From positions 2,079,812 to 2,143,811 of the forward strand of contig NZ_CM001022.1 in assembly GCF_000165795.1 (NCBI RefSeq): a DNA stretch of 64,000 nucleotides. Reading direction: 5' to 3'. Position 1 is the first letter of the stretch. The number at the start of each line of letters is the position of its first letter. The position numbers were made by a program, and so were the translations under genes. Of the stretch, positions 1 through 64,000 are shown one piece after another. The stretch comes from Aminomonas paucivorans DSM 12260 (GTDB taxonomy: Bacteria > Synergistota > Synergistia > Synergistales > Synergistaceae). The notes under the pieces were generated by a model. That model made no database searches. It had not been told where the DNA came from and saw only the letters and a program-made list of their open reading frames with translations.

Positions 1-2
1 GA

Positions 3-935
3 CACTCCGTGGGCCTGTGGGGCAACATCGCCTCCCCCCACGACGCCTCGGGGGTGCTCGACGCGGGGGGCACCGGGGTGGGGCTCTTCCGCACGGAGTT
101 CCTCTTCATGGGGCGCACGACGCCCCCGGATGAGGAAGAACAGTTCCAGGCCTACCGGGAGGCCCTGACGGCCCTGGCTCCCTTCCCCGTCACCATCCGG
201 ACCCTGGACGCGGGGGGGGACAAGGAAGTTCCCTACGTGAAGGGCCTGGTGGGGGAGGAGGCCAACCCCTTCCTGGGGCTTCGGGCCCTGCGGGTCTGCC
301 TGCAGCATCCGGACCTCTTCCGGACGCAGCTCCGAGCCCTGGTGCGGGCCTCCGCCCACGGGAACCTGCGGATCATGCTTCCCCTGGTGTCCAGCCTGTG
401 GGAGGTGCGTCAGGCCCGGACGCTCCTGGAGGAGGTCCGGGCGGAGTGCCGGGACCAGGGGAACCCCACGGCGGAGCGCATCCCCCTGGGGATCATGGTG
501 GAGGTCCCCTCCGCGGCGATCCTGGCGGACCGGCTTGCCCGGGAGGTGGACTTCTTCTCCGTGGGCACCAACGACCTGATCCAGTACACCCTGGCGGTGG
601 ACCGGCAGAACCCCCGGCTGCTTTCCTGGTACGACCCCTTCCACCCGGCGGTGCTGCGCCTGCTTGCCCTCACCGCACAGGGGGCCCGGGCGGCGGGGGT
701 GGAGGTGGGCATGTGCGGGGAGATGGCGGGAGACCGGCTGGCCCTTCCCCTGCTGGTGGCCCTGGGGTACGACGACCTGTCCATGTCCTCCGCCCGGATC
801 CCTTGGGTGAAAGAGACCCTCCTGCGCCTGGACCGGCCTTCGTGCCAGGCCCTGTGGGAGGAGATCCAGGGGATGGAGTCGGGCTCCGCCATCCGGGACC
901 GTCTGGCGGCCTTTCAGGAGACAACGGGAGAGTAG
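3..935 (+). CDS. ptsI: Phosphoenolpyruvate-protein phosphotransferase (PTS enzyme I), C-terminal part
   Basis: This is the 3' part of a gene that enters from upstream; the reading frame is already open at base 3, and the GTG at base 9 is internal rather than a start. About 310 residues remain, covering most of the PEP-binding TIM-barrel domain. Visible family motifs are GLFRTEFLFMGR near the left edge, GTNDLIQYTLAVDR, and VGMCGEMAGD, whose cysteine (codon 714-716) matches the catalytic Cys of enzyme I. Enzyme I takes phosphate from PEP and passes it to HPr in the cytoplasm. The phosphohistidine domain must lie outside the window. The stop codon is one base from the stop of the convergent prepilin peptidase gene. 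PEP synthase and PPDK share this fold, but the motif set and the short C-terminus favour PtsI. Confidence 0.93.
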   Translation, partial: HSVGLWGNIASPHDASGVLDAGGTGVGLFRTEFLFMGRTTPPDEEEQFQAYREALTALAPFPVTIRTLDAGGDKEVPYVKGLVGEEANPFLGLRALRVCLQHPDLFRTQLRALVRASAHGNLRIMLPLVSSLWEVRQARTLLEEVRAECRDQGNPTAERIPLGIMVEVPSAAILADRLAREVDFFSVGTNDLIQYTLAVDRQNPRLLSWYDPFHPAVLRLLALTAQGARAAGVEVGMCGEMAGDRLALPLLVALGYDDLSMSSARIPWVKETLLRLDRPSCQALWEEIQGMESGSAIRDRLAAFQETTGE

Positions 936-936
936 C

Positions 937-1731
937 CTACCCCCAGGGCCAGGAGGAGGCGAAGCCGAACCAGTCCAGGACCCGGTTCCCCAGGAGAAGC
1001 GCCCCCACCGCCCCCAGGGCGAGGAAGGGCCCCAGGGGGATCGGGTCCTTTCTCTTGGCCTTGCCTCGGAGGAGCAGGGTCACCGCCCAGACGCCCCCCA
1101 CGGCGAAGCCTCCGTAGAGGGCCAGAAGGGCCGCCTTCCACCCCAGGAAGGCCCCGAAACCCAGCATGAGCAGGGCGTCTCCCCAGCCCATGCCCCCTCG
1201 GCTGGCCAGGATGACCGCCGCCAGGACGCCCCAACCCGCGGCGGCCCCGGCGACTCCGTCCAGCAGGGCGGGGACTCCCCCGGGGAGGCGCAGGGCCAGC
1301 CCCAAGGCCAGGGTGACGACCACCGGCAGGTCGTAGATGTAGCCGCACTCCAGGTCCGTCAGGGCGTGGAACAGGGCCAGGGCGGAGAGGGACAGGGCGG
1401 GGATCAGGGGGTAGAGGGGGCCGAAATGCCAGGCGAGGAGCCCCCAGACCAGAGCCAGGACCGCCTCGGAGATCCCGTGGCGCAGGGGGATGGGGGCGCC
1501 GCAGTGGCGGCAGCGGCCCCGGGAGGCCAGGGCGGAGAGGAGGGGGATCAGGTCCCGGGGGCCCAGGACGGCGCCGCAGGACTCGCAGACCGACCGGGAG
1601 GTTCCCCACCAGGATCGGCCCTGCACGGACCGGTGCGCCGCGGTCTCCAGGAAGGAGGCGGCGCAGGCTCCCCCGGCGGCGCAGAGGAGGAGGAAGGCTC
1701 CTTCGACGAACCCCAGGGCGGAACACTCCAT
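937..1731 (-). CDS. Prepilin peptidase (type IV leader peptidase, GxGD aspartyl protease)
   Basis: This polytopic inner-membrane protein of 264 residues should cleave, and often N-methylate, type IV prepilins or type II secretion pseudopilins. The N-terminal cytoplasmic loop has the paired zinc-type cysteines CESC (C49, C52) and CRHC (C74, C77). The two catalytic aspartates are probably D126 (in LTDLECGYIYD) and D185 in the GMGWGD motif, followed by several hydrophobic helices. The reading frame stays open upstream to 1950, but that extension is unlike the family; the ATG at 1731 (MECSALG), preceded by GAGGAG, gives the normal length. It is divergent from the small tautomerase gene. No pilin or secretion gene is adjacent, so its substrates lie elsewhere. 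Confidence 0.9.
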   Translation of the reverse strand: MECSALGFVEGAFLLLCAAGGACAASFLETAAHRSVQGRSWWGTSRSVCESCGAVLGPRDLIPLLSALASRGRCRHCGAPIPLRHGISEAVLALVWGLLAWHFGPLYPLIPALSLSALALFHALTDLECGYIYDLPVVVTLALGLALRLPGGVPALLDGVAGAAAGWGVLAAVILASRGGMGWGDALLMLGFGAFLGWKAALLALYGGFAVGGVWAVTLLLRGKAKRKDPIPLGPFLALGAVGALLLGNRVLDWFGFASSWPWG

Positions 1732-1800
1732 GACCTTGTCAACTCCTCGGACAGCTTCGAGAATGAGGGGGCACCGACCCCACGGAAGGAGAGGAAGCCC

Positions 1801-1989
1801 ATGCCCATCGTCCAGATTCATCTGCTGGAGGGACGCACCCTGGAGCAGAAGCGCAAGGTGGTGGCGGACGTGACGAACTGCATCTGCCAGGACCTGGAGG
1901 TACGCCCGGAACAGGTGCGCATCATCCTGGAGGAGATGCCCCGGGAGCACTACGCCATCGCGGGGACCCTGGTCTCGGACCGGGCCTGA
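1801..1989 (+). CDS. 4-oxalocrotonate tautomerase family protein
   Basis: This 62-residue protein begins Met-Pro-Ile-Val-Gln. After removal of Met, the N-terminal proline is the general base of the 4-OT/tautomerase family. The pattern LLEGRTLEQKRKVV near residues 8-21 and the overall length fit single-domain 4-OT proteins, which assemble into hexamers or similar oligomers. The start at 1801 is set by the required Pro at position 2 and by GGAAGGAGAGG about 8 bases upstream. No aromatic-degradation genes are nearby, so the substrate is unknown; many such stand-alone proteins have no assigned reaction. Convergent with the acyltransferase gene, 9 bases away. Confidence 0.85.
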   Translation: MPIVQIHLLEGRTLEQKRKVVADVTNCICQDLEVRPEQVRIILEEMPREHYAIAGTLVSDRA

Positions 1990-1998
1990 CCGGGGGGA

Positions 1999-2877
1999 TC
2001 ACCCCTCGAAGAAGTGCCCCTCCCTCATGGCCTCCACAAACCGGCGGTGCTGCCAGAGCCACTGTTCCGGGTGCCGCCGGATGGCCCCTTCCAGGGCCGC
2101 GTTGACCCGGGCGGTACCCTCCCGGACCCGGGCCTCCCGGTCCCCCGGGACCTCCCAGTCCACGGGGGAAAACCGGATCCGGTGACGGAAGGGGGCCTCC
2201 CGCCAGGACTCCACCATCACCACGGGACACCCCGTGAGATGGGCGAACACCGAGGGCCCCGGCACGGTGGAGGTGACCACCCCGAAGAAGGGCGCCTCCA
2301 CCCCCTTGGGGCCCCCGTGCTGGTCCGACACGATCCCCAGGATCTCCCCCCGGCGCAGCACCCCCACCGCCCGGGTCATGGGGGCCTCCTTGTCCAGGGT
2401 CTTCAGGCCGCTGCGCTCCCGGAAGGCCTCCAGAAACCCCGCGTCCTCCGGGTCGTCGGGAGGGCGGACGATGGCGCAGAGGGGATACCCCGCCTGGGCC
2501 ATCCAGGCGGCGCAGAGTTCCCAGTTCCCCAGGTGGGGGGTCACCAGGACGACCCCCTTTCCCTCTCCCCGGGGCCGGTCCAGCCACTCCCGCCCCCGGG
2601 CCTCCTCCACCCACTCCAGGGCCTGCCGAGGCTCCCGGTCCAGGACCAGGCACTCCACGGCGGACCAGGCCAGATGGCGCACGCAGCCTCGGTAGAGGGC
2701 CCGGCGTTCCTCCGCCGTCTTCTCCGGGAAGGCCAGGCGCAGGTTCCCCAGGGCCACGGCGCGACGGGGACGGGCCAGCAGCACCGCCCCCTCCAGGAGC
2801 CCCACCAGGGCCGAGGCGCTCCACCCGGGGCGGAGGCGCCGTCCCAGGGCGCAGACCAGGGCGGTCTTCCAGGACAC
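1999..2877 (-). CDS. Lipid A biosynthesis acyltransferase-like protein (LpxL/HtrB family)
   Basis: This 292-residue protein of the LpxL/LpxM superfamily transfers acyl chains to a lipid A precursor or a similar glycolipid at the inner membrane. The catalytic H-x4-E motif is HLGNWE (H115, E120), preceded by GKGVVLVTPH and followed by a conserved region with GPSVFAHLTGCPVVMV. The N-terminus (LVGLLEGAVLLA) is hydrophobic and could anchor it. The start is GTG at 2877, five bases downstream of the tyrS stop, so it is probably co-transcribed with tyrS. Its presence supports a diderm cell with an LPS-like outer membrane. The exact acceptor cannot be told from sequence. Confidence 0.85.
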   Translation of the reverse strand: MSWKTALVCALGRRLRPGWSASALVGLLEGAVLLARPRRAVALGNLRLAFPEKTAEERRALYRGCVRHLAWSAVECLVLDREPRQALEWVEEARGREWLDRPRGEGKGVVLVTPHLGNWELCAAWMAQAGYPLCAIVRPPDDPEDAGFLEAFRERSGLKTLDKEAPMTRAVGVLRRGEILGIVSDQHGGPKGVEAPFFGVVTSTVPGPSVFAHLTGCPVVMVESWREAPFRHRIRFSPVDWEVPGDREARVREGTARVNAALEGAIRRHPEQWLWQHRRFVEAMREGHFFEG

Positions 2878-2882
2878 GCAGA

Positions 2883-4166
2883 TTAGCCCCGACGCAGCAG
2901 GTGGAACCGCTTCTTGCCCAACCGGAGGAAGAGGTACCGGTCAAAGAGCAGCTCCGAGGGCTCCACGGCCGCGTCCTCACGCTCCACCTTGCGGCCGTTG
3001 CAGGACACCCCGCCGCCCTTGAGGAGGCGCTTGGCCTCCCCCTTGGAGGGACAGGCGCCGCTCTCCGCCAACAGGTCCGCCAGGGACCGGGGCAGGTCCC
3101 CCGGCAGGGGGGCGGTGGGGATCTCGTCCACCAGGGTCTCCAGCACCTGGGCGTCCAGGCGGGAGAGGTCGAACTCCCCGAAGAGCAGCTCGCTGGCCCG
3201 GGCGACCCGTTTGGCCACCTCTTCCCCGTGGACCCGACAGGTGAAGTCCCAGGCGAGACGCTTCTGGCCGGTGCGGCGCTCCGGAGCGGCGGCCTGCTCC
3301 GCAAGCAGCGCCCCGATCTCCTCGTCCTCCCAGAAGGTGTACATGCGCAGGAGCTTGGGCAGGTCCGCGTCCTCCGTGTTGATCCAGAACTGGTAGAACC
3401 GGTAGGGGGAGGTCCGCTCCGGGGAGAGGTACACCGCCCCCTGTTCGGACTTGCCGAACTTCTGTCCCGAGGAGGTGAGCAGCAGGGGGAAGGTGGCGGC
3501 GTAGGCCTGCACCCCTTCCTTCTTGCGGATCAGGTCGATGCCCGCGATGAGGTTACCCTGCTGGTCGTTGCCCCCCATCTGGAGCAGGCAGCCCTGGGTC
3601 CTGTAGAGGTGGTGGAAGTCGAAGGCCTGGAGGAGCATGTAGGACAGCTCCGTGTAGGTGATGGACTTCTCCGGGTCCTCCAGGCGGCTGCGGATGTACT
3701 CCCGGTTGATCATATAGTTCACGGAGAAGTACTTCCCCGTGTCCCGGAGGAACTCGATGTAGCCCTGCTTCTTGAGCCAGTCGTAGTTGTTCACCAGCAG
3801 AGCCGCGTTGGGAGTGCGGTCGAAGTCCAGGAACCGCTCCAGCTGGCCACGGATGCAGCCCATGTTGTGGACCACCTGCTCCTCCGAGAGGAGCTGCCGC
3901 TCCTTGGTCTTGCCGGAGGGGTCCCCGATGAGTCCCGTGCCGCCCCCCACCAGGGCCATGGGACGATGCCCCAGACGCTGGAGCCACGCCAAACCCATGA
4001 TGGGCACCATGTTCCCCACGTGGAGGCTGTCCGCGGAGGGGTCGAAACCCACGTAGCCCGTCACCATCTCCCGCTCGAACAGGGAGGAGAGTTCCTCCGG
4101 CTGGCTACACCATTCGATGAGCCCCCTGCGGCTCAGCACCTCCAGGGCATTCTTCCGTTCCGTCAT
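2883..4166 (-). CDS. tyrS: Tyrosyl-tRNA synthetase
   Basis: This complete class I aminoacyl-tRNA synthetase of 427 residues attaches tyrosine to tRNA-Tyr in the cytoplasm. The HIGH-type signature is HVGNM (49-53) within FDPSADSLHVGN, and the KMSKS-type loop is KFGKS (236-240). QMGGNDQQGN (about 196-205) contributes to the tyrosine pocket. The C-terminus carries an S4 RNA-binding domain (SKGEAKRLLKGGGVSCNGRKV region). Length and domain order are normal for bacterial TyrS. It is followed closely by the acyltransferase gene. No T-box leader is evident upstream: only about 80 bases separate its start from the stop of the upstream membrane protein gene. Confidence 0.97.
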   Translation of the reverse strand: MTERKNALEVLSRRGLIEWCSQPEELSSLFEREMVTGYVGFDPSADSLHVGNMVPIMGLAWLQRLGHRPMALVGGGTGLIGDPSGKTKERQLLSEEQVVHNMGCIRGQLERFLDFDRTPNAALLVNNYDWLKKQGYIEFLRDTGKYFSVNYMINREYIRSRLEDPEKSITYTELSYMLLQAFDFHHLYRTQGCLLQMGGNDQQGNLIAGIDLIRKKEGVQAYAATFPLLLTSSGQKFGKSEQGAVYLSPERTSPYRFYQFWINTEDADLPKLLRMYTFWEDEEIGALLAEQAAAPERRTGQKRLAWDFTCRVHGEEVAKRVARASELLFGEFDLSRLDAQVLETLVDEIPTAPLPGDLPRSLADLLAESGACPSKGEAKRLLKGGGVSCNGRKVEREDAAVEPSELLFDRYLFLRLGKKRFHLLRRG

Positions 4167-4247
4167 GTCCTTGCCTCCTTCACTTCCCGGAAGCCCCGCC
4201 GGGGCCCCCGACCCTTTCCGATCCGTCCCGGACGACGGCGCCGGGGT

Positions 4248-5834
4248 TCAGCGCCCGTACCACTTCAGGGTGCCCCCGTCCGGGCGGTCCCACACCAAGA
4301 GGAAGGGGTGCAGGGTACGCAGGAATCCCCGAAGGGCGTCCCCCGCCTGCTCCTCGAAGGGGTTCTTCAGTTCCTGCCCCGTGAAGAGTTCGTCCAGGGC
4401 CGTCAGCTCCCCCAGGGTGTCCGCCAGCTTGGGCAGGTCCGCGTAGATCCAGCCCCAGCCTCGCACGGTCTCGCCCCCGAAGGGAGGGCCCTCGGGAGAG
4501 AGGGGCCGAATGCCCTCGGGCTTCGCCAGCCCCAGGAGGGCGTCGCTGCGGTTCGCCGCCGCCAGGAAGGTGAAGGGCAGCTCCGTGGCGCCCCCGTGGT
4601 CGTACCCCTCCAAGGCGGTGGGTTTGGTCCCCAGGAAGAGCTTCTGCCACACCGCATCCGCCAGGGCCTGCCCCGCCTCCCCTCGGCCGGGAAAATCCGC
4701 CAGAAAGCCGGGAAGGTCGAACCACAGGACCTGGGTCTTCCCCCCCAGACTCAACACCAGGGGGCCCCGAAGCAGGGTCCCGATGGTCTCTTTGGGAAGG
4801 GCCAGCTCCTCCAACCACCCCTTCAGCCGGTCCAGCCCGGGGAAACGGCGAAGGTCCTCTTCGCCCATCTTCGGCAGGTTGACCCCCAGGGCCAGCACGG
4901 GGGGATCCCCCAGGGAGAAGGGCTGGCGATTCCAGGTGAGGGACTCGGGCTTCTCCTCCCCCCAGGGGAAGGAAGCCCCTCGGACCCTCCACTTGGCCTC
5001 CCCCAAGGGACCTCCGGGACCCGGGACCGCCGCGGGAAGCAGGTATCGCCAGGCCATCTCCAGAAACAGGGGAGCCCCCCGGGAGGGGGAATCCTTTTCC
5101 CCCGAGGCACGGTCCAGCCAGCCCCCGTCGCAGGCCAGCAGGTGCCCCCTCCACCGGGGCTCCAGCTCCCAACGCAGGGACAGAGACTTCTTCGCCCCCG
5201 CGGCCACCTGCTTCATGGCCTCCAGGTCCTCCTGGCTCCGGGCGAAGAGCACTCGCTCCCCCTCCAGGGCCAGGAAGCCCGCCGGGTCCTCCCGGGCATC
5301 GAGGACCCGGAAGGCCCCCAGAGCCCCGTCGAACTCGTAGCGGAAGGGACGCTCTCCTCCCCCGGTCCAGGACGCGGGGACCTGTCCACGGCGCAGCGAG
5401 TCCAGCTCCCCCTTCTCCGGCAGGAAGACCCCCAGGGGGTTCCCCTCCTGCCCGAAGGGAAGAAAGAGGGCGGTTCGCCGCACCTGCCCCGCCAGGAGGG
5501 CCGGGAGATCCAGCTCCCGATCCTCCTGCCCCAGGCGTCCCAGTCCCCCCGCCAGGTCTGCCAGACTTTCTCGGGAAAGCCCCTTCTCCTCCAGCTGCAC
5601 CAGAACCCAGGGGACGCCGTCCCCGGGCTCGGGAAAGACCGCAAGGGCCTGGTCCCCTCGGGAGGGCAGTCCCAGGAAGATCCACGCCCCCAACAGACCC
5701 AGCAACCCCAACACCACCAGGGCGAGGATCCCATGTCCCACCTTGGGGAGAACTCTCCCCAAGGCCCTCAGGATCCGTTCCCGAAGGAGGACCACCCCGC
5801 CCGCTTCGGGAAACCGCCACCGCAAGCCCTTCAC
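4248..5834 (-). CDS. Hypothetical protein with one N-terminal membrane segment
   Basis: I do not recognise this 528-residue protein. Residues about 33-55 (HGILALVVLGLLGLLGAWIFLG) form a single strong membrane segment; the remainder, about 470 residues, looks soluble and would face the periplasm if the positive-inside rule holds (RERILRALGR precedes the helix). The body is rich in Leu, Gly, Pro and acidic residues with no catalytic motif I can identify. Codon use and GC match neighbouring genes, and no other frame carries a family protein, so it is probably real. It lies 40 bases downstream of the beta-CASP nuclease gene and may share its transcript. The start could be one of several in-frame codons. 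Confidence 0.65.
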   Translation of the reverse strand: MKGLRWRFPEAGGVVLLRERILRALGRVLPKVGHGILALVVLGLLGLLGAWIFLGLPSRGDQALAVFPEPGDGVPWVLVQLEEKGLSRESLADLAGGLGRLGQEDRELDLPALLAGQVRRTALFLPFGQEGNPLGVFLPEKGELDSLRRGQVPASWTGGGERPFRYEFDGALGAFRVLDAREDPAGFLALEGERVLFARSQEDLEAMKQVAAGAKKSLSLRWELEPRWRGHLLACDGGWLDRASGEKDSPSRGAPLFLEMAWRYLLPAAVPGPGGPLGEAKWRVRGASFPWGEEKPESLTWNRQPFSLGDPPVLALGVNLPKMGEEDLRRFPGLDRLKGWLEELALPKETIGTLLRGPLVLSLGGKTQVLWFDLPGFLADFPGRGEAGQALADAVWQKLFLGTKPTALEGYDHGGATELPFTFLAAANRSDALLGLAKPEGIRPLSPEGPPFGGETVRGWGWIYADLPKLADTLGELTALDELFTGQELKNPFEEQAGDALRGFLRTLHPFLLVWDRPDGGTLKWYGR

Positions 5835-5874
5835 GACCTTCCCTCCATCCCTTCCCGGCGGCTCTCCGTCGGGA

Positions 5875-7485
5875 TCAGCGCCGCGCCGGTTCCGGCGCCT
5901 TCCGAAGCCGCCCCACCGTCTTCAGCAGGGTACGGCTGGATTCCAACAAAGGCAACAATTCCTGGAGGTTTTCCTCCTCCTCCAGCCCCTCTCTCAGGGA
6001 AACGGTCAGGCTGGCGATGTCCCCCAGCAGGGAGAGCACTTCCTCCCGCCGGTCCGCCCGGACGGGAGCCCACTCCTGGGCGGGCACGTAGAGCCGCTCC
6101 GCCCGCTTGAGGTCCATCTCCTCCCCCTTGTGGGGCACCACGGCCTGGTAGCCCAGTTCCCGCAGCCCCTGAGCCAGGGCCTCGGAGGAGGTGGGTTCCC
6201 CGTGGGTCACCAGGAACACCGGGGCGGAGTCGAAGTGTCCCGCCCAGGCGAGGAGGTCCTTGCGGTCCCCGTGGGCGGAGAAGCCGTTGACGGTGTGCAC
6301 CTTGGCCTGCACCGTCACCTCCTCCCCGGCGATGCGCAGGACCTTCTCCCCCTCCACGAGGCGGCGCCCCAGGGTGCCCCGGGCCTGGTAGCCCACCAGC
6401 ACCACGTGGCAGTTCTCCTGCCAGAGGTTGTGCTTCAGGTGGTGCACGATGCGCCCCCCCGTGCACATGCCGCTTCCCGCCAGCACCACCGCGTGCCCGA
6501 TCTGGTTGATGGCCCGGCTGTCGTCCACCGTGGCCACGTGCCTCAGGTTCCGGGGGGAGAAGGGGTCCTCCCCCTTGCGGAAGCGGCCCTGAAGCTCCTG
6601 GGAGAGCAGCTCCGGGTGGCCCCGGTAGATGTCCGTGGCCTTGACCCCCATGGGGGAGTCGAAGAAGATGGGCACCCCGTTCTTCGAGGGGAGGGCCCGC
6701 TGGAGCAGGTCCAGCTCGTAGAGCACCCGCTGGGCCCGATCCACCACGAAGGTGGGGATGAGCACCTTGCCCTTCTCGTTCAGGGCCTGTTCCAGGATGG
6801 ACTGGAACTCCGCCCGGGTCTCCTCGTTGGACCGGTGCAGCCGGTCCCCGTAGGTGGACTCGATGACCACGAAATCCGCGTCCTCAATGACGGAGGGTGT
6901 CTTCTCCATCACCGTCCTCATGGGCCCCAGGTCGCCGGAGAAGACCACCTTCACGTCCCGCAGGGGCCCCAGCCACACCTCGATCATGGCGCTGCCCAGG
7001 ATGTGCCCCGCGTCCCGGAAGCGGACCTGCACCTCCGGGCTGAGGCGGATCATCTCATCGTAGGACAGGGGCTGCAACAGGGAGATGGCCCGCTCCACGT
7101 CCTCCAGGTCGTAGAGGGGCTCCACCGGGGGCAGGCCCTTGCGGGCGTTCTTGCGGGTCTTCCACTCCGCCTCCTCTTCCATGAGGTGCGCCGAATCCCG
7201 CCAGAGCACCTCGCAGAACTCCACCGTGGCGGTGGTGGCCCAGATGCGCCCCTTGAAGCCCCGCTTCGCCAGGAGGGGAAGCAGCCCGCTGTGGTCCATG
7301 TGGGCGTGGGTCAGGAGCACCGCGTCCACGGAACCGGGGTTGTAGGGGAACTCGTCCCGGTTCTGAGCCTCCTCGTCCCGCCCCTGGTGAAGACCGCAGT
7401 CCACCAGGATGCGGCTGTTCTCGGTCTCCAGAAGGTAGTTCGAACCGGTGACTTCCCCTGCGGCTCCCAAAAACTTCAAGTTCAT
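5875..7485 (-). CDS. MBL-fold beta-CASP ribonuclease (CPSF/YSH1-like)
   Basis: This 536-residue metallo-beta-lactamase-fold nuclease resembles bacterial and archaeal homologues of CPSF73, which cut or trim RNA. The zinc motif HxHxDH is HAHMDH (60-65); further metal ligands include DAGHILGSAMIE, SGDLG and the late histidine in FSAHGD. The beta-CASP cap is inserted between about residues 200 and 390, with LIPTFVVDRAQRVLYEL and GSGMCTGGRIVHHL, both typical of the family. The C-terminal tail after residue 450 is helical and acidic. It lies in the same direction as the histidine kinase gene upstream, 45 bases away. RNase J is the other candidate but is normally longer in its C-terminal domain. Confidence 0.88.
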   Translation of the reverse strand: MNLKFLGAAGEVTGSNYLLETENSRILVDCGLHQGRDEEAQNRDEFPYNPGSVDAVLLTHAHMDHSGLLPLLAKRGFKGRIWATTATVEFCEVLWRDSAHLMEEEAEWKTRKNARKGLPPVEPLYDLEDVERAISLLQPLSYDEMIRLSPEVQVRFRDAGHILGSAMIEVWLGPLRDVKVVFSGDLGPMRTVMEKTPSVIEDADFVVIESTYGDRLHRSNEETRAEFQSILEQALNEKGKVLIPTFVVDRAQRVLYELDLLQRALPSKNGVPIFFDSPMGVKATDIYRGHPELLSQELQGRFRKGEDPFSPRNLRHVATVDDSRAINQIGHAVVLAGSGMCTGGRIVHHLKHNLWQENCHVVLVGYQARGTLGRRLVEGEKVLRIAGEEVTVQAKVHTVNGFSAHGDRKDLLAWAGHFDSAPVFLVTHGEPTSSEALAQGLRELGYQAVVPHKGEEMDLKRAERLYVPAQEWAPVRADRREEVLSLLGDIASLTVSLREGLEEEENLQELLPLLESSRTLLKTVGRLRKAPEPARR

Positions 7486-7530
7486 CCGAGAAAACCCTCC
7501 CTCTCCCGTGGTCCCAAGGACGACGCCGGG

Positions 7531-8892
7531 TCAGACTCGCTTCCGCAGACGGCAGAGAATCTCCGTCCCCCTGCCCGGAGCGGTGCGCACCTCCAGGCTG
7601 CCCCCGATCAGGGCCATGCGCTCCTGCATGTTCGCCAGTCCCCGGTGCCCCTGAAGCCGCAGGGCCCGGAGGTCCTCAGGGAAGACGAAGCCCGTCCCGT
7701 CGTCCCGAAGGGAAAGGGTCCACTCCCCTTCCGCCTCCGACAGGGAGACCTCCACCCGGCGGGCCTTCCCGTGGCGCACCGCGTTGTGCACCCCCTCCTG
7801 CACCACCCGAAAGAGGGCCAGGGTCTCCTCCCGATCCAGTTCCGGGTGGACCAGGCACTCCAGACGCAGGTCCACGGGCCACTGCTGCTGGAGCCGGGCC
7901 ACCAGCTCCGTCAGGGCCTGTTCGAATCCCAGCTCCAGCCAGGGGGGGTTCAGCTCGTCGCACAACCCCCGCAGCTCCTTCACGCACTCCTGGGCGATGC
8001 CCTCCGCCAGGCGAAGCTGCTCCTCCAGGGCGGCGGGGTCCTTCGCCTCCATCCGGGCCAGGCGGACCCGCTGGATCAGGGCCGTCACGTCCTGCAGGGG
8101 GCCGTCGTGGATCTCCCGGGAGAGGTGGGACTTCTCCTCCTCCTGCACCCGGATCAGGTCCCCCACGTACCGTTTGGTCAGGGAAGCCCGGTCAATGGCC
8201 GTAAGGGCCAGGTGGGAGATGGTCCGGCGCAGCCGCTGAAGCTCCAGCACCGCCGGGAAGGGCTCCGGCGCCGGGGCGTCCTCCCCCCACCGCAGGGCCG
8301 CCACCTCCGCCCCGAGGTGCCGGAGGGGCCACACCACCCAGCGGGCGAAGGCCCCCACCGCCAGAAGACTCCAGACGCCCACGAACCCCACAAAGAAGGG
8401 CCACAGGGTGGCCACCCGGAGCACCGGCCCCAGCAGCTCGTCCCAGGAAACCGCCGCCACCACGAAGAGCTGGTTTCCCGCGGCGGGGTAGGCCGCCACG
8501 GTGTAGCGCTCCCCCCGGTTCCCCCGGGCCTCCACCGCCTCTCCCAGGGGCATCCCCCGCCTCCAGAGGAGGGTCAGGGGCTCCGCCCCGGGGGTTCCCA
8601 GGAGAAAACGCCCCTGGGTGTCCATCACCGCCACCAGCCCGGGAACCAGCAGGTCCCGGGAGAGAAACCGCAGCCCCATGAGACCGTGGTGGGTCCCGTA
8701 GGCCTGAGCCTGGAGGTTCCAGGCCCCGTCCAGACGGTTCGCCATGCTCTCCGCCAGGTTGCGCACGTAGGAGCGGGTGACCGACTCCAGCGCCTTCTGG
8801 GCCTGTACCAACCCCAACCCCGAACCCGCCACCACCGCCACGGAGGGCAGGAGGACGGACAGGGTCAGGAAGAGGAGAAGGTGTCGCCTCAA
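7531..8892 (-). CDS. Sensor histidine kinase, NarL/HisKA_3 type
   Basis: This 453-residue membrane sensor has transmembrane helices at about 5-25 and 160-187 flanking an extracytoplasmic domain of about 135 residues, then a linker and a HisKA_3 dimerisation domain. The phosphoacceptor is H262 in SREIHDGPLQDV. The ATPase domain shows an N-box (VVQEGVHNAVRHG), a DDGTGF box and GHRGLANMQERM. It should phosphorylate the response regulator encoded immediately upstream, whose stop overlaps this start by 4 bases. The ligand is unknown; the sensory domain has no motif I recognise. No target operon is adjacent, so the signal and output cannot be read from context. Confidence 0.9.
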   Translation of the reverse strand: MRRHLLLFLTLSVLLPSVAVVAGSGLGLVQAQKALESVTRSYVRNLAESMANRLDGAWNLQAQAYGTHHGLMGLRFLSRDLLVPGLVAVMDTQGRFLLGTPGAEPLTLLWRRGMPLGEAVEARGNRGERYTVAAYPAAGNQLFVVAAVSWDELLGPVLRVATLWPFFVGFVGVWSLLAVGAFARWVVWPLRHLGAEVAALRWGEDAPAPEPFPAVLELQRLRRTISHLALTAIDRASLTKRYVGDLIRVQEEEKSHLSREIHDGPLQDVTALIQRVRLARMEAKDPAALEEQLRLAEGIAQECVKELRGLCDELNPPWLELGFEQALTELVARLQQQWPVDLRLECLVHPELDREETLALFRVVQEGVHNAVRHGKARRVEVSLSEAEGEWTLSLRDDGTGFVFPEDLRALRLQGHRGLANMQERMALIGGSLEVRTAPGRGTEILCRLRKRV

Positions 8893-9524
8893 CCCAGCAG
8901 CTCCTCCAGGGTCACCAGGCCGTACCGGAGGGCCAGCAGCATGGCCTCGGTTTTGTTCTTCGCCCCCACCTTGTCGTAGATGGAGGCCAGATGGGTCTGC
9001 ACGGTGCGTTCGCTGATGTAGAGCTTGGCGGCGATCTCCTTGCTGGAGAGCCCCTGGGCGGCCTGCACCAGGACCTCCCTCTCCCGGGGGGAGATGGGTT
9101 CGGGGACGAAGGCGTCTCCTCCCATGGCTTCGGCCACTTCGGAGTCCAGAAACAGCCCCCCCTGGGCCACCACCCGGATGGCCCGGCAGAGGGTCTCCGC
9201 AGGGGAGGTCTTGAGCACGTAACCCCGGGCCCCGGCCTTCAGGGATGCCAGCACGTAGGGTTGGGCGTCGTAGGAAGTGAGCATGAGGGCGGTGACGGGC
9301 AGCCCCTCCTGCTTGATGCGCCGCGCCAGGGACACCCCGTCCTGCCCGGGCATCCGCACGTCCAGCAGGGCCACCCGGGGTTTGAACTCCACCATGGCCT
9401 TCCAGGCCGCGTCCCCGTCGGCGTAGTCCCCCAGGAGGCGGAATTCCGGCTCCCGGGTCAGGTAGGCCCGAAGGCCCTCCCGGGTGAGGGGGTGGTCGTC
9501 CGCCAGGATCAGGGTGATGGACAT
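8889..9524 (-). CDS. Response regulator, NarL/FixJ family
   Basis: This 211-residue DNA-binding regulator pairs with the kinase gene it overlaps (ATGA, 8889-8892). The receiver domain (1-120) has the acidic pocket D9/D10, phosphoacceptor D55 in LLDVRMPGQDG, the conserved Thr in ALMLTSYD and the Lys in YVLKTS. A LuxR-type helix-turn-helix lies at about 143-205 (SPREREVLVQAAQGLSSKEI, then ISERTVQTHLASIYDKVG). It starts with ATG at 9524, 10 bases after the HD-domain gene, so three or four genes may form one transcript. Regulated promoters cannot be assigned from the window. Confidence 0.93.
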   Translation of the reverse strand: MSITLILADDHPLTREGLRAYLTREPEFRLLGDYADGDAAWKAMVEFKPRVALLDVRMPGQDGVSLARRIKQEGLPVTALMLTSYDAQPYVLASLKAGARGYVLKTSPAETLCRAIRVVAQGGLFLDSEVAEAMGGDAFVPEPISPREREVLVQAAQGLSSKEIAAKLYISERTVQTHLASIYDKVGAKNKTEAMLLALRYGLVTLEELLG

Positions 9525-9534
9525 GGCCGGTTCC

Positions 9535-10101
9535 TCAAGCTCCCAGGCCGATTTGAGCCTCCAAGGGACGCAGGGCCTGGATGGTCTCGGCGATGAGGCC
9601 CTCCAGGGGCTCCCCCAGAAGCTCCGCCCCCCGGGTGATGACCTCCCGGTTCACCCCTCGGGCGAAGGCCTTGTCCTTCCACTTCTTCTTCACCGAGGAA
9701 ACCTCCAGGTCCTGGAGGGACTTGCTGGGTCGCACCAGGGCCACGGCGGTGATGAAGCCCGTGAGTTCGTCCACGGTGTACAGGGTCTTCTCCAGGAGGG
9801 ACTGGGGTTCCACCCCCGTGATGTCCCATCCGTGGGCCTGCATGGCCCGCACGAACTCCGGCGGGTAGCCCGCCTCTTCCAGCCAGATCGCCGCCTGGGC
9901 GCAGTGCCGGTCCGGGGTCTCCTCCCAGTCCAGGTCGTGCAGCAGCCCCACGATCCCCCAGAGGTCCTCGTCCTCCCCCGCCCGCCGGGCGAAGTGGCGC
10001 ATGGCCCCCTCCACCGCCAGGGCGTGGCGCAGGTGCATCTCCTCCCGGTTGTGGGCCGAAAGGAGTTCCCATGCCTTCTCCCGATCCTTCGTGAGCGTCA
10101 A
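9535..10101 (-). CDS. HD-domain protein (predicted phosphohydrolase)
   Basis: This 188-residue cytoplasmic protein has an HD-type metal site: H25 in EMHLRHALAVEGAMRHFA is the first histidine and LLHDLDWEE supplies the HD doublet; later DRHCAQAA and QAHGW provide further candidate ligands. This layout is common in small stand-alone HD hydrolases, many acting on nucleotides, but the substrate is not known. The C-terminal third (SSVKKKWKDKAFARGVNREVI) is conserved in this subgroup. It lies 7 bases downstream of the deaminase gene and 10 bases upstream of the response regulator gene, so a short operon is likely. Confidence 0.85.
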   Translation of the reverse strand: MTLTKDREKAWELLSAHNREEMHLRHALAVEGAMRHFARRAGEDEDLWGIVGLLHDLDWEETPDRHCAQAAIWLEEAGYPPEFVRAMQAHGWDITGVEPQSLLEKTLYTVDELTGFITAVALVRPSKSLQDLEVSSVKKKWKDKAFARGVNREVITRGAELLGEPLEGLIAETIQALRPLEAQIGLGA

Positions 10102-10108
10102 GTCCTCT

Positions 10109-10630
10109 TCACCCTTCCCTTCCCGTGCCTTCCGGGGCCTTCGGCCCCTCTTTCTCCATGGACAGCGCCTCCAAGGACACCTGCCGCGACAACACCCCCG
10201 CCTCCCGGCGCAGGGCCCGGGCCAGCTCGTCCGGGTAGGGGTTCAGGAACACCATCTCCCGGATGCCCCCGTTGATCAGGGCCTTGGTGCAGAACGAACA
10301 GGGCTCGTGGGTGCAGTAGAGAATCCCCCCCGCCGTGGAGACCCCCATGGCGGCGGCCTGGCTCAGGGCGTTGATCTCCCCGTGGGAGCCCCGGCACATC
10401 TCGTGCCGCTCCCCCGAGGGGATGCCCAGCCTCTCCCGGAGACACCCCACCTCAGCACAGTGGGGCACCCCCCGGGGCGCTCCGTTGTACCCCGTGCTCA
10501 CCATGTAGTGGTCCCGGACGATCACCGCCCCCACGTGACGACGCAGGCAGGTGCTCCGGGAAGCCACCACCAGGGCGATTCGGAGGAAGTACTCGTCCCA
10601 GCCGGGACGCAAGTCCGACACCGGCGTCAC
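10109..10630 (-). CDS. dCMP deaminase-like zinc protein (ComEB family)
   Basis: This 173-residue cytidine/deoxycytidylate deaminase-fold protein has the zinc-binding pair PCSFC within CTHEPCSFCTKALINGG, and an upstream H-x-E as HGEINAL. The middle residue is Gly where most family members have Ala. An extra Cys/His cluster (HCAEVGCLRERL and HEMCRGSHGE) is typical of dCMP deaminase/ComEB, which turns dCMP into dUMP for thymidylate synthesis. Length is close to the usual 150-180. It is divergent from hypF, with a 14-base palindrome between them. The C-terminal 15 residues are Gly/Glu-rich and probably unstructured. Confidence 0.85.
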   Translation of the reverse strand: MTPVSDLRPGWDEYFLRIALVVASRSTCLRRHVGAVIVRDHYMVSTGYNGAPRGVPHCAEVGCLRERLGIPSGERHEMCRGSHGEINALSQAAAMGVSTAGGILYCTHEPCSFCTKALINGGIREMVFLNPYPDELARALRREAGVLSRQVSLEALSMEKEGPKAPEGTGREG

Positions 10631-10646
10631 CCCCCGTTTTTTGCTG

Positions 10647-10660
10647 TGGTAAGCTTACCA
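10647..10660. promoter_or_regulatory. Perfect 14-bp palindrome between divergent genes (candidate operator)
   Basis: TGGTAAGCTTACCA reads the same on both strands and lies in the 97-base gap between the divergent dCMP deaminase-like gene and hypF. It is preceded by an A/T-rich stretch (ttttttgctg). TGGT-n-ACCA half-sites are typical of several GntR- and LacI-type operators, but no regulator is encoded beside it, so this is only a candidate. The hypF ribosome site AAGGAGA lies about 50 bases further on. Confidence 0.4.
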
Positions 10661-10727
10661 TAAGCCATTCGGAGGACCTGCGGGAAAGTACCGATCCTCC
10701 CCGAGACCGGCCCCAAGGAGACCTTCC

Positions 10728-12992
10728 ATGCCCCGCATCCAGCTCCTCGTCACCGGCATCGTCCAGGGGGTGGGGTTCCGCCCTTTCTGCGCCCGCCTGG
10801 CCCGACGCCTGCACCTGGCGGGCTGGGTGCGCAACACCTCCCAGGGAGTGGCGATCCTCCTGGAGGGCCCCGAGGGAGCCCTTTCGACCTACCGGGGCGC
10901 CCTGCTCACCGAAGCCCCTCCCCTGGCCCGGGTCCGCACCCTCCGGGACCTTCCCCCGGAGGCGACTCCCCTGGAGCCGGAGGTCTTCTCCATCCTCCCC
11001 AGCCAGAGCCGGGAGCGGACGGAGGTCCTCATCCCCCCGGACCTGACCTGCTGCCCCGCCTGCCTTCGGGAACTCCGGGACCCGGCGGACCGGCGCTACC
11101 GCTACCCCTTCCTCAACTGCACCGACTGCGGCCCCCGGTACTCCCTCATCCGGGAGCTGCCCTACGACCGCCCCGGCACCACCATGGCCTGCTTCCCCCA
11201 GTGCGAGGACTGCGAGGGGGAGTATCGGGACCCGACGCACCGACGCTTCCACGCCCAGCCCAACGCCTGTCCCGCCTGCGGCCCCCGGGTCTGGCTTGCG
11301 GACCGGGAGGGACACGTCCTGGCCCGGGAAGACGAGGCGATCCGCCAGGCCCGGGAGGCCCTGACGGGAGGGCGCATCCTGGCCCTCAAGGGCCTCGGGG
11401 GGTTCCACCTGGCCTGCGACCCCACCCGGGATGCCCCGGTGGCGCTCCTGCGGGAACGCAAGCGCCGCCCCCACAAGCCCTTCGCCGTCCTGGTCCCGGA
11501 CCTGGAGGCGGCGGGGCGCCTGGTCCGCCTCACCCCCACCTCCCGGGACCTGCTGGCCTCCCCCCGGGGGCCCATCGTCCTCTGCCCCGTCCGGGAGGAC
11601 GGACCCCTGAGTCCCCTGGTCGCTCCGGGACAGGACACCCTGGGGGTCTTCCTCCCCACCACGCCCCTGCACCACCTGGTGGCGGAGGGCTTTCCGGCCT
11701 TGCTCATGACCAGCGGCAATCGGGGGGAGGAACCCCTGGCGGCGGGAAACCGGGAAGCCCTGGCGACCCTGAGGGACTTCGCGGACCGGTTCCTCCTCCA
11801 TGACCGGGACATCCACAACCCCGTGGACGACTCGGTAGTGGCCCCGGCGGGACGGCGCACCATCCTGCTGCGCCGCTCCCGGGGCTACGTGCCGGAACCC
11901 CTCTTCCTGCCCCGATCCGGCCCCTCGGTCTTCGCCGCCGGGGCGGAACTGAAGGGGGCCTTCGCCCTGACCGCCGGGGAGGCCCTCTTCCCCGGCCCCT
12001 ACCTGGGGGACCTGAAGCAGGCCTCCGTGGCCCGGCGGTACAAGGAGTCGGCGGAGAAGTTCCTCCACCTCTTCCGGGCCCGGCCGGAGCGCACGGCCTG
12101 CGACCTCCACCCCCTCTACGTCTCCACCCGGCTGGTGCGGGAACTCTTCCCGGACCGGGAGCCCCGGAAGATCCAGCACCACCACGCCCACCTGGCCGCT
12201 CTCCTGGCGGACCGGGAGCTGGACGAGCCGCTGCTGGGCTGGGTGTTGGACGGGACGGGGTACGGGGAGGACGGAACCGTCTGGGGGGGGGAACTGCTCT
12301 TCCGGGACGGGGGGACGTTCCGGCGCCTGGGACACCTTCGGGCCGCCCCCCTTCCCGGGGGGGACCGGTCGGTGCGGGAACCCTGGCGGTTCGCCGCAAG
12401 CCTCCTGCGGGAGACCTTCGGGGAACGGGAGGGGACGGCCCGGGGCGAGACCTTCTTCCCCTCCCGGGGAGCCCTCCTGCGGCTTCTTCCTCCGGTGCTT
12501 CGCGCCCCCGAGACCCCCCGCACCACCTCCTGCGGGCGCCTCTTCGACGGCGTCGCGGCCCTCCTGGGTCTGCGGGAGATCGTGTCCTACGACGGCCAGG
12601 CCGCCATGGAGCTGGAGGCCTGCGCCCGGGGGGCGGGGAAACTGCCCTTCCTCGGGGAGGTGCGGGAAGACCGGTGGGTCCTGGACTGGCGTCCCGCCGT
12701 GGAGGCCCTTGCGGGGCGTCGGGAAGGGGAGGGCGCCCCCGCCCTGGCGGCGGCGTTCCACGGCGGCCTGGCGGAGGCCCTGGGGGACGGGGCCCGGTGG
12801 GCCGCAAAACGGACGGGGGGTTCTCGGGTGGGCCTCACGGGGGGGTGCTTCCAGAACCGACGGCTCCTCTCCCTGACCTGCGCCGCCCTGGTCCGGCGGG
12901 GGCTGGAACCGGTGACCCACCTCCGCCTGAGCTGCAACGACGAGGCCGTGGCGGCGGGTCAGGCCTGGATCGTCGCCCGGGAAACGGACTGA
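10728..12992 (+). CDS. hypF: Carbamoyltransferase HypF ([NiFe]-hydrogenase maturation)
   Basis: This complete 754-residue HypF makes a thiocarboxamide on HypE from carbamoyl phosphate, the source of the CN ligands of [NiFe]-hydrogenases. Domains in order: acylphosphatase-like (1-90, GIVQGVGFRPFCARLA); two zinc fingers (about 105-185, CPACL, CTDCGP, CEDCEGEY, CPACGP); YrdC-like carbamoyl-adenylate domain (about 195-385, with HNPVDDSVV); and Kae1-like transferase domain (about 400-754, with HHHAHLAALLADRE and TGGCFQNRRLL). A start at ATG 10728 follows AAGGAGA. No other hyp or hydrogenase genes are in the window, so the partners must lie elsewhere; an orphan hypF is common in scattered hyp sets. 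Confidence 0.95.
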   Translation: MPRIQLLVTGIVQGVGFRPFCARLARRLHLAGWVRNTSQGVAILLEGPEGALSTYRGALLTEAPPLARVRTLRDLPPEATPLEPEVFSILPSQSRERTEVLIPPDLTCCPACLRELRDPADRRYRYPFLNCTDCGPRYSLIRELPYDRPGTTMACFPQCEDCEGEYRDPTHRRFHAQPNACPACGPRVWLADREGHVLAREDEAIRQAREALTGGRILALKGLGGFHLACDPTRDAPVALLRERKRRPHKPFAVLVPDLEAAGRLVRLTPTSRDLLASPRGPIVLCPVREDGPLSPLVAPGQDTLGVFLPTTPLHHLVAEGFPALLMTSGNRGEEPLAAGNREALATLRDFADRFLLHDRDIHNPVDDSVVAPAGRRTILLRRSRGYVPEPLFLPRSGPSVFAAGAELKGAFALTAGEALFPGPYLGDLKQASVARRYKESAEKFLHLFRARPERTACDLHPLYVSTRLVRELFPDREPRKIQHHHAHLAALLADRELDEPLLGWVLDGTGYGEDGTVWGGELLFRDGGTFRRLGHLRAAPLPGGDRSVREPWRFAASLLRETFGEREGTARGETFFPSRGALLRLLPPVLRAPETPRTTSCGRLFDGVAALLGLREIVSYDGQAAMELEACARGAGKLPFLGEVREDRWVLDWRPAVEALAGRREGEGAPALAAAFHGGLAEALGDGARWAAKRTGGSRVGLTGGCFQNRRLLSLTCAALVRRGLEPVTHLRLSCNDEAVAAGQAWIVARETD

Positions 12993-13399
12993 CCCGAGGC
13001 TCCCTCGGAAGCCCCGGAGTCCCGCCCCTCCTCCGAGCAGCCCCGGGCGAGCCGCCGGAGGCGCAGGACCTCCTCCGCCAGACCCTCCGCCGTGTCCCGG
13101 TTGAGAGGCATGACCCTGCCGTGGCAGCGGTAGTAGAACAGGTTGGACCAGAGCACCTCGTAGCCTCCCCGGTCGTACTCCTCCCCCGTGGGGAGGTAGC
13201 TGTCGCAGCCGTTGACGTACCCGTTCAGGAAGAGGAGGGGATCGCCGCTGCGCCGCTGGACGTCCAGGGCCACCCCGGACATCACCTCGTGGGGGGCGCC
13301 GCAGAGACACCCCTCCCCCAGCCCCATCCGCACCGTCCCCGCCGCCTTCTCCAATCCCCTCATCCTTCCTCGACGGGAAGCACCCTTCCCTGCTTGCAC
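12959..13399 (-). pseudogene. C-terminal remnant of a neutral/alkaline ceramidase-like protein
   Basis: The open frame codes for about 146 residues, but only the middle part (roughly codons 36-115) looks like a protein family. The stretch FLNGYVNGCDSYLPTGEEYD followed by GGYEVLWSNLFYY and a closing helix EGLAEEVLRL resembles the region near the C-terminal end of the catalytic domain of neutral/alkaline non-lysosomal ceramidases. Those proteins are usually 400 residues or more, so the N-terminal three quarters, including the metal site, is missing. Nothing family-like is seen upstream to 13561. The reading frame runs 34 bases into the 3' end of hypF on the other strand. I infer a decayed gene; the assignment rests on memory of the family pattern. 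Confidence 0.5.
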
Positions 13400-13561
13400 T
13401 GTCCAGTCCCCATCTCGGATGGCGACCCACGGATCGGCCCCTTTGAACCCAGGTCAACGAAAACGGATCACACCCCAGTTCCTCGGCGAATCCAAGCATT
13501 GCCGGCCCCCGTGTTTCTCCCCCACCGGGGAGAGTGCCCCCGGGCAGGGCGTCACCGGGGA

Positions 13562-15970
13562 TCAGGGGTTCGCGATGCGCCGGAGGACCGGGTCGTCCTC
13601 GTAGGCGCTGCGGACGTTCTCCTGCGTCACGATCTTCGGCTCCAGGAGGTATGCGGGAACCACCTTGACCCCGTTGTGGCAGCTCCGGTCGTCGTTGATC
13701 TCCGGGGCCTTGCCCTGCTGGAGCGCCGAAACCGTGAGGAGGGTCCGCCGGACCAGGGCCCCCGTGTCCTTGTGGATGGTGGAATACTGTTCCCCCCGGA
13801 GGATGGACTTGATGGACTCCACCTCCGCATCCTGCCCCGTCACCACCGGGACCTCCTTCCCCGCAGCCCGGGCCGAGGTGAGCACCGCCCGGGCCAGGGT
13901 GTCGTTGGGGGCCAGGACCCCGTGGAGGGGTTCCCGGGCGTAGACCCCCGCGAGGAGCGTATCCATGCGCCTCTGGGCGTTCTCCGCCTTCCAGCCTGGG
14001 GTGGCGGCCTTGGGGAAGCTGACCTGCCCGGACCGGACCACCAGGGTTCCGTCGGCGATGCGGGGCTGGAGCACGCTCATGGCTCCCTGGTAGAAGACCT
14101 GGCTGTTGGCGTCGTCGGGGGAACCGGCGAAGATCTCCACCCCCCAGGGGGCGTGCCCCTTGCGCCGCCGCAGCCCCTCCAGCAGGGCCTCCCCCTGCAG
14201 GACCCCCACCTTGTAGTTGTCATAGGCCACATAGTAATCCACCGCAGGGGTGTTGGTCAGGAGGCGATCGTAGGCCACCACCCGCACCCCCGCCTCCCGG
14301 GCCTCCCGAAGCTGCCCCCCCAGCTGGGAGCCGTCGATGGCCCCCACCACCAGGACCTTCGCTCCTCGGGCCACCATGGCGGAAAGCTGGTTCTGCTGTT
14401 CCGCCACCCCCCCGTTGGCGAACTGCACGTCCCCCCGGAACCCCGCCTCCCGAAGCCCCTCCCGGAAGAGACGCTCCGCCAGGACCCAGTTCTCCGAGGT
14501 CTTCTGGGGCAGGCAGACCCCGACCAGGGAACCCGGGGCAAAACCGCTTCCCCCGTCGGCCGCCCCCGCCCAGACCTGCCCCTCCTCCGGGCCAGCGCCG
14601 AGGCGCCACCCGCTGCCGGGCAGATAGAGGGCCGCCGCCAGAACCGCCACCGCCGCCCCCACAGCCAGCAGCTCCCAGGTCTCCCGCAGGGCGGGGGAAG
14701 GCCCTCCGGCCCCGGAAGGCTCCTCCGATCCCCCTCCCCCCGGCTCGGCCCGGGAGGGAACGGCGTGCCGGGGACTTCGAAGCAGCAGGCCCACCAGGGA
14801 GGGGCGCCCCTGCCGCTTGTTGTAGATGTCGAAGGCCACCGCCGCCAGAAGCACCAGCCCCTTGATGATCTGCGTCGCGTCGGTGCCCACCCCCATGAGC
14901 TGGAGCCCGTTGTTCAGCACCCCCATCACCAGGCCGCCCACCACCGAACCGAGGACGGTTCCCACCCCGCCGGACACCGCCGCCCCCCCGATGAACACCG
15001 CCGAAATGGCGTCCAGCTCCCAGCCCACCCCGTCGAAGGGACCGGAAGCGGTGGCCCGACCGATGAACAGCAGCCCCGCCAGGGAGGCCAGGAGGGACAT
15101 GTTCACCATCACCAGGAAGGTGACCCACCGGGTCTCGACCCCGGAAAGCTGCGCCGCCTGGATGTTCCCCCCCACGGCGTAGACGTGGCGCCCCAGGATG
15201 GTGCGCCCCGCCAGGAAGCTGTAAAGCAGCACCAGCGCCGCCAGGATCAGCCCCGGCACGGGAAACGACGTCCCCGGCCGCCCGCTGGCGAACTGGTAGG
15301 TCAGCCAGGCGAGGACCCCGCCCAGAAGCCCCAGGCGCACCGCCTCCACCCGAGGGGGAAGCACCTCCCCCCCGAGCCGGAGGGTCTGGCGACGGGCCCG
15401 AAGGGTCGCCGCCACGAGCCAGAGGATCCCCAGAGCCCCCAGGACCAGGGTGGGGTCGTTGAGCCCCAGGTCAGCGCCGTGGGTGGGGAGATACCCCCCG
15501 CCGAGGTACTGGATCTCCGGCGGCACGGGGACCGTGTTGGACTTCCCCAGGAACTGGTTGGCCCCGCGGAACAGCATCATCCCCGCCAGGGTGACCACGA
15601 AGGCGGGGATCCCCACGTAGGCCACCCAGAACCCCTGCCAGGCCCCGATGAGAACCCCCAGAACCAGACAGAGGACCACCCCGCCCCAGGGGGGAAGCCC
15701 CCAGTCCCGGAGGGCCAGGGCCACCACGATCCCCGAGAAGGCCGCCACGGACCCCACGGACAGATCGATGTGCCCGGCGATGATCACCAGCACCATGCCC
15801 ACCGCCAGCACCAGGATGTAGGCGTTGCCGTTGAGCAGGTTCATCAGGTTCGCCGAGGTCAGCACCAGCCCCCCCGTTCGGATCTGGAAGAAGGTCACCA
15901 GGGCCACCAGGGCGAAGAGCATGCCGAACTGTCGGGGCTCCCCGCCGAAGAGCTTCTTGAGGGTGTTCAA
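13562..15970 (-). CDS. Sugar ABC transporter permease fused to periplasmic substrate-binding domain
   Basis: This single 802-residue frame joins two normally separate proteins. Residues 1-395 are a XylH/GguB/RbsC-type permease with about ten membrane helices (GMVLVIIAGHIDLSVGSV is a family signature; FIGGAAVSGGVGTVLGSVVGG another). Residues 400-430 are a Gly/Pro/Ser-rich linker, 434-451 an extra membrane helix (ELLAVGAAVAVLAAALYL), and about 482-795 a ChvE/XylF-type sugar-binding domain (VGVCLPQKTSENW, VVAYDRLLTNTPAVDYYVAYD). The extra helix would move the binding domain to the periplasm, tethered to its own channel. The start is TTG at 15970, overlapping the ATPase stop (TTGA), followed by NTLKKLFGG. 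No stop or frameshift is needed to join the parts. The sugar is probably a pentose or related monosaccharide, by family only. Confidence 0.9.
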   Translation of the reverse strand: MNTLKKLFGGEPRQFGMLFALVALVTFFQIRTGGLVLTSANLMNLLNGNAYILVLAVGMVLVIIAGHIDLSVGSVAAFSGIVVALALRDWGLPPWGGVVLCLVLGVLIGAWQGFWVAYVGIPAFVVTLAGMMLFRGANQFLGKSNTVPVPPEIQYLGGGYLPTHGADLGLNDPTLVLGALGILWLVAATLRARRQTLRLGGEVLPPRVEAVRLGLLGGVLAWLTYQFASGRPGTSFPVPGLILAALVLLYSFLAGRTILGRHVYAVGGNIQAAQLSGVETRWVTFLVMVNMSLLASLAGLLFIGRATASGPFDGVGWELDAISAVFIGGAAVSGGVGTVLGSVVGGLVMGVLNNGLQLMGVGTDATQIIKGLVLLAAVAFDIYNKRQGRPSLVGLLLRSPRHAVPSRAEPGGGGSEEPSGAGGPSPALRETWELLAVGAAVAVLAAALYLPGSGWRLGAGPEEGQVWAGAADGGSGFAPGSLVGVCLPQKTSENWVLAERLFREGLREAGFRGDVQFANGGVAEQQNQLSAMVARGAKVLVVGAIDGSQLGGQLREAREAGVRVVAYDRLLTNTPAVDYYVAYDNYKVGVLQGEALLEGLRRRKGHAPWGVEIFAGSPDDANSQVFYQGAMSVLQPRIADGTLVVRSGQVSFPKAATPGWKAENAQRRMDTLLAGVYAREPLHGVLAPNDTLARAVLTSARAAGKEVPVVTGQDAEVESIKSILRGEQYSTIHKDTGALVRRTLLTVSALQQGKAPEINDDRSCHNGVKVVPAYLLEPKIVTQENVRSAYEDDPVLRRIANP

Positions 15971-17556
15971 CTCCCCGCCTCCTCCCGGACGATCCGTTCC
16001 CGCAGGGGCGACGGCGCGCTCCCCCGGGCGGTCATGAGACGCATGAGGCGCTCCTGGTCCGCCTCGCTTCGATCCACCACCCCCGCCACGGCCCCCTCGC
16101 ACAGGACGCAGATCCGGTCCGCCAGCCCCAGCAGCTCCGGAAGCTCCGAGGAGATGAGAATCACCCCCTTCCCCTCCGCCGCCAGCTGCCGGATCAGGAC
16201 GTAGATCTCGTACTTCGCCCCCACGTCGATCCCCCGGGTGGGCTCGTCCAGGATCAGCACCTCCGGCTCGGTGAACAGCCATTTGCCCAGCACCGCCTTC
16301 TGCTGGTTCCCCCCGGAGAGCGTGGACACCCGGGCGTCCACGCTGGGGGCCTTGATGCGCAGGGACCGGCGGTACCCCTCCGCCACGGCGAACTCCCGGT
16401 TCCGGTCCACCACCCCGTGCCGACTGATCCGCCCCAGTCCGGCGGCCACCAGGGTGGTGCGCAGGGAGTCCAGCAGGTTCAGACCCAGGGCCTTGCGGTC
16501 CTCGCTGACGTAGGCGATCCCGTGGCGGACCGCGTCGCGCACCCGGGGAAGCCGAAGCTCCCGCCCCTCCAGAAGGACCTGTCCCCCCTCCCAGACCCCG
16601 TAGGAACGGCCGAAGAGGGACCGGGCCAGCTCCGTCCTCCCCGCTCCCACCAGCCCGGCGATGCCCAGGATCTCCCCCCGCCGCAGGGTGAAGGAAACCC
16701 CCTTGCAGACGAGACGGTCCGGGTCCTGGGGGTGGCGCACCGTCCAGTCCCGGACCTCGAAAAAGGGCTCCCCGAGGGAAGAGACGCGCTCGGGGAACCG
16801 GGACCCCAGGGAGCGCCCCACCATCCCCCGGATGAGCCGGTCCTCGTCCACCGCCTCCTTCCCCTCCCCCGTCAAGCGAAGGGTCTCCACGGAACGGCCG
16901 TCCCGAAGGATGGTGACCCCGTCGGCGATCCCCAGCACCTCCCCCAGCTTGTGGCTGATGAGGATGCAGGTGACCCCCTGGTCCCGCAGCCCCCGAAGCA
17001 GCCCCAGCAGGTGCTCCGAATCCCCCTCGTTGAGGGCCGCCGTGGGCTCGTCCAGGATCAGCAGCTCCACGTCCTTGCCCAGGGCCTTGGCGATCTCCAC
17101 CAACTGCTGCTTCCCCACCCCCAGGTGCTTCACCGCCGTGCCGGGGCGCTCCCGCAGCCCCACCCGATCCAGCAGTTCCCGGGCCCGGGCGTCCGCCCGG
17201 ACCCAGTCGATCACCCCGCCCCGGGCCACCTCGTGGCCCAAAAACAGGTTCTCCGTGATGGACAGCTCCGGCACCAAGGCCAGCTCCTGGTGGATGATGG
17301 CCACCCCCGCCGCCTCGCTGTCCCAGATGCCGCGAAACGCCGCAGGTCGCCCCCGAAGCAGGATCTCCCCCTGGAAGCTCCCCTGGGGGTAGACCCCGGA
17401 GAGCACCTTCATGAGGGTGGACTTCCCCGCCCCGTTCTCCCCGCAGATCCCGTGGATCTCCCCCTCCTCCACCGCCAGGGAGACCCCGTCCAGCGCCCGG
17501 ACCCCGGGAAACTCCTTGGTGATCCCCCGCATCTCCAGCAGCCTGGCCACGCCCAT
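15967..17556 (-). CDS. Sugar ABC transporter ATPase (XylG/GguA/RbsA type, two ABC domains)
   Basis: This 529-residue cytoplasmic ATPase powers the fused permease encoded next. The first ABC domain has Walker A GENGAGKSTLM (about 39-49), a signature-like HLGVGKQQLVEIAKAL and Walker B LLILDEPTAAL. The second has the usual degenerate P-loop of this family (GLVGAGRTELARSLFG), signature LSGGNQQKAVLGKWL and VLILDEPTRGIDVG. Two domains in one chain, with an altered second P-loop, define the CUT2 class (ribose, xylose, galactose importers). ATG at 17556 or the internal ATG at codon 9 could be the start. It overlaps the downstream gene by 4 bases. No kinase or isomerase is nearby to name the sugar. 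Confidence 0.93.
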   Translation of the reverse strand: MGVARLLEMRGITKEFPGVRALDGVSLAVEEGEIHGICGENGAGKSTLMKVLSGVYPQGSFQGEILLRGRPAAFRGIWDSEAAGVAIIHQELALVPELSITENLFLGHEVARGGVIDWVRADARARELLDRVGLRERPGTAVKHLGVGKQQLVEIAKALGKDVELLILDEPTAALNEGDSEHLLGLLRGLRDQGVTCILISHKLGEVLGIADGVTILRDGRSVETLRLTGEGKEAVDEDRLIRGMVGRSLGSRFPERVSSLGEPFFEVRDWTVRHPQDPDRLVCKGVSFTLRRGEILGIAGLVGAGRTELARSLFGRSYGVWEGGQVLLEGRELRLPRVRDAVRHGIAYVSEDRKALGLNLLDSLRTTLVAAGLGRISRHGVVDRNREFAVAEGYRRSLRIKAPSVDARVSTLSGGNQQKAVLGKWLFTEPEVLILDEPTRGIDVGAKYEIYVLIRQLAAEGKGVILISSELPELLGLADRICVLCEGAVAGVVDRSEADQERLMRLMTARGSAPSPLRERIVREEAGS

Positions 17557-17773
17557 CCCCCCTCCCGATGCGCCTCCTCAAGGGCCCCGAAAGCCTCCCG
17601 GAAGACCCCACAGGTCCGGCGCCCTTCGGGCGTGCCCCGATTATCCCATTTCGCCCCCTAACTCGTCACCAGGGCGCTTCGAGCCCGCAGGGCAGAGCGT
17701 AAGGACCCCCAGCCCCTTCCGGTTCCCTGACGACGTGGCCGCCCGGCCCGGCCGTGCCTGGGGCAACCGTCCC

Positions 17774-18344
17774 TCAAGGCTTTCCCAGAGGGAGAACGGC
17801 GATCCACAAGGTCACGTCCCAACGGAGGGGCACATTGCGGGAGATCAGGGTCACGTGGCCCGGAAGAGACGACACGCCCACAAGACAGGCCTTCTCCAGC
17901 CCGGGGAAGGCGTTCGAAGCGGAAGAGCCACCGTTCGGTCCGCAGTGCCGCATAGCCGATCCCCGAAGGAACCAGCCCAGAGGTGTCCGGGACATATGGC
18001 TCCATCGGCGACTCCCCGACCCCATCCCCTTCTGCAGGACAACCCGTCTCCCCGGACGGACAATCCATCTCGGATACAAACCACAGATAGGTTCCCTTGC
18101 ACCCGTGGCGACGAAGACGGATCAGCCCCAGATCCCTCAGCGAACCCAGGAACTCCTGCACCGTCTGGAAGGAGATCCGTCGTTCCTCCGAGAGCCCCCG
18201 ATAGGACAGCCACCCTCCTTCGTTGCCCAGACGCCCCCGAAGGAAGCAGTAGAAGCCCAGGAGCTTCAGGTCCCGGATCTCCTCCGTCGCCCGCTTGAAC
18301 TCCTCCCCGTCCAGGGTGTTCCTCGTTCCCTCGTCCTGCCCCAA
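17774..18344 (-). pseudogene. Possible frameshifted gene with N-terminal winged-helix-like domain
   Basis: The start at 18344 (MGQDEGTRNTLDGEEF) begins a frame whose first 95 residues look like a helix-turn-helix or winged-helix module (LKLLGFYCFLRGRL, then LSYRGLSEERRISFQTVQEF and a wing LGLIRLRRHG). That frame stays open to 17658, but its last 80 residues are Arg/Gly/Pro-rich and look like out-of-frame sequence. Another minus-strand frame ending at 17774 reads LEKACLVGVSSLPGHVTLIS and ends in WIAVLPLGKP, which looks protein-like. I infer one gene broken by an indel near 17900-17925. It lies at the edge of the accessory region; no family could be named. Confidence 0.4.
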
Positions 18345-18720
18345 CGGCCTTCCACTCCTCCGACGAACCTGGATGACACCGTTTATTTTATCCCATTTGT
18401 CGAAATGATGTATGTACTAATTCGGAAAACAGTAGCTGCACGAATGCATCGTGGATTCGTCGGATTCGGGGAGGCACCAGGAAGGGAGAACCCAGAGAGT
18501 ACCAAGGGCTGATGGGTGTTTATGATGTGTCGTTCATGATGTTTGTCTGTGTTGCCTGGTCTGAAGGGGATCGATGCGGGTCTTGGGGTGCTTGCGGGTG
18601 GGGAGTCATTCGAGGAGAGAGGATCAAGGATGCGTTGTCGGGGAGGTTGGATTGGGGAAGAACATGGAGAGATGGGATGTAGGGAATGCCTTGGTGAGGA
18701 CCGTGTTTGCGGAGGGAGGA
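18345..18720. other. Interval without a recognisable gene
   Basis: Base composition changes here from the GC-rich pattern of the flanking genes to mixed composition with A/T-rich stretches (tttattttatcccatttg near 18382). Several short frames cross it on both strands, but none gives a protein I recognise and their composition looks random. The right end may still belong to the degraded IS256-type element that follows. Confidence 0.5.
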
Positions 18721-18936
18721 TGCGAGGAATTGAAATGGAGGACCCGAGTCCTGTCGAGTCCTCCTGCAAAGATCTTCTGGTTACCGGTCAGAGAGTGGAC
18801 GTTTCTTGATGGACAAGCCGCCTTGATGCTGGTAGCGGCCCGTCTCCGTTACGTCCTCTCCCACCAGTGGGGGACCAAGAAGTACATGAACACGGAACCC
18901 CTCCACGAGGCAGAGCTTCAGCAAACGGCCTCTTGA
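18721..18936 (+). pseudogene. IS256 (Mutator) family transposase, 3' remnant
   Basis: The frame ending at the TGA 18934-18936 reads CEELKWRTRVL, then after a short interruption FLDGQAALMLVAARLRYV and WGTKKYMN. IS256-type transposases end with a similar run: an EIKRRTRV segment, an F-P segment, then L-x-LV-A-x-L and W-x-T-x-x-Y. The interruption of about a dozen residues between the two parts suggests small indels. No catalytic DDE region is recognisable upstream, so only the C-terminal tail survives. Identification is by pattern memory and is tentative. Confidence 0.5.
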
Positions 18937-19280
18937 AACAGCAACTGCGAAATAGGGCACCACTCAGAGAACCGGAGGACGGGCTCCATTGTCTGAATCC
19001 GATTTGCGCGAAGAGTATTCGACACCGACAAGGTCTATCTTAAAATAAATATGTATTTACACTTAAAATCTAATCATCCATTGCTTTTCTGATCGCTATT
19101 GCTAACCACTTTATTTCCTCATTAACATCTGCTACAATTTGTCCAAACCAGCCCACTACTCCACCCCCCCTCTTAGGTCTTTCTAGGGAGATTCTCAGTA
19201 CTGGAAGAGCAATTATCCAATGTAGCCGCTCAACAACGACACGGTTGCGAGAATCCACGGATCATTAGGAATTTTCACTA
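18937..19280. other. AT-rich interval with one doubtful 62-codon frame
   Basis: This stretch is markedly A/T-rich for the window (for example ttaaaataaatatgtatttacacttaaaa near 19038), a sign of foreign origin. The only frame worth noting is 19070-19258 on the minus strand, 62 codons, whose C-terminal half (GWFGQIVADVNEEIKWLAIA) looks helical and protein-like. It has no convincing ribosome site and no family I recognise, so I do not call it a gene. Confidence 0.4.
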
Positions 19281-19448
19281 AAGGAGGAATTTCTATATGC
19301 CTACCCATTAATTCATTTATAGGGGGGCAGGACCCTAAGGAGGAATTTCTATATGCCTACCCATTGATTCATTTATAGGGGGGCAGGACCCTAAGGAGGA
19401 ATTTCTATATGCCTACCCATTGATTCATTTATAGGGGGGCAGGACCTT
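19281..19448 (+). repeat. Three tandem 56-bp repeats, each with a Shine-Dalgarno and a 4-codon frame
   Basis: Three head-to-tail copies of a 56-bp unit start at 19281, 19337 and 19393. Each begins AAGGAGGAATTTCTATATG, a perfect anti-Shine-Dalgarno match nine bases before an ATG, followed by CCT ACC CAT and a stop (TAA in copy 1, TGA in copies 2 and 3), so each could be translated to Met-Pro-Thr-His. The unit ends with a G-run (taggggggcaggaccct). Copies 2 and 3 are identical; copy 1 differs by the stop-codon base, and the last bases of copy 3 drift (ccttga). No spacers are present, so it is not a CRISPR array. No downstream gene on the same strand is evident. Confidence 0.9.
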
Positions 19449-19761
19449 GAGGGCCGAATGCAAATCCGGGAAATCTAATCCAGCTAATCTAGAACGGCAC
19501 AACAGACTGTAACCACAGCACCACTTTTGGCATCTTCAGCCGTCACAAACAAATGAACACAGCCCCACCAAACCCTAAAACCACTGCAAAACAACAAAAA
19601 CCGCCTCTTCATTCATCTCACAAACAACACCCAAAAAGTCTACTCACCCAGCACTTCCTCAACCGCACGCTCAACCACCCTTACGGCCACATAAGCAACC
19701 ATCTTTCCCAACAAGTCCAAATGCCCACCCCCTCTCTTTGAGAGATCTTACCGTACTTTTC
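19449..19761. other. AT-rich interval with short minus-strand frames only
   Basis: No family gene is seen. On the minus strand, downstream of the promoter-like site at 19762-19790, two very short frames follow one another: 19640-19702 (20 codons from ATG, 26 if a TTG at 19720 is used after GAGAGGGGG; sequence MVAYVAVRVVERAVEEVLGE) and 19484-19612 (42 codons, beginning MKRRFLLF and containing TAEDAKSGAVVTV). The first would form an amphipathic helix. Either could be chance in this composition; they are listed only because of the promoter upstream. Confidence 0.3.
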
Positions 19762-19790
19762 ACTTTAGCTATAGTAGACCCCATTGTCAA
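19762..19790 (-). promoter_or_regulatory. Candidate sigma70 promoter in the AT-rich interval
   Basis: On the minus strand a perfect -35 box TTGACA (19785-19790) is separated by 17 bases from TAAAGT (19762-19767), four of six matches to the -10 consensus. It lies just beyond the 3' end of the IS3-type remnant and would drive transcription toward the 56-bp repeats. No recognised gene follows. Confidence 0.4.
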
Positions 19791-19819
19791 GACCACGGGA
19801 GCGGCAAAGTTTGTCATGA

Positions 19820-20075
19820 TCAGACCACCATGGAACCCGGGTTGGTGAAGTACACTTCCTGCGGAGTCCGGTAGCTCAGCGATGAATGGAGCCGTTGATC
19901 GTTGTTGAATCGCATAGACTCTCGAAGTCACAACTCAAGCACCCGAACCTCGTGGTAGTCCTTCAGGTAGAGCCATTCGCACTTCAAGGTCCGTAATAAA
20001 ATTTTCAAGAATATGTTGTCCAACGCTCGGTCGCGACCATCCATGCTGGCCGCTTCTCTCACATAACACCCCCCA
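19820..20075 (-). pseudogene. IS3 family transposase (OrfB/integrase) C-terminal remnant
   Basis: The minus strand reads SMDGRDRALDNIFLKI, YLKDYHEVRVLEL, a TGA stop, then in the same frame RFNNDQRLHSSLSYRTPQEV and YFTNPG before a final stop at 19820. This is the familiar end of IS3-group DDE transposases (SMDGRGxALDN, YLKDY, RPHxSLxYxTPxEVY). The internal TGA after EVRVLEL and changes in catalytic-region residues show it is dead. Sequence before about 20075 is not recognisable as the rest of the protein. Confidence 0.8.
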
Positions 20076-20233
20076 ACTCTAAGCCACTCTCCCCACCAAG
20101 TCAGGGCTCACACCCTCCACACCCACCCCGTCACCGGACGTCGATTGGAGCTCCTGGCCCCAGATCCATCCAACGTGACCCAACCCATCGTTCAAAAAAT
20201 TAACTTTTTGGAATTATACCACAGCGCACACAA

Positions 20234-20269
20234 CAAAAAAAGGACCCTCCCGAATGGGAAGGTCCTTTG
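20234..20269 (-). terminator. Rho-independent terminator after tRNA-Asn (left copy)
   Basis: On the minus strand GGACCTTCCC, loop ATTC, GGGAGGGTCC and then seven Ts form a classic intrinsic terminator just downstream of the tRNA. The same structure with loop AAAC follows the right tRNA-Asn. Confidence 0.9.
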
Positions 20270-20276
20270 AGAGATC

Positions 20277-20352
20277 TGGCTCCTCGACCAGGACTTGAAC
20301 CTGGAACCTAGTGGTTAACAGCCACCCGCTCTGCCGATTGAGCTATCGAGGA
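20277..20352 (-). tRNA. tRNA-Asn (GTT), left copy
   Basis: A complete 76-base cloverleaf with encoded CCA: acceptor TCCTCGA pairs with TCGAGGA, discriminator G; anticodon loop CTGTTAA gives anticodon GTT; T arm has GGTTCAAGTCC. It is identical over its length to the copy at 24958-25033, although flanking bases have diverged, which suggests selection or gene conversion. No promoter is evident directly upstream; it could be read from transcripts crossing the TOPRIM gene. Confidence 0.95.
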
Positions 20353-20445
20353 GTGTCGAAGGTTTTTGCCGTGTTTCCCTTGCCTGTTTCATTCATCCGT
20401 TGCGGAACTTCGTAAAAACCCTCGAAACCTGTAGGGCGAAAAGCT

Positions 20446-20489
20446 TGGAGGCGGCACCCGGATTCGAACCGGGGGTGAAGGATTTGCAG
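20446..20489 (-). pseudogene. tRNA-Cys 3' fragment (anticodon loop to CCA)
   Basis: These 44 bases match the 3' part of the intact tRNA-Cys at 25127-25200 with one difference (ggggg versus gggga in the T stem/variable side). The fragment starts exactly with the anticodon loop CTGCAAA and runs to CCA; upstream sequence is unrelated to tRNA. This is the expected leftover when an element integrates at the anticodon loop of a tRNA gene. Confidence 0.9.
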
Positions 20490-20644
20490 GCCCGACCGTC
20501 GTTTTTGTCCCTATCCGACCTTCCAAATAGTCGATTCGATGGCCAAGAGACCGCCATAGCAAGTCATCGTTCGGCATATGACCGGGGTATTCATACCCTC
20601 TTCCTTCGAGTCCCGCTCCCCTCGGCTCACAGATGAGGTTTCGA

Positions 20645-21400
20645 TCATTCGGCTCGTCTCACGGCTTCCAGCAGGTCCGTCTTGAACTGATCGAAGCTGG
20701 GCATTTGGATTCGAGAGGGATCCACCCTCCCGGTTCGCACCCACTCCGCCTGTTCCTCCGAAGGCACCGGGACGACAGCGCTCTCCACGGCTTCGGCAAG
20801 GAGCTTCTTGGGGGAACGGGGACTGTCGTCGTTTCCGGACAAATCCTCCAGATCGGCACATCCCTGATAGGGGGCCTTTTGAAGGGCGCAAAGAAGCCAC
20901 GCTTCGCTCTTCGGCTTGGGGATCATGGGGACCCCAAGTTCGCAGCCAACACTCCGAAATCCCGAGCGCATCGAATCGACCTTTTCCCTCCACAGTCCCC
21001 GAGAAGAACTGCGGGTTCCGTCGCAGTCCCGAAACAACACGGCCACGACGCTGCCGGGGTTATCCCTTTCGTCTGCCTGCCAAGCCTGAGCACGACGCCC
21101 CAGGGCTTGAGCGTTCTTGAAGAAAAAGCCCGTTCCCTGCGGGCGGCTTCGACCCGGCAATACCGTACTCCGGTTTGTGCCCCTTTCCCGGCTCTCCCTC
21201 TCCTGCCTCGTCAAAGCGGCTTCGGAGACGTACCGGACGGCCTGAGTCTCCAGGGGGGAATAGTTGCATTGGCTTTCAACGATCCTATCGAGGATCCAGG
21301 CCATGGGGCCGGGCTCGAAGGTCTCCCCCTCTCCCCAGTCTCCCGGTCCGTTCACCCTTCCCAGATCCGAGGAACCCTCTCCGCTCAGCAGGAACTTCAC
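20645..21400 (-). CDS. TOPRIM-like protein, partner of AAA ATPase (candidate defence effector)
   Basis: This 251-residue protein is translated from an ATG overlapping the ATPase stop (ATGA, 21397-21400), so the two are coupled. Features in order: FLLSGEGSSDLG at the N-terminus (a Glu at the end of a first beta strand, as in TOPRIM motif 1), FEPGPMAWILDRIVES, then VVAVLFRDCDGT (D-x-D, TOPRIM motif 2) and MIPKPKSEAWLLCAL (a basic K-x-K-x-E segment typical of this group). No signal peptide or membrane helix. Related ATPase plus TOPRIM pairs include AbiL and PARIS, where the TOPRIM protein is the toxic nuclease. I cannot assign it to a named system. Composition fits foreign but ameliorated DNA. 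Confidence 0.65.
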   Translation of the reverse strand: MKFLLSGEGSSDLGRVNGPGDWGEGETFEPGPMAWILDRIVESQCNYSPLETQAVRYVSEAALTRQERESRERGTNRSTVLPGRSRPQGTGFFFKNAQALGRRAQAWQADERDNPGSVVAVLFRDCDGTRSSSRGLWREKVDSMRSGFRSVGCELGVPMIPKPKSEAWLLCALQKAPYQGCADLEDLSGNDDSPRSPKKLLAEAVESAVVPVPSEEQAEWVRTGRVDPSRIQMPSFDQFKTDLLEAVRRAE

Positions 21401-22662
21401 CGAGAACCCGCCTCCTCGGGGGCGTCGGCCAATTCCTTCGCCAGTTCCTCCAAGGGGGTGTCCGCGAAGACTTCCCCGGGACCGAGGAGTCCCAGCTTGC
21501 TCGACGGGTCGGAGAGGTCGAAGAATCGCTTCGCCCGGGTATGGCCCAACCGGTCTCGATAGAGGAACACCACGCCTCTGCGGGCTACGTCGTCGGGAAG
21601 GTAGTTGAGGATCATGGGGCTGTGGGTCGTGAAAAGCACCTGCGAGGGAGCCTCCAGAAGCAGGTCGATCAGGTCCCGGATCCTCTCGGGGTGGATCCCG
21701 TTTTCGATCTCGTCGAGCAGGAGCAGGGAAGGTTCCTCCTCGAGCTGCCCCAGTATGGCGAGCAGTCGCAAGGTTCCGTCGTTGACGTATCGCTCGTTGA
21801 TGTCCACGATCTTTTGTCCCTGGGTCTCCGAGAAGATCAGTTCCTTGGTGCCGCCGGGACGTTTGCGGATTCTGATGTCCCGCAGCGCGGGAGCGAAACG
21901 AGCGATGCGCTCCTGCAGATTGCCCCGACGGTCCTCTGGGAGGGCATGGATGAATCCCGCAAGACGCTCGCCCCCCAGACCGATGCTGTCCTCTTTTCTC
22001 TCCTTCTTGCGGATGAGGTTCGGGGCCAACAGCTCCAGGGACCGTTCCTCCACGAGGAAACGCTTCAGCCTCTCCAGCCCCGAAATCTGGCGGGTCTGCG
22101 TCTCGAGCAACTGGGACAGGATGGAACCCTGGTACTTGAAGGCAATCTCACTCCGCCCGTCATAGCCCTCGGGAGGCGGATCGGAATAATATCTACCTTC
22201 ATGAACCGTGAAGGACATCCCCTCCGAGTCCAGGTATTTTTCGCCCAGACAGGATAGGCCTCCCTTGGTGGCGTCGATCTCCCCATACCAGGACATCCAG
22301 GGCCGTCTGCCGATCTCGCCCGATTCGTCGTCCTCAAAGAGCACCCGAAACCGGATCAGCCCGGACCGAGAACGCAAAAAGGCTCCCTCCATGGGAAAAT
22401 CGGGGAAATCCGTATTCGGATACAGCCATTTCGGCAAAGGCTCGGCGGTTCGGCTGCGGAGGTCCGAAAGTTTCCACCCGCGTCGGCTCAGGTAGCCCTC
22501 CAGATCCCCTCGGAAGAGCTGGCACAGAAAGTCCAGGGCCTGCAGAAGGGTGGATTTGCCCGCCCCGTTGAGGCCGATGAGGCCCGTGAGGTGCTCCATG
22601 GGCAGGTCGAAGTGCACCAGGCTCTTGAAGTTATGGATCTGCAGCCGTCGGATCCTCAGCAT
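21397..22662 (-). CDS. AAA ATPase, RecF/OLD-like (AAA_21 type), candidate defence sensor
   Basis: This 421-residue ABC-class ATPase begins MLRIRRLQIHNFKSLVHFDL, the usual first strand of RecF/OLD/SMC-like ATPases. Walker A is GLNGAGKSTLL (about 29-39); the signature-like region is VNDGTLRLLAIL; Walker B is SLLLLDEIENGIHP; and the H/switch segment is QVLFTTHSPMILNYL. An insertion of about 200 residues lies between Walker A and the signature region, as in AAA_15/AAA_21 proteins. The frame extends to 22764, but the ATG at 22662 gives the right N-terminus. It overlaps the TOPRIM-like gene. Such ATPases sense infection and hold or release a toxic partner in several phage-defence systems; that role here is inference. 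Confidence 0.8.
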   Translation of the reverse strand: MLRIRRLQIHNFKSLVHFDLPMEHLTGLIGLNGAGKSTLLQALDFLCQLFRGDLEGYLSRRGWKLSDLRSRTAEPLPKWLYPNTDFPDFPMEGAFLRSRSGLIRFRVLFEDDESGEIGRRPWMSWYGEIDATKGGLSCLGEKYLDSEGMSFTVHEGRYYSDPPPEGYDGRSEIAFKYQGSILSQLLETQTRQISGLERLKRFLVEERSLELLAPNLIRKKERKEDSIGLGGERLAGFIHALPEDRRGNLQERIARFAPALRDIRIRKRPGGTKELIFSETQGQKIVDINERYVNDGTLRLLAILGQLEEEPSLLLLDEIENGIHPERIRDLIDLLLEAPSQVLFTTHSPMILNYLPDDVARRGVVFLYRDRLGHTRAKRFFDLSDPSSKLGLLGPGEVFADTPLEELAKELADAPEEAGSR

Positions 22663-22821
22663 CGGTGCGCACCCCCAGAAGGTTCCCTTTTGCCCCTTGG
22701 ATTTACACTGCAAACGCAACAGGTAGCGGGGCATAGGGTGCCTTAGACAACAAGATAGGCCCACGACAGGACCTTCGCTAGAAGGGTGTCACCACAACAA
22801 CCACAGCGAGGGGGTCCTGTC

Positions 22822-23187
22822 ATGAGCCACCACCATCTTACCAGAGAAGACCGGGAGTCCATCGTCGTCGGCCTGCGGGTTGGGCTGTCCTTGAGCGAGA
22901 TGGCCAAGCACCTGGGGCGACACCGAAGCATCTTGTCCCGTGAGGTCCATCGTAACGGGGGTCCTTCGGGTTACAGCGGAGTGAAGGCTCAGAACCGGTA
23001 CCAGGCGGTACGACAGGGCTGCAGGAGGTCCCTCAAGGTGGCAGACCCAGCCATCAAGGAAGCCCTACGCCTGGGGATGGAGAGGCACTGGCCCCGGAAC
23101 AGGTAGTTCATCGGGAGGGGCTTGCCGTGTCGGTTCTCACGGTGTACCGGGCGATCCACCGAGGGCTTCTGGAGAAGGTTCAGCCCC
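22822..23187 (+). pseudogene. IS30 family transposase, frameshifted 5' fragment
   Basis: The ATG at 22822 follows a GAGGGGG site and reads MSHHHLTREDRESIVVGLRV, with the IS30-type helix-turn-helix LSLSEMAKHLGRHRSILSREV and NGGPSGYSGVKAQNRY. The frame hits a stop at 23104-23106. In another frame the protein resumes as PEQVVHREGLAVSVLTVYRA and IHRGLLEK, the expected continuation, so an indel lies near 23092. The remainder, including the DDE residues, is missing: the ISL3-type element begins at 23188. An imperfect inverted repeat (gacaggacc at 22765 and ggtcctgtc at 22813) upstream of the start may mark the element's left end. Confidence 0.85.
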
Positions 23188-24606
23188 GGTTCCTCATCAT
23201 CCCGTATGGGCTGCTTCCCGGGGCCCAGGAAACCGCAGTTGCATCTTAGCGTTGACCAGTAAATAGCTCAGAGCCGCATAGGTGGAGGTGCGGTAGCCTC
23301 GGGCTTTCGCCGAGGCGGCCTTGAAGAGGCTGTTGCGTCCCTCCAGGATGCCGTTGTCGATCCCGGTTCGGATGTGATTCAGGACCCCCTCCCAGTGATT
23401 CTTGATGGTTCGGGCCAGCTTCTTGACCGGTTCCAGGCGGCTGTGGCTGGCGCGCCAGTACCAGCGCTTCAGCCACACGGTCCCCCAGCGCGGGGTCTTC
23501 TCGTAGAACTCCTGAAGGAGCAGTTTCAGGACGTAGGCCTGTTGGGTCTTGCGGGTGTTCTTTGAGGCAAGCAGGGTGGAAAGAACCGTCTTCTGCTTGG
23601 GCGAGAGGCTTTCGGGGTTGTAAAGCCAGAGATAGCGGCTTCCCGTCCGTTCCTCGGCGCTTCGGCGTTCCTCCCGGCGGACCTGGTCCACCGCTTCGTT
23701 CATCATTTTGATGACGTGGAATTTATCGTAGGTCAGCCGAGCCTGGGGAAAGTTCTCCCCGATCCCCTGGATGAATGCCTCGGACATGTCCAGGGTGAAG
23801 TCGGTGATGACGGAGGGGGCGACGCCCCGTGAGGCCAGGTAGGCCGCAAACCGCGCCAGGACGACCTTGCCTTTCCCCTCCGTGACCCCGATGGCGTGTC
23901 CCTGGTCCAGGTCCACGAAGGCGGTGACATCCCTGTGTCCCCTGCGGTAGGAGGTTTCGTCCACCCCGACCCTTCGCAGTCCCGTAAGGTCCTGGGTGGC
24001 CAGGAAGCGCTCCACATGCCGGCGGATGATCCGCCAGAGTCGGGTGTCCGTCTCCCCCAGGATGCGGGAAATCTCCTTCACGGGAAGAAGGGGGGCCAGT
24101 TCCATCACGAAGGCTTCGAAGAGCAGGGTGAAGCCGCTTCGTTCCTCCCCCCAGGGAACGGCGATCTGGTGAACTCCGTGTTCCGGACACTCCGTTCGGG
24201 GGACCCGGGCATGAAGGTAGGTCTTGTGCTGGAGGAGGAGGTTCAGGTGGCGCCAGGTGCGCTCCAGGCAGTCATGAACCGGATGGGAGCCCCCGCATTT
24301 GGGGCAGGGGAATCGGGTGCCCTCCCGGAAGGAGACGTGCAGGTCCACCCGTCCCTCCAGGGGATCCCATTCGATGGACCGGATGAACCAGGGCTCTTCC
24401 AGGCCCTGAAAACCCAGGAAGAGCTGGTTCAAGTCCGTCACTTCTTTGCCGCCGCTCTTTCGCGCCTTGCGCATGAATCCGTCCTCCAGTGAGAGAACCA
24501 TGAAGGAGTCTCATGAAATTTGAACTCTATGCTAACACTGAACCCGGAACACGCCAGGCCTCAAAGGGCCTGTTCCGGGGTAGCCCATACGGGATGATGA
24601 GGAACC
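23188..24606 (-). mobile_element. ISL3 family insertion sequence, apparently intact
   Basis: The element is 1419 bp, bounded by perfect 25-bp inverted repeats (GGTTCCTCATCATCCCGTATG and four more bases) at 23188-23212 and 24582-24606. It encodes one transposase on the minus strand whose stop codon lies inside the left repeat. ISL3 elements normally make 8-bp target duplications; the eight bases outside the two ends here do not match (left ending cagcccc, right agattttg), so flanking sequence has been lost or rearranged. It sits directly against the IS30 fragment. Confidence 0.88.
23197..24501 (-). CDS. ISL3 family transposase
   Basis: This 434-residue DDE transposase has an N-terminal zinc finger (CPKCGGSHPVHDC at about 75-87, then CPEHG), a helix-turn-helix region (LLPVKEISRILGETDTRLW), and a catalytic core with likely acidic residues in VGVDETSYRRGH, VITDFTLDMSEAF and GILEGRNSLFK. 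TYDKFHVIKMMNEAVDQVRR is a strong ISL3 signature. Length and composition are normal, with no frameshift, so it may be active. The alternative start MRKARKSG lies nine codons in. The gene fills most of the element. Confidence 0.93.
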   Translation of the reverse strand: MVLSLEDGFMRKARKSGGKEVTDLNQLFLGFQGLEEPWFIRSIEWDPLEGRVDLHVSFREGTRFPCPKCGGSHPVHDCLERTWRHLNLLLQHKTYLHARVPRTECPEHGVHQIAVPWGEERSGFTLLFEAFVMELAPLLPVKEISRILGETDTRLWRIIRRHVERFLATQDLTGLRRVGVDETSYRRGHRDVTAFVDLDQGHAIGVTEGKGKVVLARFAAYLASRGVAPSVITDFTLDMSEAFIQGIGENFPQARLTYDKFHVIKMMNEAVDQVRREERRSAEERTGSRYLWLYNPESLSPKQKTVLSTLLASKNTRKTQQAYVLKLLLQEFYEKTPRWGTVWLKRWYWRASHSRLEPVKKLARTIKNHWEGVLNHIRTGIDNGILEGRNSLFKAASAKARGYRTSTYAALSYLLVNAKMQLRFPGPREAAHTG

Positions 24607-24912
24607 AGATTTTGGGCCAGGTAGCAAAGACCATTGCGGGACTTTGCTTGGACAACCCGATGCTGCTACTGCATAATATGAGACCGTCTATTTGCTGTTT
24701 ATGAGCTGCAGAGCTATACTCTGTTCTACTACAATCCTATCTCCTCTATACCAAGTCAGGGCTCACACCCTCCACACCCATCCCGCCACCGTTCATGAGA
24801 CCTCGTCTTGTCGCGCACGTCCGGGCGACTCCTGCCACCGCGGATCCCTTCGACAAGCCTCAACCCAGCGCGCAAAAGATTAACTCAATGGAATTATACC
24901 ACTATCCACACG
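24607..24912. other. Gene-free interval right of the ISL3-type element
   Basis: No coding frame or RNA is recognised from the IS end to the terminator. Bases 24750-24780 repeat the start of the left direct repeat. The IS30 3' half is not found here, so the ISL3-type insertion was followed by deletion or arrived together with the truncated IS30. Confidence 0.6.
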
Positions 24913-24949
24913 ACAAAAAAAAGGACCCTCCCGTTTGGGAAGGTCCTTT
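24913..24949 (-). terminator. Rho-independent terminator of the tRNA operon
   Basis: Minus-strand GGACCTTCCC, loop AAAC, GGGAGGGTCC, then eight Ts. It ends the Val-Asp-Phe-Gly-Cys-Asn tRNA transcript. Confidence 0.92.
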
Positions 24950-24957
24950 GAGAGAGC

Positions 24958-25033
24958 TGGCTCCTCGACCAGGACTTGAACCTGGAACCTAGTGGTTAAC
25001 AGCCACCCGCTCTGCCGATTGAGCTATCGAGGA
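24958..25033 (-). tRNA. tRNA-Asn (GTT), last gene of the tRNA operon
   Basis: Complete 76-base tRNA with encoded CCA, anticodon loop CTGTTAA (anticodon GTT). Identical to the left copy at 20277-20352. Confidence 0.96.
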
Positions 25034-25126
25034 GTGTCAAAGGTTTTTGCCGTGTTTCCCTTGCCTGTTTCATTCATCAGATGCGGAACTTCGTAAAAAC
25101 CCTCGAATTCTGTAGGGCGAAAAGCT

Positions 25127-25200
25127 TGGAGGCGGCACCCGGATTCGAACCGGGGATGAAGGATTTGCAGTCCTCTGCCTTACCACTTGGCTATGCCGCC
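25127..25200 (-). tRNA. tRNA-Cys (GCA)
   Basis: Complete 74-base tRNA with encoded CCA; acceptor GGCGGCA/TGCCGCC, discriminator T (U in the RNA, as usual for tRNA-Cys), anticodon loop CTGCAAA. Its 3' 44 bases are duplicated at 20446-20489. Confidence 0.96.
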
Positions 25201-25216
25201 CAGTGTGTGCGAAAAA

Positions 25217-25291
25217 TGGAGCGGAAGACGGGATTTGAACCCGCGACCCCAACCTTGGCAAGGTTGTGCTCTACCCCTGAGCTACTTCCGC
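25217..25291 (-). tRNA. tRNA-Gly (GCC)
   Basis: Complete 75-base tRNA with encoded CCA; acceptor GCGGAAG/CTTCCGC, anticodon loop TTGCCAA giving anticodon GCC. Confidence 0.96.
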
Positions 25292-25306
25292 CCGACGTCT
25301 CAAAGA

Positions 25307-25382
<76 letters not shown>

Positions 25383-25404
25383 ATCGCTGGCGTTTCGAAA
25401 AGAC

Positions 25405-25482
25405 TGGCGGGGCTGACGGGACTTGAACCCGCGACCTCCGGCGTGACAGGCCGGCGCTCTAACCGAATTGAGCTACAACCCC
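25405..25482 (-). tRNA. tRNA-Asp (GTC)
   Basis: Complete 78-base tRNA with encoded CCA; anticodon loop CTGTCAC gives anticodon GTC; discriminator G; acceptor GGGGTTG pairs with CAGCCCC with one G-U. Confidence 0.96.
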
Positions 25483-25517
25483 ACCATCAAATGGAATGCG
25501 TTTGTCATTGTTCTCCT

Positions 25518-25592
25518 TGGTGGGCGGAATAGGTTTCGAACCTACGACCCCCTGCTTGTAAGGCAGGTGCTCTCCCGCTGAGCTATCCGCCC
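25518..25592 (-). tRNA. tRNA-Val (TAC), first gene of the operon
   Basis: Complete 75-base tRNA with encoded CCA; acceptor GGGCGGA/TCCGCCC, anticodon loop CTTACAA giving anticodon TAC. The operon promoter lies about 18 bases upstream. Confidence 0.96.
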
Positions 25593-25609
25593 GGGTCAAC
25601 GCAAGGGAC

Positions 25610-25638
25610 AGTATAGCGAGGCTTCCTAGGGCTGTCAA
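25610..25638 (-). promoter_or_regulatory. Sigma70 promoter of the tRNA operon
   Basis: Minus-strand TTGACA (25633-25638), 17-base spacer, TATACT (25610-25615): near-consensus and ideally placed before tRNA-Val. A GC-rich stretch (cctt/gcg) follows the -10, as in discriminators of stable-RNA promoters. Confidence 0.85.
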
Positions 25639-25708
25639 CAAGGGCTTCCCCTCGGTCCCGGGGGCTCTCCGGGGGGGAGGGGAAGGGGCTCCCCTCGGAG
25701 GTCGGGGC

Positions 25709-27454
25709 TCACGCCGTGGCGCCCAGTTCCCAACGCTCCGCCTGCTGCTGGAGCCCCCAGAGCTTCTGGTAGAGGGGCTCGCGTTCCAGAAGCTCTTCGT
25801 GGGTGCCCCACCCCGCCACCTTCCCCTGGTCCAGGACGACGATGCGGTCCGCATGGCGCACCGTCTTGAGGCGATGGGCGATGACCACCACGGTCCGGTC
25901 CTCCACCAGGGCCTGGAGGGCTTCCTGGACGGCCTGTTCGTTCTCCGGGTCCAGGGAGGAGGTGGCCTCGTCCAGGAGGACGATGGGGGCGTCCTTGAGG
26001 AGGGCTCGGGCGATGGAGACCCGCTGTCTTTCCCCGCCGCTCAGGGTGCAGCCCCCTTCCCCCACCCGGGTGTCGTACCCCTGGGGCAGGGCCTGGATGA
26101 ACTCGTGGCACCGGGCCCGACGGGCCGCTTCCTCCACCTGTTCCTGGGTGGCCTCGGGGTTGCCCACCCGGATGTTGTTGCCGATGGTGTCCCGGAAGAG
26201 GTAGACGTCCTGGAACACCATGGAGATGCGGGAGAGGAGGCGGTCCGGGTCCAGGTCCTTCACGTTCCGCCCCTCCAGGAGCACCGCCCCGTCCCGGACG
26301 TCCCAGAACCGGGCGATGAGCCGGGCCACGGTGCTCTTCCCGCTTCCCGAGGGCCCCACCAGGGCTGTGACGCTCCGGGAGGGGATGGAGAGGTTCACCC
26401 GGCTCAGGACGGGGGTGTCCCCGTAGGCGAAGGTGACGTTGCGGAATTCGATGCTCCCTTCCCGGGGCGGTTCCCCTTTGCCCTGGGGGATGGGCTGGCG
26501 GCGCAGTTCCAGGATCCTCTGGCCGCTCAGCAGGGAGTACCGGATCTCCGCGTAGTTGGTCAGCACCAGGGTGATGGGGTCGAATACCCGCCCCCCCAGG
26601 AGCAAAAAGCCCGTGAAGACCAGGGGGTCCAGGCGTCCTCCCACCAGGCGGTACACCCCCAGGAGCACCACGAGGGAAAGGCCCGTCCTCGTGGCGGCGA
26701 TGCCCACCATCACCAGGGGACCCACGATCCCCTCCAGGCGGATGGCCTCCCGCTTCAAGCTGCGGAACGCTCGCTCCAGGCGCTGGAACTTGGCTCCTCC
26801 CAGGTTGTGGGCCTTGATCTCCCGCATGTTGTTCAGGTACTCCTGCATGCGGCTGGAGGCGTCGATCTTCGCCGCCACGTGGGCCCGCCCCAGCCAGTCC
26901 TGGAGGCGCCGGGAGGCGAAGATGAAGGCGCACCCCACGGGAAGCCCGGCGAAGAGGGCCAGGGCAAGGCGCCAGTCCCAGAAGGAGAGCCCCAGGCAGA
27001 AGAGCACGGGAAAGGCCAGGGCGCTCACCAGCTGGGGAAGGTAGTGGCTCATGGCGGTCTCCAGCTGGGCGTAGTCCTCCAGGAGCATGGTGGTGAGGTC
27101 CCCCGGGTCCCGGCTGTTGAGGTATCCCAGGGAGAGGCGTCGCAGGTGGTCTCCCAGGGCGATGCGTCCCCGGGCGGAGGCCTCGTAGGCGGCGGTGAAG
27201 GTGGCGTCGTACGCCCGGAGGGAAATGCCGTACTGCACCACGGTCCAGACCCCCAGGGCAGCGGCGAGCTTCCACAGGAGGGGCAGGTCCAGGGGGTGGT
27301 CGGGGAGGGCATAGGATCGGTAGATCTCCTGCACCACCAGGAAGACCAGGCCGGCCTGGAAGATCCGGCACAGCCCTTCCAGGAACGCCGCCCCGATGGG
27401 GCGGGGGAGCAGCTCCGGGCTTCCCCCGGAGAAGAGGGACAACAGGCGGTTCAT
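25709..27454 (-). CDS. ABC exporter half-transporter, second subunit
   Basis: This 581-residue fused membrane-ATPase protein starts at ATG 27454 (MNRLLSLFSGGSPELLPRPI), overlapping the partner gene's stop by 4 bases. The N-terminal part has about six membrane helices (ABC transporter type-1 fold; YLNSRDPGDLTTMLLEDYAQ is the usual helix 2-3 loop). The nucleotide-binding domain has Walker A GPSGSGKSTVAR, Q-loop MVFQDVYLF, signature LSGGERQRVSIARAL, Walker B IVLLDEATSSLDPE and switch IAHRL. Together with the upstream gene it should form a heterodimeric exporter, or an importer of the siderophore type (YbtPQ, IrtAB). Substrate unknown; the upstream methyltransferases hint at a small molecule. Confidence 0.93.
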   Translation of the reverse strand: MNRLLSLFSGGSPELLPRPIGAAFLEGLCRIFQAGLVFLVVQEIYRSYALPDHPLDLPLLWKLAAALGVWTVVQYGISLRAYDATFTAAYEASARGRIALGDHLRRLSLGYLNSRDPGDLTTMLLEDYAQLETAMSHYLPQLVSALAFPVLFCLGLSFWDWRLALALFAGLPVGCAFIFASRRLQDWLGRAHVAAKIDASSRMQEYLNNMREIKAHNLGGAKFQRLERAFRSLKREAIRLEGIVGPLVMVGIAATRTGLSLVVLLGVYRLVGGRLDPLVFTGFLLLGGRVFDPITLVLTNYAEIRYSLLSGQRILELRRQPIPQGKGEPPREGSIEFRNVTFAYGDTPVLSRVNLSIPSRSVTALVGPSGSGKSTVARLIARFWDVRDGAVLLEGRNVKDLDPDRLLSRISMVFQDVYLFRDTIGNNIRVGNPEATQEQVEEAARRARCHEFIQALPQGYDTRVGEGGCTLSGGERQRVSIARALLKDAPIVLLDEATSSLDPENEQAVQEALQALVEDRTVVVIAHRLKTVRHADRIVVLDQGKVAGWGTHEELLEREPLYQKLWGLQQQAERWELGATA

Positions 27455-29274
27455 CGGACGACCTCCTTTGCCGCGGCAGAGGCGACGCTCCATGCCTCGG
27501 CGCTCACGTGGGCCTCCCACATCCGCCGGTAGAGCCCCTCCCGGGCCACCAGCTCGTCGTGGGTCCCCTGCTGCACGATGGTTCCCTGGTCCAGCACCAG
27601 GATCTGGTCCGCCCGGCGGATCGTGGAGAGACGGTGGGCGATGACGATCACCGTCCGGCCCCGGGTCAGGGCGGAGAGCCCCTGCTGGATTAGGGCTTCG
27701 TTCTCCGGGTCCGCGAAGGAGGTGGGCTCGTCCAGCACCAGCACGGGGGCGTCCTTGAGGATCGCCCGGGCCAGGGCGACCCGTTGGGCCTCCCCTCCGG
27801 AGAGGTTCGCCCCCTCTTCCCCGATCCGGGTCGCGTACCCCTGGGGCAGGGCCTGGATGAAGTCGTGGCACCGGGCCAGCCGGGCGGCGGCCCAGACCTC
27901 CTCCTGGCTTGCGGAGGCGTTGCCCATGCGGATGTTCTCCTCCAGGGTGTCCTGGAAGAGCCGGACGTCCTGGAAGACGGTGGAGACCCGGTCCATCAGG
28001 GTCTCGGTGCTCACCCGGCGCACGTCCACGCCCCCCACGGAGACGCTTCCTTCGTCCACATCCCAGAAACGGGGGATGAGGTTGGCCACGGTGCTCTTCC
28101 CGCTCCCCGAAGGCCCCACCAGGGCGGTGACGGTTCCTTCCCGGGCGGTGAAGGAGATCCCCCGCAGGGCCGGGATCACCTCCCCTCCCGCCAGAGAGGG
28201 GTAGGAGAAATGGACGTCCCGAAAGGCCACCCCGTCGTGGGCGGGCTCCTCCGGGTGTTCGGGAACCGGAAGGGGCTTCAGGTCCAGGATCCGATCCACC
28301 CTCTCCACCCCCTCGCTGATGAGCCGAAAGGTGGACCCCAGGTAGAGAACCTTCATCATGGGGATGGCCAGGCCGGGGCTCAGGACGAGGAAGGGAAGCA
28401 GGGTCAGGGCGAAGGCCTTCTGGTCCGGGGATCGGGCGGTCAGCAGCAGCCCCGCGGGCAGGAGGAAGACCACCGTGGAGGTGACGAGGAGGAGGAAGAG
28501 GGAATAGGGCCTCCGGCACTGGAGGGTCCAGCCCAGGACGAAGCTCTTGTAACCCTGGATGGCATCGTGGAAGGATCCGAAGCTCCTGACGGTGAGGCCG
28601 AAGACCTTCACCGCGGGCATCCCCCGGACGAACTCCACCCCGGCGCTGCTCATCTCCTCCAGCGCCTCCTGGTAGCGCCGCACCAGAGCCCTCCCCCTGC
28701 CCCCCGCAAAGGCGGAGGACTGGACGGCCCAGGCCACCCCCAGGCAGGCCAGGCACACCGAGGCCAGGACGGGGTCGATGGAGAAGAGCCCCCCCAGCAG
28801 CACCAGGGGGAACACCGCCGCCCCCACCGCATCGGGGATGTGGTGGGCCACGAACAGCTCGATGCGCTCCACCGCCAGGCCCACCACGCTCTTCACCCCG
28901 CCGCTGGCCTCCCGGGTGTGGAACCCCATGGGCAGGGTGGCCAGGTGTTCCGCCAGGCGCACCCGAAGGCCGTAGAGGATCTGGAAGGCCGCCACGTGGC
29001 TGGACATGGTGGAGGCGTAGAACAGGACCAGGGCCAGGATCAGCCCGCCGAAGGCCCAGCCGCCCCAGAAGAGCAGCAGCCCCTGGTCCACCAGGTCCGG
29101 CCGGGGGGCATGGAGAAAGAGTTCTTTCAAAATGCGATAGATCCCCCAGAGGGGGATCACCAGGCAAACGTTGGCCGCCACCGACAGCAGAGCCGAGAGG
29201 ATCAGCAGGCCCGGCTTGGCCCCGGCAATCTCCAACAACCGGACGAGGCCGGTGTGTCGCACGGTACCGTTCAT
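27451..29274 (-). CDS. ABC exporter half-transporter, first subunit
   Basis: This 607-residue type-1 ABC transporter subunit has about six helices in residues 15-310 (starting near GLLILSALLSVAANVCLVIP) and an ATPase domain with Walker A GPSGSGKSTVAN, Q-loop TVFQDVRLFQ, signature LSGGEAQRVALARAI, Walker B VLVLDEPTSFADPE and IAHRLST. The segment FIQALPQGYATRIGEEG is shared with its partner. The residue after Walker B is the catalytic Glu in both subunits, so both ATP sites could work. 118 bases separate its start from the methyltransferase gene upstream, room for an own promoter, though none is convincing. Subfamily resembles siderophore-type pairs (IrtAB/YbtPQ). Confidence 0.93.
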   Translation of the reverse strand: MNGTVRHTGLVRLLEIAGAKPGLLILSALLSVAANVCLVIPLWGIYRILKELFLHAPRPDLVDQGLLLFWGGWAFGGLILALVLFYASTMSSHVAAFQILYGLRVRLAEHLATLPMGFHTREASGGVKSVVGLAVERIELFVAHHIPDAVGAAVFPLVLLGGLFSIDPVLASVCLACLGVAWAVQSSAFAGGRGRALVRRYQEALEEMSSAGVEFVRGMPAVKVFGLTVRSFGSFHDAIQGYKSFVLGWTLQCRRPYSLFLLLVTSTVVFLLPAGLLLTARSPDQKAFALTLLPFLVLSPGLAIPMMKVLYLGSTFRLISEGVERVDRILDLKPLPVPEHPEEPAHDGVAFRDVHFSYPSLAGGEVIPALRGISFTAREGTVTALVGPSGSGKSTVANLIPRFWDVDEGSVSVGGVDVRRVSTETLMDRVSTVFQDVRLFQDTLEENIRMGNASASQEEVWAAARLARCHDFIQALPQGYATRIGEEGANLSGGEAQRVALARAILKDAPVLVLDEPTSFADPENEALIQQGLSALTRGRTVIVIAHRLSTIRRADQILVLDQGTIVQQGTHDELVAREGLYRRMWEAHVSAEAWSVASAAAKEVVR

Positions 29275-29392
29275 GCGCTCTTGCCTCCCTTGGAAACCCT
29301 CTTGTTTTATTCACCAAACAAACATCCCGGCGCAGACCTCGCCCAAAGGACGCCTCACCCCGACGAGGGGACCGCCGCAGGACAAAAAGCCC

Positions 29393-30043
29393 TCAGGCGG
29401 CGGGGCGCGGGGCCTTTCGGAACAGCTGCCTTCGGGTGATGGAGTTCAGGTAGCAGTCCTCCTCCAGAATCAGGTCCCGGGATCGGCACAGCTCCGGGTA
29501 GACGTTGTTCCAGTTGTCCCGGTTCCGTTCCCCCCAGCAGACCAGGGGGAACCACACGGCCCCCCAGAGTCCCAGGTGGGGGCGGCTCCAGTCCACCAGG
29601 AGAAACCGCCCCCCGTCCCGGAGGACCCGGGCGACCTCTCCCACGGTCCTTCTGCGGACCTCCGGGGGGGTCTCGTGCAGGGCCATGGAGGTCATCACCA
29701 GGTCGAACTCCCCGTCGGGGAAGGGCAGCTCGTCCATGGAGCAGCGGTGGAACCGGAGAGAGCAGGAAACCCTTCCGGCCCGTCGGGAGGCCAGGTCCAG
29801 CTGGTCCACCGACAGGTCCACCCCGTGAATCTGGGTGTCCACGGGAGATCTGGCTCCCAGGGCGAAGCTGAGCCCCCCGGGGCCGCACCCCAGGTCCAGC
29901 GCCTTCATGCCCGGGGCGAGGACAAGCCCCCCCAGGGCTCGTTCGTAGAACCGAGGTCCCATGCCGAAGGCGGAAGCCAGGGCCTCGTAGTTCCGTCCGC
30001 CCCAGATCCCCTCGAAGGACCTCCCCTTTTCCCCCGTCCGCAT
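29393..30043 (-). CDS. Class I SAM-dependent methyltransferase (UbiE/Methyltransf_11 type)
   Basis: This 216-residue protein shows the SAM motif I LDLGCGPGGLSFALGA (about 48-63), the acidic loop VDLSVDQLDLA, motif II MDELPFPDGEFDLVMTSMAL (about 102-121) and a post-II RVLRDGGRFLLVDWSRP, all typical of UbiE-like enzymes. The frame is open far upstream through another gene, but the ATG at 30043 gives a normal N-terminus. The late part is Trp/Asn-rich (CWGERNRDNWNNVYPELC). It follows the DUF2325 gene by 26 bases. The methyl acceptor is unknown; a ubiquinone/menaquinone role is unlikely without partners. Context with a second methyltransferase and an ABC exporter suggests tailoring of an exported small molecule. 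Confidence 0.8.
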   Translation of the reverse strand: MRTGEKGRSFEGIWGGRNYEALASAFGMGPRFYERALGGLVLAPGMKALDLGCGPGGLSFALGARSPVDTQIHGVDLSVDQLDLASRRAGRVSCSLRFHRCSMDELPFPDGEFDLVMTSMALHETPPEVRRRTVGEVARVLRDGGRFLLVDWSRPHLGLWGAVWFPLVCWGERNRDNWNNVYPELCRSRDLILEEDCYLNSITRRQLFRKAPRPAA

Positions 30044-30069
30044 CCCCACGAAGAACCCCTCCCCTCTCC

Positions 30070-31398
30070 CTACGATCCCATGGCCCGAGCCAGGCTGGAT
30101 ACGCTGTGGTTTTCCAGCATGCGCACGGGCTTGTTGTATTTCTTGCCCAGATTCTTCACCAACAGGCAGGCGGCATGGCTGTTGCAGGTCACGGGACAGA
30201 GCACCATGTCCGCCCTCTTGAGGCGCTCCTCCAGCTGACGGGAACCCCCTCGGACCTTGCCGTCGTGGTACTCGAAGACGCCCCCGTTTTCTTCCACCAG
30301 GCGCCGGTACAGGGTCTCCATGCGGGCGATGCCCCCCACGATGAGCACCCTCTTGCTGCACAGGTCGTAGGCGGGGCAGTTGGGGTCGCAGCCTCCCTGC
30401 CCCTTCATGCCCTCCAGGATGCAATGGGTCTCCCGGATGAACAGGTCTTTCTGCTCCCTTTCCCGCTCCAGCTCCTCCACCCGGGCCTTCAGGACCTCCA
30501 TCTGCCCTTCCCGGGCGGCGAGGCGTTCCTCCGCCACCTCCGCACGGGCGAGAAGCCGCTGCCTTTCCTCCTCCGGCCGGGCCATCCGCTCCACCTCCCG
30601 GGCCGGTCGATCCCGCCCCGAGGCGGCCCGAGCCCCTTCCGCCTCCTCCACCCGGCGCAACAGGGCGGCGGACTCCTTCTCCAGGGCCCTCATGTCCGCC
30701 TCCAACCTCCGGCACGCCGTTTCGGAATCCCGGAGCTTGGCCGAAAGCCCCTCCCGGGCCTCCCGAAGCTCCTGGATCTCCCGAAGCCGCAGCCCCCGGT
30801 CCTCCAGGGAGTCGTGCATGGCCATGTGGACGTCCCCGAAGACCTTCCTCCTCCCCGCGTCGGAGAGGGCAGGGTGGGTGACCAGGGGCCAGAAGGACTC
30901 GCCCATCCTCCCGGCGGCGAAGTCCCGCCCCCACTCCCGAAGCAGGGAGGGCTCGTCCATCCCGGAAAGCTCCCGACAGCGCCGGGCGTATTTCCTCTCC
31001 AGGAAACCCTGGACCCGCAGGGAAAGCCGGTTTTCGTTCTCCCCGCAGGCCACGAAGACCTCGTGCACGTCGAAGGGGCTCATGCGCTTGGTCTGGACGC
31101 CGAACCGTTTGAGAAGCTGGTGCTGTTCCTGCTTCGTCAGACAAAGCCCCACCACGGGGCACTTCAGGTAGACCTCCAGCTCCCACAGGCGAAGGGGGCG
31201 CACCTCCCCCTCCGAGGAGGCCGGGGCCTCCGACTCCACCGGGCAGACCGAGGTGCTTTCCGGCGCTTTGGAGAAGGCTCCCTTCCATCCCTCGGGCAAA
31301 CCCGCCGCGCAAACCAAGGACTTTCCCACAGCCAACCTCCTCTCCGGCGAACCCCCGTCCGCCGCTTCGAGGCAGCCCCGGCTAGGACAGGATGTCAT
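30070..31398 (-). CDS. DUF2325 protein with long central coiled coil
   Basis: This protein has up to 442 residues. The N-terminal 60 residues are low-complexity and the true start may be a later codon. The middle (about 195-345) is a charged coiled coil (AREVERMARPEEERQRLLAR and neighbours). The C-terminal 100 residues are a DUF2325 domain: KRVLIVGGIARMETLYRRLV, GGVFEYHDGKVRGG, ADMVLCPVTCNSHAACLLVK, ending RMLENHSVSSL. DUF2325 proteins are found beside metal-homeostasis and other genes, but no biochemical role is firmly known. A Cys-rich patch (GGCDPNCPAYDLC) precedes the domain and could bind a metal. Its start overlaps the LCM methyltransferase stop by 17 bases. Confidence 0.8.
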   Translation of the reverse strand: MTSCPSRGCLEAADGGSPERRLAVGKSLVCAAGLPEGWKGAFSKAPESTSVCPVESEAPASSEGEVRPLRLWELEVYLKCPVVGLCLTKQEQHQLLKRFGVQTKRMSPFDVHEVFVACGENENRLSLRVQGFLERKYARRCRELSGMDEPSLLREWGRDFAAGRMGESFWPLVTHPALSDAGRRKVFGDVHMAMHDSLEDRGLRLREIQELREAREGLSAKLRDSETACRRLEADMRALEKESAALLRRVEEAEGARAASGRDRPAREVERMARPEEERQRLLARAEVAEERLAAREGQMEVLKARVEELEREREQKDLFIRETHCILEGMKGQGGCDPNCPAYDLCSKRVLIVGGIARMETLYRRLVEENGGVFEYHDGKVRGGSRQLEERLKRADMVLCPVTCNSHAACLLVKNLGKKYNKPVRMLENHSVSSLARAMGS

Positions 31399-32224
31399 AG
31401 CGAAGCGCCCCGCTCCCCCTGCCGAGGCAAGGGACCAGGCGGAAGAGGTTCCCCCAGCCCCAGCGTCGGGGTTCCTGACTCATGAAGTACGCCGTCTCGC
31501 GATGGACCAGCCGGGGATGCCACGCCCCCAGCCCCTCCGGATCGTCGGTGCCCCAACGGAACTCCACCCCGCTGCTCCGCACCGTGTCGTGGAGGGAAGT
31601 GTGCCCGGCGATCCACCGGGAGACGTAGTCGAAATGCAGCTCCCCCCCCGGGAAACGATCCGCCAGACGGCACAGGAGCGTGCGGACGGACTCCTCCGGA
31701 AAGTACATGAGCAGCCCCTCCATGAAGAAGGCGAAGCGGCTTCCCGGATAGGTCTGGAGAAGCCGGTCCATCCAGTCCGTCTCCAGGGCCGACCCGCTCC
31801 ACTGGGGGTTGCGGTCCGAGGGAGGGTAAAACCGCCCACGCAACGCCATCACGTCCGGAAGGTCCAGGTCCAGCTGGACCCCCAGCCCCCCATCGGTTCG
31901 GAGGAAGCGGCCATCGAGGCCGCAGCCCAGGTGCACCACCACGGGACGGGTCCAGGTGGCCAGGATGCGCCGGACCTGCCGGTCGAAGTGGCGCACCCGG
32001 ATCGCCGTCCCCACCTGGCTCATGCGCTTGCCTTCGTATCCCCGAAGGTCCAGCCCGAGGTCGCGCAGCACCCTCTGCGCGAAGGGGTCGTCAAACAGGC
32101 GGTCCGCCCGCCTTGTCTCCTCCGCCCTCATGCAGAGGGGGATGAGAAGGGTCTCGGAGATGGGATCGTTCCAGGAAAGAGAGGAGATTCCGCCAGCGGC
32201 GGGGGGAGCCTTCATGGACAACAC
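31382..32224 (-). CDS. LCM-family methyltransferase (COG3315, polyketide O-methyltransferase type)
   Basis: This 280-residue protein matches the leucine-carboxyl-methyltransferase-like family: SETLLIPLCMRAEETRRADRL and FDDPFAQRVL at the N-terminus, R-x-RHFD (IRVRHFDRQVRRIL), SAM motif VVVHLGCGLDGRF (about 95-107), and FFMEGLLMYFPEESVR (about 165-180). These enzymes methylate small acids or polyketide-like compounds; several such stand-alone genes in anaerobes have unknown substrates. ATG 32224 or 32215 may start it. It is the first gene of the co-directional set running to the ABC exporter. A weak A/T-rich stretch (gatctaaaacatcat) lies just upstream. Confidence 0.85.
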   Translation of the reverse strand: MLSMKAPPAAGGISSLSWNDPISETLLIPLCMRAEETRRADRLFDDPFAQRVLRDLGLDLRGYEGKRMSQVGTAIRVRHFDRQVRRILATWTRPVVVHLGCGLDGRFLRTDGGLGVQLDLDLPDVMALRGRFYPPSDRNPQWSGSALETDWMDRLLQTYPGSRFAFFMEGLLMYFPEESVRTLLCRLADRFPGGELHFDYVSRWIAGHTSLHDTVRSSGVEFRWGTDDPEGLGAWHPRLVHRETAYFMSQEPRRWGWGNLFRLVPCLGRGSGALRYDILS

Positions 32225-32492
32225 CCCTTCTACGCCCGGCAGGGGCTATGTTTGAGATCTAAAACATCATACCCCCAGTTCGCCCTCCGTCAAGGGACCG
32301 GAAAGAAAAAGGAAACGCGAGGAAGGCACCCCCTCGGGGCAAGACGCGAAAGAGGGGGGGCGGAGGGACCGTGCCGGGCACCCCGAATTGTCGCGCCCCG
32401 GGATCCGGCAAAAAACTGTCGTTTTCGCTGGAGATTTAAAATGAAATCCGGTATGCTTTGCGGAGCACCCCATCTCCGAGGAGGCGAAATCC

Positions 32493-33233
32493 ATGACGGT
32501 GTACCGCATCAAGAGCAAGTCCCGCTCCTGGGACGGCGAACCCATCGGCATCCTGATCCTCGACGCCGCCTATCCCTGCGTGCCCGGCAACGTGGGCAAC
32601 GCCACCACCTTCCCCTTCCCGGTGCGGTACAAGGAAATCCGGGGCTCCAGCATCGAACGCCTCCTGAACGAGCGGGACCCGGAGCTGCTGAAGCCCTTCG
32701 TGGAGGGAGCCAAGGAGCTGGAGGCGGAGGGGGTGCGGGCCATCACGGGGGCCTGCGGCTTCATGGCCCTGTTCCAGCCCCAGGTGGCTGCGGCGGTGGA
32801 CGTGCCCGTGTTCCTCTCCAGCCTGATGCAGGTGCCCTTCATCCTGCGGACCCTGCGCCCGGGCCGGAGCGTGGGGATCATCAGCGCCAACGCCTCCTGC
32901 CTCACCCCGGACCACTTCCGCAACACCGGGATCCCCGACGGGGCCCCCCTGGTGCTCTACGGCATGGAGGACCAGGAGGAGTTCCGCACCTCCGTGCTGG
33001 AGGAGAAGGGGACCCTGGACTCGGATCAGGTGGAACGGGAGGTGGTGGGGGTGGCTTCCCGGATGGTGGAGGAGCATCCGGAGGTGGGGGCGATCCTGCT
33101 GGAGTGCAGCGACCTGCCTCCCTACGCGGCGGCGGTGCACGAGGCCACGGGACGGCCGGTGTTCGACTTCACCACCCTGATCCGCCACGTCCACTCCGCC
33201 CTGGTGCCCACCCGGTACGCCGGGCACATGTAG
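32493..33233 (+). CDS. Aspartate/glutamate racemase superfamily protein
   Basis: This 246-residue protein of the Asp/Glu/hydantoin racemase fold has two cysteines at the expected places: the first in AITGACGFMAL (about residue 90) and the second in ILLECSDLPPYA (about residue 205). Other conserved pieces are GILILDAAYPCVPGNVGNAT and TRYAGHM at the end. In this superfamily paired cysteines carry out racemisation or related chemistry; the exact substrate (amino acid, hydantoin or maleate) cannot be told. The ATG at 32493 follows GAGGAGG. It is convergent with the GntR gene with one base between stops; the regulator may control it. Confidence 0.85.
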   Translation: MTVYRIKSKSRSWDGEPIGILILDAAYPCVPGNVGNATTFPFPVRYKEIRGSSIERLLNERDPELLKPFVEGAKELEAEGVRAITGACGFMALFQPQVAAAVDVPVFLSSLMQVPFILRTLRPGRSVGIISANASCLTPDHFRNTGIPDGAPLVLYGMEDQEEFRTSVLEEKGTLDSDQVEREVVGVASRMVEEHPEVGAILLECSDLPPYAAAVHEATGRPVFDFTTLIRHVHSALVPTRYAGHM

Positions 33234-33234
33234 G

Positions 33235-33951
33235 CTAGAGGGTCCGCAGCCCGTCGGCCATGCGGTCCATGTCCAGGGTGGCGAAGGACGAGCGGATGTG
33301 GGCGCGCATGGCCGCTTCCGCCCAGAGGGGGTCCCGGTTCGTCAGGGCGTCGATGAGGATGCGGTGCTCCCACTGGGAGCGCAGATCCTCCGCCTGGGCC
33401 TCGTAGAAGGGGTCGTACAGGGAGAGGTACACGTTGGTGAGGGCGAGGCATCGGCGGATCGCCCCTTCCAGGGGACGGTTGTCCGCCCCCCGGGCCACCA
33501 GGAGGTGGAAGTCGTTGTTGGCCTCGATGTAATCCCCCAGGGAGCGGTCCTTCAGGGTGGAGAGTTCCCGGTCCGCCGCGTCCCGCAGGCCCGCGAGGAA
33601 GGACTCCGTGACGGCGTCGCAGGCCAGACGGGCGGCCAGGGACTCCAGGGCCTCCCGGGTGAGGTAGGCGTCCCGGATGTCCTTGGGGCTGGGCACCGCC
33701 ACCGCGGCCCCCTGACGGGGGGTCACCACCGCCAGCCCCTCCGCCGCCAGGCGGCGCAGGGCCCCCCGCACGGGGGTGCGGCTCATGTCGATCATCCGGG
33801 CGATGGCGGGCTCGGAGAGCTTGGCCCCGGGGCGCAGGCGCCGGGCCAGGATGGCGTCCCGGATGCGCCGGTACGCCGTCTCCTCCAGGTTGCCCCGGGC
33901 CCCCGGCTGCCCTTCCTCCGGGAAGGGCGGACGCCCCTCCGCTCCGTTCAT
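33235..33951 (-). CDS. GntR family transcriptional regulator (FadR/FCD subfamily)
   Basis: This 238-residue regulator has an N-terminal winged helix (about 25-90: AYRRIRDAILARRLRPGAKL, SEPAIARMIDMSRTPVRGAL, RRLAAEGLAVVTPRQGAAVA) and an all-helical FCD ligand domain (about 95-235) with likely metal-ligand residues in NNDFHLLVARGADN and the late H in AMRAHIRSS. FCD regulators respond to small organic acids. The frame is open upstream, but the ATG at 33951 overlaps the DUF502 stop (ATGA) and gives a normal protein. It may control the adjacent racemase-like gene; no operator could be identified. Confidence 0.88.
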   Translation of the reverse strand: MNGAEGRPPFPEEGQPGARGNLEETAYRRIRDAILARRLRPGAKLSEPAIARMIDMSRTPVRGALRRLAAEGLAVVTPRQGAAVAVPSPKDIRDAYLTREALESLAARLACDAVTESFLAGLRDAADRELSTLKDRSLGDYIEANNDFHLLVARGADNRPLEGAIRRCLALTNVYLSLYDPFYEAQAEDLRSQWEHRILIDALTNRDPLWAEAAMRAHIRSSFATLDMDRMADGLRTL

Positions 33952-34547
33952 GCCTTGAGCCCCAGGGAGATGATGCGGGCGAAGGCGCTCTCCGGGGACA
34001 GGTCCGTGGGGAGCACCGCCTCCTCCGGGAAGAAGAGGACGATCCCCGAGGTGGGGTTCGGGCTGGTGGGGACGAAAACCGTCAGGGTGGTGCGCCCCTC
34101 CAGTACCTCCCGGCGGGTGACGAAGCCCAGCACGTGCCCCGACCCGAAGGGGACCTTCACCACCCCCAGGTAGCGGTCCTTCTGCCCCGGACCCGCCAGG
34201 ACCTCCACCAGGTCCTTGAGGGTCTGGTACCAGGATCCCAGCAGGGGCAGGGCGGCGAGAAACCGTTCCACCCGGTCGAGGAGCCACTTTTCCCGACGGC
34301 GGAGCTTGTGCCCCGCGTAGAAGATGAGGGCCAGGGTGACCAGGAACACCCCCACCGCCCCGGGGACGGAGCGGGTGAGACCGAAGACCAGGGCCGCCAG
34401 GGACTGCACCGCCTCGAAGAGGAACCGCAGCACCACCACCAGGACGATGAGGGGGAGGAACACCAGCAGACCCGCCGCGAAGGTGCGGGTTCCCTCGGAG
34501 ATCCAGCGGCGTCCCCTGTGGAGGGTCTGTTCCGTTTGCGGGCTCAT
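33948..34547 (-). CDS. DUF502 family membrane protein
   Basis: This 199-residue protein has two strong membrane segments at about 23-45 (FAAGLLVFLPLIVLVVVLRF) and 60-80 (VPGAVGVFLVTLALIFYAGH), then a soluble domain with VKVPFGSGHVLGFVT and FVPTSPNPTSGIVLFFPEE, the hallmark of DUF502. Function is unknown; the family is widespread in bacteria and plants. Length is typical. It overlaps the GntR gene by 4 bases and is divergent from the plsC gene, 84 bases apart. Confidence 0.88.
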   Translation of the reverse strand: MSPQTEQTLHRGRRWISEGTRTFAAGLLVFLPLIVLVVVLRFLFEAVQSLAALVFGLTRSVPGAVGVFLVTLALIFYAGHKLRRREKWLLDRVERFLAALPLLGSWYQTLKDLVEVLAGPGQKDRYLGVVKVPFGSGHVLGFVTRREVLEGRTTLTVFVPTSPNPTSGIVLFFPEEAVLPTDLSPESAFARIISLGLKA

Positions 34548-34631
34548 GGGGCCTTCCTCCTTGGACGGCGCTGCCGCCGTGGGCTATGCTTGGGGAAAAC
34601 GGGGCGGTGCCCCCGGGACGGAGGTCTGCCC

Positions 34632-35258
34632 TTGTCCACGTTCTTCTACCGACTGGCCTGGCTGGTGCTGGCCCTGTACTTTCGAGTGTACCATCGACTC
34701 TCCCTGGTCGGGAGGGAGGGCCTGCCCGCGACCCGCCCCCTGATCCTGGCGGCGAACCACGGGAGCTACCTGGACCCCCCGGCCGTGGGGGTCGCCTTCC
34801 CCGGGGTGGTGCGGGGCCTGGCCTGGGACGGTCTCTTCCGGGTCCCCCTGCTGGGGGGGATCATCCGGCTGCTGGGGGCGGTGCCCGTCTCCCAGGAGGA
34901 CCGGCGCAGCGCCGCGGGGGTGCTGCGTCTGACCCTGCACCTGCTGGAGCGGGGGGAGTCGGTGATGATCTTCCCGGAGGGGCGACGCAGCCCCGACGGC
35001 ACCCTCCAGCCCCTGGAGGGGGGCGCTGCCCTGCTGGCCCTCAAGTCCGGGGTGCCCGTGGTGCCCGTGCGGGTGGACGGGGCCTTCGAGGCCCTGCCCA
35101 CATCGGGGTGCTTCCCCCGGCCCCGGAAGATCCGGGTGACCTTCCGGGAGGCCCTCCTCCCGGAAGACTTCGCGGGCCTGCCGGACCGGGAGGCGCGACG
35201 AGCCTTCCTGGAGCGGCTGCGCCAGGCCCTTCTGCCCGACCCTCCCCAGGGGTCCTGA
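34632..35258 (+). CDS. plsC: 1-acyl-glycerol-3-phosphate acyltransferase (PlsC family)
   Basis: This 208-residue membrane-associated acyltransferase makes phosphatidate or a similar lipid. The catalytic NHGSYLD (HX4D type) lies at about 42-48, the glycerol-phosphate-binding FPEGRRSPDG at about 117-126, and VPVVPVRVDGAF follows. The N-terminus FFYRLAWLVLALYF is a membrane-dipping helix. The start is TTG at 34632, chosen because GGAGG lies seven bases upstream and the N-terminal helix begins there; no ATG or GTG is suitably placed. A strong hairpin ends the transcript. Confidence 0.88.
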   Translation: MSTFFYRLAWLVLALYFRVYHRLSLVGREGLPATRPLILAANHGSYLDPPAVGVAFPGVVRGLAWDGLFRVPLLGGIIRLLGAVPVSQEDRRSAAGVLRLTLHLLERGESVMIFPEGRRSPDGTLQPLEGGAALLALKSGVPVVPVRVDGAFEALPTSGCFPRPRKIRVTFREALLPEDFAGLPDREARRAFLERLRQALLPDPPQGS

Positions 35259-35265
35259 TCCCAAG

Positions 35266-35299
35266 GCGAGGGGCCGCCGGACTCCCGGCGGCCCCTCGC
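35266..35299. terminator. Bidirectional hairpin terminator between plsC and the xdh genes
   Basis: GCGAGGGGCCGCCGG (35266-35280), loop actc, and its exact complement (35285-35299) form a 15-bp perfect stem between convergent genes. The plus side is followed by ttcgttctcctt. There is no long T tract, so efficiency is uncertain. Confidence 0.75.
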
Positions 35300-35318
35300 T
35301 TCGTTCTCCTTCCGCCCC

Positions 35319-36683
35319 CTACAGAAGCTCGTCGAAAAACCGGCGCACCAGGTTGGCGGTGATGGCCTTGCGGTAGGAGGGGCTCTTGCGGGGCTGCACC
35401 TCCTCCCCCGCCGTGCGGGAGGCCAGGTCGGCGGTCTGCCGGTCCAGGGGACGCCCCAGCACCGCCTCCTCCGTGCGGGTCAGGCGCTGTGGCAGGGGAG
35501 CCATGCTCCCCGCCGCCAGCCGGAAGGTCCGGATCGTCCCCCCCTCCTCCTCCAGGAACAGGGCGAGGCTGACCCGGGAGAGGGTCAGGGCCTTGCGGGA
35601 ACCCCGCTTGTAGAACCGCTGCCGGGAGGACGGGGCAGGCACGGGGATCTCCAGGGATTCCAGGATCTCCCCGGGGGCGCAGGCGTTCTCCCGGTACCGG
35701 GGCATGAACTCTCCGAGGGACAGGGTCCGGGTCCCCCGGGCGGAGGCCAGGCGCACCCGGGCCCCCAGGGCCAGGAGCACCACCGGCAGATCCGCCGCCC
35801 CGGAGGCGTTGGCCAGGTTGCCCCCCAGGGTGGCCCGGTTCTGGATGGCCGGGGCCCCGCTGCGGAAGGAGGCCTCCCGCAGAGCGGGCAGCAGCTCCCC
35901 CACCAGGGGGGTGCGCAGGATCTCCCCGTTGGTGGTGCAGGCCCTCAGGCGCAGGATCTCCCCCTCCCGCACGGCCCCGTGCAGCTCCTCCAGGCGGAAC
36001 AGGTCCACCACCTTCTCCGGGTCCGCCTTGCGGTTCTTCCGGTCCGGCAGGATGTCCGTGCCCCCCGCCAGGAGGGTGGCGTCGGGGTGCTCCGCCAGGA
36101 CCGCCAGGGCCTCCTCCAGGCTTCGGGGGGCGAAGAAGCGCCCCCGTTCCTCCGGGTCGAACTCCGGGAGATCCCCGGCGCAGGGGTTGGGACGGGGACG
36201 GAAGGAGGCGGGGTATTCCTCCCGAACCGCCCGGTCCACCGCCCGGTAGATGGGCTCGTAGCCCGTACAGCGGCACAGGTTTCCCGAAAGGGCTACCCGC
36301 ACCTCCTCCCGGGTGGGGCGGGGGTTCTCCTCCAGGAGGGCCCGGGAGGCCATCTCCATGCCGGGGGTGCAGAAACCGCAGTGCACCGCCCCCTCCTCCA
36401 CGAAGGCGATCTGCAGGGCGTCGGGGGTCTGCCCCTCCTCCCCGGGGACGCCCAACCCCTCCACGGTGAGCACCTCCCGCCCCGCCACCTGGAGGGCGGG
36501 AACGCAGCAGGAGTTCACCAGCACCCCGTCCAGGAGCACCGCGCAGGCGCCGCACTCCCCCTCGCCGCACCCTTCCTTGGTTCCCGGGAGGTCAAGATCC
36601 TCCCGCAGGACCCGCAGCAGGGACTTGAGCGGGTGGACCTGGGCGCTTCGTACCTTTCCGTTGACGGTGACCCGCATCCTCAT
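35319..36683 (-). CDS. Xanthine dehydrogenase-type [2Fe-2S] and FAD subunit (fused)
   Basis: This 454-residue chain carries the electron-transfer domains of a molybdenum hydroxylase. The [2Fe-2S] part comes first: plant-type ligands in KEGCGEGECGACAVLLDG with the later Cys in NSCCVP, and the helical cluster CGFCTPGM plus GNLCRCTGY (about 100-145). The FAD domain (about 180-454) has DATLLAGGTDILPDRK and NRATLGGNLANASGAADLP, the usual pyrophosphate-binding sites. It should hand electrons from the Mo subunit encoded just upstream (13 bases apart) to NAD or another acceptor. It is the last gene of the purine cluster. Fusion of FeS and FAD in one chain resembles XdhA-type proteins. Confidence 0.92.
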   Translation of the reverse strand: MRMRVTVNGKVRSAQVHPLKSLLRVLREDLDLPGTKEGCGEGECGACAVLLDGVLVNSCCVPALQVAGREVLTVEGLGVPGEEGQTPDALQIAFVEEGAVHCGFCTPGMEMASRALLEENPRPTREEVRVALSGNLCRCTGYEPIYRAVDRAVREEYPASFRPRPNPCAGDLPEFDPEERGRFFAPRSLEEALAVLAEHPDATLLAGGTDILPDRKNRKADPEKVVDLFRLEELHGAVREGEILRLRACTTNGEILRTPLVGELLPALREASFRSGAPAIQNRATLGGNLANASGAADLPVVLLALGARVRLASARGTRTLSLGEFMPRYRENACAPGEILESLEIPVPAPSSRQRFYKRGSRKALTLSRVSLALFLEEEGGTIRTFRLAAGSMAPLPQRLTRTEEAVLGRPLDRQTADLASRTAGEEVQPRKSPSYRKAITANLVRRFFDELL

Positions 36684-36696
36684 GGTCCGAACCTCC

Positions 36697-38985
36697 TCAC
36701 TGCCGGTCCGGGGCGGAGGCCCCGTCCCGCTCCTCCAGAAGCCGGAAGAGCTTTTCCCCCGTGAGGGGGACCTCCGTGCCGAAGACCCCCGTGGCGTCCT
36801 GCAGGGCGGACACGAAGGCCGGGGCCCCCCCGTTCAGGGGAAGCTCCCCCAGCCCCTTGGCCCCGCAGGGCCCCACGGGACAGGTCCCGGGCTCCAGGAC
36901 CTCCACCTTCCACCGGGGGGTGTCCAGGGTGGTGGGGATCAGGTAGGCGTTCAGGTGTTCCGCCGAGAGCTTCCCCTCCCCCGTCAGGGTCAGGTCCTCG
37001 ATGTGGCTCCATCCCAGGGACTGAAGGAAGCCCCCGAGGATCTGCCCCTCCACCAGGATCGGATGGATGGCCTTCCCGATCTCCGCCGCCACGGCCACCT
37101 CCAGGGGGGTCACCTCGTAGGTGTCCAGGTCCGCCTCCACCTCCACCGTCTGGGCGATCCAGGAATAGGCCTTGTAGGCCTCCCCCCGGAAGGCGTCCTG
37201 GTCCCATCGGCCCGTGCAGCCCGGGGGCAGGGTGCCACAGGCCTCCAGGCTCCCCCGGGCCTCCCGGGCCAGGTCCGCCGCCTCCCGGGTGGTCCAGGAT
37301 CGGTCCTTCAGGAAAAACCGCCCCTCCTCGAACCGGGCGGGCCCCGTCCCCTCCCGATCCCCCAAGAAGGCCGCCAGGTCGCGGATCAGGGCGCCGCAGG
37401 CCTCCTGCACCACCCGCCCCACGTACATGGTGCTCCGGGAGGCCACGGTGGGGCCGCTGTTGGGGGTGACGGCGGTGTCCGGCCTGGGGCAGGCCACCTG
37501 GTCGTAGGGCACCCCCAGGGCCTGGGCGGCGATCATGGGGTGCACCGTGCCGATGCCCTGGCCCATGTCGGCGCTGCTGGCGTGGACGGTGAAGACGCCG
37601 GAGGCGTACTCCACCCGCACCGTCGTGCCCATGTTCGCCTCCCCGTCCCCCGTGAATCCTCCCCCGTGGAGGGCCAGGCTGATGCCCACCCCCCGGCGCA
37701 CCCGTCCCGTCTGGGCGGCGTGGGCCACCCGCTTGTTCCGGTAGTCCCCCAGCTCCGCCGCCCGAAGCAGCACTTCCTTGGGGTGGACCGCATCCCGAAG
37801 GACCTGCCCGCAAGGCAGGACGTCCCCCTCCTCCAGGACGTTGCGGAGCCTCACGTCCAGGGGGTCCAGGTTCAGGACCAGGGCGATCTTGTCCATGTGG
37901 CGCTCCATGGCGAAGAGGGCCTGAGGGGCGCCGAAGCCCCTGTAGGCCCCGCAGGGGACCATGTGGGTGGCCACGGAGAGGGAGTGGATGGAGACGTTCG
38001 GCACCCGGTAGCACCCCTGGGCGTGGAGGGTCGCCCTCTGCTGCACCACCCGGCTCAGGGTGGTGAAGGCCCCCCCGTCCAGGACCAGTTCCACCTCCAG
38101 GGCCGTCAGGGTCCCGTCCTCCTTGACCCCCGCCACGATGCGGGTCCGGGAAGGGTGGCGCTTGGGCGTCCCCAGAAGGTCGTCGGACCGGTCGTAGACC
38201 AGGCGGACGGGCCGCCCTGCGGCCAGGGCCAGGTTGGCCACCCAGAGGGCCAGGAGGGAGGGGAAGTCCTCCTTGCCCCCGAACCCCCCGCCCGTGACGG
38301 CCTGGCGGACCCGGATGCGCTCCGGGTCCCATCCCAGGGACTGGACCAGGGCGCCGTGGACGTAATAGGGACACTGCATGGACCCCACCACCTCCAGGGT
38401 TCCGTCGTCCTGGGGAAGGGCCAGCATGCCCTGGGTCTCCAGGTAGAGCTGCTCGTGGAGCCCCGTGCGGTAGATCCCCTCCACGATCCGATCCGCCTCG
38501 GCGAAGCCCTTCTTCAGGTCTCCCCGCTGGATGCGGTACTCGTCCAGGATGTTGTCCTCCCCCCAGACGATCCCCTTCCGGCCCAGGGAGTCCTCCAGGG
38601 AGAGCACCGCCGGCAGGGGTTCCAGGACCGGTCGAAGGGCCTTCAACGCCCCCCGGAGGAGCGCCTCGTCCGGGGCCGCCAGCAGGGCGATCCCCTGGGT
38701 CGCGTAGGCCACCCGCTCCTCCGCCAGGATGGGCAGGTCGTCCCGCACCAGGTGGACGAAGTTCTTTCCCCTCAGATCCCGAGCGGTGAGGAAGACCACC
38801 CGGGACCAGTCGAAGGCCGGGTCCCTCTCGAACCCCTTAAGGATCCCGTGGGGGACCGGGGAGCCCACCACCGCCCCCTCCCAGCACCCCGGCACGGGGA
38901 TGTCCGCCACGAAGGGAGCCCGCCCGGTGACCTTGTCGATGCCGTCCTTGCGGGGGACCGAGGTCCCCACCACCTTGCCGTTCAT
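36697..38985 (-). CDS. Xanthine dehydrogenase-type molybdenum-binding subunit
   Basis: This 762-residue catalytic chain of a molybdopterin hydroxylase hydroxylates purines using water-derived oxygen. Visible family motifs are [35 protein letters not shown] and GPCGAKGLGE; the final Glu is the expected catalytic base. No FeS or FAD domain is present, so it needs the 454-residue partner encoded next. One base separates it from the fused XdhD-like gene upstream. It shares the general architecture with that protein but is distinct in sequence, so two different Mo enzymes or a mixed complex are possible. Confidence 0.92.
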   Translation of the reverse strand: MNGKVVGTSVPRKDGIDKVTGRAPFVADIPVPGCWEGAVVGSPVPHGILKGFERDPAFDWSRVVFLTARDLRGKNFVHLVRDDLPILAEERVAYATQGIALLAAPDEALLRGALKALRPVLEPLPAVLSLEDSLGRKGIVWGEDNILDEYRIQRGDLKKGFAEADRIVEGIYRTGLHEQLYLETQGMLALPQDDGTLEVVGSMQCPYYVHGALVQSLGWDPERIRVRQAVTGGGFGGKEDFPSLLALWVANLALAAGRPVRLVYDRSDDLLGTPKRHPSRTRIVAGVKEDGTLTALEVELVLDGGAFTTLSRVVQQRATLHAQGCYRVPNVSIHSLSVATHMVPCGAYRGFGAPQALFAMERHMDKIALVLNLDPLDVRLRNVLEEGDVLPCGQVLRDAVHPKEVLLRAAELGDYRNKRVAHAAQTGRVRRGVGISLALHGGGFTGDGEANMGTTVRVEYASGVFTVHASSADMGQGIGTVHPMIAAQALGVPYDQVACPRPDTAVTPNSGPTVASRSTMYVGRVVQEACGALIRDLAAFLGDREGTGPARFEEGRFFLKDRSWTTREAADLAREARGSLEACGTLPPGCTGRWDQDAFRGEAYKAYSWIAQTVEVEADLDTYEVTPLEVAVAAEIGKAIHPILVEGQILGGFLQSLGWSHIEDLTLTGEGKLSAEHLNAYLIPTTLDTPRWKVEVLEPGTCPVGPCGAKGLGELPLNGGAPAFVSALQDATGVFGTEVPLTGEKLFRLLEERDGASAPDRQ

Positions 38986-38986
38986 C

Positions 38987-41575
38987 CTATTCCTCCCCTT
39001 CCGTTCCGCCGCCGCTTCCCCGCTTGTGGTAGGGCGTTCCCGCCAAGGGCAGCTCCGTCCTTTCCCGGCCGTCGAGCCTCCGGTAGGCCAGGGCGACGGC
39101 GGGGGCGGGGGGCACCAGGGCGATCTCCCCCACCCCCTTGGCTCCGAAGGCCACCTCCCCGCCCCGGGCGTAGGAGAGCTTCACCTCGATGGGGGGGACA
39201 TCCGGGGCCCTCCAGAGCCCCAGGGTCCCGTACCTCTTCACCGGATAGCCCCCGGGGGTGGGGAACTCCTCCGTCAGGGCGTAGCCGAGCCCCATGACCA
39301 CCCCGCCCTCGATCTGCCCCTCCAGGGAGGTGAGGTTGATGGGCTGTCCCGAGTCGTGGCAGGCCACGTACCGCTCCACCCGCCCCTCCTCGTCCAGCAG
39401 GACCACGTGGGTGGCGTAGCCGTAGGCGATGTGGCTCACCGGATGGGGCACCTCCGACCCCATGGGGTCGCTTTGGAAGTCGAACTCCCGGTAGAGGTCC
39501 TTCCCCTCCAGGGCCTCCAGGGAACCCGCCTGAAGCAGGTCCTGCCGCAGGGCCTCGGCGCAGCGCCGCACCGCCTCCCCGGTGAACACGGTCTGCCGGG
39601 AGGCGGTGCTGGTCCCCGCATCGGGGGTGAGACGGGTGTCCGCAGGCATGTGCCGGATCCGGGAGAGGGGCAGGCCCGTGACGTGGCTCAGAATCTGGGT
39701 GGTCATGGTGGCGATGCCCTGGCCCATGCAGGCGGCGCTGGTGAAGACCCGCACCTCCCCCTCCCGGACCTCCAGGCGCACCCGGGAGACGTCGGGCACC
39801 CCCACCCCCAGGCCGCTGTTCTTCATGCCGCAGGCGATGCCCGCCCGGGGGGAGGACTCGAAGGCCTCCTTGGCGTCCAGAAGGGTCTCCTTGAGGCGCA
39901 CGTCGGGCCCGGCGATCTGGCCGTTGCTCATCACGTCCCCCGGGGCGATGGCGTTGCGCCACCGGATCTCCCAGTAGGAGAGCCCCGTCGCCTCCGCCAG
40001 GAGGTTCAGGTTGCCCTCCACCGCGAAGGCGGACTGGGTGACCCCGAAGCCCCGGAAGGCCCCGCAGGGGGGGTTGTTGGTGTAGACCCCCAGCCCCTCC
40101 ACGTCCATGCAGGGAACCTTGTAGGGCCCCCCGGCGTGGGTGCAGGCCCGCTGGAGCACCGGCCCCCCCAGGGAGGTGTAGGCCCCCGTGTCGGAGGTGA
40201 TGCGGATCCGGTGGGCGGTGAGGTGCCCCTCCCCGTCGCACCCCGAGGTGATCTGGATGGTCATGGGATGCCGCTTGGGGTGCACCCGAAGGCTCTCCTC
40301 CCGGGTCCAGGTGAGCTTCACGGGCTTGCGGGTGATCCAGGCCATCAGGGCCGCGTGGTGCTGCACCGACAGGTCCTCCTTGCCCCCGAAGCCTCCCCCC
40401 ACCAGGGCGGTGACGCAGCGCACCTTCTCCGGGGGGATCCCCAACAGCTCGGCGATCTGACGGTTCTCGTCGTACACCCCCTGCCCCCCCGTGGTCACCA
40501 CGAGGCCGTCCCCCACCGGCTCCGCCAGGGCGGACTCGGGTTCCAGGAAGGCGTGGTCCACCCTCTGGGTCCGGTAGGTCCGGGACACCACGTGGGCGGA
40601 CCGGGCCAGGGCCTCCTCCGCGTCCCCCCTCTTGACCCGGGTCTTCACCTCCACCCGGTTTCCCCAGGGGTGGAGCTGCGGGGCCCCCGGGGCCAGGGCC
40701 TCCTCCGGGGAGAGCACCGGGGGAAGCTCCTGGACCTCCAGCCGGATGCGTCCCAGGGCCTCCCGGGCGGTCTCGGGATCCCGGGCGGCCACCAGGGCCA
40801 GGGCGTCCCCCACGTACCGGGTCTCCTCCCCCTCCGCCACCAGCACCGGCCAGTCCGGCACCAGGTGCCCCAGGGTCCGCCTGCCCGGCACGTCCCTCCA
40901 GGTGAGGACCGCCTCCACCCCCTCCAGGGCCCGGGCCTCGGAGACGTCGATCCGCCGCACCAGCCCCCGGGGCACGGGGGAGCGCAGCACCGCCCCGTGG
41001 AGCATCCCGGGGAGGGAACAGTCGTCGGCGAACCGGGCCCGACCCAGGACCTTGTCCCGGGCGTCCACCCGGGGCATCCGCTCCCCGATCCTCCAGGCCC
41101 GGTCCTCCTCCCGGGGGACGGTCCCTTCCCGGAAGGCCCGGGCAGCTCCCTCCACGGCGTCCAGGACCTTGGCGTACCCGGTGCAGCGGCAGAGGTTGCC
41201 CCGCAGGGCCTCCCGGATCTCCCCCCGGGTGGGATGGGGGTTCCGGTCCAGGAGAGCCTTGGCGCTCAGCACCATGCCGGGGGTGCAGAAGCCGCACTGC
41301 ACCGCCCCGGCGGAGGCGAAGGCCCAGGCGTAGACCTCCGCCTCCCTCTCCGAGAGGCCCTCCACCGTGAGGACCTCCTTGCCCGCCACCCCCGAGAGCT
41401 TCAGCAGGCAGGCCCGCTGTTTTCTGCCGTCCACCAGCACCGTGCAGGCTCCGCAGACCCCCTCGCCGCACCCGTTCTTGACGGAGGTGAGGTCCCGTTC
41501 CCTCCTCAGGTAGTCCAGCAGGTTCCGGTCCCGCTCCTCCCGACAGGGTTCGCCGTTGACCCGAAACGCGAACAT
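38987..41575 (-). CDS. xdhD: XdhD-like selenium-associated xanthine/purine dehydrogenase ([2Fe-2S] plus Mo domains)
   Basis: In this 862-residue protein an N-terminal two-cluster [2Fe-2S] domain ([35 protein letters not shown]; 1-150) is fused to the Mo catalytic domain (about 160-862; [41 protein letters not shown]). No FAD domain. This is the layout of E. coli XdhD and of the selenium-dependent xanthine dehydrogenases of clostridia, which carry a labile Se in the Mo site; no in-frame UGA is needed for that. The gene follows hydA by one base. It could borrow the FAD subunit of the third xdh gene or pass electrons to YgfK, as proposed for related clusters. Confidence 0.9.
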
Positions 41576-41576
41576 C

Positions 41577-42962
41577 CTAGTTCCTCCCCTCGAAGGGTCT
41601 GCGGCGCAGGTAGACGCCCCCGGGGGGGCCCTCCAGCAGCCGCCCCCGGTGGACCACCCGACGCCCCCGCAGGTACACCTGCTCGATGCGCCCCCGGACC
41701 TCCATCCCCTCGTAGGGGCAGTAGTCCACCCGCTGCACCTGCTCCGACGCCCGGAGGATCCGGCTCCCCAGGGGATCCAACACCACCAGGTCCGCGTCGC
41801 TCCCCGGGGCCAGGACGCCCTTGCGGGGGTACAGGCCGAAGAGGCGCGCCGGGCGGGCGCAGAGGGCCTCCACGTACCGCCCCAGGGACAGGCGTCCCTC
41901 CGCCACCCCGGCGGAGTAGAGCAGCTCCATGCGGTGCTCCACCCCCGGCAGGCCGCTGGGGATGCGGCGGAAGTCCTCCGCCCCCCGGTCCTTCTGCCCC
42001 CGGGCGTGGAAGGAGCAGTGGTCCGTGGCCACCGTGTCCACCTCTCCCCGGTCCAGGGCCTCCCAGAGGGCCGATTGGTCCTCCCGGGTCCGCAGGGGCG
42101 GGGAGAGGACGAACTTCCGGGCCTCCTCCGGAGGCAGCAGATAGCGCCCCTCGTCCAGGAGGAGGTACTGGGGGCAGGTCTCCGCGAAGACCCTCCCCCC
42201 CCGGGATCGGGCGGCCCGGAGGACCTCCAGGGATCGGGCGGCGCTGACGTGCACCACCAGGAGAGGGGCTCCCGCCAGCTCCGCCAGGACGGTCATGCGG
42301 TGCACCGCCTCCGCCTCCGCCTCCGCGGGCCGGGACAGGGGGTGCGCCCGGGGCCCCCGTTCCCCCCGGGCGAAGAGGTCCTCCTGAAGGGCCGCCACCA
42401 GGTCCCCGTTCTCGCAGTGCACGCAGAGCAGCCCCCCCAGGGGGGCGAGGACCCGGGCCATGCGCAGGAGAACCCCGTCGTCCACCTGGAGGGCCCCCTT
42501 GTAGGCCATGTACATCTTGAAGGAGGGGATGCCCCCCTCCACCACCGCAGGGACCTCCCGTTCCACCCCTTCGTTCCAGTCCGTCACCGCCAGGTGGAAG
42601 CCGTAGTCGCAGAAGGCCCGGCCCTCCGCCAGGGCGTGCCAGGCCTCCACCCCCTGGGCCAGGGTCTGCCCCCGGAACTGGGTGGCGTAGTCCACCACCG
42701 TCGTGGTGCCCCCCGCCAGGGCCGCCCGGGTGCCCGAGGCGAAGTCGTCGGCGGTGCGGAACTCCCCCGCGGGGAGGTCGAAGTGGGTGTGCCCGTCCAC
42801 TCCCCCGGGCAGCAGAAGCCGACCCGACACGTCCACCGTTTCGTCCCCCCGACGCAGGAGGCCGAAGCCCACCGCGTCTATCCGCTCCCCCTCCACCCGC
42901 AGGTCCGCCCGGCAGACCCCCTGGGGGGAGACCACCTGTCCCCCGACAAAGACCGTTCCCAT
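41577..42962 (-). CDS. hydA: Dihydropyrimidinase/D-hydantoinase
   Basis: This 461-residue cyclic amidohydrolase has a binuclear metal centre: GHTHFDLP (HxH, about 57-59), the bridging Lys in FKMYMAYKG (about 150), VHCEN and VHVSAA histidines, and the Asp in ATDHCSFH. It opens hydantoin, dihydropyrimidine or allantoin-like rings by hydrolysis in the cytoplasm. In this cluster it probably acts on a purine-derived cyclic intermediate. A related hydantoinase gene (hyuA/hydA) is part of the E. coli ygeW-ygeX-ygeY set. It follows the permease gene by 37 bases. Confidence 0.9.
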   Translation of the reverse strand: MGTVFVGGQVVSPQGVCRADLRVEGERIDAVGFGLLRRGDETVDVSGRLLLPGGVDGHTHFDLPAGEFRTADDFASGTRAALAGGTTTVVDYATQFRGQTLAQGVEAWHALAEGRAFCDYGFHLAVTDWNEGVEREVPAVVEGGIPSFKMYMAYKGALQVDDGVLLRMARVLAPLGGLLCVHCENGDLVAALQEDLFARGERGPRAHPLSRPAEAEAEAVHRMTVLAELAGAPLLVVHVSAARSLEVLRAARSRGGRVFAETCPQYLLLDEGRYLLPPEEARKFVLSPPLRTREDQSALWEALDRGEVDTVATDHCSFHARGQKDRGAEDFRRIPSGLPGVEHRMELLYSAGVAEGRLSLGRYVEALCARPARLFGLYPRKGVLAPGSDADLVVLDPLGSRILRASEQVQRVDYCPYEGMEVRGRIEQVYLRGRRVVHRGRLLEGPPGGVYLRRRPFEGRN

Positions 42963-42999
42963 CCCCGCCCCCCCTTGCAGGTCCCTTCGTCCGAACGGC

Positions 43000-44307
43000 C
43001 TAGTGGAGGCCGAAGACCCGGGCGGCCACGAAAAGCACCGCCAGGCCCACCAACACCCCGTTCAGCTCCTTGCCCTTTCCGGCGAGGAGCTTCAGGGCCA
43101 CGAAGGAGACGATGCCCGCCTCGATGCCCACGGCGATGCTGTAGGCGAAGGGCATCATGAAGAAGGCCAGCATGGCGGGGACCGTCTCGGTCCAGTCCTC
43201 CATCTCCATGCCCCTGATGCCCGTCATCATGTAGACCCCCACCAGGATCAGGGCCGGGGCGGTGGCGCAGGGAGGCACCGCCGAGACCAGGGGGTTGAGG
43301 AACATGGCCAGGAGGAAGAGACCCGCCACCACCAGGGCGGTGAGGCCCGTCCGCCCTCCCTGCTCCACCCCGCTGGCGCTTTCCACGTAGGAGGTGACGG
43401 TGGAGGTGCCCAGCGCCGCCCCCGCCACGGTGCCCACCGCATCCGCCATCAGGGCCTCCCGGGCCTGGGGCAGCCGCCCCCGCTCGTCCAGAAGTCCCCC
43501 TCGGCTGGCCACCCCCACCAGGGTGCCCACAGTGTCGAAGAAGTCCACGAAAAAGAAGGTGAACAGGATCACCCAAAAGCCGGAGGTGGCTATCTGGGAG
43601 AAGTCCATCTTCAGGAACACGGGCCCCAGGGAGGGGGGAAGGGAGAAGACCCCCTGGGGCATCTTGGCCACCCCCAGGGGGATGGCCGCGAGGGTCACCG
43701 CCAGGATGCCCAAGAGGATCCCCCCCCGCACCCGGTAGTGCTCCAGGGTCACCATGAGGAGGAGGCCGCAGAGGGCCAACACCGCCGGGAGGTTCCCCCG
43801 GAAGCTCGTGAGGCCCACCAGCACCGCGTCGTTCTTCACGATGATCCCCGCCCCTTGGAGGCCGATGAAGGCGATGAACAGGCCGATGCCCCCGGAGATG
43901 CCCAGCTTCAGGCTCAAGGGGATGGTGTTGACCACCGCCTCCCGGAGCCGGGTGAGGGTCAGGAGGATGAACAGGATCCCCTCCAGAAACACCGCCGCCA
44001 GGGCCACCTGCCAGCTCACCCCCATGCCCAGCACCACCGTGAAGGCGAAGAAGGCGTTGAGCCCCATCCCCGGGGCCAGGGCGATGGGGTAGTTGGCCAG
44101 GAAGGCCATGAGCAGGGAGGCCAGGGCAGAGGCGAGGCAGGTGGCCACCATCACCGGGCCGAAGGGCATCCCCGCCTTGGACAGGATGCCCGGGTTGACG
44201 AAGATGATGTAGGCCATGGTCATGAAGGTGGTGGCCCCCGCCAGGGCCTCCGTCCGCACGTCCGTACCCCGTTCCCTCAGATGAAACCGTTTCTCCAGCC
44301 ACTCCAT
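43000..44307 (-). CDS. Purine permease, AzgA/PbuG type (adenine/guanine/hypoxanthine)
   Basis: This 435-residue inner-membrane transporter has about 12-14 helices. Conserved pieces: TEALAGATTFMTMAYIIFVN near the N-terminus, APGMGLNAFFAFTVV, FVDFFDTVGTLVGVA and GTSTVTSYVESASGVEQGGR, all strong marks of the AzgA subfamily of NCS2 proton-coupled purine transporters. The start at ATG 44307 (MEWLEKRF) gives the standard N-terminus; the open frame continues 13 codons upstream without family similarity. Gene position between adenine deaminase and hydantoinase supports uptake of the pathway's substrate. Confidence 0.93.
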   Translation of the reverse strand: MEWLEKRFHLRERGTDVRTEALAGATTFMTMAYIIFVNPGILSKAGMPFGPVMVATCLASALASLLMAFLANYPIALAPGMGLNAFFAFTVVLGMGVSWQVALAAVFLEGILFILLTLTRLREAVVNTIPLSLKLGISGGIGLFIAFIGLQGAGIIVKNDAVLVGLTSFRGNLPAVLALCGLLLMVTLEHYRVRGGILLGILAVTLAAIPLGVAKMPQGVFSLPPSLGPVFLKMDFSQIATSGFWVILFTFFFVDFFDTVGTLVGVASRGGLLDERGRLPQAREALMADAVGTVAGAALGTSTVTSYVESASGVEQGGRTGLTALVVAGLFLLAMFLNPLVSAVPPCATAPALILVGVYMMTGIRGMEMEDWTETVPAMLAFFMMPFAYSIAVGIEAGIVSFVALKLLAGKGKELNGVLVGLAVLFVAARVFGLH

Positions 44308-44364
44308 GTCCCCGCACCTCCTCCGTGATTCCGGGAGACGGCGCACCCCGTCCCCCGGAGGTTT

Positions 44365-46092
44365 CTAGTCCTCGAAAAGCCCCAGGAGCCCGCCGCCCTC
44401 CAGGTCCACGTAGCCCCGGTCGGTGAGCTTCAGCCGGGGGATCACCGACAGGGAAAGGAAGGAGAGGGCCATGCAGGGATGGAGACCCTCCACTCCCAGC
44501 CCCCGGACCACCCGGTCCACCTCCTCCAGCAGACGGGCAGTCTCCTCCCCGGGGCCAGGGTTCATGAGCCCCCCCACGGGAAGAGGCAGGGCCGCCAGGA
44601 TGCGATCCCCCTCCGCCGCCACGAAGCCTCCCCCCAGCTCCTCCAGAGCCCGAAGGACCCGGTGCAGGGACCGGTCGTCCGCTCCGGCGGCGATGTGGTT
44701 GTGGGCGTCGTGGGCCACCGAGGCCCCCAGAGCCCCCCGCCGCAGCCCCAGACCCCGGACGAACCCCACCCCCAACCGGCCGGACCCGGTGTGCCGCTCC
44801 CGCACCGCCAGCTTGACCAGGTCCCTTTCCGGGTCCGGGACGACCTGTCCTTCCTCCACCCGAGGGGGGAGGAGGAGGTTCTCCGTCAGGAGGGACCCCG
44901 GGCGAGCCCCCAGGACCCGCAGGAGCCTCCCTGCGGCGGGCACCCGCAGCCGCTCCCGGTCCAGAGGAGGCAGGGGCTCGCCCCGGTCCAGCAGGGCCGG
45001 GGGCACCGCATGATCGGGAGACACGCAGAGCCGCCCGTCCCGGGCCACCAGGACCCCGTCCTTCCACACCCGGTGGACCCGGCAGGTCTCCAGGGAGTCC
45101 ACCAGGGCCAGGTCCGCCCTCCATCCCGGGGCGATGGCCCCCCGCCGGGGGAGGCGGAAGTACTCCGCCGGGGAGAGGGTGAGGCAGCGCAGCGCCGCCA
45201 GGGGATCCACCCCCCGGGCGCAGAGCCGCCGCAGCTTGGCGTCCTGGTGCCCCTCCTCCAGGAGGGTCCGGACGTCCACGTCGTCGCTCACTCCCATGCA
45301 GCGCCCCGCCCGGGCGGGGTCCTCCCGAAGCAGCGGGGCCAGGGCCTCCAGGTCCGGGGCCACGGAACCGCCCCGCATCATCACCCAGAACCCCCGGCGC
45401 AGCTTCTCCCGCCCCTCCTCCAGGGAGGTGCTCTCGTGGTCCCCGTCGCAACCGCTCAGGGCGTAGGCCCCCAGTGCCCGTCCGGAAAGCCCCGGGGCGT
45501 GGGCGGTCAGGGGACGGTCCCCCGCCGCGGCGATCTTGGCCCACACCTCCCGGTCCCCCGCCACCACCCCGGGGTAGTTCATCATCTCTCCCAGGTGCTG
45601 GCAGGTGCCGTCGGCGAAGAGGTCCGCCAGGTCCGCCGCCCCCAGGGGGACCCGGCAGGTCTCGAAGGGCGACGCGGGCACGCAGGAGGGGGCTCCCAGG
45701 AACACGTCCAGGGGCAGCCCCCGGCTCGCCTCGGCCATGCCCCGCACCCCCGCCGCCCCCAGCACGTTGGCGATCTCGTGGGGGTCCGCGAAGACCCCCG
45801 TGGTCCCCCGGGGCACCACGATCTCGGCGAACCGGGAGGGGGTGAGGCAGGAGCTTTCGATGTGCAGGTGTCCGTCCAGCAGCCCCGGGATGAGGACGCT
45901 CCCCCGGGCGTCCAGGACCTCCCGGCCCTCGAACCCCTCCCCCATCCCCACGATGGTCCCCCGGGCCACCGCCACGTCCACCTCCTCGAACTCCAGGGAG
46001 AGGACGTTGGCCACCCGGGCCCCCCGGATCACCAGGTCCGAAGGGACCTCCCCCCGGGCGAAGGGAAGCAGGTCCCGCAGGGAGAAGGTCAT
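44365..46092 (-). CDS. ade: Adenine deaminase
   Basis: This 575-residue amidohydrolase of the Ade type turns adenine into hypoxanthine plus ammonia. Metal ligands appear in PGLLDGHLHIESS (HxH), and further conserved regions are GVFADPHEIANVLG, GEMMNYPGV, TAHAPGLSG and the late VAHDAHNHIAAGADD. The frame runs far upstream in the same phase, but ATG 46092 overlaps the deaminase stop (ATGA) and gives the usual N-terminus. Start, length and domain order are normal. It supplies hypoxanthine to the molybdenum hydroxylases encoded downstream. Confidence 0.95.
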   Translation of the reverse strand: MTFSLRDLLPFARGEVPSDLVIRGARVANVLSLEFEEVDVAVARGTIVGMGEGFEGREVLDARGSVLIPGLLDGHLHIESSCLTPSRFAEIVVPRGTTGVFADPHEIANVLGAAGVRGMAEASRGLPLDVFLGAPSCVPASPFETCRVPLGAADLADLFADGTCQHLGEMMNYPGVVAGDREVWAKIAAAGDRPLTAHAPGLSGRALGAYALSGCDGDHESTSLEEGREKLRRGFWVMMRGGSVAPDLEALAPLLREDPARAGRCMGVSDDVDVRTLLEEGHQDAKLRRLCARGVDPLAALRCLTLSPAEYFRLPRRGAIAPGWRADLALVDSLETCRVHRVWKDGVLVARDGRLCVSPDHAVPPALLDRGEPLPPLDRERLRVPAAGRLLRVLGARPGSLLTENLLLPPRVEEGQVVPDPERDLVKLAVRERHTGSGRLGVGFVRGLGLRRGALGASVAHDAHNHIAAGADDRSLHRVLRALEELGGGFVAAEGDRILAALPLPVGGLMNPGPGEETARLLEEVDRVVRGLGVEGLHPCMALSFLSLSVIPRLKLTDRGYVDLEGGGLLGLFED

Positions 46093-46652
46093 CCCAGGTC
46101 CACCGGCAGGGCCCGGTAGCGTTCCTTGAGGCCCCGGATGCGCTCCTCCAGCCTCGGGGCCTCCGGGGAGACCGCCACGGCCTCCCGGAGGCCGTGCAGG
46201 TCCAGGTAGGCGTTGTGGTGGTTCGTCCCCTTCGCCCCGAAGAGGGCAGAAAGCATGGTCAGGTCGTCGGGCATGTGGAAGTCCTCCGCCGTCTCGGCGT
46301 ACTCGAAGAGGTACCAGACCTCCCGAAACCCCGACCAGGCCAGGGCGGACAGGCACATGGAGCAGGGCTCGTGGGTGGCCAGGAACACCGTCTCCCCCGG
46401 GGCGGGATGGTCCGGCAGCTCGAAGAACCGCAGGATCGTGTCGATCTCCCCGTGGAAGACCGGGTTGTCCCCCCGGCGGTTGCTCCCCACCGCCAGGGGC
46501 TGGAGGGTCTCCGGGTCCAGCACCGCCCCGCCGAAGAGGTTGTGCCCCCGGCGGACGCACTCCTCCGTCAGGGGGAGGATGCGGTGTTCCACCACGTCCA
46601 GCAGCGCGTCGATCTCCTCGGCCGAAATGGTGCCGGGACTGCGGAACCTCAT
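46089..46652 (-). CDS. Nucleoside/base deaminase, CDA superfamily
   Basis: This 187-residue zinc deaminase-fold protein has the zinc site in VFHGEIDTI (H-x-E, again with Gly in the middle) and EPCSMCLSAL (PCxxC). Family relatives deaminate guanine, cytosine or nucleosides; in this purine cluster, guanine or a related base is the likely substrate, but SsnA may share that job. The Phe/Tyr-rich C-terminal half (WYLFEYAETAEDF, NHHNAYLDLHGL) is not typical of TadA. It overlaps ade by 4 bases and lies 28 bases after ygeW, so it is part of the operon. Confidence 0.85.
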   Translation of the reverse strand: MRFRSPGTISAEEIDALLDVVEHRILPLTEECVRRGHNLFGGAVLDPETLQPLAVGSNRRGDNPVFHGEIDTILRFFELPDHPAPGETVFLATHEPCSMCLSALAWSGFREVWYLFEYAETAEDFHMPDDLTMLSALFGAKGTNHHNAYLDLHGLREAVAVSPEAPRLEERIRGLKERYRALPVDLG

Positions 46653-46680
46653 GACGCCACCTCCTCCCGGGGGGGCACGC

Positions 46681-47691
46681 CTAGCGCCCTCCCATCAGCA
46701 GGGTCATCACCGCCTTGGCGGTATGGAGACGGTTTTCCGCCTCGTCGTACACCACCGACCGGGGACCGTCGATGACCTCGTCCTCCACCTCGTGGTTCCG
46801 ATCCGCAGGAAGGGCGTGCATGTAGACCCCGTCCCGGTCCGTCCAGGCCATCTTCTCCTGGGTGCACTTCCAGGACCGGTGGGCCAGGAGCTTCTCGTCC
46901 ACCACCTTCACCGCCCCGGCGGCCGCAAGCCCCGTCTGGTCCGTGACCCAGTTGCCCCAGTTCTTGGGGATGACCACGTGGGCGCCCCGGTAGGCGGCCT
47001 CCTCGTCGTCCGTGACGGTGACGGTGCCGCCGTACTTCTCCGCATTGCCCCGGGCCTGGGCGATGACCCAGTCGGGAAGCTCCCAGCCCTTGGGGTGGGC
47101 CAGGACCACGTCCATGCCGTACCGGGGGAACAGGAGGACCTGGGAGACGGGGACGGAGATGGGCTTCTTGTGGCTCTCCGCGTAGGCCCAGATGATGGAG
47201 ACCTTGAGCCGGTCGAGGCGGCCGAACTTCTCCTTCATGGTCATGAGGTCCGCCAGGGCCTGGAAGGGATGGTACAGGTCGCACTGAAGGTTCATGACGG
47301 GAACCTTGGCCCACCGGGCCATCTCCGTCAGGTACCGGTTGCCGTACCCCCAGTTGCAGTAGCGGCACGCGATGGCGTGTCCGAAGCCCGAGAGGATGAC
47401 CGCGGTGTCCTTGGCGGTCTCCCCGTGAGAGACCTGCATGGTGCTGGAGTCCAGGTAGTTCGCGTGCCCCCCCAGCTGGGCGAGCCCCGCCTCCATGGAG
47501 TTCCGGGTACGGGTGGACTGCTCGAAGAAGATCAGGAACAGGGTCTTGTAGAGCAGGTACGGGGTGGCTTCCCCCATGGCGAACTTCTTCTTGAGGTCGA
47601 AGGAGACCTCCAGCAGGGTGTCCACCTCTTCCCGGTCGAAGTCCTCCAGGTTGATGAAGTGCCTTCCCCGAAAGTAGCTCTTCATGTGCAC
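46681..47691 (-). CDS. ygeW: Knotted carbamoyltransferase YgeW
   Basis: This 336-residue protein of the aspartate/ornithine carbamoyltransferase fold has the carbamoyl-phosphate site FFEQSTRTRNSM (about 55-66, STRTR), then DSSTMQVSHGETAKDTAVIL, the second-half motif CDLYHPFQALADLMT and a C-terminal HALPADR. SHGE and the W/Y-rich CRYCNWGYGN are features of YgeW rather than PyrB or ArgF. YgeW is part of the selenium-associated purine-degradation set and is thought to make carbamoyl phosphate by phosphorolysis of a ureido compound, allowing ATP formation. A second Met at codon 3 may be the real start. Confidence 0.92.
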   Translation of the reverse strand: MHMKSYFRGRHFINLEDFDREEVDTLLEVSFDLKKKFAMGEATPYLLYKTLFLIFFEQSTRTRNSMEAGLAQLGGHANYLDSSTMQVSHGETAKDTAVILSGFGHAIACRYCNWGYGNRYLTEMARWAKVPVMNLQCDLYHPFQALADLMTMKEKFGRLDRLKVSIIWAYAESHKKPISVPVSQVLLFPRYGMDVVLAHPKGWELPDWVIAQARGNAEKYGGTVTVTDDEEAAYRGAHVVIPKNWGNWVTDQTGLAAAGAVKVVDEKLLAHRSWKCTQEKMAWTDRDGVYMHALPADRNHEVEDEVIDGPRSVVYDEAENRLHTAKAVMTLLMGGR

Positions 47692-47727
47692 TCCTCCTCT
47701 GTCTCGGTTCGGTGGGTGTTCCCGGGC

Positions 47728-48939
47728 CTATCGGGCCGGACGGTCCGCGACGATCCGGGGAAGGGCCGCGTACACCCCGGCGCAGTCCACCAGCTCGGAT
47801 TTCCAGGTGACCTCGTCGGGGGCGTGGGCCTGATCCTCGTGCCCCGGGCCGAAGCCGATGCAGGGGATCCCCAGAAGGCCCATGATGGCCACCCCGTTGG
47901 TGGAGAAGGTCCACTTGTCCACCACGGGCTCCCTCTCCAGGACGCCCCGGAAGGCCTCCACCATGCTCCGGGTCACCGGGTGGTCCTCCTCCAGGACCCA
48001 GGAGGGGAAGAAGCACTCCGTGGGGTACACCAGGCCGGTGTAGGAGGGACGCTCGTAGGTGTAGAGGGAAACCTCCGCCCGGGCCTCCGCCACCGAGGGA
48101 AGGTTGCGGATCTGCCGCAGCGCCCCCTCCTTGGTCTCCCCGGCGGTGAGCCTCCGGTCGATGGAGATCCAGCAGCCGTCCGCCACGGCGCAGCGGGAGG
48201 GGCTGGAGGAGAAGATCTCCGAAACCGTCAGGGATCCCTTGCCCAGGAAGGGGTCGTCCTGGAGGTTTTCATGCAGGGCCCGCAGCTCCCGGAGGATGGG
48301 GGCCATCTTGTAGATCGCGTTGTCCCCTCGCTCCGGGGCGGAGCCGTGGCAGCTCACCCCGGAGGTCCGGACCCGGATTTCCATGCGCCCCCGCTGCCCC
48401 CGGTGGATGCGCCCGTCCGTGGGCTCCGTGCTCACCACGAACTCCGGCCGCAGCCCCCCCTCCCGGACGAGGTACTGCCAGCAGAGACCGTCGCAGTCCT
48501 CCTCCTGGACGGAGCCCACCATCACCACCCGAAGGCCCTCCAGAAGCCCCAGGTCCTTCATGATCTTCCCGCCGTAGACCATGGAGGCCATGCCTCCCTC
48601 CTGGTCGCTGGCCCCCCGGCCCCCGATGCGCTCCCCGTCCTCGAAGCCCCCGTAGGGGTCGAAGGTCCAGTTTTCCCGGTTGCCGATCCCCACGGTGTCC
48701 ACGTGGGCGTCGAAGGCCACCAGCCGGCCTCCCGTGCCCAGGGTCCCCAGGACGTTCCCCATGGGGTCCACCGTCACCTCGTCGAACCCGACCTTCTCCA
48801 TCTCCCGCCGGATCCGCTCCACCACTTCCCGCTCCCCGCAGCTCTCGCTGGGGAGAGCGATCATGTCCCGAAGAAACCGGGTCATGTCCGGCTCGTATCG
48901 TTTCGCCAGTTCCCGAATCCGCTGGAACGTCCCGTCCAC
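47728..48939 (-). CDS. ygeY: YgeY family selenium-metabolism hydrolase (M20 peptidase-like)
   Basis: This 403-residue M20-fold amidohydrolase has [17 protein letters not shown] (metal His and Asp), [30 protein letters not shown] (catalytic Glu pair), and the late [14 protein letters not shown] histidines, all as expected for co-catalytic metal peptidases. The specific pattern and neighbours place it in the YgeY group tied to purine and selenium metabolism; its natural substrate is probably an N-carbamoyl or ureido intermediate. The start is GTG at 48939, preceded by GGAGGGAG; the frame remains open upstream without similarity. It follows ygfK by 20 bases. Confidence 0.92.
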
Positions 48940-48959
48940 GGCGCACCGCTCCCTCCGAC

Positions 48960-51900
48960 TTACCGGTTTTCCCCTCTGTCCAGCAGGTAGGGGACGCTCC
49001 CTTCCATCCCTTCCAGAAGGACCCCCATGAGAAAAGCCCGCTCCAGGGACCGCTCCCCCGGGAAGGGGCAGCGCAGCCGCACCCGGCGAGGCCCGAAGGA
49101 GGGCAGCAGCTCCACCTCCAGGAAGGGGTCCCGGTAGAGCCACCCCCGGGGGGGGCGCTCCAGGGACGCCTCGATCCCTCCCTCCTTCCAGGCGATGCGT
49201 CCCCTTCGGGCCAGGAAGGCGTTCTCCTCCTCCATCCCGTAGGCCTCCGGGGAGAGGAAGAGCCGGGGCTTGTCCGCGTGGGGACGCCCCCCCTGGTGGA
49301 CACAGAAGGTCTCGCAGTTGCCGCAGTGGTTGCACAGGTCCTCCAGGTGGACGATCTGCCGGTCCTGGCGGACCCGCACCTCCCGGGAAGAGGTGACCCG
49401 GACCCCCTCCCCCCGGCAGGAGAAGACCGGCGCCGTCCCCCAGGCGGGGCGCACCCGGACCGCCAGGTTCGCCCGGTTGGGGCACACGTCGACGCACTTG
49501 TCGCACACCAGGTCGCAGGAAAGACACCGGGCCGCTTCCTCCACCGCCTCCTCCCGGGTCAGGGGAAGCTCGGCGAGGCCGAAGCCCCGGGCGTCCCCCC
49601 GCCCCTCCCGACGGGCGGGGACCTTCACGGCGCGGCGGAGCTTGAGGAGCTCCACCTCCTCCTCCGTGGGGACCTCCGGCGGCTCCTCCTCCGGGAAAGG
49701 CACGGCGAAGGCGTGACACAGGGATCGGGCGGCTTTTCTTCCGTCCCCGCAGGCGGCCACCACCGTCTCGGGTCCCCGCACCAGGTCCCCCCCCACGTAC
49801 ACCCCCGGCACCGTGGAGACGAGGCTGTCGAAGGCCCGGGCCCTGCCCCCCTCCAGCTTCACCCGGCTTTGGGAGAAGAGCAGGGTTCCCTGGGACTGGC
49901 CGATGGCGACGATCAGGGCGCTTCCCTCCAGGGAGAAACGCTCCTCCGTGGGGACGGGGCAGGGTCTTCCGTCGGGCCCCGCCTCCCCCAGACGGTTTCG
50001 GCGGCACTCCAGGCCCCGGAAGCGCCCCCCCTCCGAGAGGACCTCTTCGGGGGAGGCCAGCTCCCGGATCTCCCCCCCCTCCGCCAGGAAGGCTTCGACT
50101 TCTTCCTTAGCCGCGGGCATCTGGTCCAGGCAGCGCCGGTAGACCAGCCGGACCGAGGCTCCCAGGCGCAGGGCGGTGCGGGCGGCGTCCAGGGCGGTGT
50201 TGCCCCCTCCCGCCACCAGGACCCGGGGGCCCAGGTCCGGGGCTTGGCCCCGGGCAACCCCCTCCAGAAACGCCAGGGCTCCGTAGACCCCCTGCGTCCC
50301 CTCCCCGGGGATCCCCAGGGGGGCGTCGCAGGGGAATCCCGAGGCCAGGTACACCCCGTCGAAGGATTCCAGCAGCCTCTCCGGGGGCCCCTCCGCGGGG
50401 GAGGAGAAGCGAAAGTCCACCCCCAGGGCCTCGATGCGCACCACGTCCCCCTCCAGGGCGTCCTCGGGGAGACGGAACCGGGGGGCCAGGGCCATCATCC
50501 CCCCGGGGCGATCCCGGGCCTCCAGGACGGTGACCCGAAATCCCGCCCGGGCCAGCTCCCGGGCCGCCGCCAGGCCCGAGGGCCCGGCGCCCACCACCGC
50601 CACCTTCGGACCGTTTCCGGGAACGGGAGAAACGGAGACTCTCCCGTAACGCTCCGCGGCCCGCTTCAGGGCCCGGATGGCCACGGGCTCGTCGATCTGG
50701 GAGCGGGTACACCGGTCCTGGCAGGGGTGGGGACACACGTGTCCCGTGACCCCGGGCAGGGGATTTCTCCGCAGGATCCCCTCCAGGGCCCCGTCGAAGT
50801 CCCCCCGGGCGAGGCGCCGCACGTACAGGGGCACCTCCTGGTCCACGGGGCAGGCGGCGGTACAGGGGGCCTCCACGCAGTCGAAGGGCCCCAGGGGGGT
50901 GGGCACCCGGGGGACCCGGACCGGGGCGAAGCGGTAGCGCGGGTCCTCCAGGGAGGACGCCGCCAGCTCTTCCAGGCGGGCCACCCCGTCCCGGGCGAAG
51001 TCCCCCAGACCGGTGCAGCCCGCCGCCCGAAGGGTCTCCTCCAGCCCCCGGGCCCAGGAGGCCAGGCGTCCGTACCCCCCGGGCTTGAGAAACTCCGTGG
51101 CGGCGGTGACCGTCCGGACGCCGCAGGCGAAGAGGGACGCCAGGTTCTCCTGGTCCGCCCCGGCGGAGAAGGACACGGGCAGGTCGGGGAAGTCCTCCCG
51201 GATCCGGCGGAAGAGGTTCACCGCCAGGGGGAAGAGGGGACGACCGGAGAGGTACATCTCCCCCCCGGGGAGCCGCCCCTTGCGGTTCTCCAGGGCCAGG
51301 GTGTTGGTGAGCTTCACCCCGAAGGAGACCCCCCGGAGCCGGGCGGTCTCCGCCAGGTTGCGCAGGATCTCCACCGCCTGGGGGTACCGGAGGTCGTGCT
51401 CGAAGGCGGAGTCGGGGACGTGCAGGTCCCGGAAGCCCAGGCTCCCGTTCAGGATGGACCGGACGCCCTCCGCCCCCAGCAGGGTGGGGTTGAGCTTGAC
51501 GAACACGTGGAGCCCCCGGCTCAGGAGGTAGGAGGCGATCCTCTCGATCTCCTCCGGGGGACACCCGTGCATGGTGGACAGGGTGCAGCTGGAGGCGATC
51601 CGGGAGGGGACGGGGATCTCCGCCAGGTCCGGCCGACGGACCCGCAGGACCCGGCGGCACGATTCGATCTCCTCGGAGGCGTCGGCCATGCGGGCCAGGA
51701 ACTGCTGCATCCGGGGCCGAAGGATCCCCTCCAGGTTGTACCCCACGCTCAGGTTGAACAGGGTCCCCTCCCCCGGGTCCTCCCACCCCAGGATCCGGGG
51801 GAGCAGGTGCACCAGCACCCAGGCCCGGGCGTACTCCGAGGCGGACTGCTCCAGCTTCAGCTCCTGGGACCACTCCACGTTGGTCCCCTCGTCCTCCATG

Positions 51901-52202
51901 TCCATGCAGGGGCGTTCCACCGTCAGCTCGTCCAGGATCTGCACCGTCTTGAGTTCCAGGTACCGGGCACCGCAGAGCCAGGCGGAGGCCAGGTTCGGAA
52001 CCAGTTGGGTGTGGGGTCCCGCCGCGGGGCCCAGGGGGACGTGCAGGGCCTCCCCGAAGAGCCGCCCCGCCAGGGGGGAGGCCGGATCGGGACGGAAGAA
52101 CAGGGCACGGGGGATGCCGAAGAGGGACCCGTGAAGGCGATGCTCCTCCAGCATCCAAAGCAGCTCCTCCTCGAAGGACAGGGGGCGCAGGCGGTCTCTC
52201 AT
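48960..52202 (-). CDS. ygfK: YgfK, putative multi-cofactor oxidoreductase (selenate reductase-like)
   Basis: This 1080-residue flavo-iron-sulfur protein has an N-terminal dihydropyrimidine-dehydrogenase-like barrel region (about 1-440; [26 protein letters not shown]), then a helical FeS domain with [19 protein letters not shown] and [20 protein letters not shown], an FAD domain ([20 protein letters not shown], about 595), an NAD(P) domain ([20 protein letters not shown]), and C-terminal clusters [15 protein letters not shown] and [11 protein letters not shown]. It is likely the electron acceptor or NAD(P)H link for the molybdenum hydroxylases. ATG 52202 is the start; the frame is longer but unlike the family. 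It lies 13 bases from ssnA. Confidence 0.93.
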
Positions 52203-52215
52203 CTCCCCGCCCCCC

Positions 52216-53541
52216 CTAGAAGCGGCTCCAGACCCGGGAGGCGCACTCCCGAGCCCGGGCCAGGATCCGCCCCTCGTCCAGGACGGTGAAGGCCCGATCC
52301 CGGTAGAGGACCTGCCCCCCCGCCACGGTGTGGACCACCCGCCCCGAGAGGGGGCCGAAGAGCAGGTGCCCGTCCACGTTCCGCTCCGAAAGGGGGGTGG
52401 GGGGGTCGTAGTCCAGCACCGCCAGGTCCGCCGCCCACCCGGGGGCCAGGACCCCCCTCCGCAGGGGGAAGTACCGGTCCGCAATCTCCCCGTTGTTCTG
52501 GAAGAGCATCTTGGGCACCTCCGTCCACCCCCGGTTGGGGTGCCCCGAGGCGTGCTTGACCAGGGCGTTGCCCAGGGCGTAGGAGCGCAGCATGTCGCTG
52601 ACGTACCCGTCCGTGCCCAGACCCACCAGGACCCCCGCCTCCATCAGGTCCAGCACCTTGGCGGCCCCCACGGCGTTGCCCATGTTGGACTCGGGGTTGT
52701 GGACCACCGCGGTGCGGGTGTCCTTGAGGATCCCCACCTCCTCCCGGTCCACGTGGATGCAGTGGACCGCCAGGGACTTGGGCCCCAGCAGGCCGAAGCG
52801 CCGGAAGCGCTCCAGGATGGACAGGCCGTGGAGGCGGCGACACTCCGTCTCGTCCGTGGGCCCCTCCGCCACGTGCACGTGGAACCCCTGGTAGTCGCAG
52901 GCGGAAGAGCAGGCGTCCAGGGTCTCGTCGGACAGGGTGAGGGAGGCGTGGAGGCCGAAGGTCCCGGCGATCCGGGGGTTGCCACCCTTCCCCACGTGCT
53001 CCAGGAAGGCCACATTCTCCCGGATGCCCTCCCGGGCCGCCTGGGGGCCGTCCCGATCCGAGACCTCGTAGCACAGACAGGCGGAAAGCCCCGACTCCTC
53101 CACCGCCTCGGCGAGGGCGAAGAGACTCCCCGGGATGGCCCGGGGGCTCGCGTGGTGGTCCAGCAGGGTGGTGCAGCCGCACCGGAGGGCCTCCAGCAGG
53201 CAGACCTGGGCGGAGACCTTCACGTCCTCCAGGGTGAGGGCCTTGTCCAGGCGCCACCAGAGGCGCTCCAGCACCTGGACGAAATCCGAGGCGGGCTCCC
53301 CCCCCTTGCCCCCGAACCCCCGCACCAGGGCGCTGTAGCAGTGCATGTGGGCATTGACGAAACCCGGGTGGATCAAGCCCCCCCGGGCGTCCAGGAAGGA
53401 GGCCTCGGGGTGGCGGCCCCGAAGCTCCGCCGTGGGCCCCACCTCCCGAACGGTTCCCCCGTCGCACAGCACCCCCCCGTCCTCCAGGTAGGGACGCTCC
53501 GGATCCCGGGTCACCAGCCTTCCGTTTCCCACCAGCAGCAT
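52216..53541 (-). CDS. ssnA: SsnA, putative aminohydrolase (chlorohydrolase/guanine deaminase-like)
   Basis: This 441-residue amidohydrolase has FVNAHMHCYSALVRG (HxH metal site, about 64-66), GFHVHVAEGPTDETEC, AVHCIHVDREEV and LGTDGYVSDML (metal Asp). The pattern belongs to the SsnA branch, which accompanies ygfK and xdhD in selenium-dependent purine operons. Deamination of guanine or a ring-opened purine is the likely reaction; no experiment is known to me that settles it. The start ATG 53541 gives MLLVGNGRLVTRDPERPYLE; the frame extends upstream out of family. It is the first structural gene after the regulator, 50 bases away. Confidence 0.92.
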   Translation of the reverse strand: MLLVGNGRLVTRDPERPYLEDGGVLCDGGTVREVGPTAELRGRHPEASFLDARGGLIHPGFVNAHMHCYSALVRGFGGKGGEPASDFVQVLERLWWRLDKALTLEDVKVSAQVCLLEALRCGCTTLLDHHASPRAIPGSLFALAEAVEESGLSACLCYEVSDRDGPQAAREGIRENVAFLEHVGKGGNPRIAGTFGLHASLTLSDETLDACSSACDYQGFHVHVAEGPTDETECRRLHGLSILERFRRFGLLGPKSLAVHCIHVDREEVGILKDTRTAVVHNPESNMGNAVGAAKVLDLMEAGVLVGLGTDGYVSDMLRSYALGNALVKHASGHPNRGWTEVPKMLFQNNGEIADRYFPLRRGVLAPGWAADLAVLDYDPPTPLSERNVDGHLLFGPLSGRVVHTVAGGQVLYRDRAFTVLDEGRILARARECASRVWSRF

Positions 53542-53591
53542 GCGTACCCCTCCTCCCCTCGGACTCTGCGGAGCCGGACGGACGCGACGTC

Positions 53592-54233
53592 CTACCCCCG
53601 CAGGTACCGGTAGACGGTCTGCTCCGAGACCTCCAGACGCCGCGCCACGGCCCCCACCGCCCCCCTGAGCAGAAAGATGCCCTTGCGGTCCAGTTCCTCC
53701 ACCACCCCGCGCTTCTCCTCCACGGTCATCCTCCCGGGCTCCACGCCCCGGTCCCGGATGGCCCGTTCCAGCTGCAGGTTCATGAGGTTTTCGATGGAAA
53801 GATGGATGGGCGGGTCCTCCCGGTCCGGAGGGGAAACCTCTCCCAGGGAAAGCAGACGTCCCAGGGTTTCGTGGGCCTCCCGGAGCCGGGACAGGTCCTG
53901 GTTGAGGGAGAGCATGCCCACGATCCGCCCTTCGTCGTCCCGGAGGAAGAGGCTGGAGAGACGCAGGGCCTTGCCCCCCTCCGCCAACCGACCGGGGTAG
54001 TGGGCCCGGTAGTCCTGCCCCTGGCTCTCCCGGAGCACCTCCAGAGCGTAGTCCGTCACCGAGTCTCCCACGGAGCGCCCCGTGACCTGGCCGTTGCGGA
54101 TCGCCAGGATGGAACGCTCCGGGTCCCTCAGGTCGTGGAGGACCACCTCGCAGTCCTCTCCCATCACGTCCCCCAGAAAATCCACCAGGGGACGGGCAAA
54201 ACGGAGGATCTCGTCGGCCTTCGTGGAGAGCAC
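53592..54233 (-). CDS. YheO-like (DauR-type) PAS/HTH transcriptional regulator
   Basis: This 213-residue regulator has an N-terminal PAS-like YheO domain (about 10-120; VVLHDLRDPERSILAIRNGQ, LFLRDDEGRIVGMLSLNQDL) and a C-terminal helix-turn-helix (LDRKGIFLLRGAVGAVARRL, then EVSEQTVYRYL). It is encoded directly before ssnA in the same direction and most likely controls the purine cluster, either by sensing a pathway metabolite or by autoregulation. The start GTG 54233 directly abuts GGAGGAG, an unusually short spacing, so a start a few codons downstream is possible. A promoter-like site lies upstream. Confidence 0.85.
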   Translation of the reverse strand: MLSTKADEILRFARPLVDFLGDVMGEDCEVVLHDLRDPERSILAIRNGQVTGRSVGDSVTDYALEVLRESQGQDYRAHYPGRLAEGGKALRLSSLFLRDDEGRIVGMLSLNQDLSRLREAHETLGRLLSLGEVSPPDREDPPIHLSIENLMNLQLERAIRDRGVEPGRMTVEEKRGVVEELDRKGIFLLRGAVGAVARRLEVSEQTVYRYLRG

Positions 54234-54289
54234 CTCCTCCCACGCTTTCCTGACACTTTTTCTATCATGACGAGGAATTCATTTCATCC

Positions 54290-54319
54290 ACCCTACTCCC
54301 TGCGCCGACTCCCTGTCAA
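54290..54319 (-). promoter_or_regulatory. Candidate promoter of the regulator/purine cluster
   Basis: Minus-strand TTGACA (54314-54319), 18-base spacer, TAGGGT (54290-54295). The -35 is perfect, the -10 weak (three of six), as expected for a promoter needing an activator such as the adjacent regulator. It lies 57 bases before the GTG start. Confidence 0.35.
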
Positions 54320-54400
54320 CGCCTCCGCCGCAAAGAGAAGGGGCCGGTCGAGGGAGTCCCCGAGCGGCCCCGAACGTCTGCGCGGGTAGGCGAAACGCCC

Positions 54401-55426
54401 TTACTCTTCAAGCCTCCGGAGGATCCGGGGGATCAGGTCGTAGAGGTCTCCGCAGAGCCCCAGGTCCGCCACCCGGAAGATGGGGGCCTCCGGGTCCTTG
54501 TTCACCGCCACGATGGTCCCGGCGGTCTGCATCCCCGCCAGATGCTGCACCGCCCCGGAGATGCCCGCGGCCACGTAGAGCTTGGGGGACACCACCCGGC
54601 CGGAGAGGCCCACCTGGTGGGGGTACTCGATCCACCGGGCCTCCACCGCCGCCCGGGAGGCCCCCACGCCGCCCCCCAGAGCCCGGGCCAGCTCCCGAAG
54701 CAGTGCGAAGCCCTCGGGACGGCGCAGCCCCTTGCCCCCGGAGACCAGCACGTCCTCCTCCTCGATGCCCCGCCCCGCCGCGGCCCGACGAAAGGCCCGG
54801 GGGCACACCGACCCGGCGCGGGCCTCCTCGGGGAGGTCCAGGATCCGGACGGTCCCCCTGCGGTTCGGGTCCGGGGCAGGAAGGGGGAAGTTCCGGGGAC
54901 GCACCGTGGCCATCTGGGGCCGATGGGCGCTCGTGCGGATGGTGGCCATCACGTTGCCCCCGATGGCGGGTCGGGTCTGGAGAAGCCCCCCCGTCTCCGG
55001 GTCCAGATCCAGGCCGGTGCAGTCCGCCGTGAGGCCCGTGCGCAGCCGCGCCGCCGCGGCGGGAAGCACGCTGCGGCCGTTGGTGGTGGCTCCCGCCAGG
55101 ACCACCTCCGGCTTCTCCCGCTCCACCGTCCAGGCCAGGGCTCGGGCCTGGGCGGCGGCGTCGTAGGCCTCGAAGGCCGGGGCCTGGGCCAGAAGCACCC
55201 GGTCCGCCCCTGCGGCGATGAGGGCATTCGGGTCCGGCAGCCGGTCCCCCGCCAGGACCAAAGCGGTGACGGTACCGCACCCCCCTCCTGCGGCGCGACG
55301 ATCCGCCAGCTCCCGGGCCTTGCCCGTCAGCTCCAGGCTCACGGGGTGCAGGGCCTCCGAAACGGGACGCATCTCCCCCAGCACCAGGAAGCCCGCCGCG
55401 GCGGCGGGGTCCACCAGAGACCGCAT
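54401..55426 (-). CDS. etfA: Electron transfer flavoprotein alpha subunit
   Basis: This 341-residue FAD-binding subunit has the C-terminal FAD domain motifs VLVSGGKGLRRPEGF, LGGGVGASRAAVE, YPHQVGLSGRVVSPKLYVAA, GISGAVQHLAGM and IVAVNKDPEAPIFRVADLGL. The N-terminal half has Etf domain I (VVLAGATTNGRSVLPAAAAR). The start ATG 55426 overlaps the last base of the etfB stop (TGATG). EtfAB passes electrons from acyl-CoA or other flavin dehydrogenases. No dehydrogenase gene is adjacent, so its partner is elsewhere; a link to the purine cluster is possible but not shown. Confidence 0.95.
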   Translation of the reverse strand: MRSLVDPAAAAGFLVLGEMRPVSEALHPVSLELTGKARELADRRAAGGGCGTVTALVLAGDRLPDPNALIAAGADRVLLAQAPAFEAYDAAAQARALAWTVEREKPEVVLAGATTNGRSVLPAAAARLRTGLTADCTGLDLDPETGGLLQTRPAIGGNVMATIRTSAHRPQMATVRPRNFPLPAPDPNRRGTVRILDLPEEARAGSVCPRAFRRAAAGRGIEEEDVLVSGGKGLRRPEGFALLRELARALGGGVGASRAAVEARWIEYPHQVGLSGRVVSPKLYVAAGISGAVQHLAGMQTAGTIVAVNKDPEAPIFRVADLGLCGDLYDLIPRILRRLEE

Positions 55427-56232
55427 CAGGCCGCCCCCCTTCCGGAGGCCCTCAGGCCCCGTTCCGCCAACAGGTCCATCAGGGCGTCCAGCCCCGCCTC
55501 CAGGTCCGCCCCGGCGTACACCTCGCCCCGCCGGGCCACCTGGGGGGTGGCGATGCGCACCACCCGGGTGGGGGAACCGGAAAGCCCCAGCTCCTGCGGG
55601 TCCAGCCCCAGGTCCGGGGCGGTCAGACGTTCCAGGGGGGCCCGACGGGCCCTCTTCTTGCCCTCCAGGGTGGGCATGGGGGAATCGTTGAGGTGGCTCA
55701 GCACCGTGAGCAGGCAGGGGAAAGGAAGGTCCTGCTCCAGGGTTCCCTCCTCCACCACCCGCTCCACCGTCACCCCGTCCTCCCGGGGCTCCCAGCCTCC
55801 CACGTAGGTGGCGAAGGGCAGCTCCAGGAGGGTGGCCACCTCGGGGCCCACCTGCCCCGTCTCCCCGTCCGTGGCCTTTTCCCCCGCCAGGACCAGGTCG
55901 AAGGGCCCCAGGCGGCGCAACCCCTCCGCCAGCGCCAGGGAGGTGGCCCAGGTATCCGCCCCCGCGAAGGCCCGGTCCGTGAGCAGCACCCCCCGGTCCG
56001 CCCCCAGGGCCAGGGCCTCCCGGAGGGCCCCCTCCGTCTGGGGAGGCCCCATGGAGACCACCATCACGGAGCCCCCGAAGCGGCGTTTCGCCTCCAAGGC
56101 CGCCTCCAGGGCGTTGAGGTCCAGGGGATTGAGGATGGCCCCCACTCCCTCTCGCACCAGGGTTCCCTTCTCCGGGTCCAGGACCACGTCGTCCGTGTCC
56201 GGCACCTGTTTCACCAGAACCGCCAACTCCAT
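55426..56232 (-). CDS. etfB: Electron transfer flavoprotein beta subunit
   Basis: This 268-residue partner of EtfA has LAVLVKQVPDTDDVVLDPEK at the N-terminus, LNPLDLNALEAALEAK, ALALGADRGVLLTDRAFAGA, LAGEKATDGETGQVGPEVA (the ETF beta signature) and LTVLSHLNDSPMPTL, with the usual length. ATG 56232 (MELAVLV) is preceded by GGGAGGTG; the longer frame is not needed. The gene is divergent from the CoA-disulfide-reductase-like gene across 133 bases. Beta subunits bind AMP or a second FAD in bifurcating types; this sequence does not let me say which. Confidence 0.95.
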   Translation of the reverse strand: MELAVLVKQVPDTDDVVLDPEKGTLVREGVGAILNPLDLNALEAALEAKRRFGGSVMVVSMGPPQTEGALREALALGADRGVLLTDRAFAGADTWATSLALAEGLRRLGPFDLVLAGEKATDGETGQVGPEVATLLELPFATYVGGWEPREDGVTVERVVEEGTLEQDLPFPCLLTVLSHLNDSPMPTLEGKKRARRAPLERLTAPDLGLDPQELGLSGSPTRVVRIATPQVARRGEVYAGADLEAGLDALMDLLAERGLRASGRGAA

Positions 56233-56365
56233 AGCCGCACCTCCCACGTACAAGTCCCGCCATTATGCCACAGGGCATCCTGCGGGGCCCCAAAACCCGT
56301 ACAATGCGACGAGAAAGCCCCGCCCGAGGGGCGGGAAGCCCGAACCGGAGAAGGAGGGGTTTGCA

Positions 56366-57727
56366 GTGGCGAAACGACGCATCGTGGTGGTGGGGGGAGA
56401 CGCGGCGGGGATGAGCGCCGCCTCCCAGGCAAGGCGGCTGGACCGGGACCTGGAGATCCGGGTGTTCGAACGGGGACCCCACACCTCCTACTCCGCCTGC
56501 GGCATCCCCTACCTGGTGGCGGGGCTGGTGGAGGACCCGAGCCGCCTGGTGGCCCGCACCCCCGAGGAGTTCCGGGAGCAGGGCATCCACGTGTCCACCC
56601 GCCACGAGGTGACGGCCCTGGACCCTTCCTCCCGACGGGTGACGGTGCACGACCTGGTGGGGGGGCGCCTCTTCGAGGAGCCCTACGACGACCTGCTCCT
56701 GGCGACGGGGGCCACCCCCCTGCGCCCTCCCGTGCCGGGGATCGACGCGGCGGGGGTCTTCGGGGTCAGCACCCTGGTCAGCGGCGTGGCGCTGCTGCGC
56801 TTCGTGGAGGAGCAGCGTCCCCGGAAGGTGGTGGTGGTGGGAGGGGGTTACATCGGCCTGGAGATCGCCGAGGCCTTCAACTGCCACCGGGGCCTGGAGG
56901 TGAGCCTGGTGGAGCGGGCCCCCCAGGTGATGGGCACCCTGGACCCGGACATGGGGGCCCTGGTCTCCCAGGCCCTCCGGGAGGTGGGGATCCGTCTCTT
57001 CCTGGAGGAGACCCTCCAGGGGGTGGAGGTCCGGGACGGCCGGGCCGTGGGGGTCCGTACGGACAAACGGCTCCTGGAGGCGGACCTGGTGGTGCTGGGC
57101 CTGGGGGTGGTACCCCAGACGGAGCTGGCCAAACGGGCGGGGCTGGCCCTGGGGGTCCGAGGGGCCCTGGTGGTGGACTCCCGGATGCGCACCCCCACGG
57201 CGGGGATCTGGGGGGCGGGGGACTGCGCCCAGACCTTCAACCTGGCAAGCCGCCGCCCCTTCCACGTGGCCCTGGGGACGGTGGCCAACAAGATGGGCCG
57301 GGTGGCGGGGATCAACCTGGCGGGGGGGGATGCGGTCTTCCCCGGGGCCCTGGGCACGGCGGTCTGCAAGATCTGCAAGTACGAGGCGGCCCGCACGGGG
57401 CTGCTGGAGCGGGAGCTGACGGAGCTGGGCATCCCCTGGACGGGGGCGACCATAGAGGAGAGCACCCGGGCGGGGTACTACCCCGGGGCGGGGGACATGA
57501 CGGTGAAGCTCCTGGCGGAGCGGCCCTCGGGGCGCATCCTGGGAGGGCAGATCGTGGGCATCGAGGGGGCGGCCAAGCGCATCGACGTGGTGGCCACGGC
57601 GATCCGGGGAGGCTTGACCGCCCAGGACCTGGTGGACCTGGACCTGAGCTACGCCCCTCCCTTCTCCCCGGTGTGGGATCCCGTGCAGGTGGCGGCCCGG
57701 CGACTCCTGTCCCTGCTGAAGGATTAG
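56366..57727 (+). CDS. CoA-disulfide reductase-like FAD/NAD(P) oxidoreductase
   Basis: This 453-residue flavoprotein has an FAD motif RIVVVGGDAAGMSAASQARR at the N-terminus, a single redox cysteine in TSYSACGIPYLVAG (C43 type, as in CoADR and NADH oxidase/peroxidase), an NAD(P) site VVVVGGGYIGLEIAEAF (about 155-171) and a second FAD stretch IWGAGDCAQTFN. The C-terminal dimerisation domain ends LSYAPPFSPVWDPVQVAA, common in CoADR/NOX enzymes. It probably reduces CoA-disulfide, polysulfide or oxygen with NAD(P)H. The start is GTG 56366 with AAGGAGG eight bases before it. A short hairpin (cccgcccgaggggcggg) lies in the leader. Confidence 0.9.
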   Translation: MAKRRIVVVGGDAAGMSAASQARRLDRDLEIRVFERGPHTSYSACGIPYLVAGLVEDPSRLVARTPEEFREQGIHVSTRHEVTALDPSSRRVTVHDLVGGRLFEEPYDDLLLATGATPLRPPVPGIDAAGVFGVSTLVSGVALLRFVEEQRPRKVVVVGGGYIGLEIAEAFNCHRGLEVSLVERAPQVMGTLDPDMGALVSQALREVGIRLFLEETLQGVEVRDGRAVGVRTDKRLLEADLVVLGLGVVPQTELAKRAGLALGVRGALVVDSRMRTPTAGIWGAGDCAQTFNLASRRPFHVALGTVANKMGRVAGINLAGGDAVFPGALGTAVCKICKYEAARTGLLERELTELGIPWTGATIEESTRAGYYPGAGDMTVKLLAERPSGRILGGQIVGIEGAAKRIDVVATAIRGGLTAQDLVDLDLSYAPPFSPVWDPVQVAARRLLSLLKD

Positions 57728-57762
57728 GCCCGAAGGGGAGCGGGGCGTGCTAGGATCGGACC

Positions 57763-58824
57763 ATGAGACGGCGCCTCCACCCCCTGATCGCAAGCATCCT
57801 CGTCAGCCTCGCCTTCACTGCGGGGTTCCTCTTCTCCCACCACCGCCCCCCGGAGGCGGCGGAACGGCATTCCTTCGCCCTGGGAACCCTGGTGCACCTG
57901 AAGCTCTACGGCCCCGGGGCGGAAGATGCCCTGGACGGGGCCCTGGATCGGTTGAACGAACTGGAGGACGCCTTCTCCGTCCACCGGGTGGGATCCGATG
58001 TGGCCCGGATCAACGAGTCCGCAGGGAGAGAACCCGTTCCGGTCCGTCCGGAGACGGACCGGGTGCTCCGCCTGGCCCGGGAGGTGGCCCGGGCCTCGGG
58101 CGGAGCCTTCGACCCCACCGTGGGACCCCTGGTCTCCCTCTGGGGCATCGGGACCCCCGCCGCCCGGATCCCCGGGAAGGAAGAGATCCTCCGGACCCGG
58201 GGGCTGGTGGGCTGGCGGGACCTGATCCCCCCGGACGGGACGGAGAAGGGCTGGAAGCTGGCCCGACCCGGCCAGGCCCTGGACCTGGGGGGCATCGCCA
58301 AGGGATACGCGGGGGACGACCTGGCGGAGCGTCTGCGCCGCCGGGGCATCCTTGCAGGCCTTCTGGACCTGGGGGGGAACATCCTGGTCTTCGGCCCTCA
58401 CCCGGGAGGGGGAAACTGGACCATCGGGATTCAGGACCCCCGCAAACCCCGGGGGACCCCCCTCGGATCCGTGACCCTGGAGGAGGGAACGGTGGTGACC
58501 TCCGGAGTCTACGAGCGGTTCTTCGAACAGCAGGGGGTCCGCTACCACCACCTCCTGGATCCGGCCACGGGCGTCCCCGCCCGTTCGGGGCTCCTGTCGG
58601 TGACGGTGGTGGCGAGTAGCTCCGCCCTGGCGGACGCCCTCTCCACGGCCCTCTTCGTCCTGGGACCGGCACGGTCCCGCTCCCTCCTGGCCCGCTACCC
58701 CGCAGAGGTCCTCTTCGTGACGGAGGATCGGAAGATCCTCCTCACCCCGTCCCTGAGGAGGCGCTTTCGCCTCACGGACCGGTCCTTCACCCTCCGGGAC
58801 CTGCCCGGGGAGAAGGCCCCGTGA
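57763..58824 (+). CDS. apbE: FAD:protein FMN transferase (ApbE)
   Basis: This 353-residue protein has an N-terminal signal or anchor helix (about 7-26, PLIASILVSLAFTAGFLF) and a periplasmic ApbE domain: LGTLVHLKLYG, FSVHRVGSDVARINESAG, FDPTVGPLVSLWGIG, ALDLGGIAKGYAGD, LLDLGGNILVFG, GTVVTSGVYERFFEQ and HHLLDPATGVPA. ApbE attaches FMN covalently to a Thr of target proteins, notably RnfG and RnfD. Those genes lie about 4 kb away on the other strand, which supports this role. It overlaps the NusG-II gene by 4 bases (GTGA). Confidence 0.94.
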   Translation: MRRRLHPLIASILVSLAFTAGFLFSHHRPPEAAERHSFALGTLVHLKLYGPGAEDALDGALDRLNELEDAFSVHRVGSDVARINESAGREPVPVRPETDRVLRLAREVARASGGAFDPTVGPLVSLWGIGTPAARIPGKEEILRTRGLVGWRDLIPPDGTEKGWKLARPGQALDLGGIAKGYAGDDLAERLRRRGILAGLLDLGGNILVFGPHPGGGNWTIGIQDPRKPRGTPLGSVTLEEGTVVTSGVYERFFEQQGVRYHHLLDPATGVPARSGLLSVTVVASSSALADALSTALFVLGPARSRSLLARYPAEVLFVTEDRKILLTPSLRRRFRLTDRSFTLRDLPGEKAP

Positions 58825-59207
58825 AGCCCCTGGACCGGTGGGTCTTCGGCCTCCTGGGGGCCTGCGCCCTGGGAGGGGCCCTGGCGTTCCTCCCGGGGAA
58901 CCGGGAGAGAGGCTCCCTTCCGGTGGCGGAGATCCTCCAGGAGGGTCGGGTGGTGGAGCGGGTGGTCCTGGACCCCGCCGCCCCTCCCCGGGAATGGGTC
59001 CTCTCCTCCCCCGGCGGGGGGGTCAACCGGGTCCGTCTGGAGGGGGGGCGCATCCGCATGGTCGAGGCGAACTGCCCGGACCGGGACTGCGTCCGGGCGG
59101 GCTGGCTGGACCGTCCCGGCCAGGCGGCGGTCTGCCTGCCCCATCGGGTGGCCTTGAGGGTTCGGGGCACCGGGAAGGGAGAGGATCTGGATGGGATCTC
59201 CCAGTAG
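58821..59207 (+). CDS. NusG domain II-containing protein (Rnf-associated)
   Basis: This 128-residue protein with an N-terminal membrane segment (about 7-24) has a small periplasmic domain of the NusG-II type: NRVRLEGGRIRMVEANCPDR, then CVRAGWLDRPGQAAVCLPHR; the Cys pair (NCPDRDC) and the closing CLPHRV are constant in this family. Such genes regularly lie beside rnf or apbE and a Gx transporter, but no reaction is known. The start is GTG 58821, overlapping apbE. Its end overlaps the next gene by 17 bases, so translation of the three is probably coupled. Confidence 0.88.
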   Translation: MKPLDRWVFGLLGACALGGALAFLPGNRERGSLPVAEILQEGRVVERVVLDPAAPPREWVLSSPGGGVNRVRLEGGRIRMVEANCPDRDCVRAGWLDRPGQAAVCLPHRVALRVRGTGKGEDLDGISQ

Positions 59208-59736
59208 ACGCCTCGTCCTGGACGGGCTGCTGGTGGCCTTGGGGTTGGCGGTGCACCAGGCGGAGGCGGCCCTCCCCCCCCTGCTTCCGGGAGTGAAGCC
59301 GGGGCTGGCCAACGTCTTCGGCCTGGTGGCCTTCGTGGCCCTGGGGTGGCGGGACGCGGCGGCGGTGACCCTGCTTCGGGTGTTCCTGGGGGGGCTTTTC
59401 TCCGGCCTGGGGCTGGCCTTTCTGTGCAGCCTCGGGGGAAGCCTGGCGGCCCTGGCGGCCCTGATCCTGCTGGGGCGGTTCGTCCCGGATCGCCTTTCCC
59501 TGGAGGGCTTGAGCGTGGCCCAGGCGGGGGCCTTCAACCTGGCCCAGCTCCTGGTGGTGGCCCTTCTGCTGGGGAGCTGGGGGGTGGCCCTCCCCTACGC
59601 TCCCCTTCTGGCCACGTCGGCCCTGGTCACGGGACTGGGGACGGGGCTCCTGGCCCGGATGCTGCTGCGGCATCCCTTCCTGGCGACGTCCCCCCTTCCC
59701 GGCGGATCCTGCGAAACCGAAAGGAGACAGCCATGA
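59191..59736 (+). CDS. Gx transporter family membrane protein
   Basis: This 181-residue protein has about five membrane helices (LVLDGLLVALGLAVHQ, ANVFGLVAFVALGW, AAVTLLRVFLGGLFSGLGLA, LGGSLAALAALILLG and later). LPGVKPGLANVFGL is the marker of the Gx transporter family, also annotated as heptaprenyl diphosphate synthase component I. It commonly follows the NusG-II gene near rnf/apbE. Transport substrate is unknown; a flavin-related or prenyl-related function has been suggested by context only. It overlaps the following gene by 4 bases (ATGA). Confidence 0.87.
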   Translation: MGSPSRRLVLDGLLVALGLAVHQAEAALPPLLPGVKPGLANVFGLVAFVALGWRDAAAVTLLRVFLGGLFSGLGLAFLCSLGGSLAALAALILLGRFVPDRLSLEGLSVAQAGAFNLAQLLVVALLLGSWGVALPYAPLLATSALVTGLGTGLLARMLLRHPFLATSPLPGGSCETERRQP

Positions 59737-60434
59737 ACCTTCGCATCGACGCCCCTCTCCTCGCCACCTTCCCGGAAGCCCGGGTGGGCTGGCTGGTGGC
59801 CTCCGTGGTCCCCGTTTCCTTCCATCCGGAGGTGGAACGCCTCAAATCGGGTCTGGAGGCCCACCTGAACGCCCTGGGGCTGGACGAAACGAACCTGCCC
59901 CGCCACCCCGACGTGGCCCGGTGGCGGGAGACCTACTCCCGCATGGGGGTCAAGCCCAGCAAGTACCGCAGCTCCCTGGAGGCCCTGGCCCGAAGGGTGC
60001 TGAAGCACCAGGGACTGTGGGACGTGTCCGACGTGGTGGACGGGTACAACGCCCTGTCGGTGCGCCACCTCCTTCCCATGGGGGCCCACGACGTGGACCT
60101 GCTTTCGGGGGACCTGACGCTGCGCTTCGGAAGGGAGGGGGAGGTCTTCCAAGGCCTGGGTGACCTGAACGAGACGGTAGACCCCCGGCAGGTGGTCTAC
60201 GCCGACGAGAAACGCGTCTGCTGCTGGCTCTGGAACCATCGGGACTGCCGGGACGTGGTGGTGAGCTTCGACACCCGACGGGCCCTCTTCCTGGTGGATC
60301 AGGCCTTTCCCCCGGTCCACTCCTCCCCGGAGGCGATCCTGGGGGATCTGGAATCCCTGCTTCTCGCCCTGGGGCACCACCCGGAGGCCCGAGGGGTGCT
60401 CTCCGCCTCCTGCCCGGAGACGCCCCTCCCCTAG
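59733..60434 (+). CDS. B3/B4 tRNA-binding domain protein (PheT B3/4-like)
   Basis: This 233-residue cytoplasmic protein resembles the B3/B4 editing-type domain of phenylalanyl-tRNA synthetase beta subunit, as a stand-alone form: WRETYSRMGVKPSKYRSSLE, LEALARRVLKHQGLWDVSDV, VDGYNALSVRHLLPMGAHDV, DLLSGDLTLRFGREGEVF. Free-standing relatives may hydrolyse mischarged tRNAs, but their role is not settled. The start ATG 59733 follows AAGGAGAC. It is the last gene before a strong hairpin terminator. Confidence 0.88.
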   Translation: MNLRIDAPLLATFPEARVGWLVASVVPVSFHPEVERLKSGLEAHLNALGLDETNLPRHPDVARWRETYSRMGVKPSKYRSSLEALARRVLKHQGLWDVSDVVDGYNALSVRHLLPMGAHDVDLLSGDLTLRFGREGEVFQGLGDLNETVDPRQVVYADEKRVCCWLWNHRDCRDVVVSFDTRRALFLVDQAFPPVHSSPEAILGDLESLLLALGHHPEARGVLSASCPETPLP

Positions 60435-60446
60435 ACCGGGAACAGA

Positions 60447-60486
60447 ACGCGGCCCCTCCCCGCAGGATGGCGGAGAGGGGCCGCGT
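60447..60486. terminator. Hairpin terminator between B3/B4 gene and rnfB
   Basis: ACGCGGCCCCTC (60447-60458) pairs with GAGGGGCCGCGT (60475-60486), a 12-bp perfect stem with a 16-base loop between convergent transcripts. The plus side continues cttctcgtttccg, so it can serve that strand; on the minus side the tail is ttctgttccc. Confidence 0.75.
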
Positions 60487-60508
60487 CTTCTCGTTTCCGC
60501 TCGTTTCC

Positions 60509-61324
60509 CTACCGGTCCACCCGGTGCTCCAGGAAGAGGATGGCCTTGGTGGGACACTTGTCCACGCACAGGCAGCACTGGGTGCACTTGTCCGGGTCGA
60601 TGCGGGCCAGGTTGTTCTCCACGTGGACCGCGTCGTTGGGGCACGCCTTGACGCATAGGCCGCAGCCGATGCACCCCACCTGACAGGCCTTTTTCACGTC
60701 CGGTCCCCGGTGGGTGGAATGGCAGGCCACCCGCACCCGCTGGTCCAGGGGGACCAGCTCGATCAGCCCCTTGGGACAGAGGGTGACGCAGGCCCCGCAG
60801 CCCACGCACTTGGCCTCGTCCACCCGGGCCACGGAGTTCTCGATATGGATGGCGTCGAAGGGGCACACGGCCACGCAGGTGCCCAGCCCCAGACAGCCGA
60901 AGGAACAGGCCTTGTGCCCGCCCCCCGGGAGCACCACCGCCTCCCGGCAGTCCGCCGCCCCCTCGTAGAGACAGCGCCACCGGGCCACGTCGGGGGTCCC
61001 CTTGCACTTCACGAAGGCCACCCGGCGCGCCGAGGCCTCCACGGAGACCCCCATGATCTTCGCCAGAGCCTCCGCCAGTTCCGCCCCCCCGGCGGCGCAG
61101 AGGTTGGGCTTCGCCCCCTCCAGCACCACCGCCTCGGCGTAGGCGTCGCACCCGGGAAAGCCGCAGCCGCCGCAGTTCGCCCCGGGAAGGCGCTCCCGAA
61201 CCTGTTCCACCCGAGGATCCGTCTCCACGTGGAACCGCTTGGAAGCATAGGCGAGGAGAAGGCCGAAGACCAGGCCCAGCCCTCCCAGGATCAGCGCCGG
61301 ATAGAGAATGCCCTGCAGGTCCAT
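60509..61324 (-). CDS. rnfB: RnfB, iron-sulfur subunit of the Rnf complex
   Basis: This 271-residue subunit of the ion-pumping ferredoxin:NAD+ oxidoreductase has a membrane anchor (about 8-27), then the Fe4S domain ANCGGCGFPGCDAYAEAV (C51, C54, C59 plus the Cys in NLCAAGG), followed by several CxxCxxC ferredoxin-type clusters: CLGLGTCVAVCPFDAIH, CVGCGACVTLCPKGL, CIGCGLCVKACPNDAVH, CTQCCLCVDKCPTKA. The multi-cluster C-terminus is typical of anaerobes such as Acetobacterium. RnfB takes electrons from reduced ferredoxin. It is the last gene of the rnf operon, 10 bases after rnfA. Confidence 0.96.
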   Translation of the reverse strand: MDLQGILYPALILGGLGLVFGLLLAYASKRFHVETDPRVEQVRERLPGANCGGCGFPGCDAYAEAVVLEGAKPNLCAAGGAELAEALAKIMGVSVEASARRVAFVKCKGTPDVARWRCLYEGAADCREAVVLPGGGHKACSFGCLGLGTCVAVCPFDAIHIENSVARVDEAKCVGCGACVTLCPKGLIELVPLDQRVRVACHSTHRGPDVKKACQVGCIGCGLCVKACPNDAVHVENNLARIDPDKCTQCCLCVDKCPTKAILFLEHRVDR

Positions 61325-61334
61325 GACGGCCCTC

Positions 61335-61910
61335 CTAGATCAGTCCCGTGAAGCCCATGAAGGCCACGGCCATGAGCCCCGCGGTGACCAGGGCGATGGG
61401 AAGCCCCCTCATGCACCGGGGCATGGTGTCGCTGGTTTCGATGCGCTCCCGAAGTCCCGCCATGAGGACGATGGCCAGGAGGAACCCGATGGAGGCGCCC
61501 ACCGCGTTCACCAGGCTCTCCACCAGGCCGTAGTTCTGGTTCATGTTGATCACCGCCACCCCCAGCACGGCGCAGTTGGTGGTGATGAGGGGCAGGAAGA
61601 TCCCCAGGGACTTGTAGAGCCCCGGCTGGGTCTTCTTCACCACCACCTCCACGAACTGAACCAGGGCGGCGATCACCAGGATGAAGGACAGGGTGTAGAG
61701 GTATTCCAGTCCCAGGGGGACCAGCACCAGGTTGTACAGCAGCCAGGTCATGAGGGAGGCCAGGATGATGACGAACACCACCGCCACCCCCATACCCTTG
61801 GCGGTGCCCACCTTCCCCGAGACCCCCAGGAAGGGGCAGCACCCCAGGAACTGGGAGAGGAGGATGTTGTGGACGAAAATGGCGCCGAAGAAGATCCCCA
61901 GCAGGCTCAT
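61335..61910 (-). CDS. rnfA: RnfA, membrane subunit of the Rnf complex
   Basis: This 191-residue protein with six helices, homologous to RnfE and NqrE/NqrD, has conserved FVHNILLSQFLGCCPFLGVS and FLPLITTNCAVLGVAVINM, each with the Cys or loop that coordinates the shared in-membrane iron-sulfur centre. ATG 61910 overlaps the rnfE stop (ATGA); the frame extends into rnfE without meaning. With RnfD and RnfE it forms the ion-conducting core that couples ferredoxin oxidation to Na+ or H+ export. Confidence 0.96.
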   Translation of the reverse strand: MSLLGIFFGAIFVHNILLSQFLGCCPFLGVSGKVGTAKGMGVAVVFVIILASLMTWLLYNLVLVPLGLEYLYTLSFILVIAALVQFVEVVVKKTQPGLYKSLGIFLPLITTNCAVLGVAVINMNQNYGLVESLVNAVGASIGFLLAIVLMAGLRERIETSDTMPRCMRGLPIALVTAGLMAVAFMGFTGLI

Positions 61911-62635
61911 CGTCCGTCGTCCTCCGGCCGGGTCATGCCGCAGGGCAGGGGACAGCCGGAACAGGCGGTCTGGTGCCGCAGCTGCTCCGCCTCCGCGTCC
62001 GCGTCCACCTGATCCCGCCGGGTGGCCCGGCGGTGGTGGCGCTTCCACTCCTTGTAGTGGTTGATGCCCCCCATCACCAGGCCCAGGGTCAGAAAGCCCC
62101 CGGGGGCCAGGATGAGGATGAGGGCGGGCTGGAAGGCGTGGGGCATCACGGGGATCCCGAAGACCGTCCCTGCTCCCAGGGCCTCCCGGATGATCCCCAG
62201 GACGACCAGCGCCACGGTGAAACCCAGTCCCATGCCCAGCCCGTCGAAGAGGGAGGGGATCACCCCGTTCTTGGAGGCGTAGGCCTCCGCCCGGGCCAGG
62301 ATGATGCAGTTCACCACGATGAGGGGGATGAAGATCCCCAGGGACTTGTCCAGGGCCGGGGCGTAGGCCGCCACGAAGAACTGGATGAGGGTCACGAAGC
62401 CCGCGATGAGGACGATGAACGCGGGGATGCGGATCTCCGAGGGGATGAACCGCCGCAGGGCCGCCACGGCCACGTTGGACCCCATGAGCACCGCCGTGGC
62501 CGCCAGCCCCATGCCCACCCCGTTGACGGCGCTGGTGGTGACCGCCAGGGTGGGACAGAGCCCGATGACCTGCACGAAGGTGGGGTTCTCGTCCAGGACC
62601 CCCGCCCGAATTCGTTGGATCGCCGACTGGATCAT
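61907..62635 (-). CDS. rnfE: RnfE, membrane subunit of the Rnf complex
   Basis: This 242-residue six-helix partner of RnfA has NPTFVQVIGLCPTLAVTTSA and FIPLIVVNCIILARAEAYAS, the two in-membrane Cys loops of the family, then FDGLGMGLGFTVALVVLG. The C-terminal 45 residues (HYKEWKRHHRRATRRDQ and a Cys-containing CSGCPLPCGM) are an extra cytoplasmic tail with a CxxC-like group, not seen in shorter RnfE proteins. It overlaps rnfG and rnfA at its two ends, so translation of the operon is tightly coupled. Confidence 0.95.
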   Translation of the reverse strand: MIQSAIQRIRAGVLDENPTFVQVIGLCPTLAVTTSAVNGVGMGLAATAVLMGSNVAVAALRRFIPSEIRIPAFIVLIAGFVTLIQFFVAAYAPALDKSLGIFIPLIVVNCIILARAEAYASKNGVIPSLFDGLGMGLGFTVALVVLGIIREALGAGTVFGIPVMPHAFQPALILILAPGGFLTLGLVMGGINHYKEWKRHHRRATRRDQVDADAEAEQLRHQTACSGCPLPCGMTRPEDDGR

Positions 62636-63198
62636 GGTCTCGCCCCTTCCGCGAAGTGCTTCTTCCAGGCTTCCACCGCGTCGTTCACGCCCCCGACGAA
62701 GGCCCGGGAGGTGATGGTGGCTCCGGAGATGGCCTGGATGTCCTGGGGATCCGCCGGAGGGGTCTTCACCACCTTCAGGGGCTCCGCTCTCTTGCCGGCG
62801 AACTGCCCGGAGAAGGAAGGCTCCCCCGCGTTGGCCCCCAATCCGGGGGTCTCCCCCTGGCTCAGGATGCGGATGCCCCGCACCACCCCGTCCCGGGAGA
62901 TGCCCACTACGAAGACCACGGGACCCGCATACCCCTTGGGCGCCACGGTGAACACGTGTCCCAGCACCGATCCGCCCTTGCGTCCCTCCTGCACCTCCCG
63001 GACCAGCGACCCCGGAGGCACCGGCAGGGAGGAGAAGGAGTCCGCCCCGGGCAGGGACGCCCGGAAGGCCTCCTGGCGCTGCCGCTCCTGGGTGGCCCGG
63101 ATGGGTTCCAGAGTGATCTCGTGGGCCAGGCCCAGGATCAGGCCGGTGGCAGCGGTGATGGCCAGCAGGACGAGGCCCAGCTTCAGGTTCTTGCCCAC
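62632..63198 (-). CDS. rnfG: RnfG, FMN-carrying subunit of the Rnf complex
   Basis: This 188-residue protein has an N-terminal membrane helix (about 7-27) and a periplasmic FMN-binding domain. The flavinylation motif SGATITS lies at 158-164 (DIQAISGATITSRAFVGGVN); a Thr in it should carry the FMN added by ApbE. Upstream, GETPGLGANAGEPSFSGQF is also conserved. RnfG passes electrons between RnfD and the cytoplasmic partners. It starts two bases before the end of rnfD and overlaps rnfE by 4 bases. Confidence 0.95.
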   Translation of the reverse strand: MGKNLKLGLVLLAITAATGLILGLAHEITLEPIRATQERQRQEAFRASLPGADSFSSLPVPPGSLVREVQEGRKGGSVLGHVFTVAPKGYAGPVVFVVGISRDGVVRGIRILSQGETPGLGANAGEPSFSGQFAGKRAEPLKVVKTPPADPQDIQAISGATITSRAFVGGVNDAVEAWKKHFAEGARP

Positions 63199-63199
63199 G

Positions 63200-64000
63200 T
63201 CACTTCACCTCCTGCCCGAAGATCCGGGGCTGGAAGAACCGATCGATGAGGGGCACCGTGAGGTTCATGATGAGGATGGAGTAGGAGACCCCTTCGGGAT
63301 AGCCCCCGTAGAGGCGGATCAGGGTGGTGAGCACCCCGCATCCGAAGGCGAAGACCATCTGTCCCGACTTGTCCATGGGGGAGGTGGCGTAGTCCGTGGC
63401 CATGAAGATGGCCCCCAGGAAGAGCCCCCCGGCGCACACCTCGTAGAAGGCGTCCGCGGGGATCCCCGCGCCCCGCCCCAGGATCCAGGAGAGGAGCCCC
63501 ACGGTGAGGATGTAGGTCACGGGGATGTGCCAGGTGATGACCCGCTCCAGAAGCAGCAGCGCCCCTCCCAGGAGAAGGGCCAGGGCGGAGGTCTCGCCGA
63601 TGCACCCCCCCACATGCCCCAGGAACACGTCCAGGAAGGGGGGCAGGGACGCCCCTGCGGCCTCCGTCCCCTTGAGGATCGCCAAGGGGGTGGGTCCCGT
63701 CACTCCGTCCAGGGTCCAGGTGGTCATAGGGACGGGCCAGCAGGTGAGCATCACCGCCCGGGCCGCCAGGGCGGGGTTGACCACGTTCTTCCCCAACCCC
63801 CCGTAGAGCTGCTTCACCACCAGGATGGCGAAGGCGCTTCCTGCGGCGGCCATCCAGAGGGGGATGGAAGGAGGCAGGTTGTAGGCCAGGAGGAGCCCCG
63901 TCACGGCGGCGGAGAGGTCCGAGACGGTGACGGGACGCCCGGTGAGCTTCTGCCACAGGGCCTCCGTCCCCACCGACGAGGCGGTACAGGTGACGATGAC
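63200..64000 (-). CDS. rnfD: RnfD, flavin-carrying membrane subunit (N-terminus outside window)
   Basis: The gene enters from the right edge; the frame is open to base 64000 and the GTG at 63973 is internal (the upstream residues VIVTCTASSVGTEALWQ belong to the protein). About 267 residues are present, all multi-helix. The second flavin site is visible as TLDGVTGPTPLAIL, matching the RnfD/NqrB covalent FMN motif. The helix run ends QPRIFGQEVK. With rnfG, E, A, B following in order, rnfC is expected just outside the window. Confidence 0.95.
   Translation of the reverse strand, partial: VIVTCTASSVGTEALWQKLTGRPVTVSDLSAAVTGLLLAYNLPPSIPLWMAAAGSAFAILVVKQLYGGLGKNVVNPALAARAVMLTCWPVPMTTWTLDGVTGPTPLAILKGTEAAGASLPPFLDVFLGHVGGCIGETSALALLLGGALLLLERVITWHIPVTYILTVGLLSWILGRGAGIPADAFYEVCAGGLFLGAIFMATDYATSPMDKSGQMVFAFGCGVLTTLIRLYGGYPEGVSYSILIMNLTVPLIDRFFQPRIFGQEVK

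Follow-up and report, generated by a model that had tools for sequence, protein, structure and literature searches.

A copy of the catalogued candidate defence system PDC-M25, pairing an OLD/RecF-type ATPase with a probably TOPRIM-like protein, on a tRNA-Cys island of Aminomonas paucivorans

Pairs of an ATPase and a TOPRIM protein form a growing class of phage-defence systems. In the window analysed here (the whole 64-kb stretch of the Aminomonas paucivorans DSM 12260 genome), two overlapping genes raise the question of whether they form such a system and, if so, whether it is one of a known kind. The initial annotation had described an ATPase gene overlapping that of a 251-residue protein with TOPRIM-like motifs, and had proposed a defence module that may be a new variant. 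Both open reading frames were intact on the minus strand, at the positions given there, and the description was confirmed down to the 4-nt GTGA overlap and the intact Walker A and B motifs. We call the two genes M25A and M25B, after the family to which they are assigned below.

21397..22662, minus strand: M25A, 421-aa OLD/RecF-type ABC ATPase (PADLOC PDC-M25A; Pfam AAA_21; AlphaFold2 (AF2) pLDDT 90.9; SMC/Rad50/PtuA folds)
20645..21400, minus strand: M25B, 251 aa, GTG start, DUF4276-like/TOPRIM-like putative two-metal nuclease (PADLOC PDC-M25B; 84-row alignment; AF2 pLDDT 93.4)
21397..21400, minus strand: 4-nt GTGA overlap of M25A and M25B (sequence)
22549..22575, minus strand: Walker A GLNGAGKST, aa 30-38 of M25A (sequence)
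21697..21723, minus strand: Walker B LLLDEIENG, aa 314-322 of M25A (sequence)

The M25A start is the ATG at 22662, backed by homologues; the ORF lister had chosen the upstream GTG at 22764. The H-loop of M25A (TTHSP from aa 345) is also intact, and in M25B the motifs GEGSSDLG, FRDCDGT and PKPKSEAWLL begin at aa 7, 123 and 161, respectively. A Shine-Dalgarno-like GAGGAGG lies just 5′ of the M25B start, and the overlap of the two genes suggests that their translation is coupled. A promoter scan directly upstream of M25A gave no sigma-70-like site.

Searches against the PADLOC library identified both proteins. M25A matched PDC-M25A at 1.4e-114, in two stretches, and M25B matched PDC-M25B at 3e-86 over residues 1-249 of its 251; the five PADLOC models matched by M25B at E≤1 were each PDC-M25B. 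Gene order and close spacing are also as in relatives, and we found nothing that distinguishes the window copy, which stands alone on a tRNA-Cys island. The pair is a real, intact copy of the PADLOC candidate PDC-M25. Since both components match, the system is already listed, and the suggestion of a new variant is not supported: the window copy illustrates a catalogued candidate well and is nothing new. The broader claim of a coupled OLD/RecF-type ATPase and TOPRIM-like pair belonging to a defence-associated family is supported by the same match. PDCs are described as putative candidates derived by 'guilt-by-embedding', most of the core set still awaiting validation (PMC12988326, in excerpt), and our literature search found no paper naming PDC-M25 or DUF4276.

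The initial annotation had also likened the pair to AbiL and PARIS. In the profile searches M25A was also matched by the models HEC-01A (6.6e-29), AriA (5.7e-28, far weaker than PDC-M25A) and AbiLi (2.3e-19), and in Pfam by AAA_21 (5.1e-28). M25B matched nothing in PADLOC at E≤1 other than PDC-M25B: neither a HEC-01B model nor any of the AriB models, which are present in the library (the presence of an AbiLii model is unconfirmed). It also matched no Pfam family at E≤1, DUF4435 included, no PDB sequence at E≤1 in a profile search and no PHROGs family at E≤0.1.

Several known systems are close to PDC-M25. PARIS (AriA/AriB) resembles it in having adjacent, separate genes for an OLD-type ATPase and a TOPRIM-like protein, and both occur in BREX operons; AriB, the closest analogue whose action is known, has been reported to be a two-metal tRNase (PMC12409363, in excerpt). 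Membership of PARIS was nevertheless rejected, because M25B has no AriB or DUF4435 profile match at E≤1, and comparison with a 4-sequence AriB-like profile was likewise empty. HEC-01, an AAA ATPase with a DUF4276 protein, is similar through the match of M25A to HEC-01A and through a remote likeness of M25B to DUF4276, although the first motif and the DxD are farther apart in M25B (117 residues) than in one DUF4276 sequence, where the distance is about half that. OLD and Gabija GajA share with M25 a RecF/SMC-like ATPase and TOPRIM-type ligands with an acidic residue at +4 and a later Glu; there, however, ATPase and TOPRIM are one protein, whereas M25 consists of two genes, and the fold link is weak.

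The tRNA-flanked island of the initial annotation is real. The pair is a solitary cassette on a 4.7-kb island that lies, together with insertion sequences, at the anticodon loop of tRNA-Cys and is flanked by a direct repeat of 258 nt (96% identity), which contains tRNA-Asn and a 3′ portion of tRNA-Cys.

20235..20492, no strand: outer direct repeat, with terminator-like sequence, tRNA-Asn and 3′ part of tRNA-Cys (repeat comparison)
24916..25173, no strand: inner direct repeat, which runs on into the intact tRNA-Cys (repeat comparison)
25127..25200, minus strand: intact tRNA-Cys (GCA); the outer copy has its junction at the 5′ boundary of this tRNA's anticodon loop
22786..23106, plus strand: truncated transposase, HTH_38 (ORF and domain match)
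23188..24606, minus strand: ISL3-family insertion sequence, with 25-nt perfect inverted repeats; 4 more near-full copies (94%) in the genome

The repeat copies share CTGCAAATCC and diverge at the 5′ boundary of the anticodon loop of tRNA-Cys. Site-specific integration by tRNA-targeting integrases gives such a junction, and its position is as expected for that process. The pair, the transposase remnant and the ISL3 element fill nearly the whole island, which leaves no space for a full integrase gene. The two insertion sequences on the island were absent from the initial annotation; the truncated HTH_38 transposase is presumably IS30-like. Three relatives (G002, G021 and G031) carry the array Val-Asp-Phe-Gly-Cys-Asn without the duplication, in alignments that cover the array alone and not its flanks. 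G+C content is 0.58-0.64 in the island and 0.67-0.71 both to the right of 25500 and to the left of 18000; the left neighbour (18000-20500) is even lower, at 0.43-0.59, so that the left edge is not marked by composition alone.

We then asked whether the two genes belong together elsewhere. Scanning a genome collection with M25B gave 113 relatives, of which the best 80 were kept; with relatives on two viral contigs these make up 82 loci. M25B relatives were also present in 7 of 72,556 plasmids and, counting the window's own genome, in 6 of 100 related genomes, and absent from phage records at E≤0.01. In this set of the best 80 of 113 plus two viral loci, M25A is the immediate upstream neighbour of M25B at 80 of 82; at the other two, a contig edge falls inside or just before M25B. 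The length filter was passed by M25B rows from 77 of the 82 loci and M25A rows from 76 of the 80, and spacing was counted in 73 pairs: the genes overlap or are separated by at most 20 nt in 72, the overlap being exactly 4 nt in 28. Used as separate queries, Oceanisphaera M25A and M25B returned the same 7 of the 72,556 plasmids. Pairing of M25A and M25B is near-obligate, beyond chance.

The AF2 model of the ATPase M25A (pLDDT 90.9) matched SMC, Rad50 and Septu/retron PtuA heads in Foldseek, with E down to 1.4e-13, and aligned with 5xei at Z 21.9 (rmsd 4.0 over 291) and with PtuA at Z about 19-20. Against the sequences of solved structures, the AAA family ATPase 9n69, PtuA 8ee4 and OLD 6p74 lead, AriA being weak (7e-5). 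M25A is an OLD/RecF-class ABC ATPase with Walker A and B motifs, an H-loop and an SMC/Rad50-like head.

For M25B, conservation was examined in an alignment of 84 rows. Invariant in all of them are G7, E8, G9, D12, G14, D125, D127, G147, M159, S165, E166, W168, E185 and G189, and K198 is conserved in 83. The KxKxE segment had been singled out in the initial annotation as possibly marking a new subtype; since S165, E166 and W168 are invariant while its lysines vary (K162 present in 72 and K164 in 73 of the 84 rows), it is not a subtype mark. Positions of the putative catalytic residues are as follows.

21377..21379, minus strand: E8 of M25B, TOPRIM-type glutamate (GEGxxDxG, D12 four residues later); invariant 84/84
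21020..21028, minus strand: D125-x-D127 of M25B, TOPRIM-type DxD; both D invariant 84/84
20903..20908, minus strand: S165-E166 of M25B, putative metal-B glutamate within the KxKxE segment; invariant 84/84; assigned by comparison with Bp OLD (PMC6755086, in excerpt)
20807..20809, minus strand: K198 of M25B, possible catalytic lysine; 83/84; assigned by its likeness to Bp OLD K562 (PMC6755086, in excerpt)

In the AlphaFold2 model (mean pLDDT 93.4, pTM 0.91, 78-row alignment), the strand formed by residues 2-7 is followed by E8, strand 118-123 by the DxD and strand 156-159 by E166. Judged by the order of its elements, the predicted structure has the TOPRIM arrangement of motifs and strands, with a Glu after strand 1 and a DxD after core-sheet strand 3. 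The active site of Bp OLD comprises E400, E404 (+4), D455, D457, T506, E508 (in the following helix) and K562, and an extra metal-binding Glu is found in OLD TOPRIMs and RNase M5 (PMC6755086, in excerpt). D12, E166 and K198 would be the natural positional counterparts of E404, E508 and K562, and E166, in its KxKxE segment, would fit a metal-B glutamate.

The TOPRIM fold proposed initially finds agreement in the topology and motif positions of the model and none in Foldseek, where M25B had no match in the PDB at E≤0.001 and no match in BFVD. With VIA, the model aligned with the OLD TOPRIMs 6nk8 (Z 6.2, rmsd 4.2, 158 aligned), 6p74 (Z 5.7, rmsd 4.8, 135) and 6njv (Z 5.2, rmsd 4.7, 152), all outranked by lumazine synthases (Z 7.4) and in a range where unrelated arrangements score; the structure searches thus link the M25B model to OLD TOPRIMs weakly. 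Pfam DUF4276 was matched by 20 of the 84 M25B members (E≤0.1, best 1.6e-5), any other Pfam family by one member each, and one HEC-01B model was matched weakly by three distant members (8.9e-6 to 0.0065). In hhalign, M25B scored 25-26% against the full DUF4276 set compared with at most 1.4% for 13 decoys; against two DUF4276 subsets it reached 0.7% and 1.3%, no better than the decoys (up to 1.4%). The M25B profile scored 0.8% against an OLD-TOPRIM alignment (8 sequences) and 0.1% against an AriB-like one (4 sequences), negatives that are weak evidence because these alignments are small. As far as sequence can tell, DUF4276 is the nearest family of M25B, which is probably a TOPRIM-like, diverged DUF4276 protein.

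How would such a pair act? The reading we favour, and hold to be somewhat probable, is that this copy of PDC-M25 combines a PARIS-like infection-sensing ATPase (M25A) with a two-metal TOPRIM-like nuclease (M25B). M25A would hold M25B in a coupled complex until the ATPase was triggered by something that the phage makes, plausibly a protein that counters restriction or a particular state of phage DNA. M25B would then cleave nucleic acid, which could be tRNA of the host, the target in PARIS, or DNA, the target in OLD/Gabija, and so stop the infection, probably with loss of the cell. That the proteins form a complex, that M25B is a nuclease, what it cuts, what sets it off and that infection aborts are all inferred; the observed basis is the gene overlap, the near-obligate pairing, the invariance of the putative ligands, the TOPRIM order of the model, the BREX embedding described next and the tRNA-Cys island.

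The genomic habitat of M25 bears on its trigger. In 6 of the 7 plasmid records with M25, a BREX system carries the pair inside its operon (presence or absence of BREX was judged from annotation in six of the seven records and from match positions in record H6). BrxC occurs in 275 of 72,556 plasmids, and BREX therefore accompanies M25 far above chance (hypergeometric p 2e-14, or 1e-9 with the three Moellerella plasmids taken as one, plasmids not being independent draws). A local check found BrxC in the M25 stretches of the Acinetobacter, Azotobacter, Oceanisphaera and Moellerella W1 plasmids; the 12-kb stretch around M25 on the Hydrogenimonas plasmid had no BREX gene. An HNH gene lies downstream of M25 on this last plasmid. 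Among the 82 loci (best 80 of 113 plus two viral), 15 have at least two BREX core genes, all on the M25 strand. M25 is embedded in the operon at each of these 15, in the interval from PglX to PglZ at 13 of them and from BrxC to PglX at 2; two further loci have a PglX-like match alone. With type-1 BREX references, tblastn found no BREX gene in the available DNA of the other 65 of the 82 loci, an undercount, as one of them (L017) has a type-2-like BrxC-PglZ-BrxD set after M25 according to PADLOC, and the same families are present in L023. To sample the neighbours of these 65 loci, 30 hand-picked ORFs from 25 of them were analysed, and 10 more ORFs from 6 loci. A defence-type, helicase or antitoxin neighbour was present in 7 of the 25 (L016, L017, L021, L032, L044, L050 and L054): in L032, L050 and L054 there are type I restriction genes beside or after M25, and M25 is preceded by a type III enzyme in L044 and by LmuB in L016. 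The chosen neighbours in the remaining 18 were metabolic or unassigned, for example QueG, LptF/G, gyrase B and DNA ligase. Homologues are therefore not consistently placed in housekeeping operons, the placement that the initial annotation had set against a defence role: the neighbours vary and include BREX and restriction operons, with metabolic or unassigned genes at many loci.

This location could mean that M25 guards restriction, as a PARIS-like backup fired by phage anti-restriction proteins, a reading that we regard as possible and put forward tentatively. In its favour are the recurrent site within BREX operons, the company of type-2-like BREX, type I and type III systems, and an Oceanisphaera BREX that contains both M25 and an AriA/AriB-like pair. 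The embedding is also scattered over the M25 tree, built from 77 pairs (71 of the 82 loci, five plasmids and the window): with 19 rows labelled, it requires no fewer than 15 changes, compared with a mean of 17.2 after shuffling, and as few were seen in 112 of 1000 shuffles, a near-random distribution. Two near-sister copies differ in their restriction setting, that of Allochromatium humboldtianum (L083) lying in a BREX operon and that of A. palmeri (L044) beside the type III enzyme. Recruitment of TOPRIM-linked OLD-ABC ATPases to BREX as backup effectors (PMC12839542, in excerpt) and a Salmonella BREX island with PARIS inside it (PMC11341690, in excerpt) make this a habitat of known kind, and Ocr as a PARIS trigger is likewise published, again as seen in excerpt. 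Against the guard function, many M25 relatives were not seen beside restriction genes, and the pair in the window had no observed BREX or restriction neighbour; the BREX-embedded Salmonella PARIS was unresponsive to Ocr in the test reported in that excerpt (PMC11341690); and the embedding may reflect operon hitch-hiking alone. A single frame with a PglZ domain and two HsdR frames occur elsewhere in the window's genome. A bolder version, in which PDC-M25 is a roaming second-line guard that joins type 1 and type-2-like BREX, type I and type III operons and unleashes a TOPRIM nuclease of a new class, the DUF4276 branch, once phages disarm restriction, strikes us as distinctly unlikely when taken as a whole. 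The hypothesis of a metal-dependent nuclease fired when restriction is inhibited is directly testable in PDC-M25, through the residue map (E8, D12, D125, D127, E166 and K198) and the restriction-operon habitat.

With respect to the substrate, it is rather unlikely, in our view, that M25A-M25B acts as an OLD/Gabija-like DNase that degrades or nicks phage DNA and spares host tRNA. The putative ligands of M25B do resemble those of Bp OLD, a DNase (PMC6755086, in excerpt), and M25A resembles Septu/retron PtuA and SMC/Rad50 heads. However, the tRNase AriB is reported to share its metal-cluster side chains with RNase M5 (PMC12409363, in excerpt), to which the OLD site has been likened as well (PMC6755086, in excerpt), so that the ligands cannot tell the substrate.

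A role outside defence, as a toxin-antitoxin or addiction module that retains its island, would account for the overlap of the two genes, for the small size and IS content of their island and for the unrelated neighbours at many M25 sites, and the Pfam text for AAA_21 reads 'putative AbiEii toxin'; we nevertheless consider it decidedly improbable, as neither the enrichment of BREX among M25 plasmids nor the repeated BREX embedding is expected of a plain addiction module. Finally, M25B might have a Rossmann-like fold and serve, without catalysis, as an adaptor or inhibitor. This would suit its lack of a significant structural match to a known nuclease and is very doubtful, given that E8, D12, D125, D127 and E166 never vary in the 84 rows and that the acidic residues after the strands sit at the expected TOPRIM metal site of the model.

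The tree of 77 pairs also shows how M25 is distributed. The window row lies on a long end branch as sister to L046 (support 92), and its position is unsure because that partner is long-branched too. Phylum labels require 9 changes on this tree, compared with a shuffled mean of 30, which indicates that M25 mostly follows phyla in this sample.

Relatives of the M25 pair (the OLD/RecF-type ABC ATPase M25A and the TOPRIM-like M25B, together the PADLOC candidate PDC-M25) occurred both within BREX operons and near other restriction genes. Families of neighbouring genes located upstream of M25, PDC-M28C in L017 being one of them, were common to the loci L017, L021 and L023, and this shared upstream content suggests that M25 and another PADLOC candidate lie in one operon with a type-2-like BREX. 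A single BREX operon on an Oceanisphaera plasmid (L012, 6836-14263) contained the M25 pair together with a pair resembling AriA/AriB of PARIS. Two sister species within Allochromatium carried near-identical M25 pairs in differing restriction contexts, namely a type III enzyme in one locus (L044) versus BREX in the other (L083). At a further locus (L032, 10772-14757), M25 was separated from a type I restriction subunit by a Schlafen/AlbA_2 protein, which carries an ATPase domain of histidine-kinase-like type.

The genome of A. paucivorans DSM 12260 itself contains a second, more canonical pair of the same general kind as M25, formed by a DUF4276 frame adjoining an AAA_21 frame (C1:1936098-1937260; L112, L098). 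Fragments of M25B were detected in two related genomes (L006/L007 in G094 and L005/L008 in G090), which suggests broken copies or contig ends.

The following repeat, transposase and tRNA features were recorded in and around the M25 island and elsewhere in the window:

19281-19446, three near-perfect copies (99% match) of a 56-bp unit, a little to the left of the island
22786-24606, truncated HTH_38 transposase adjoining a complete ISL3-family element
46154-46241, tRNA-Arg call (ARAGORN)
49370-49450, tRNA-Gly call (ARAGORN)

Four further near-full copies (94%) of the island's ISL3 element were present elsewhere in the genome. Neither ARAGORN tRNA appeared among the Rfam matches at gathering score, and both are possibly false calls.
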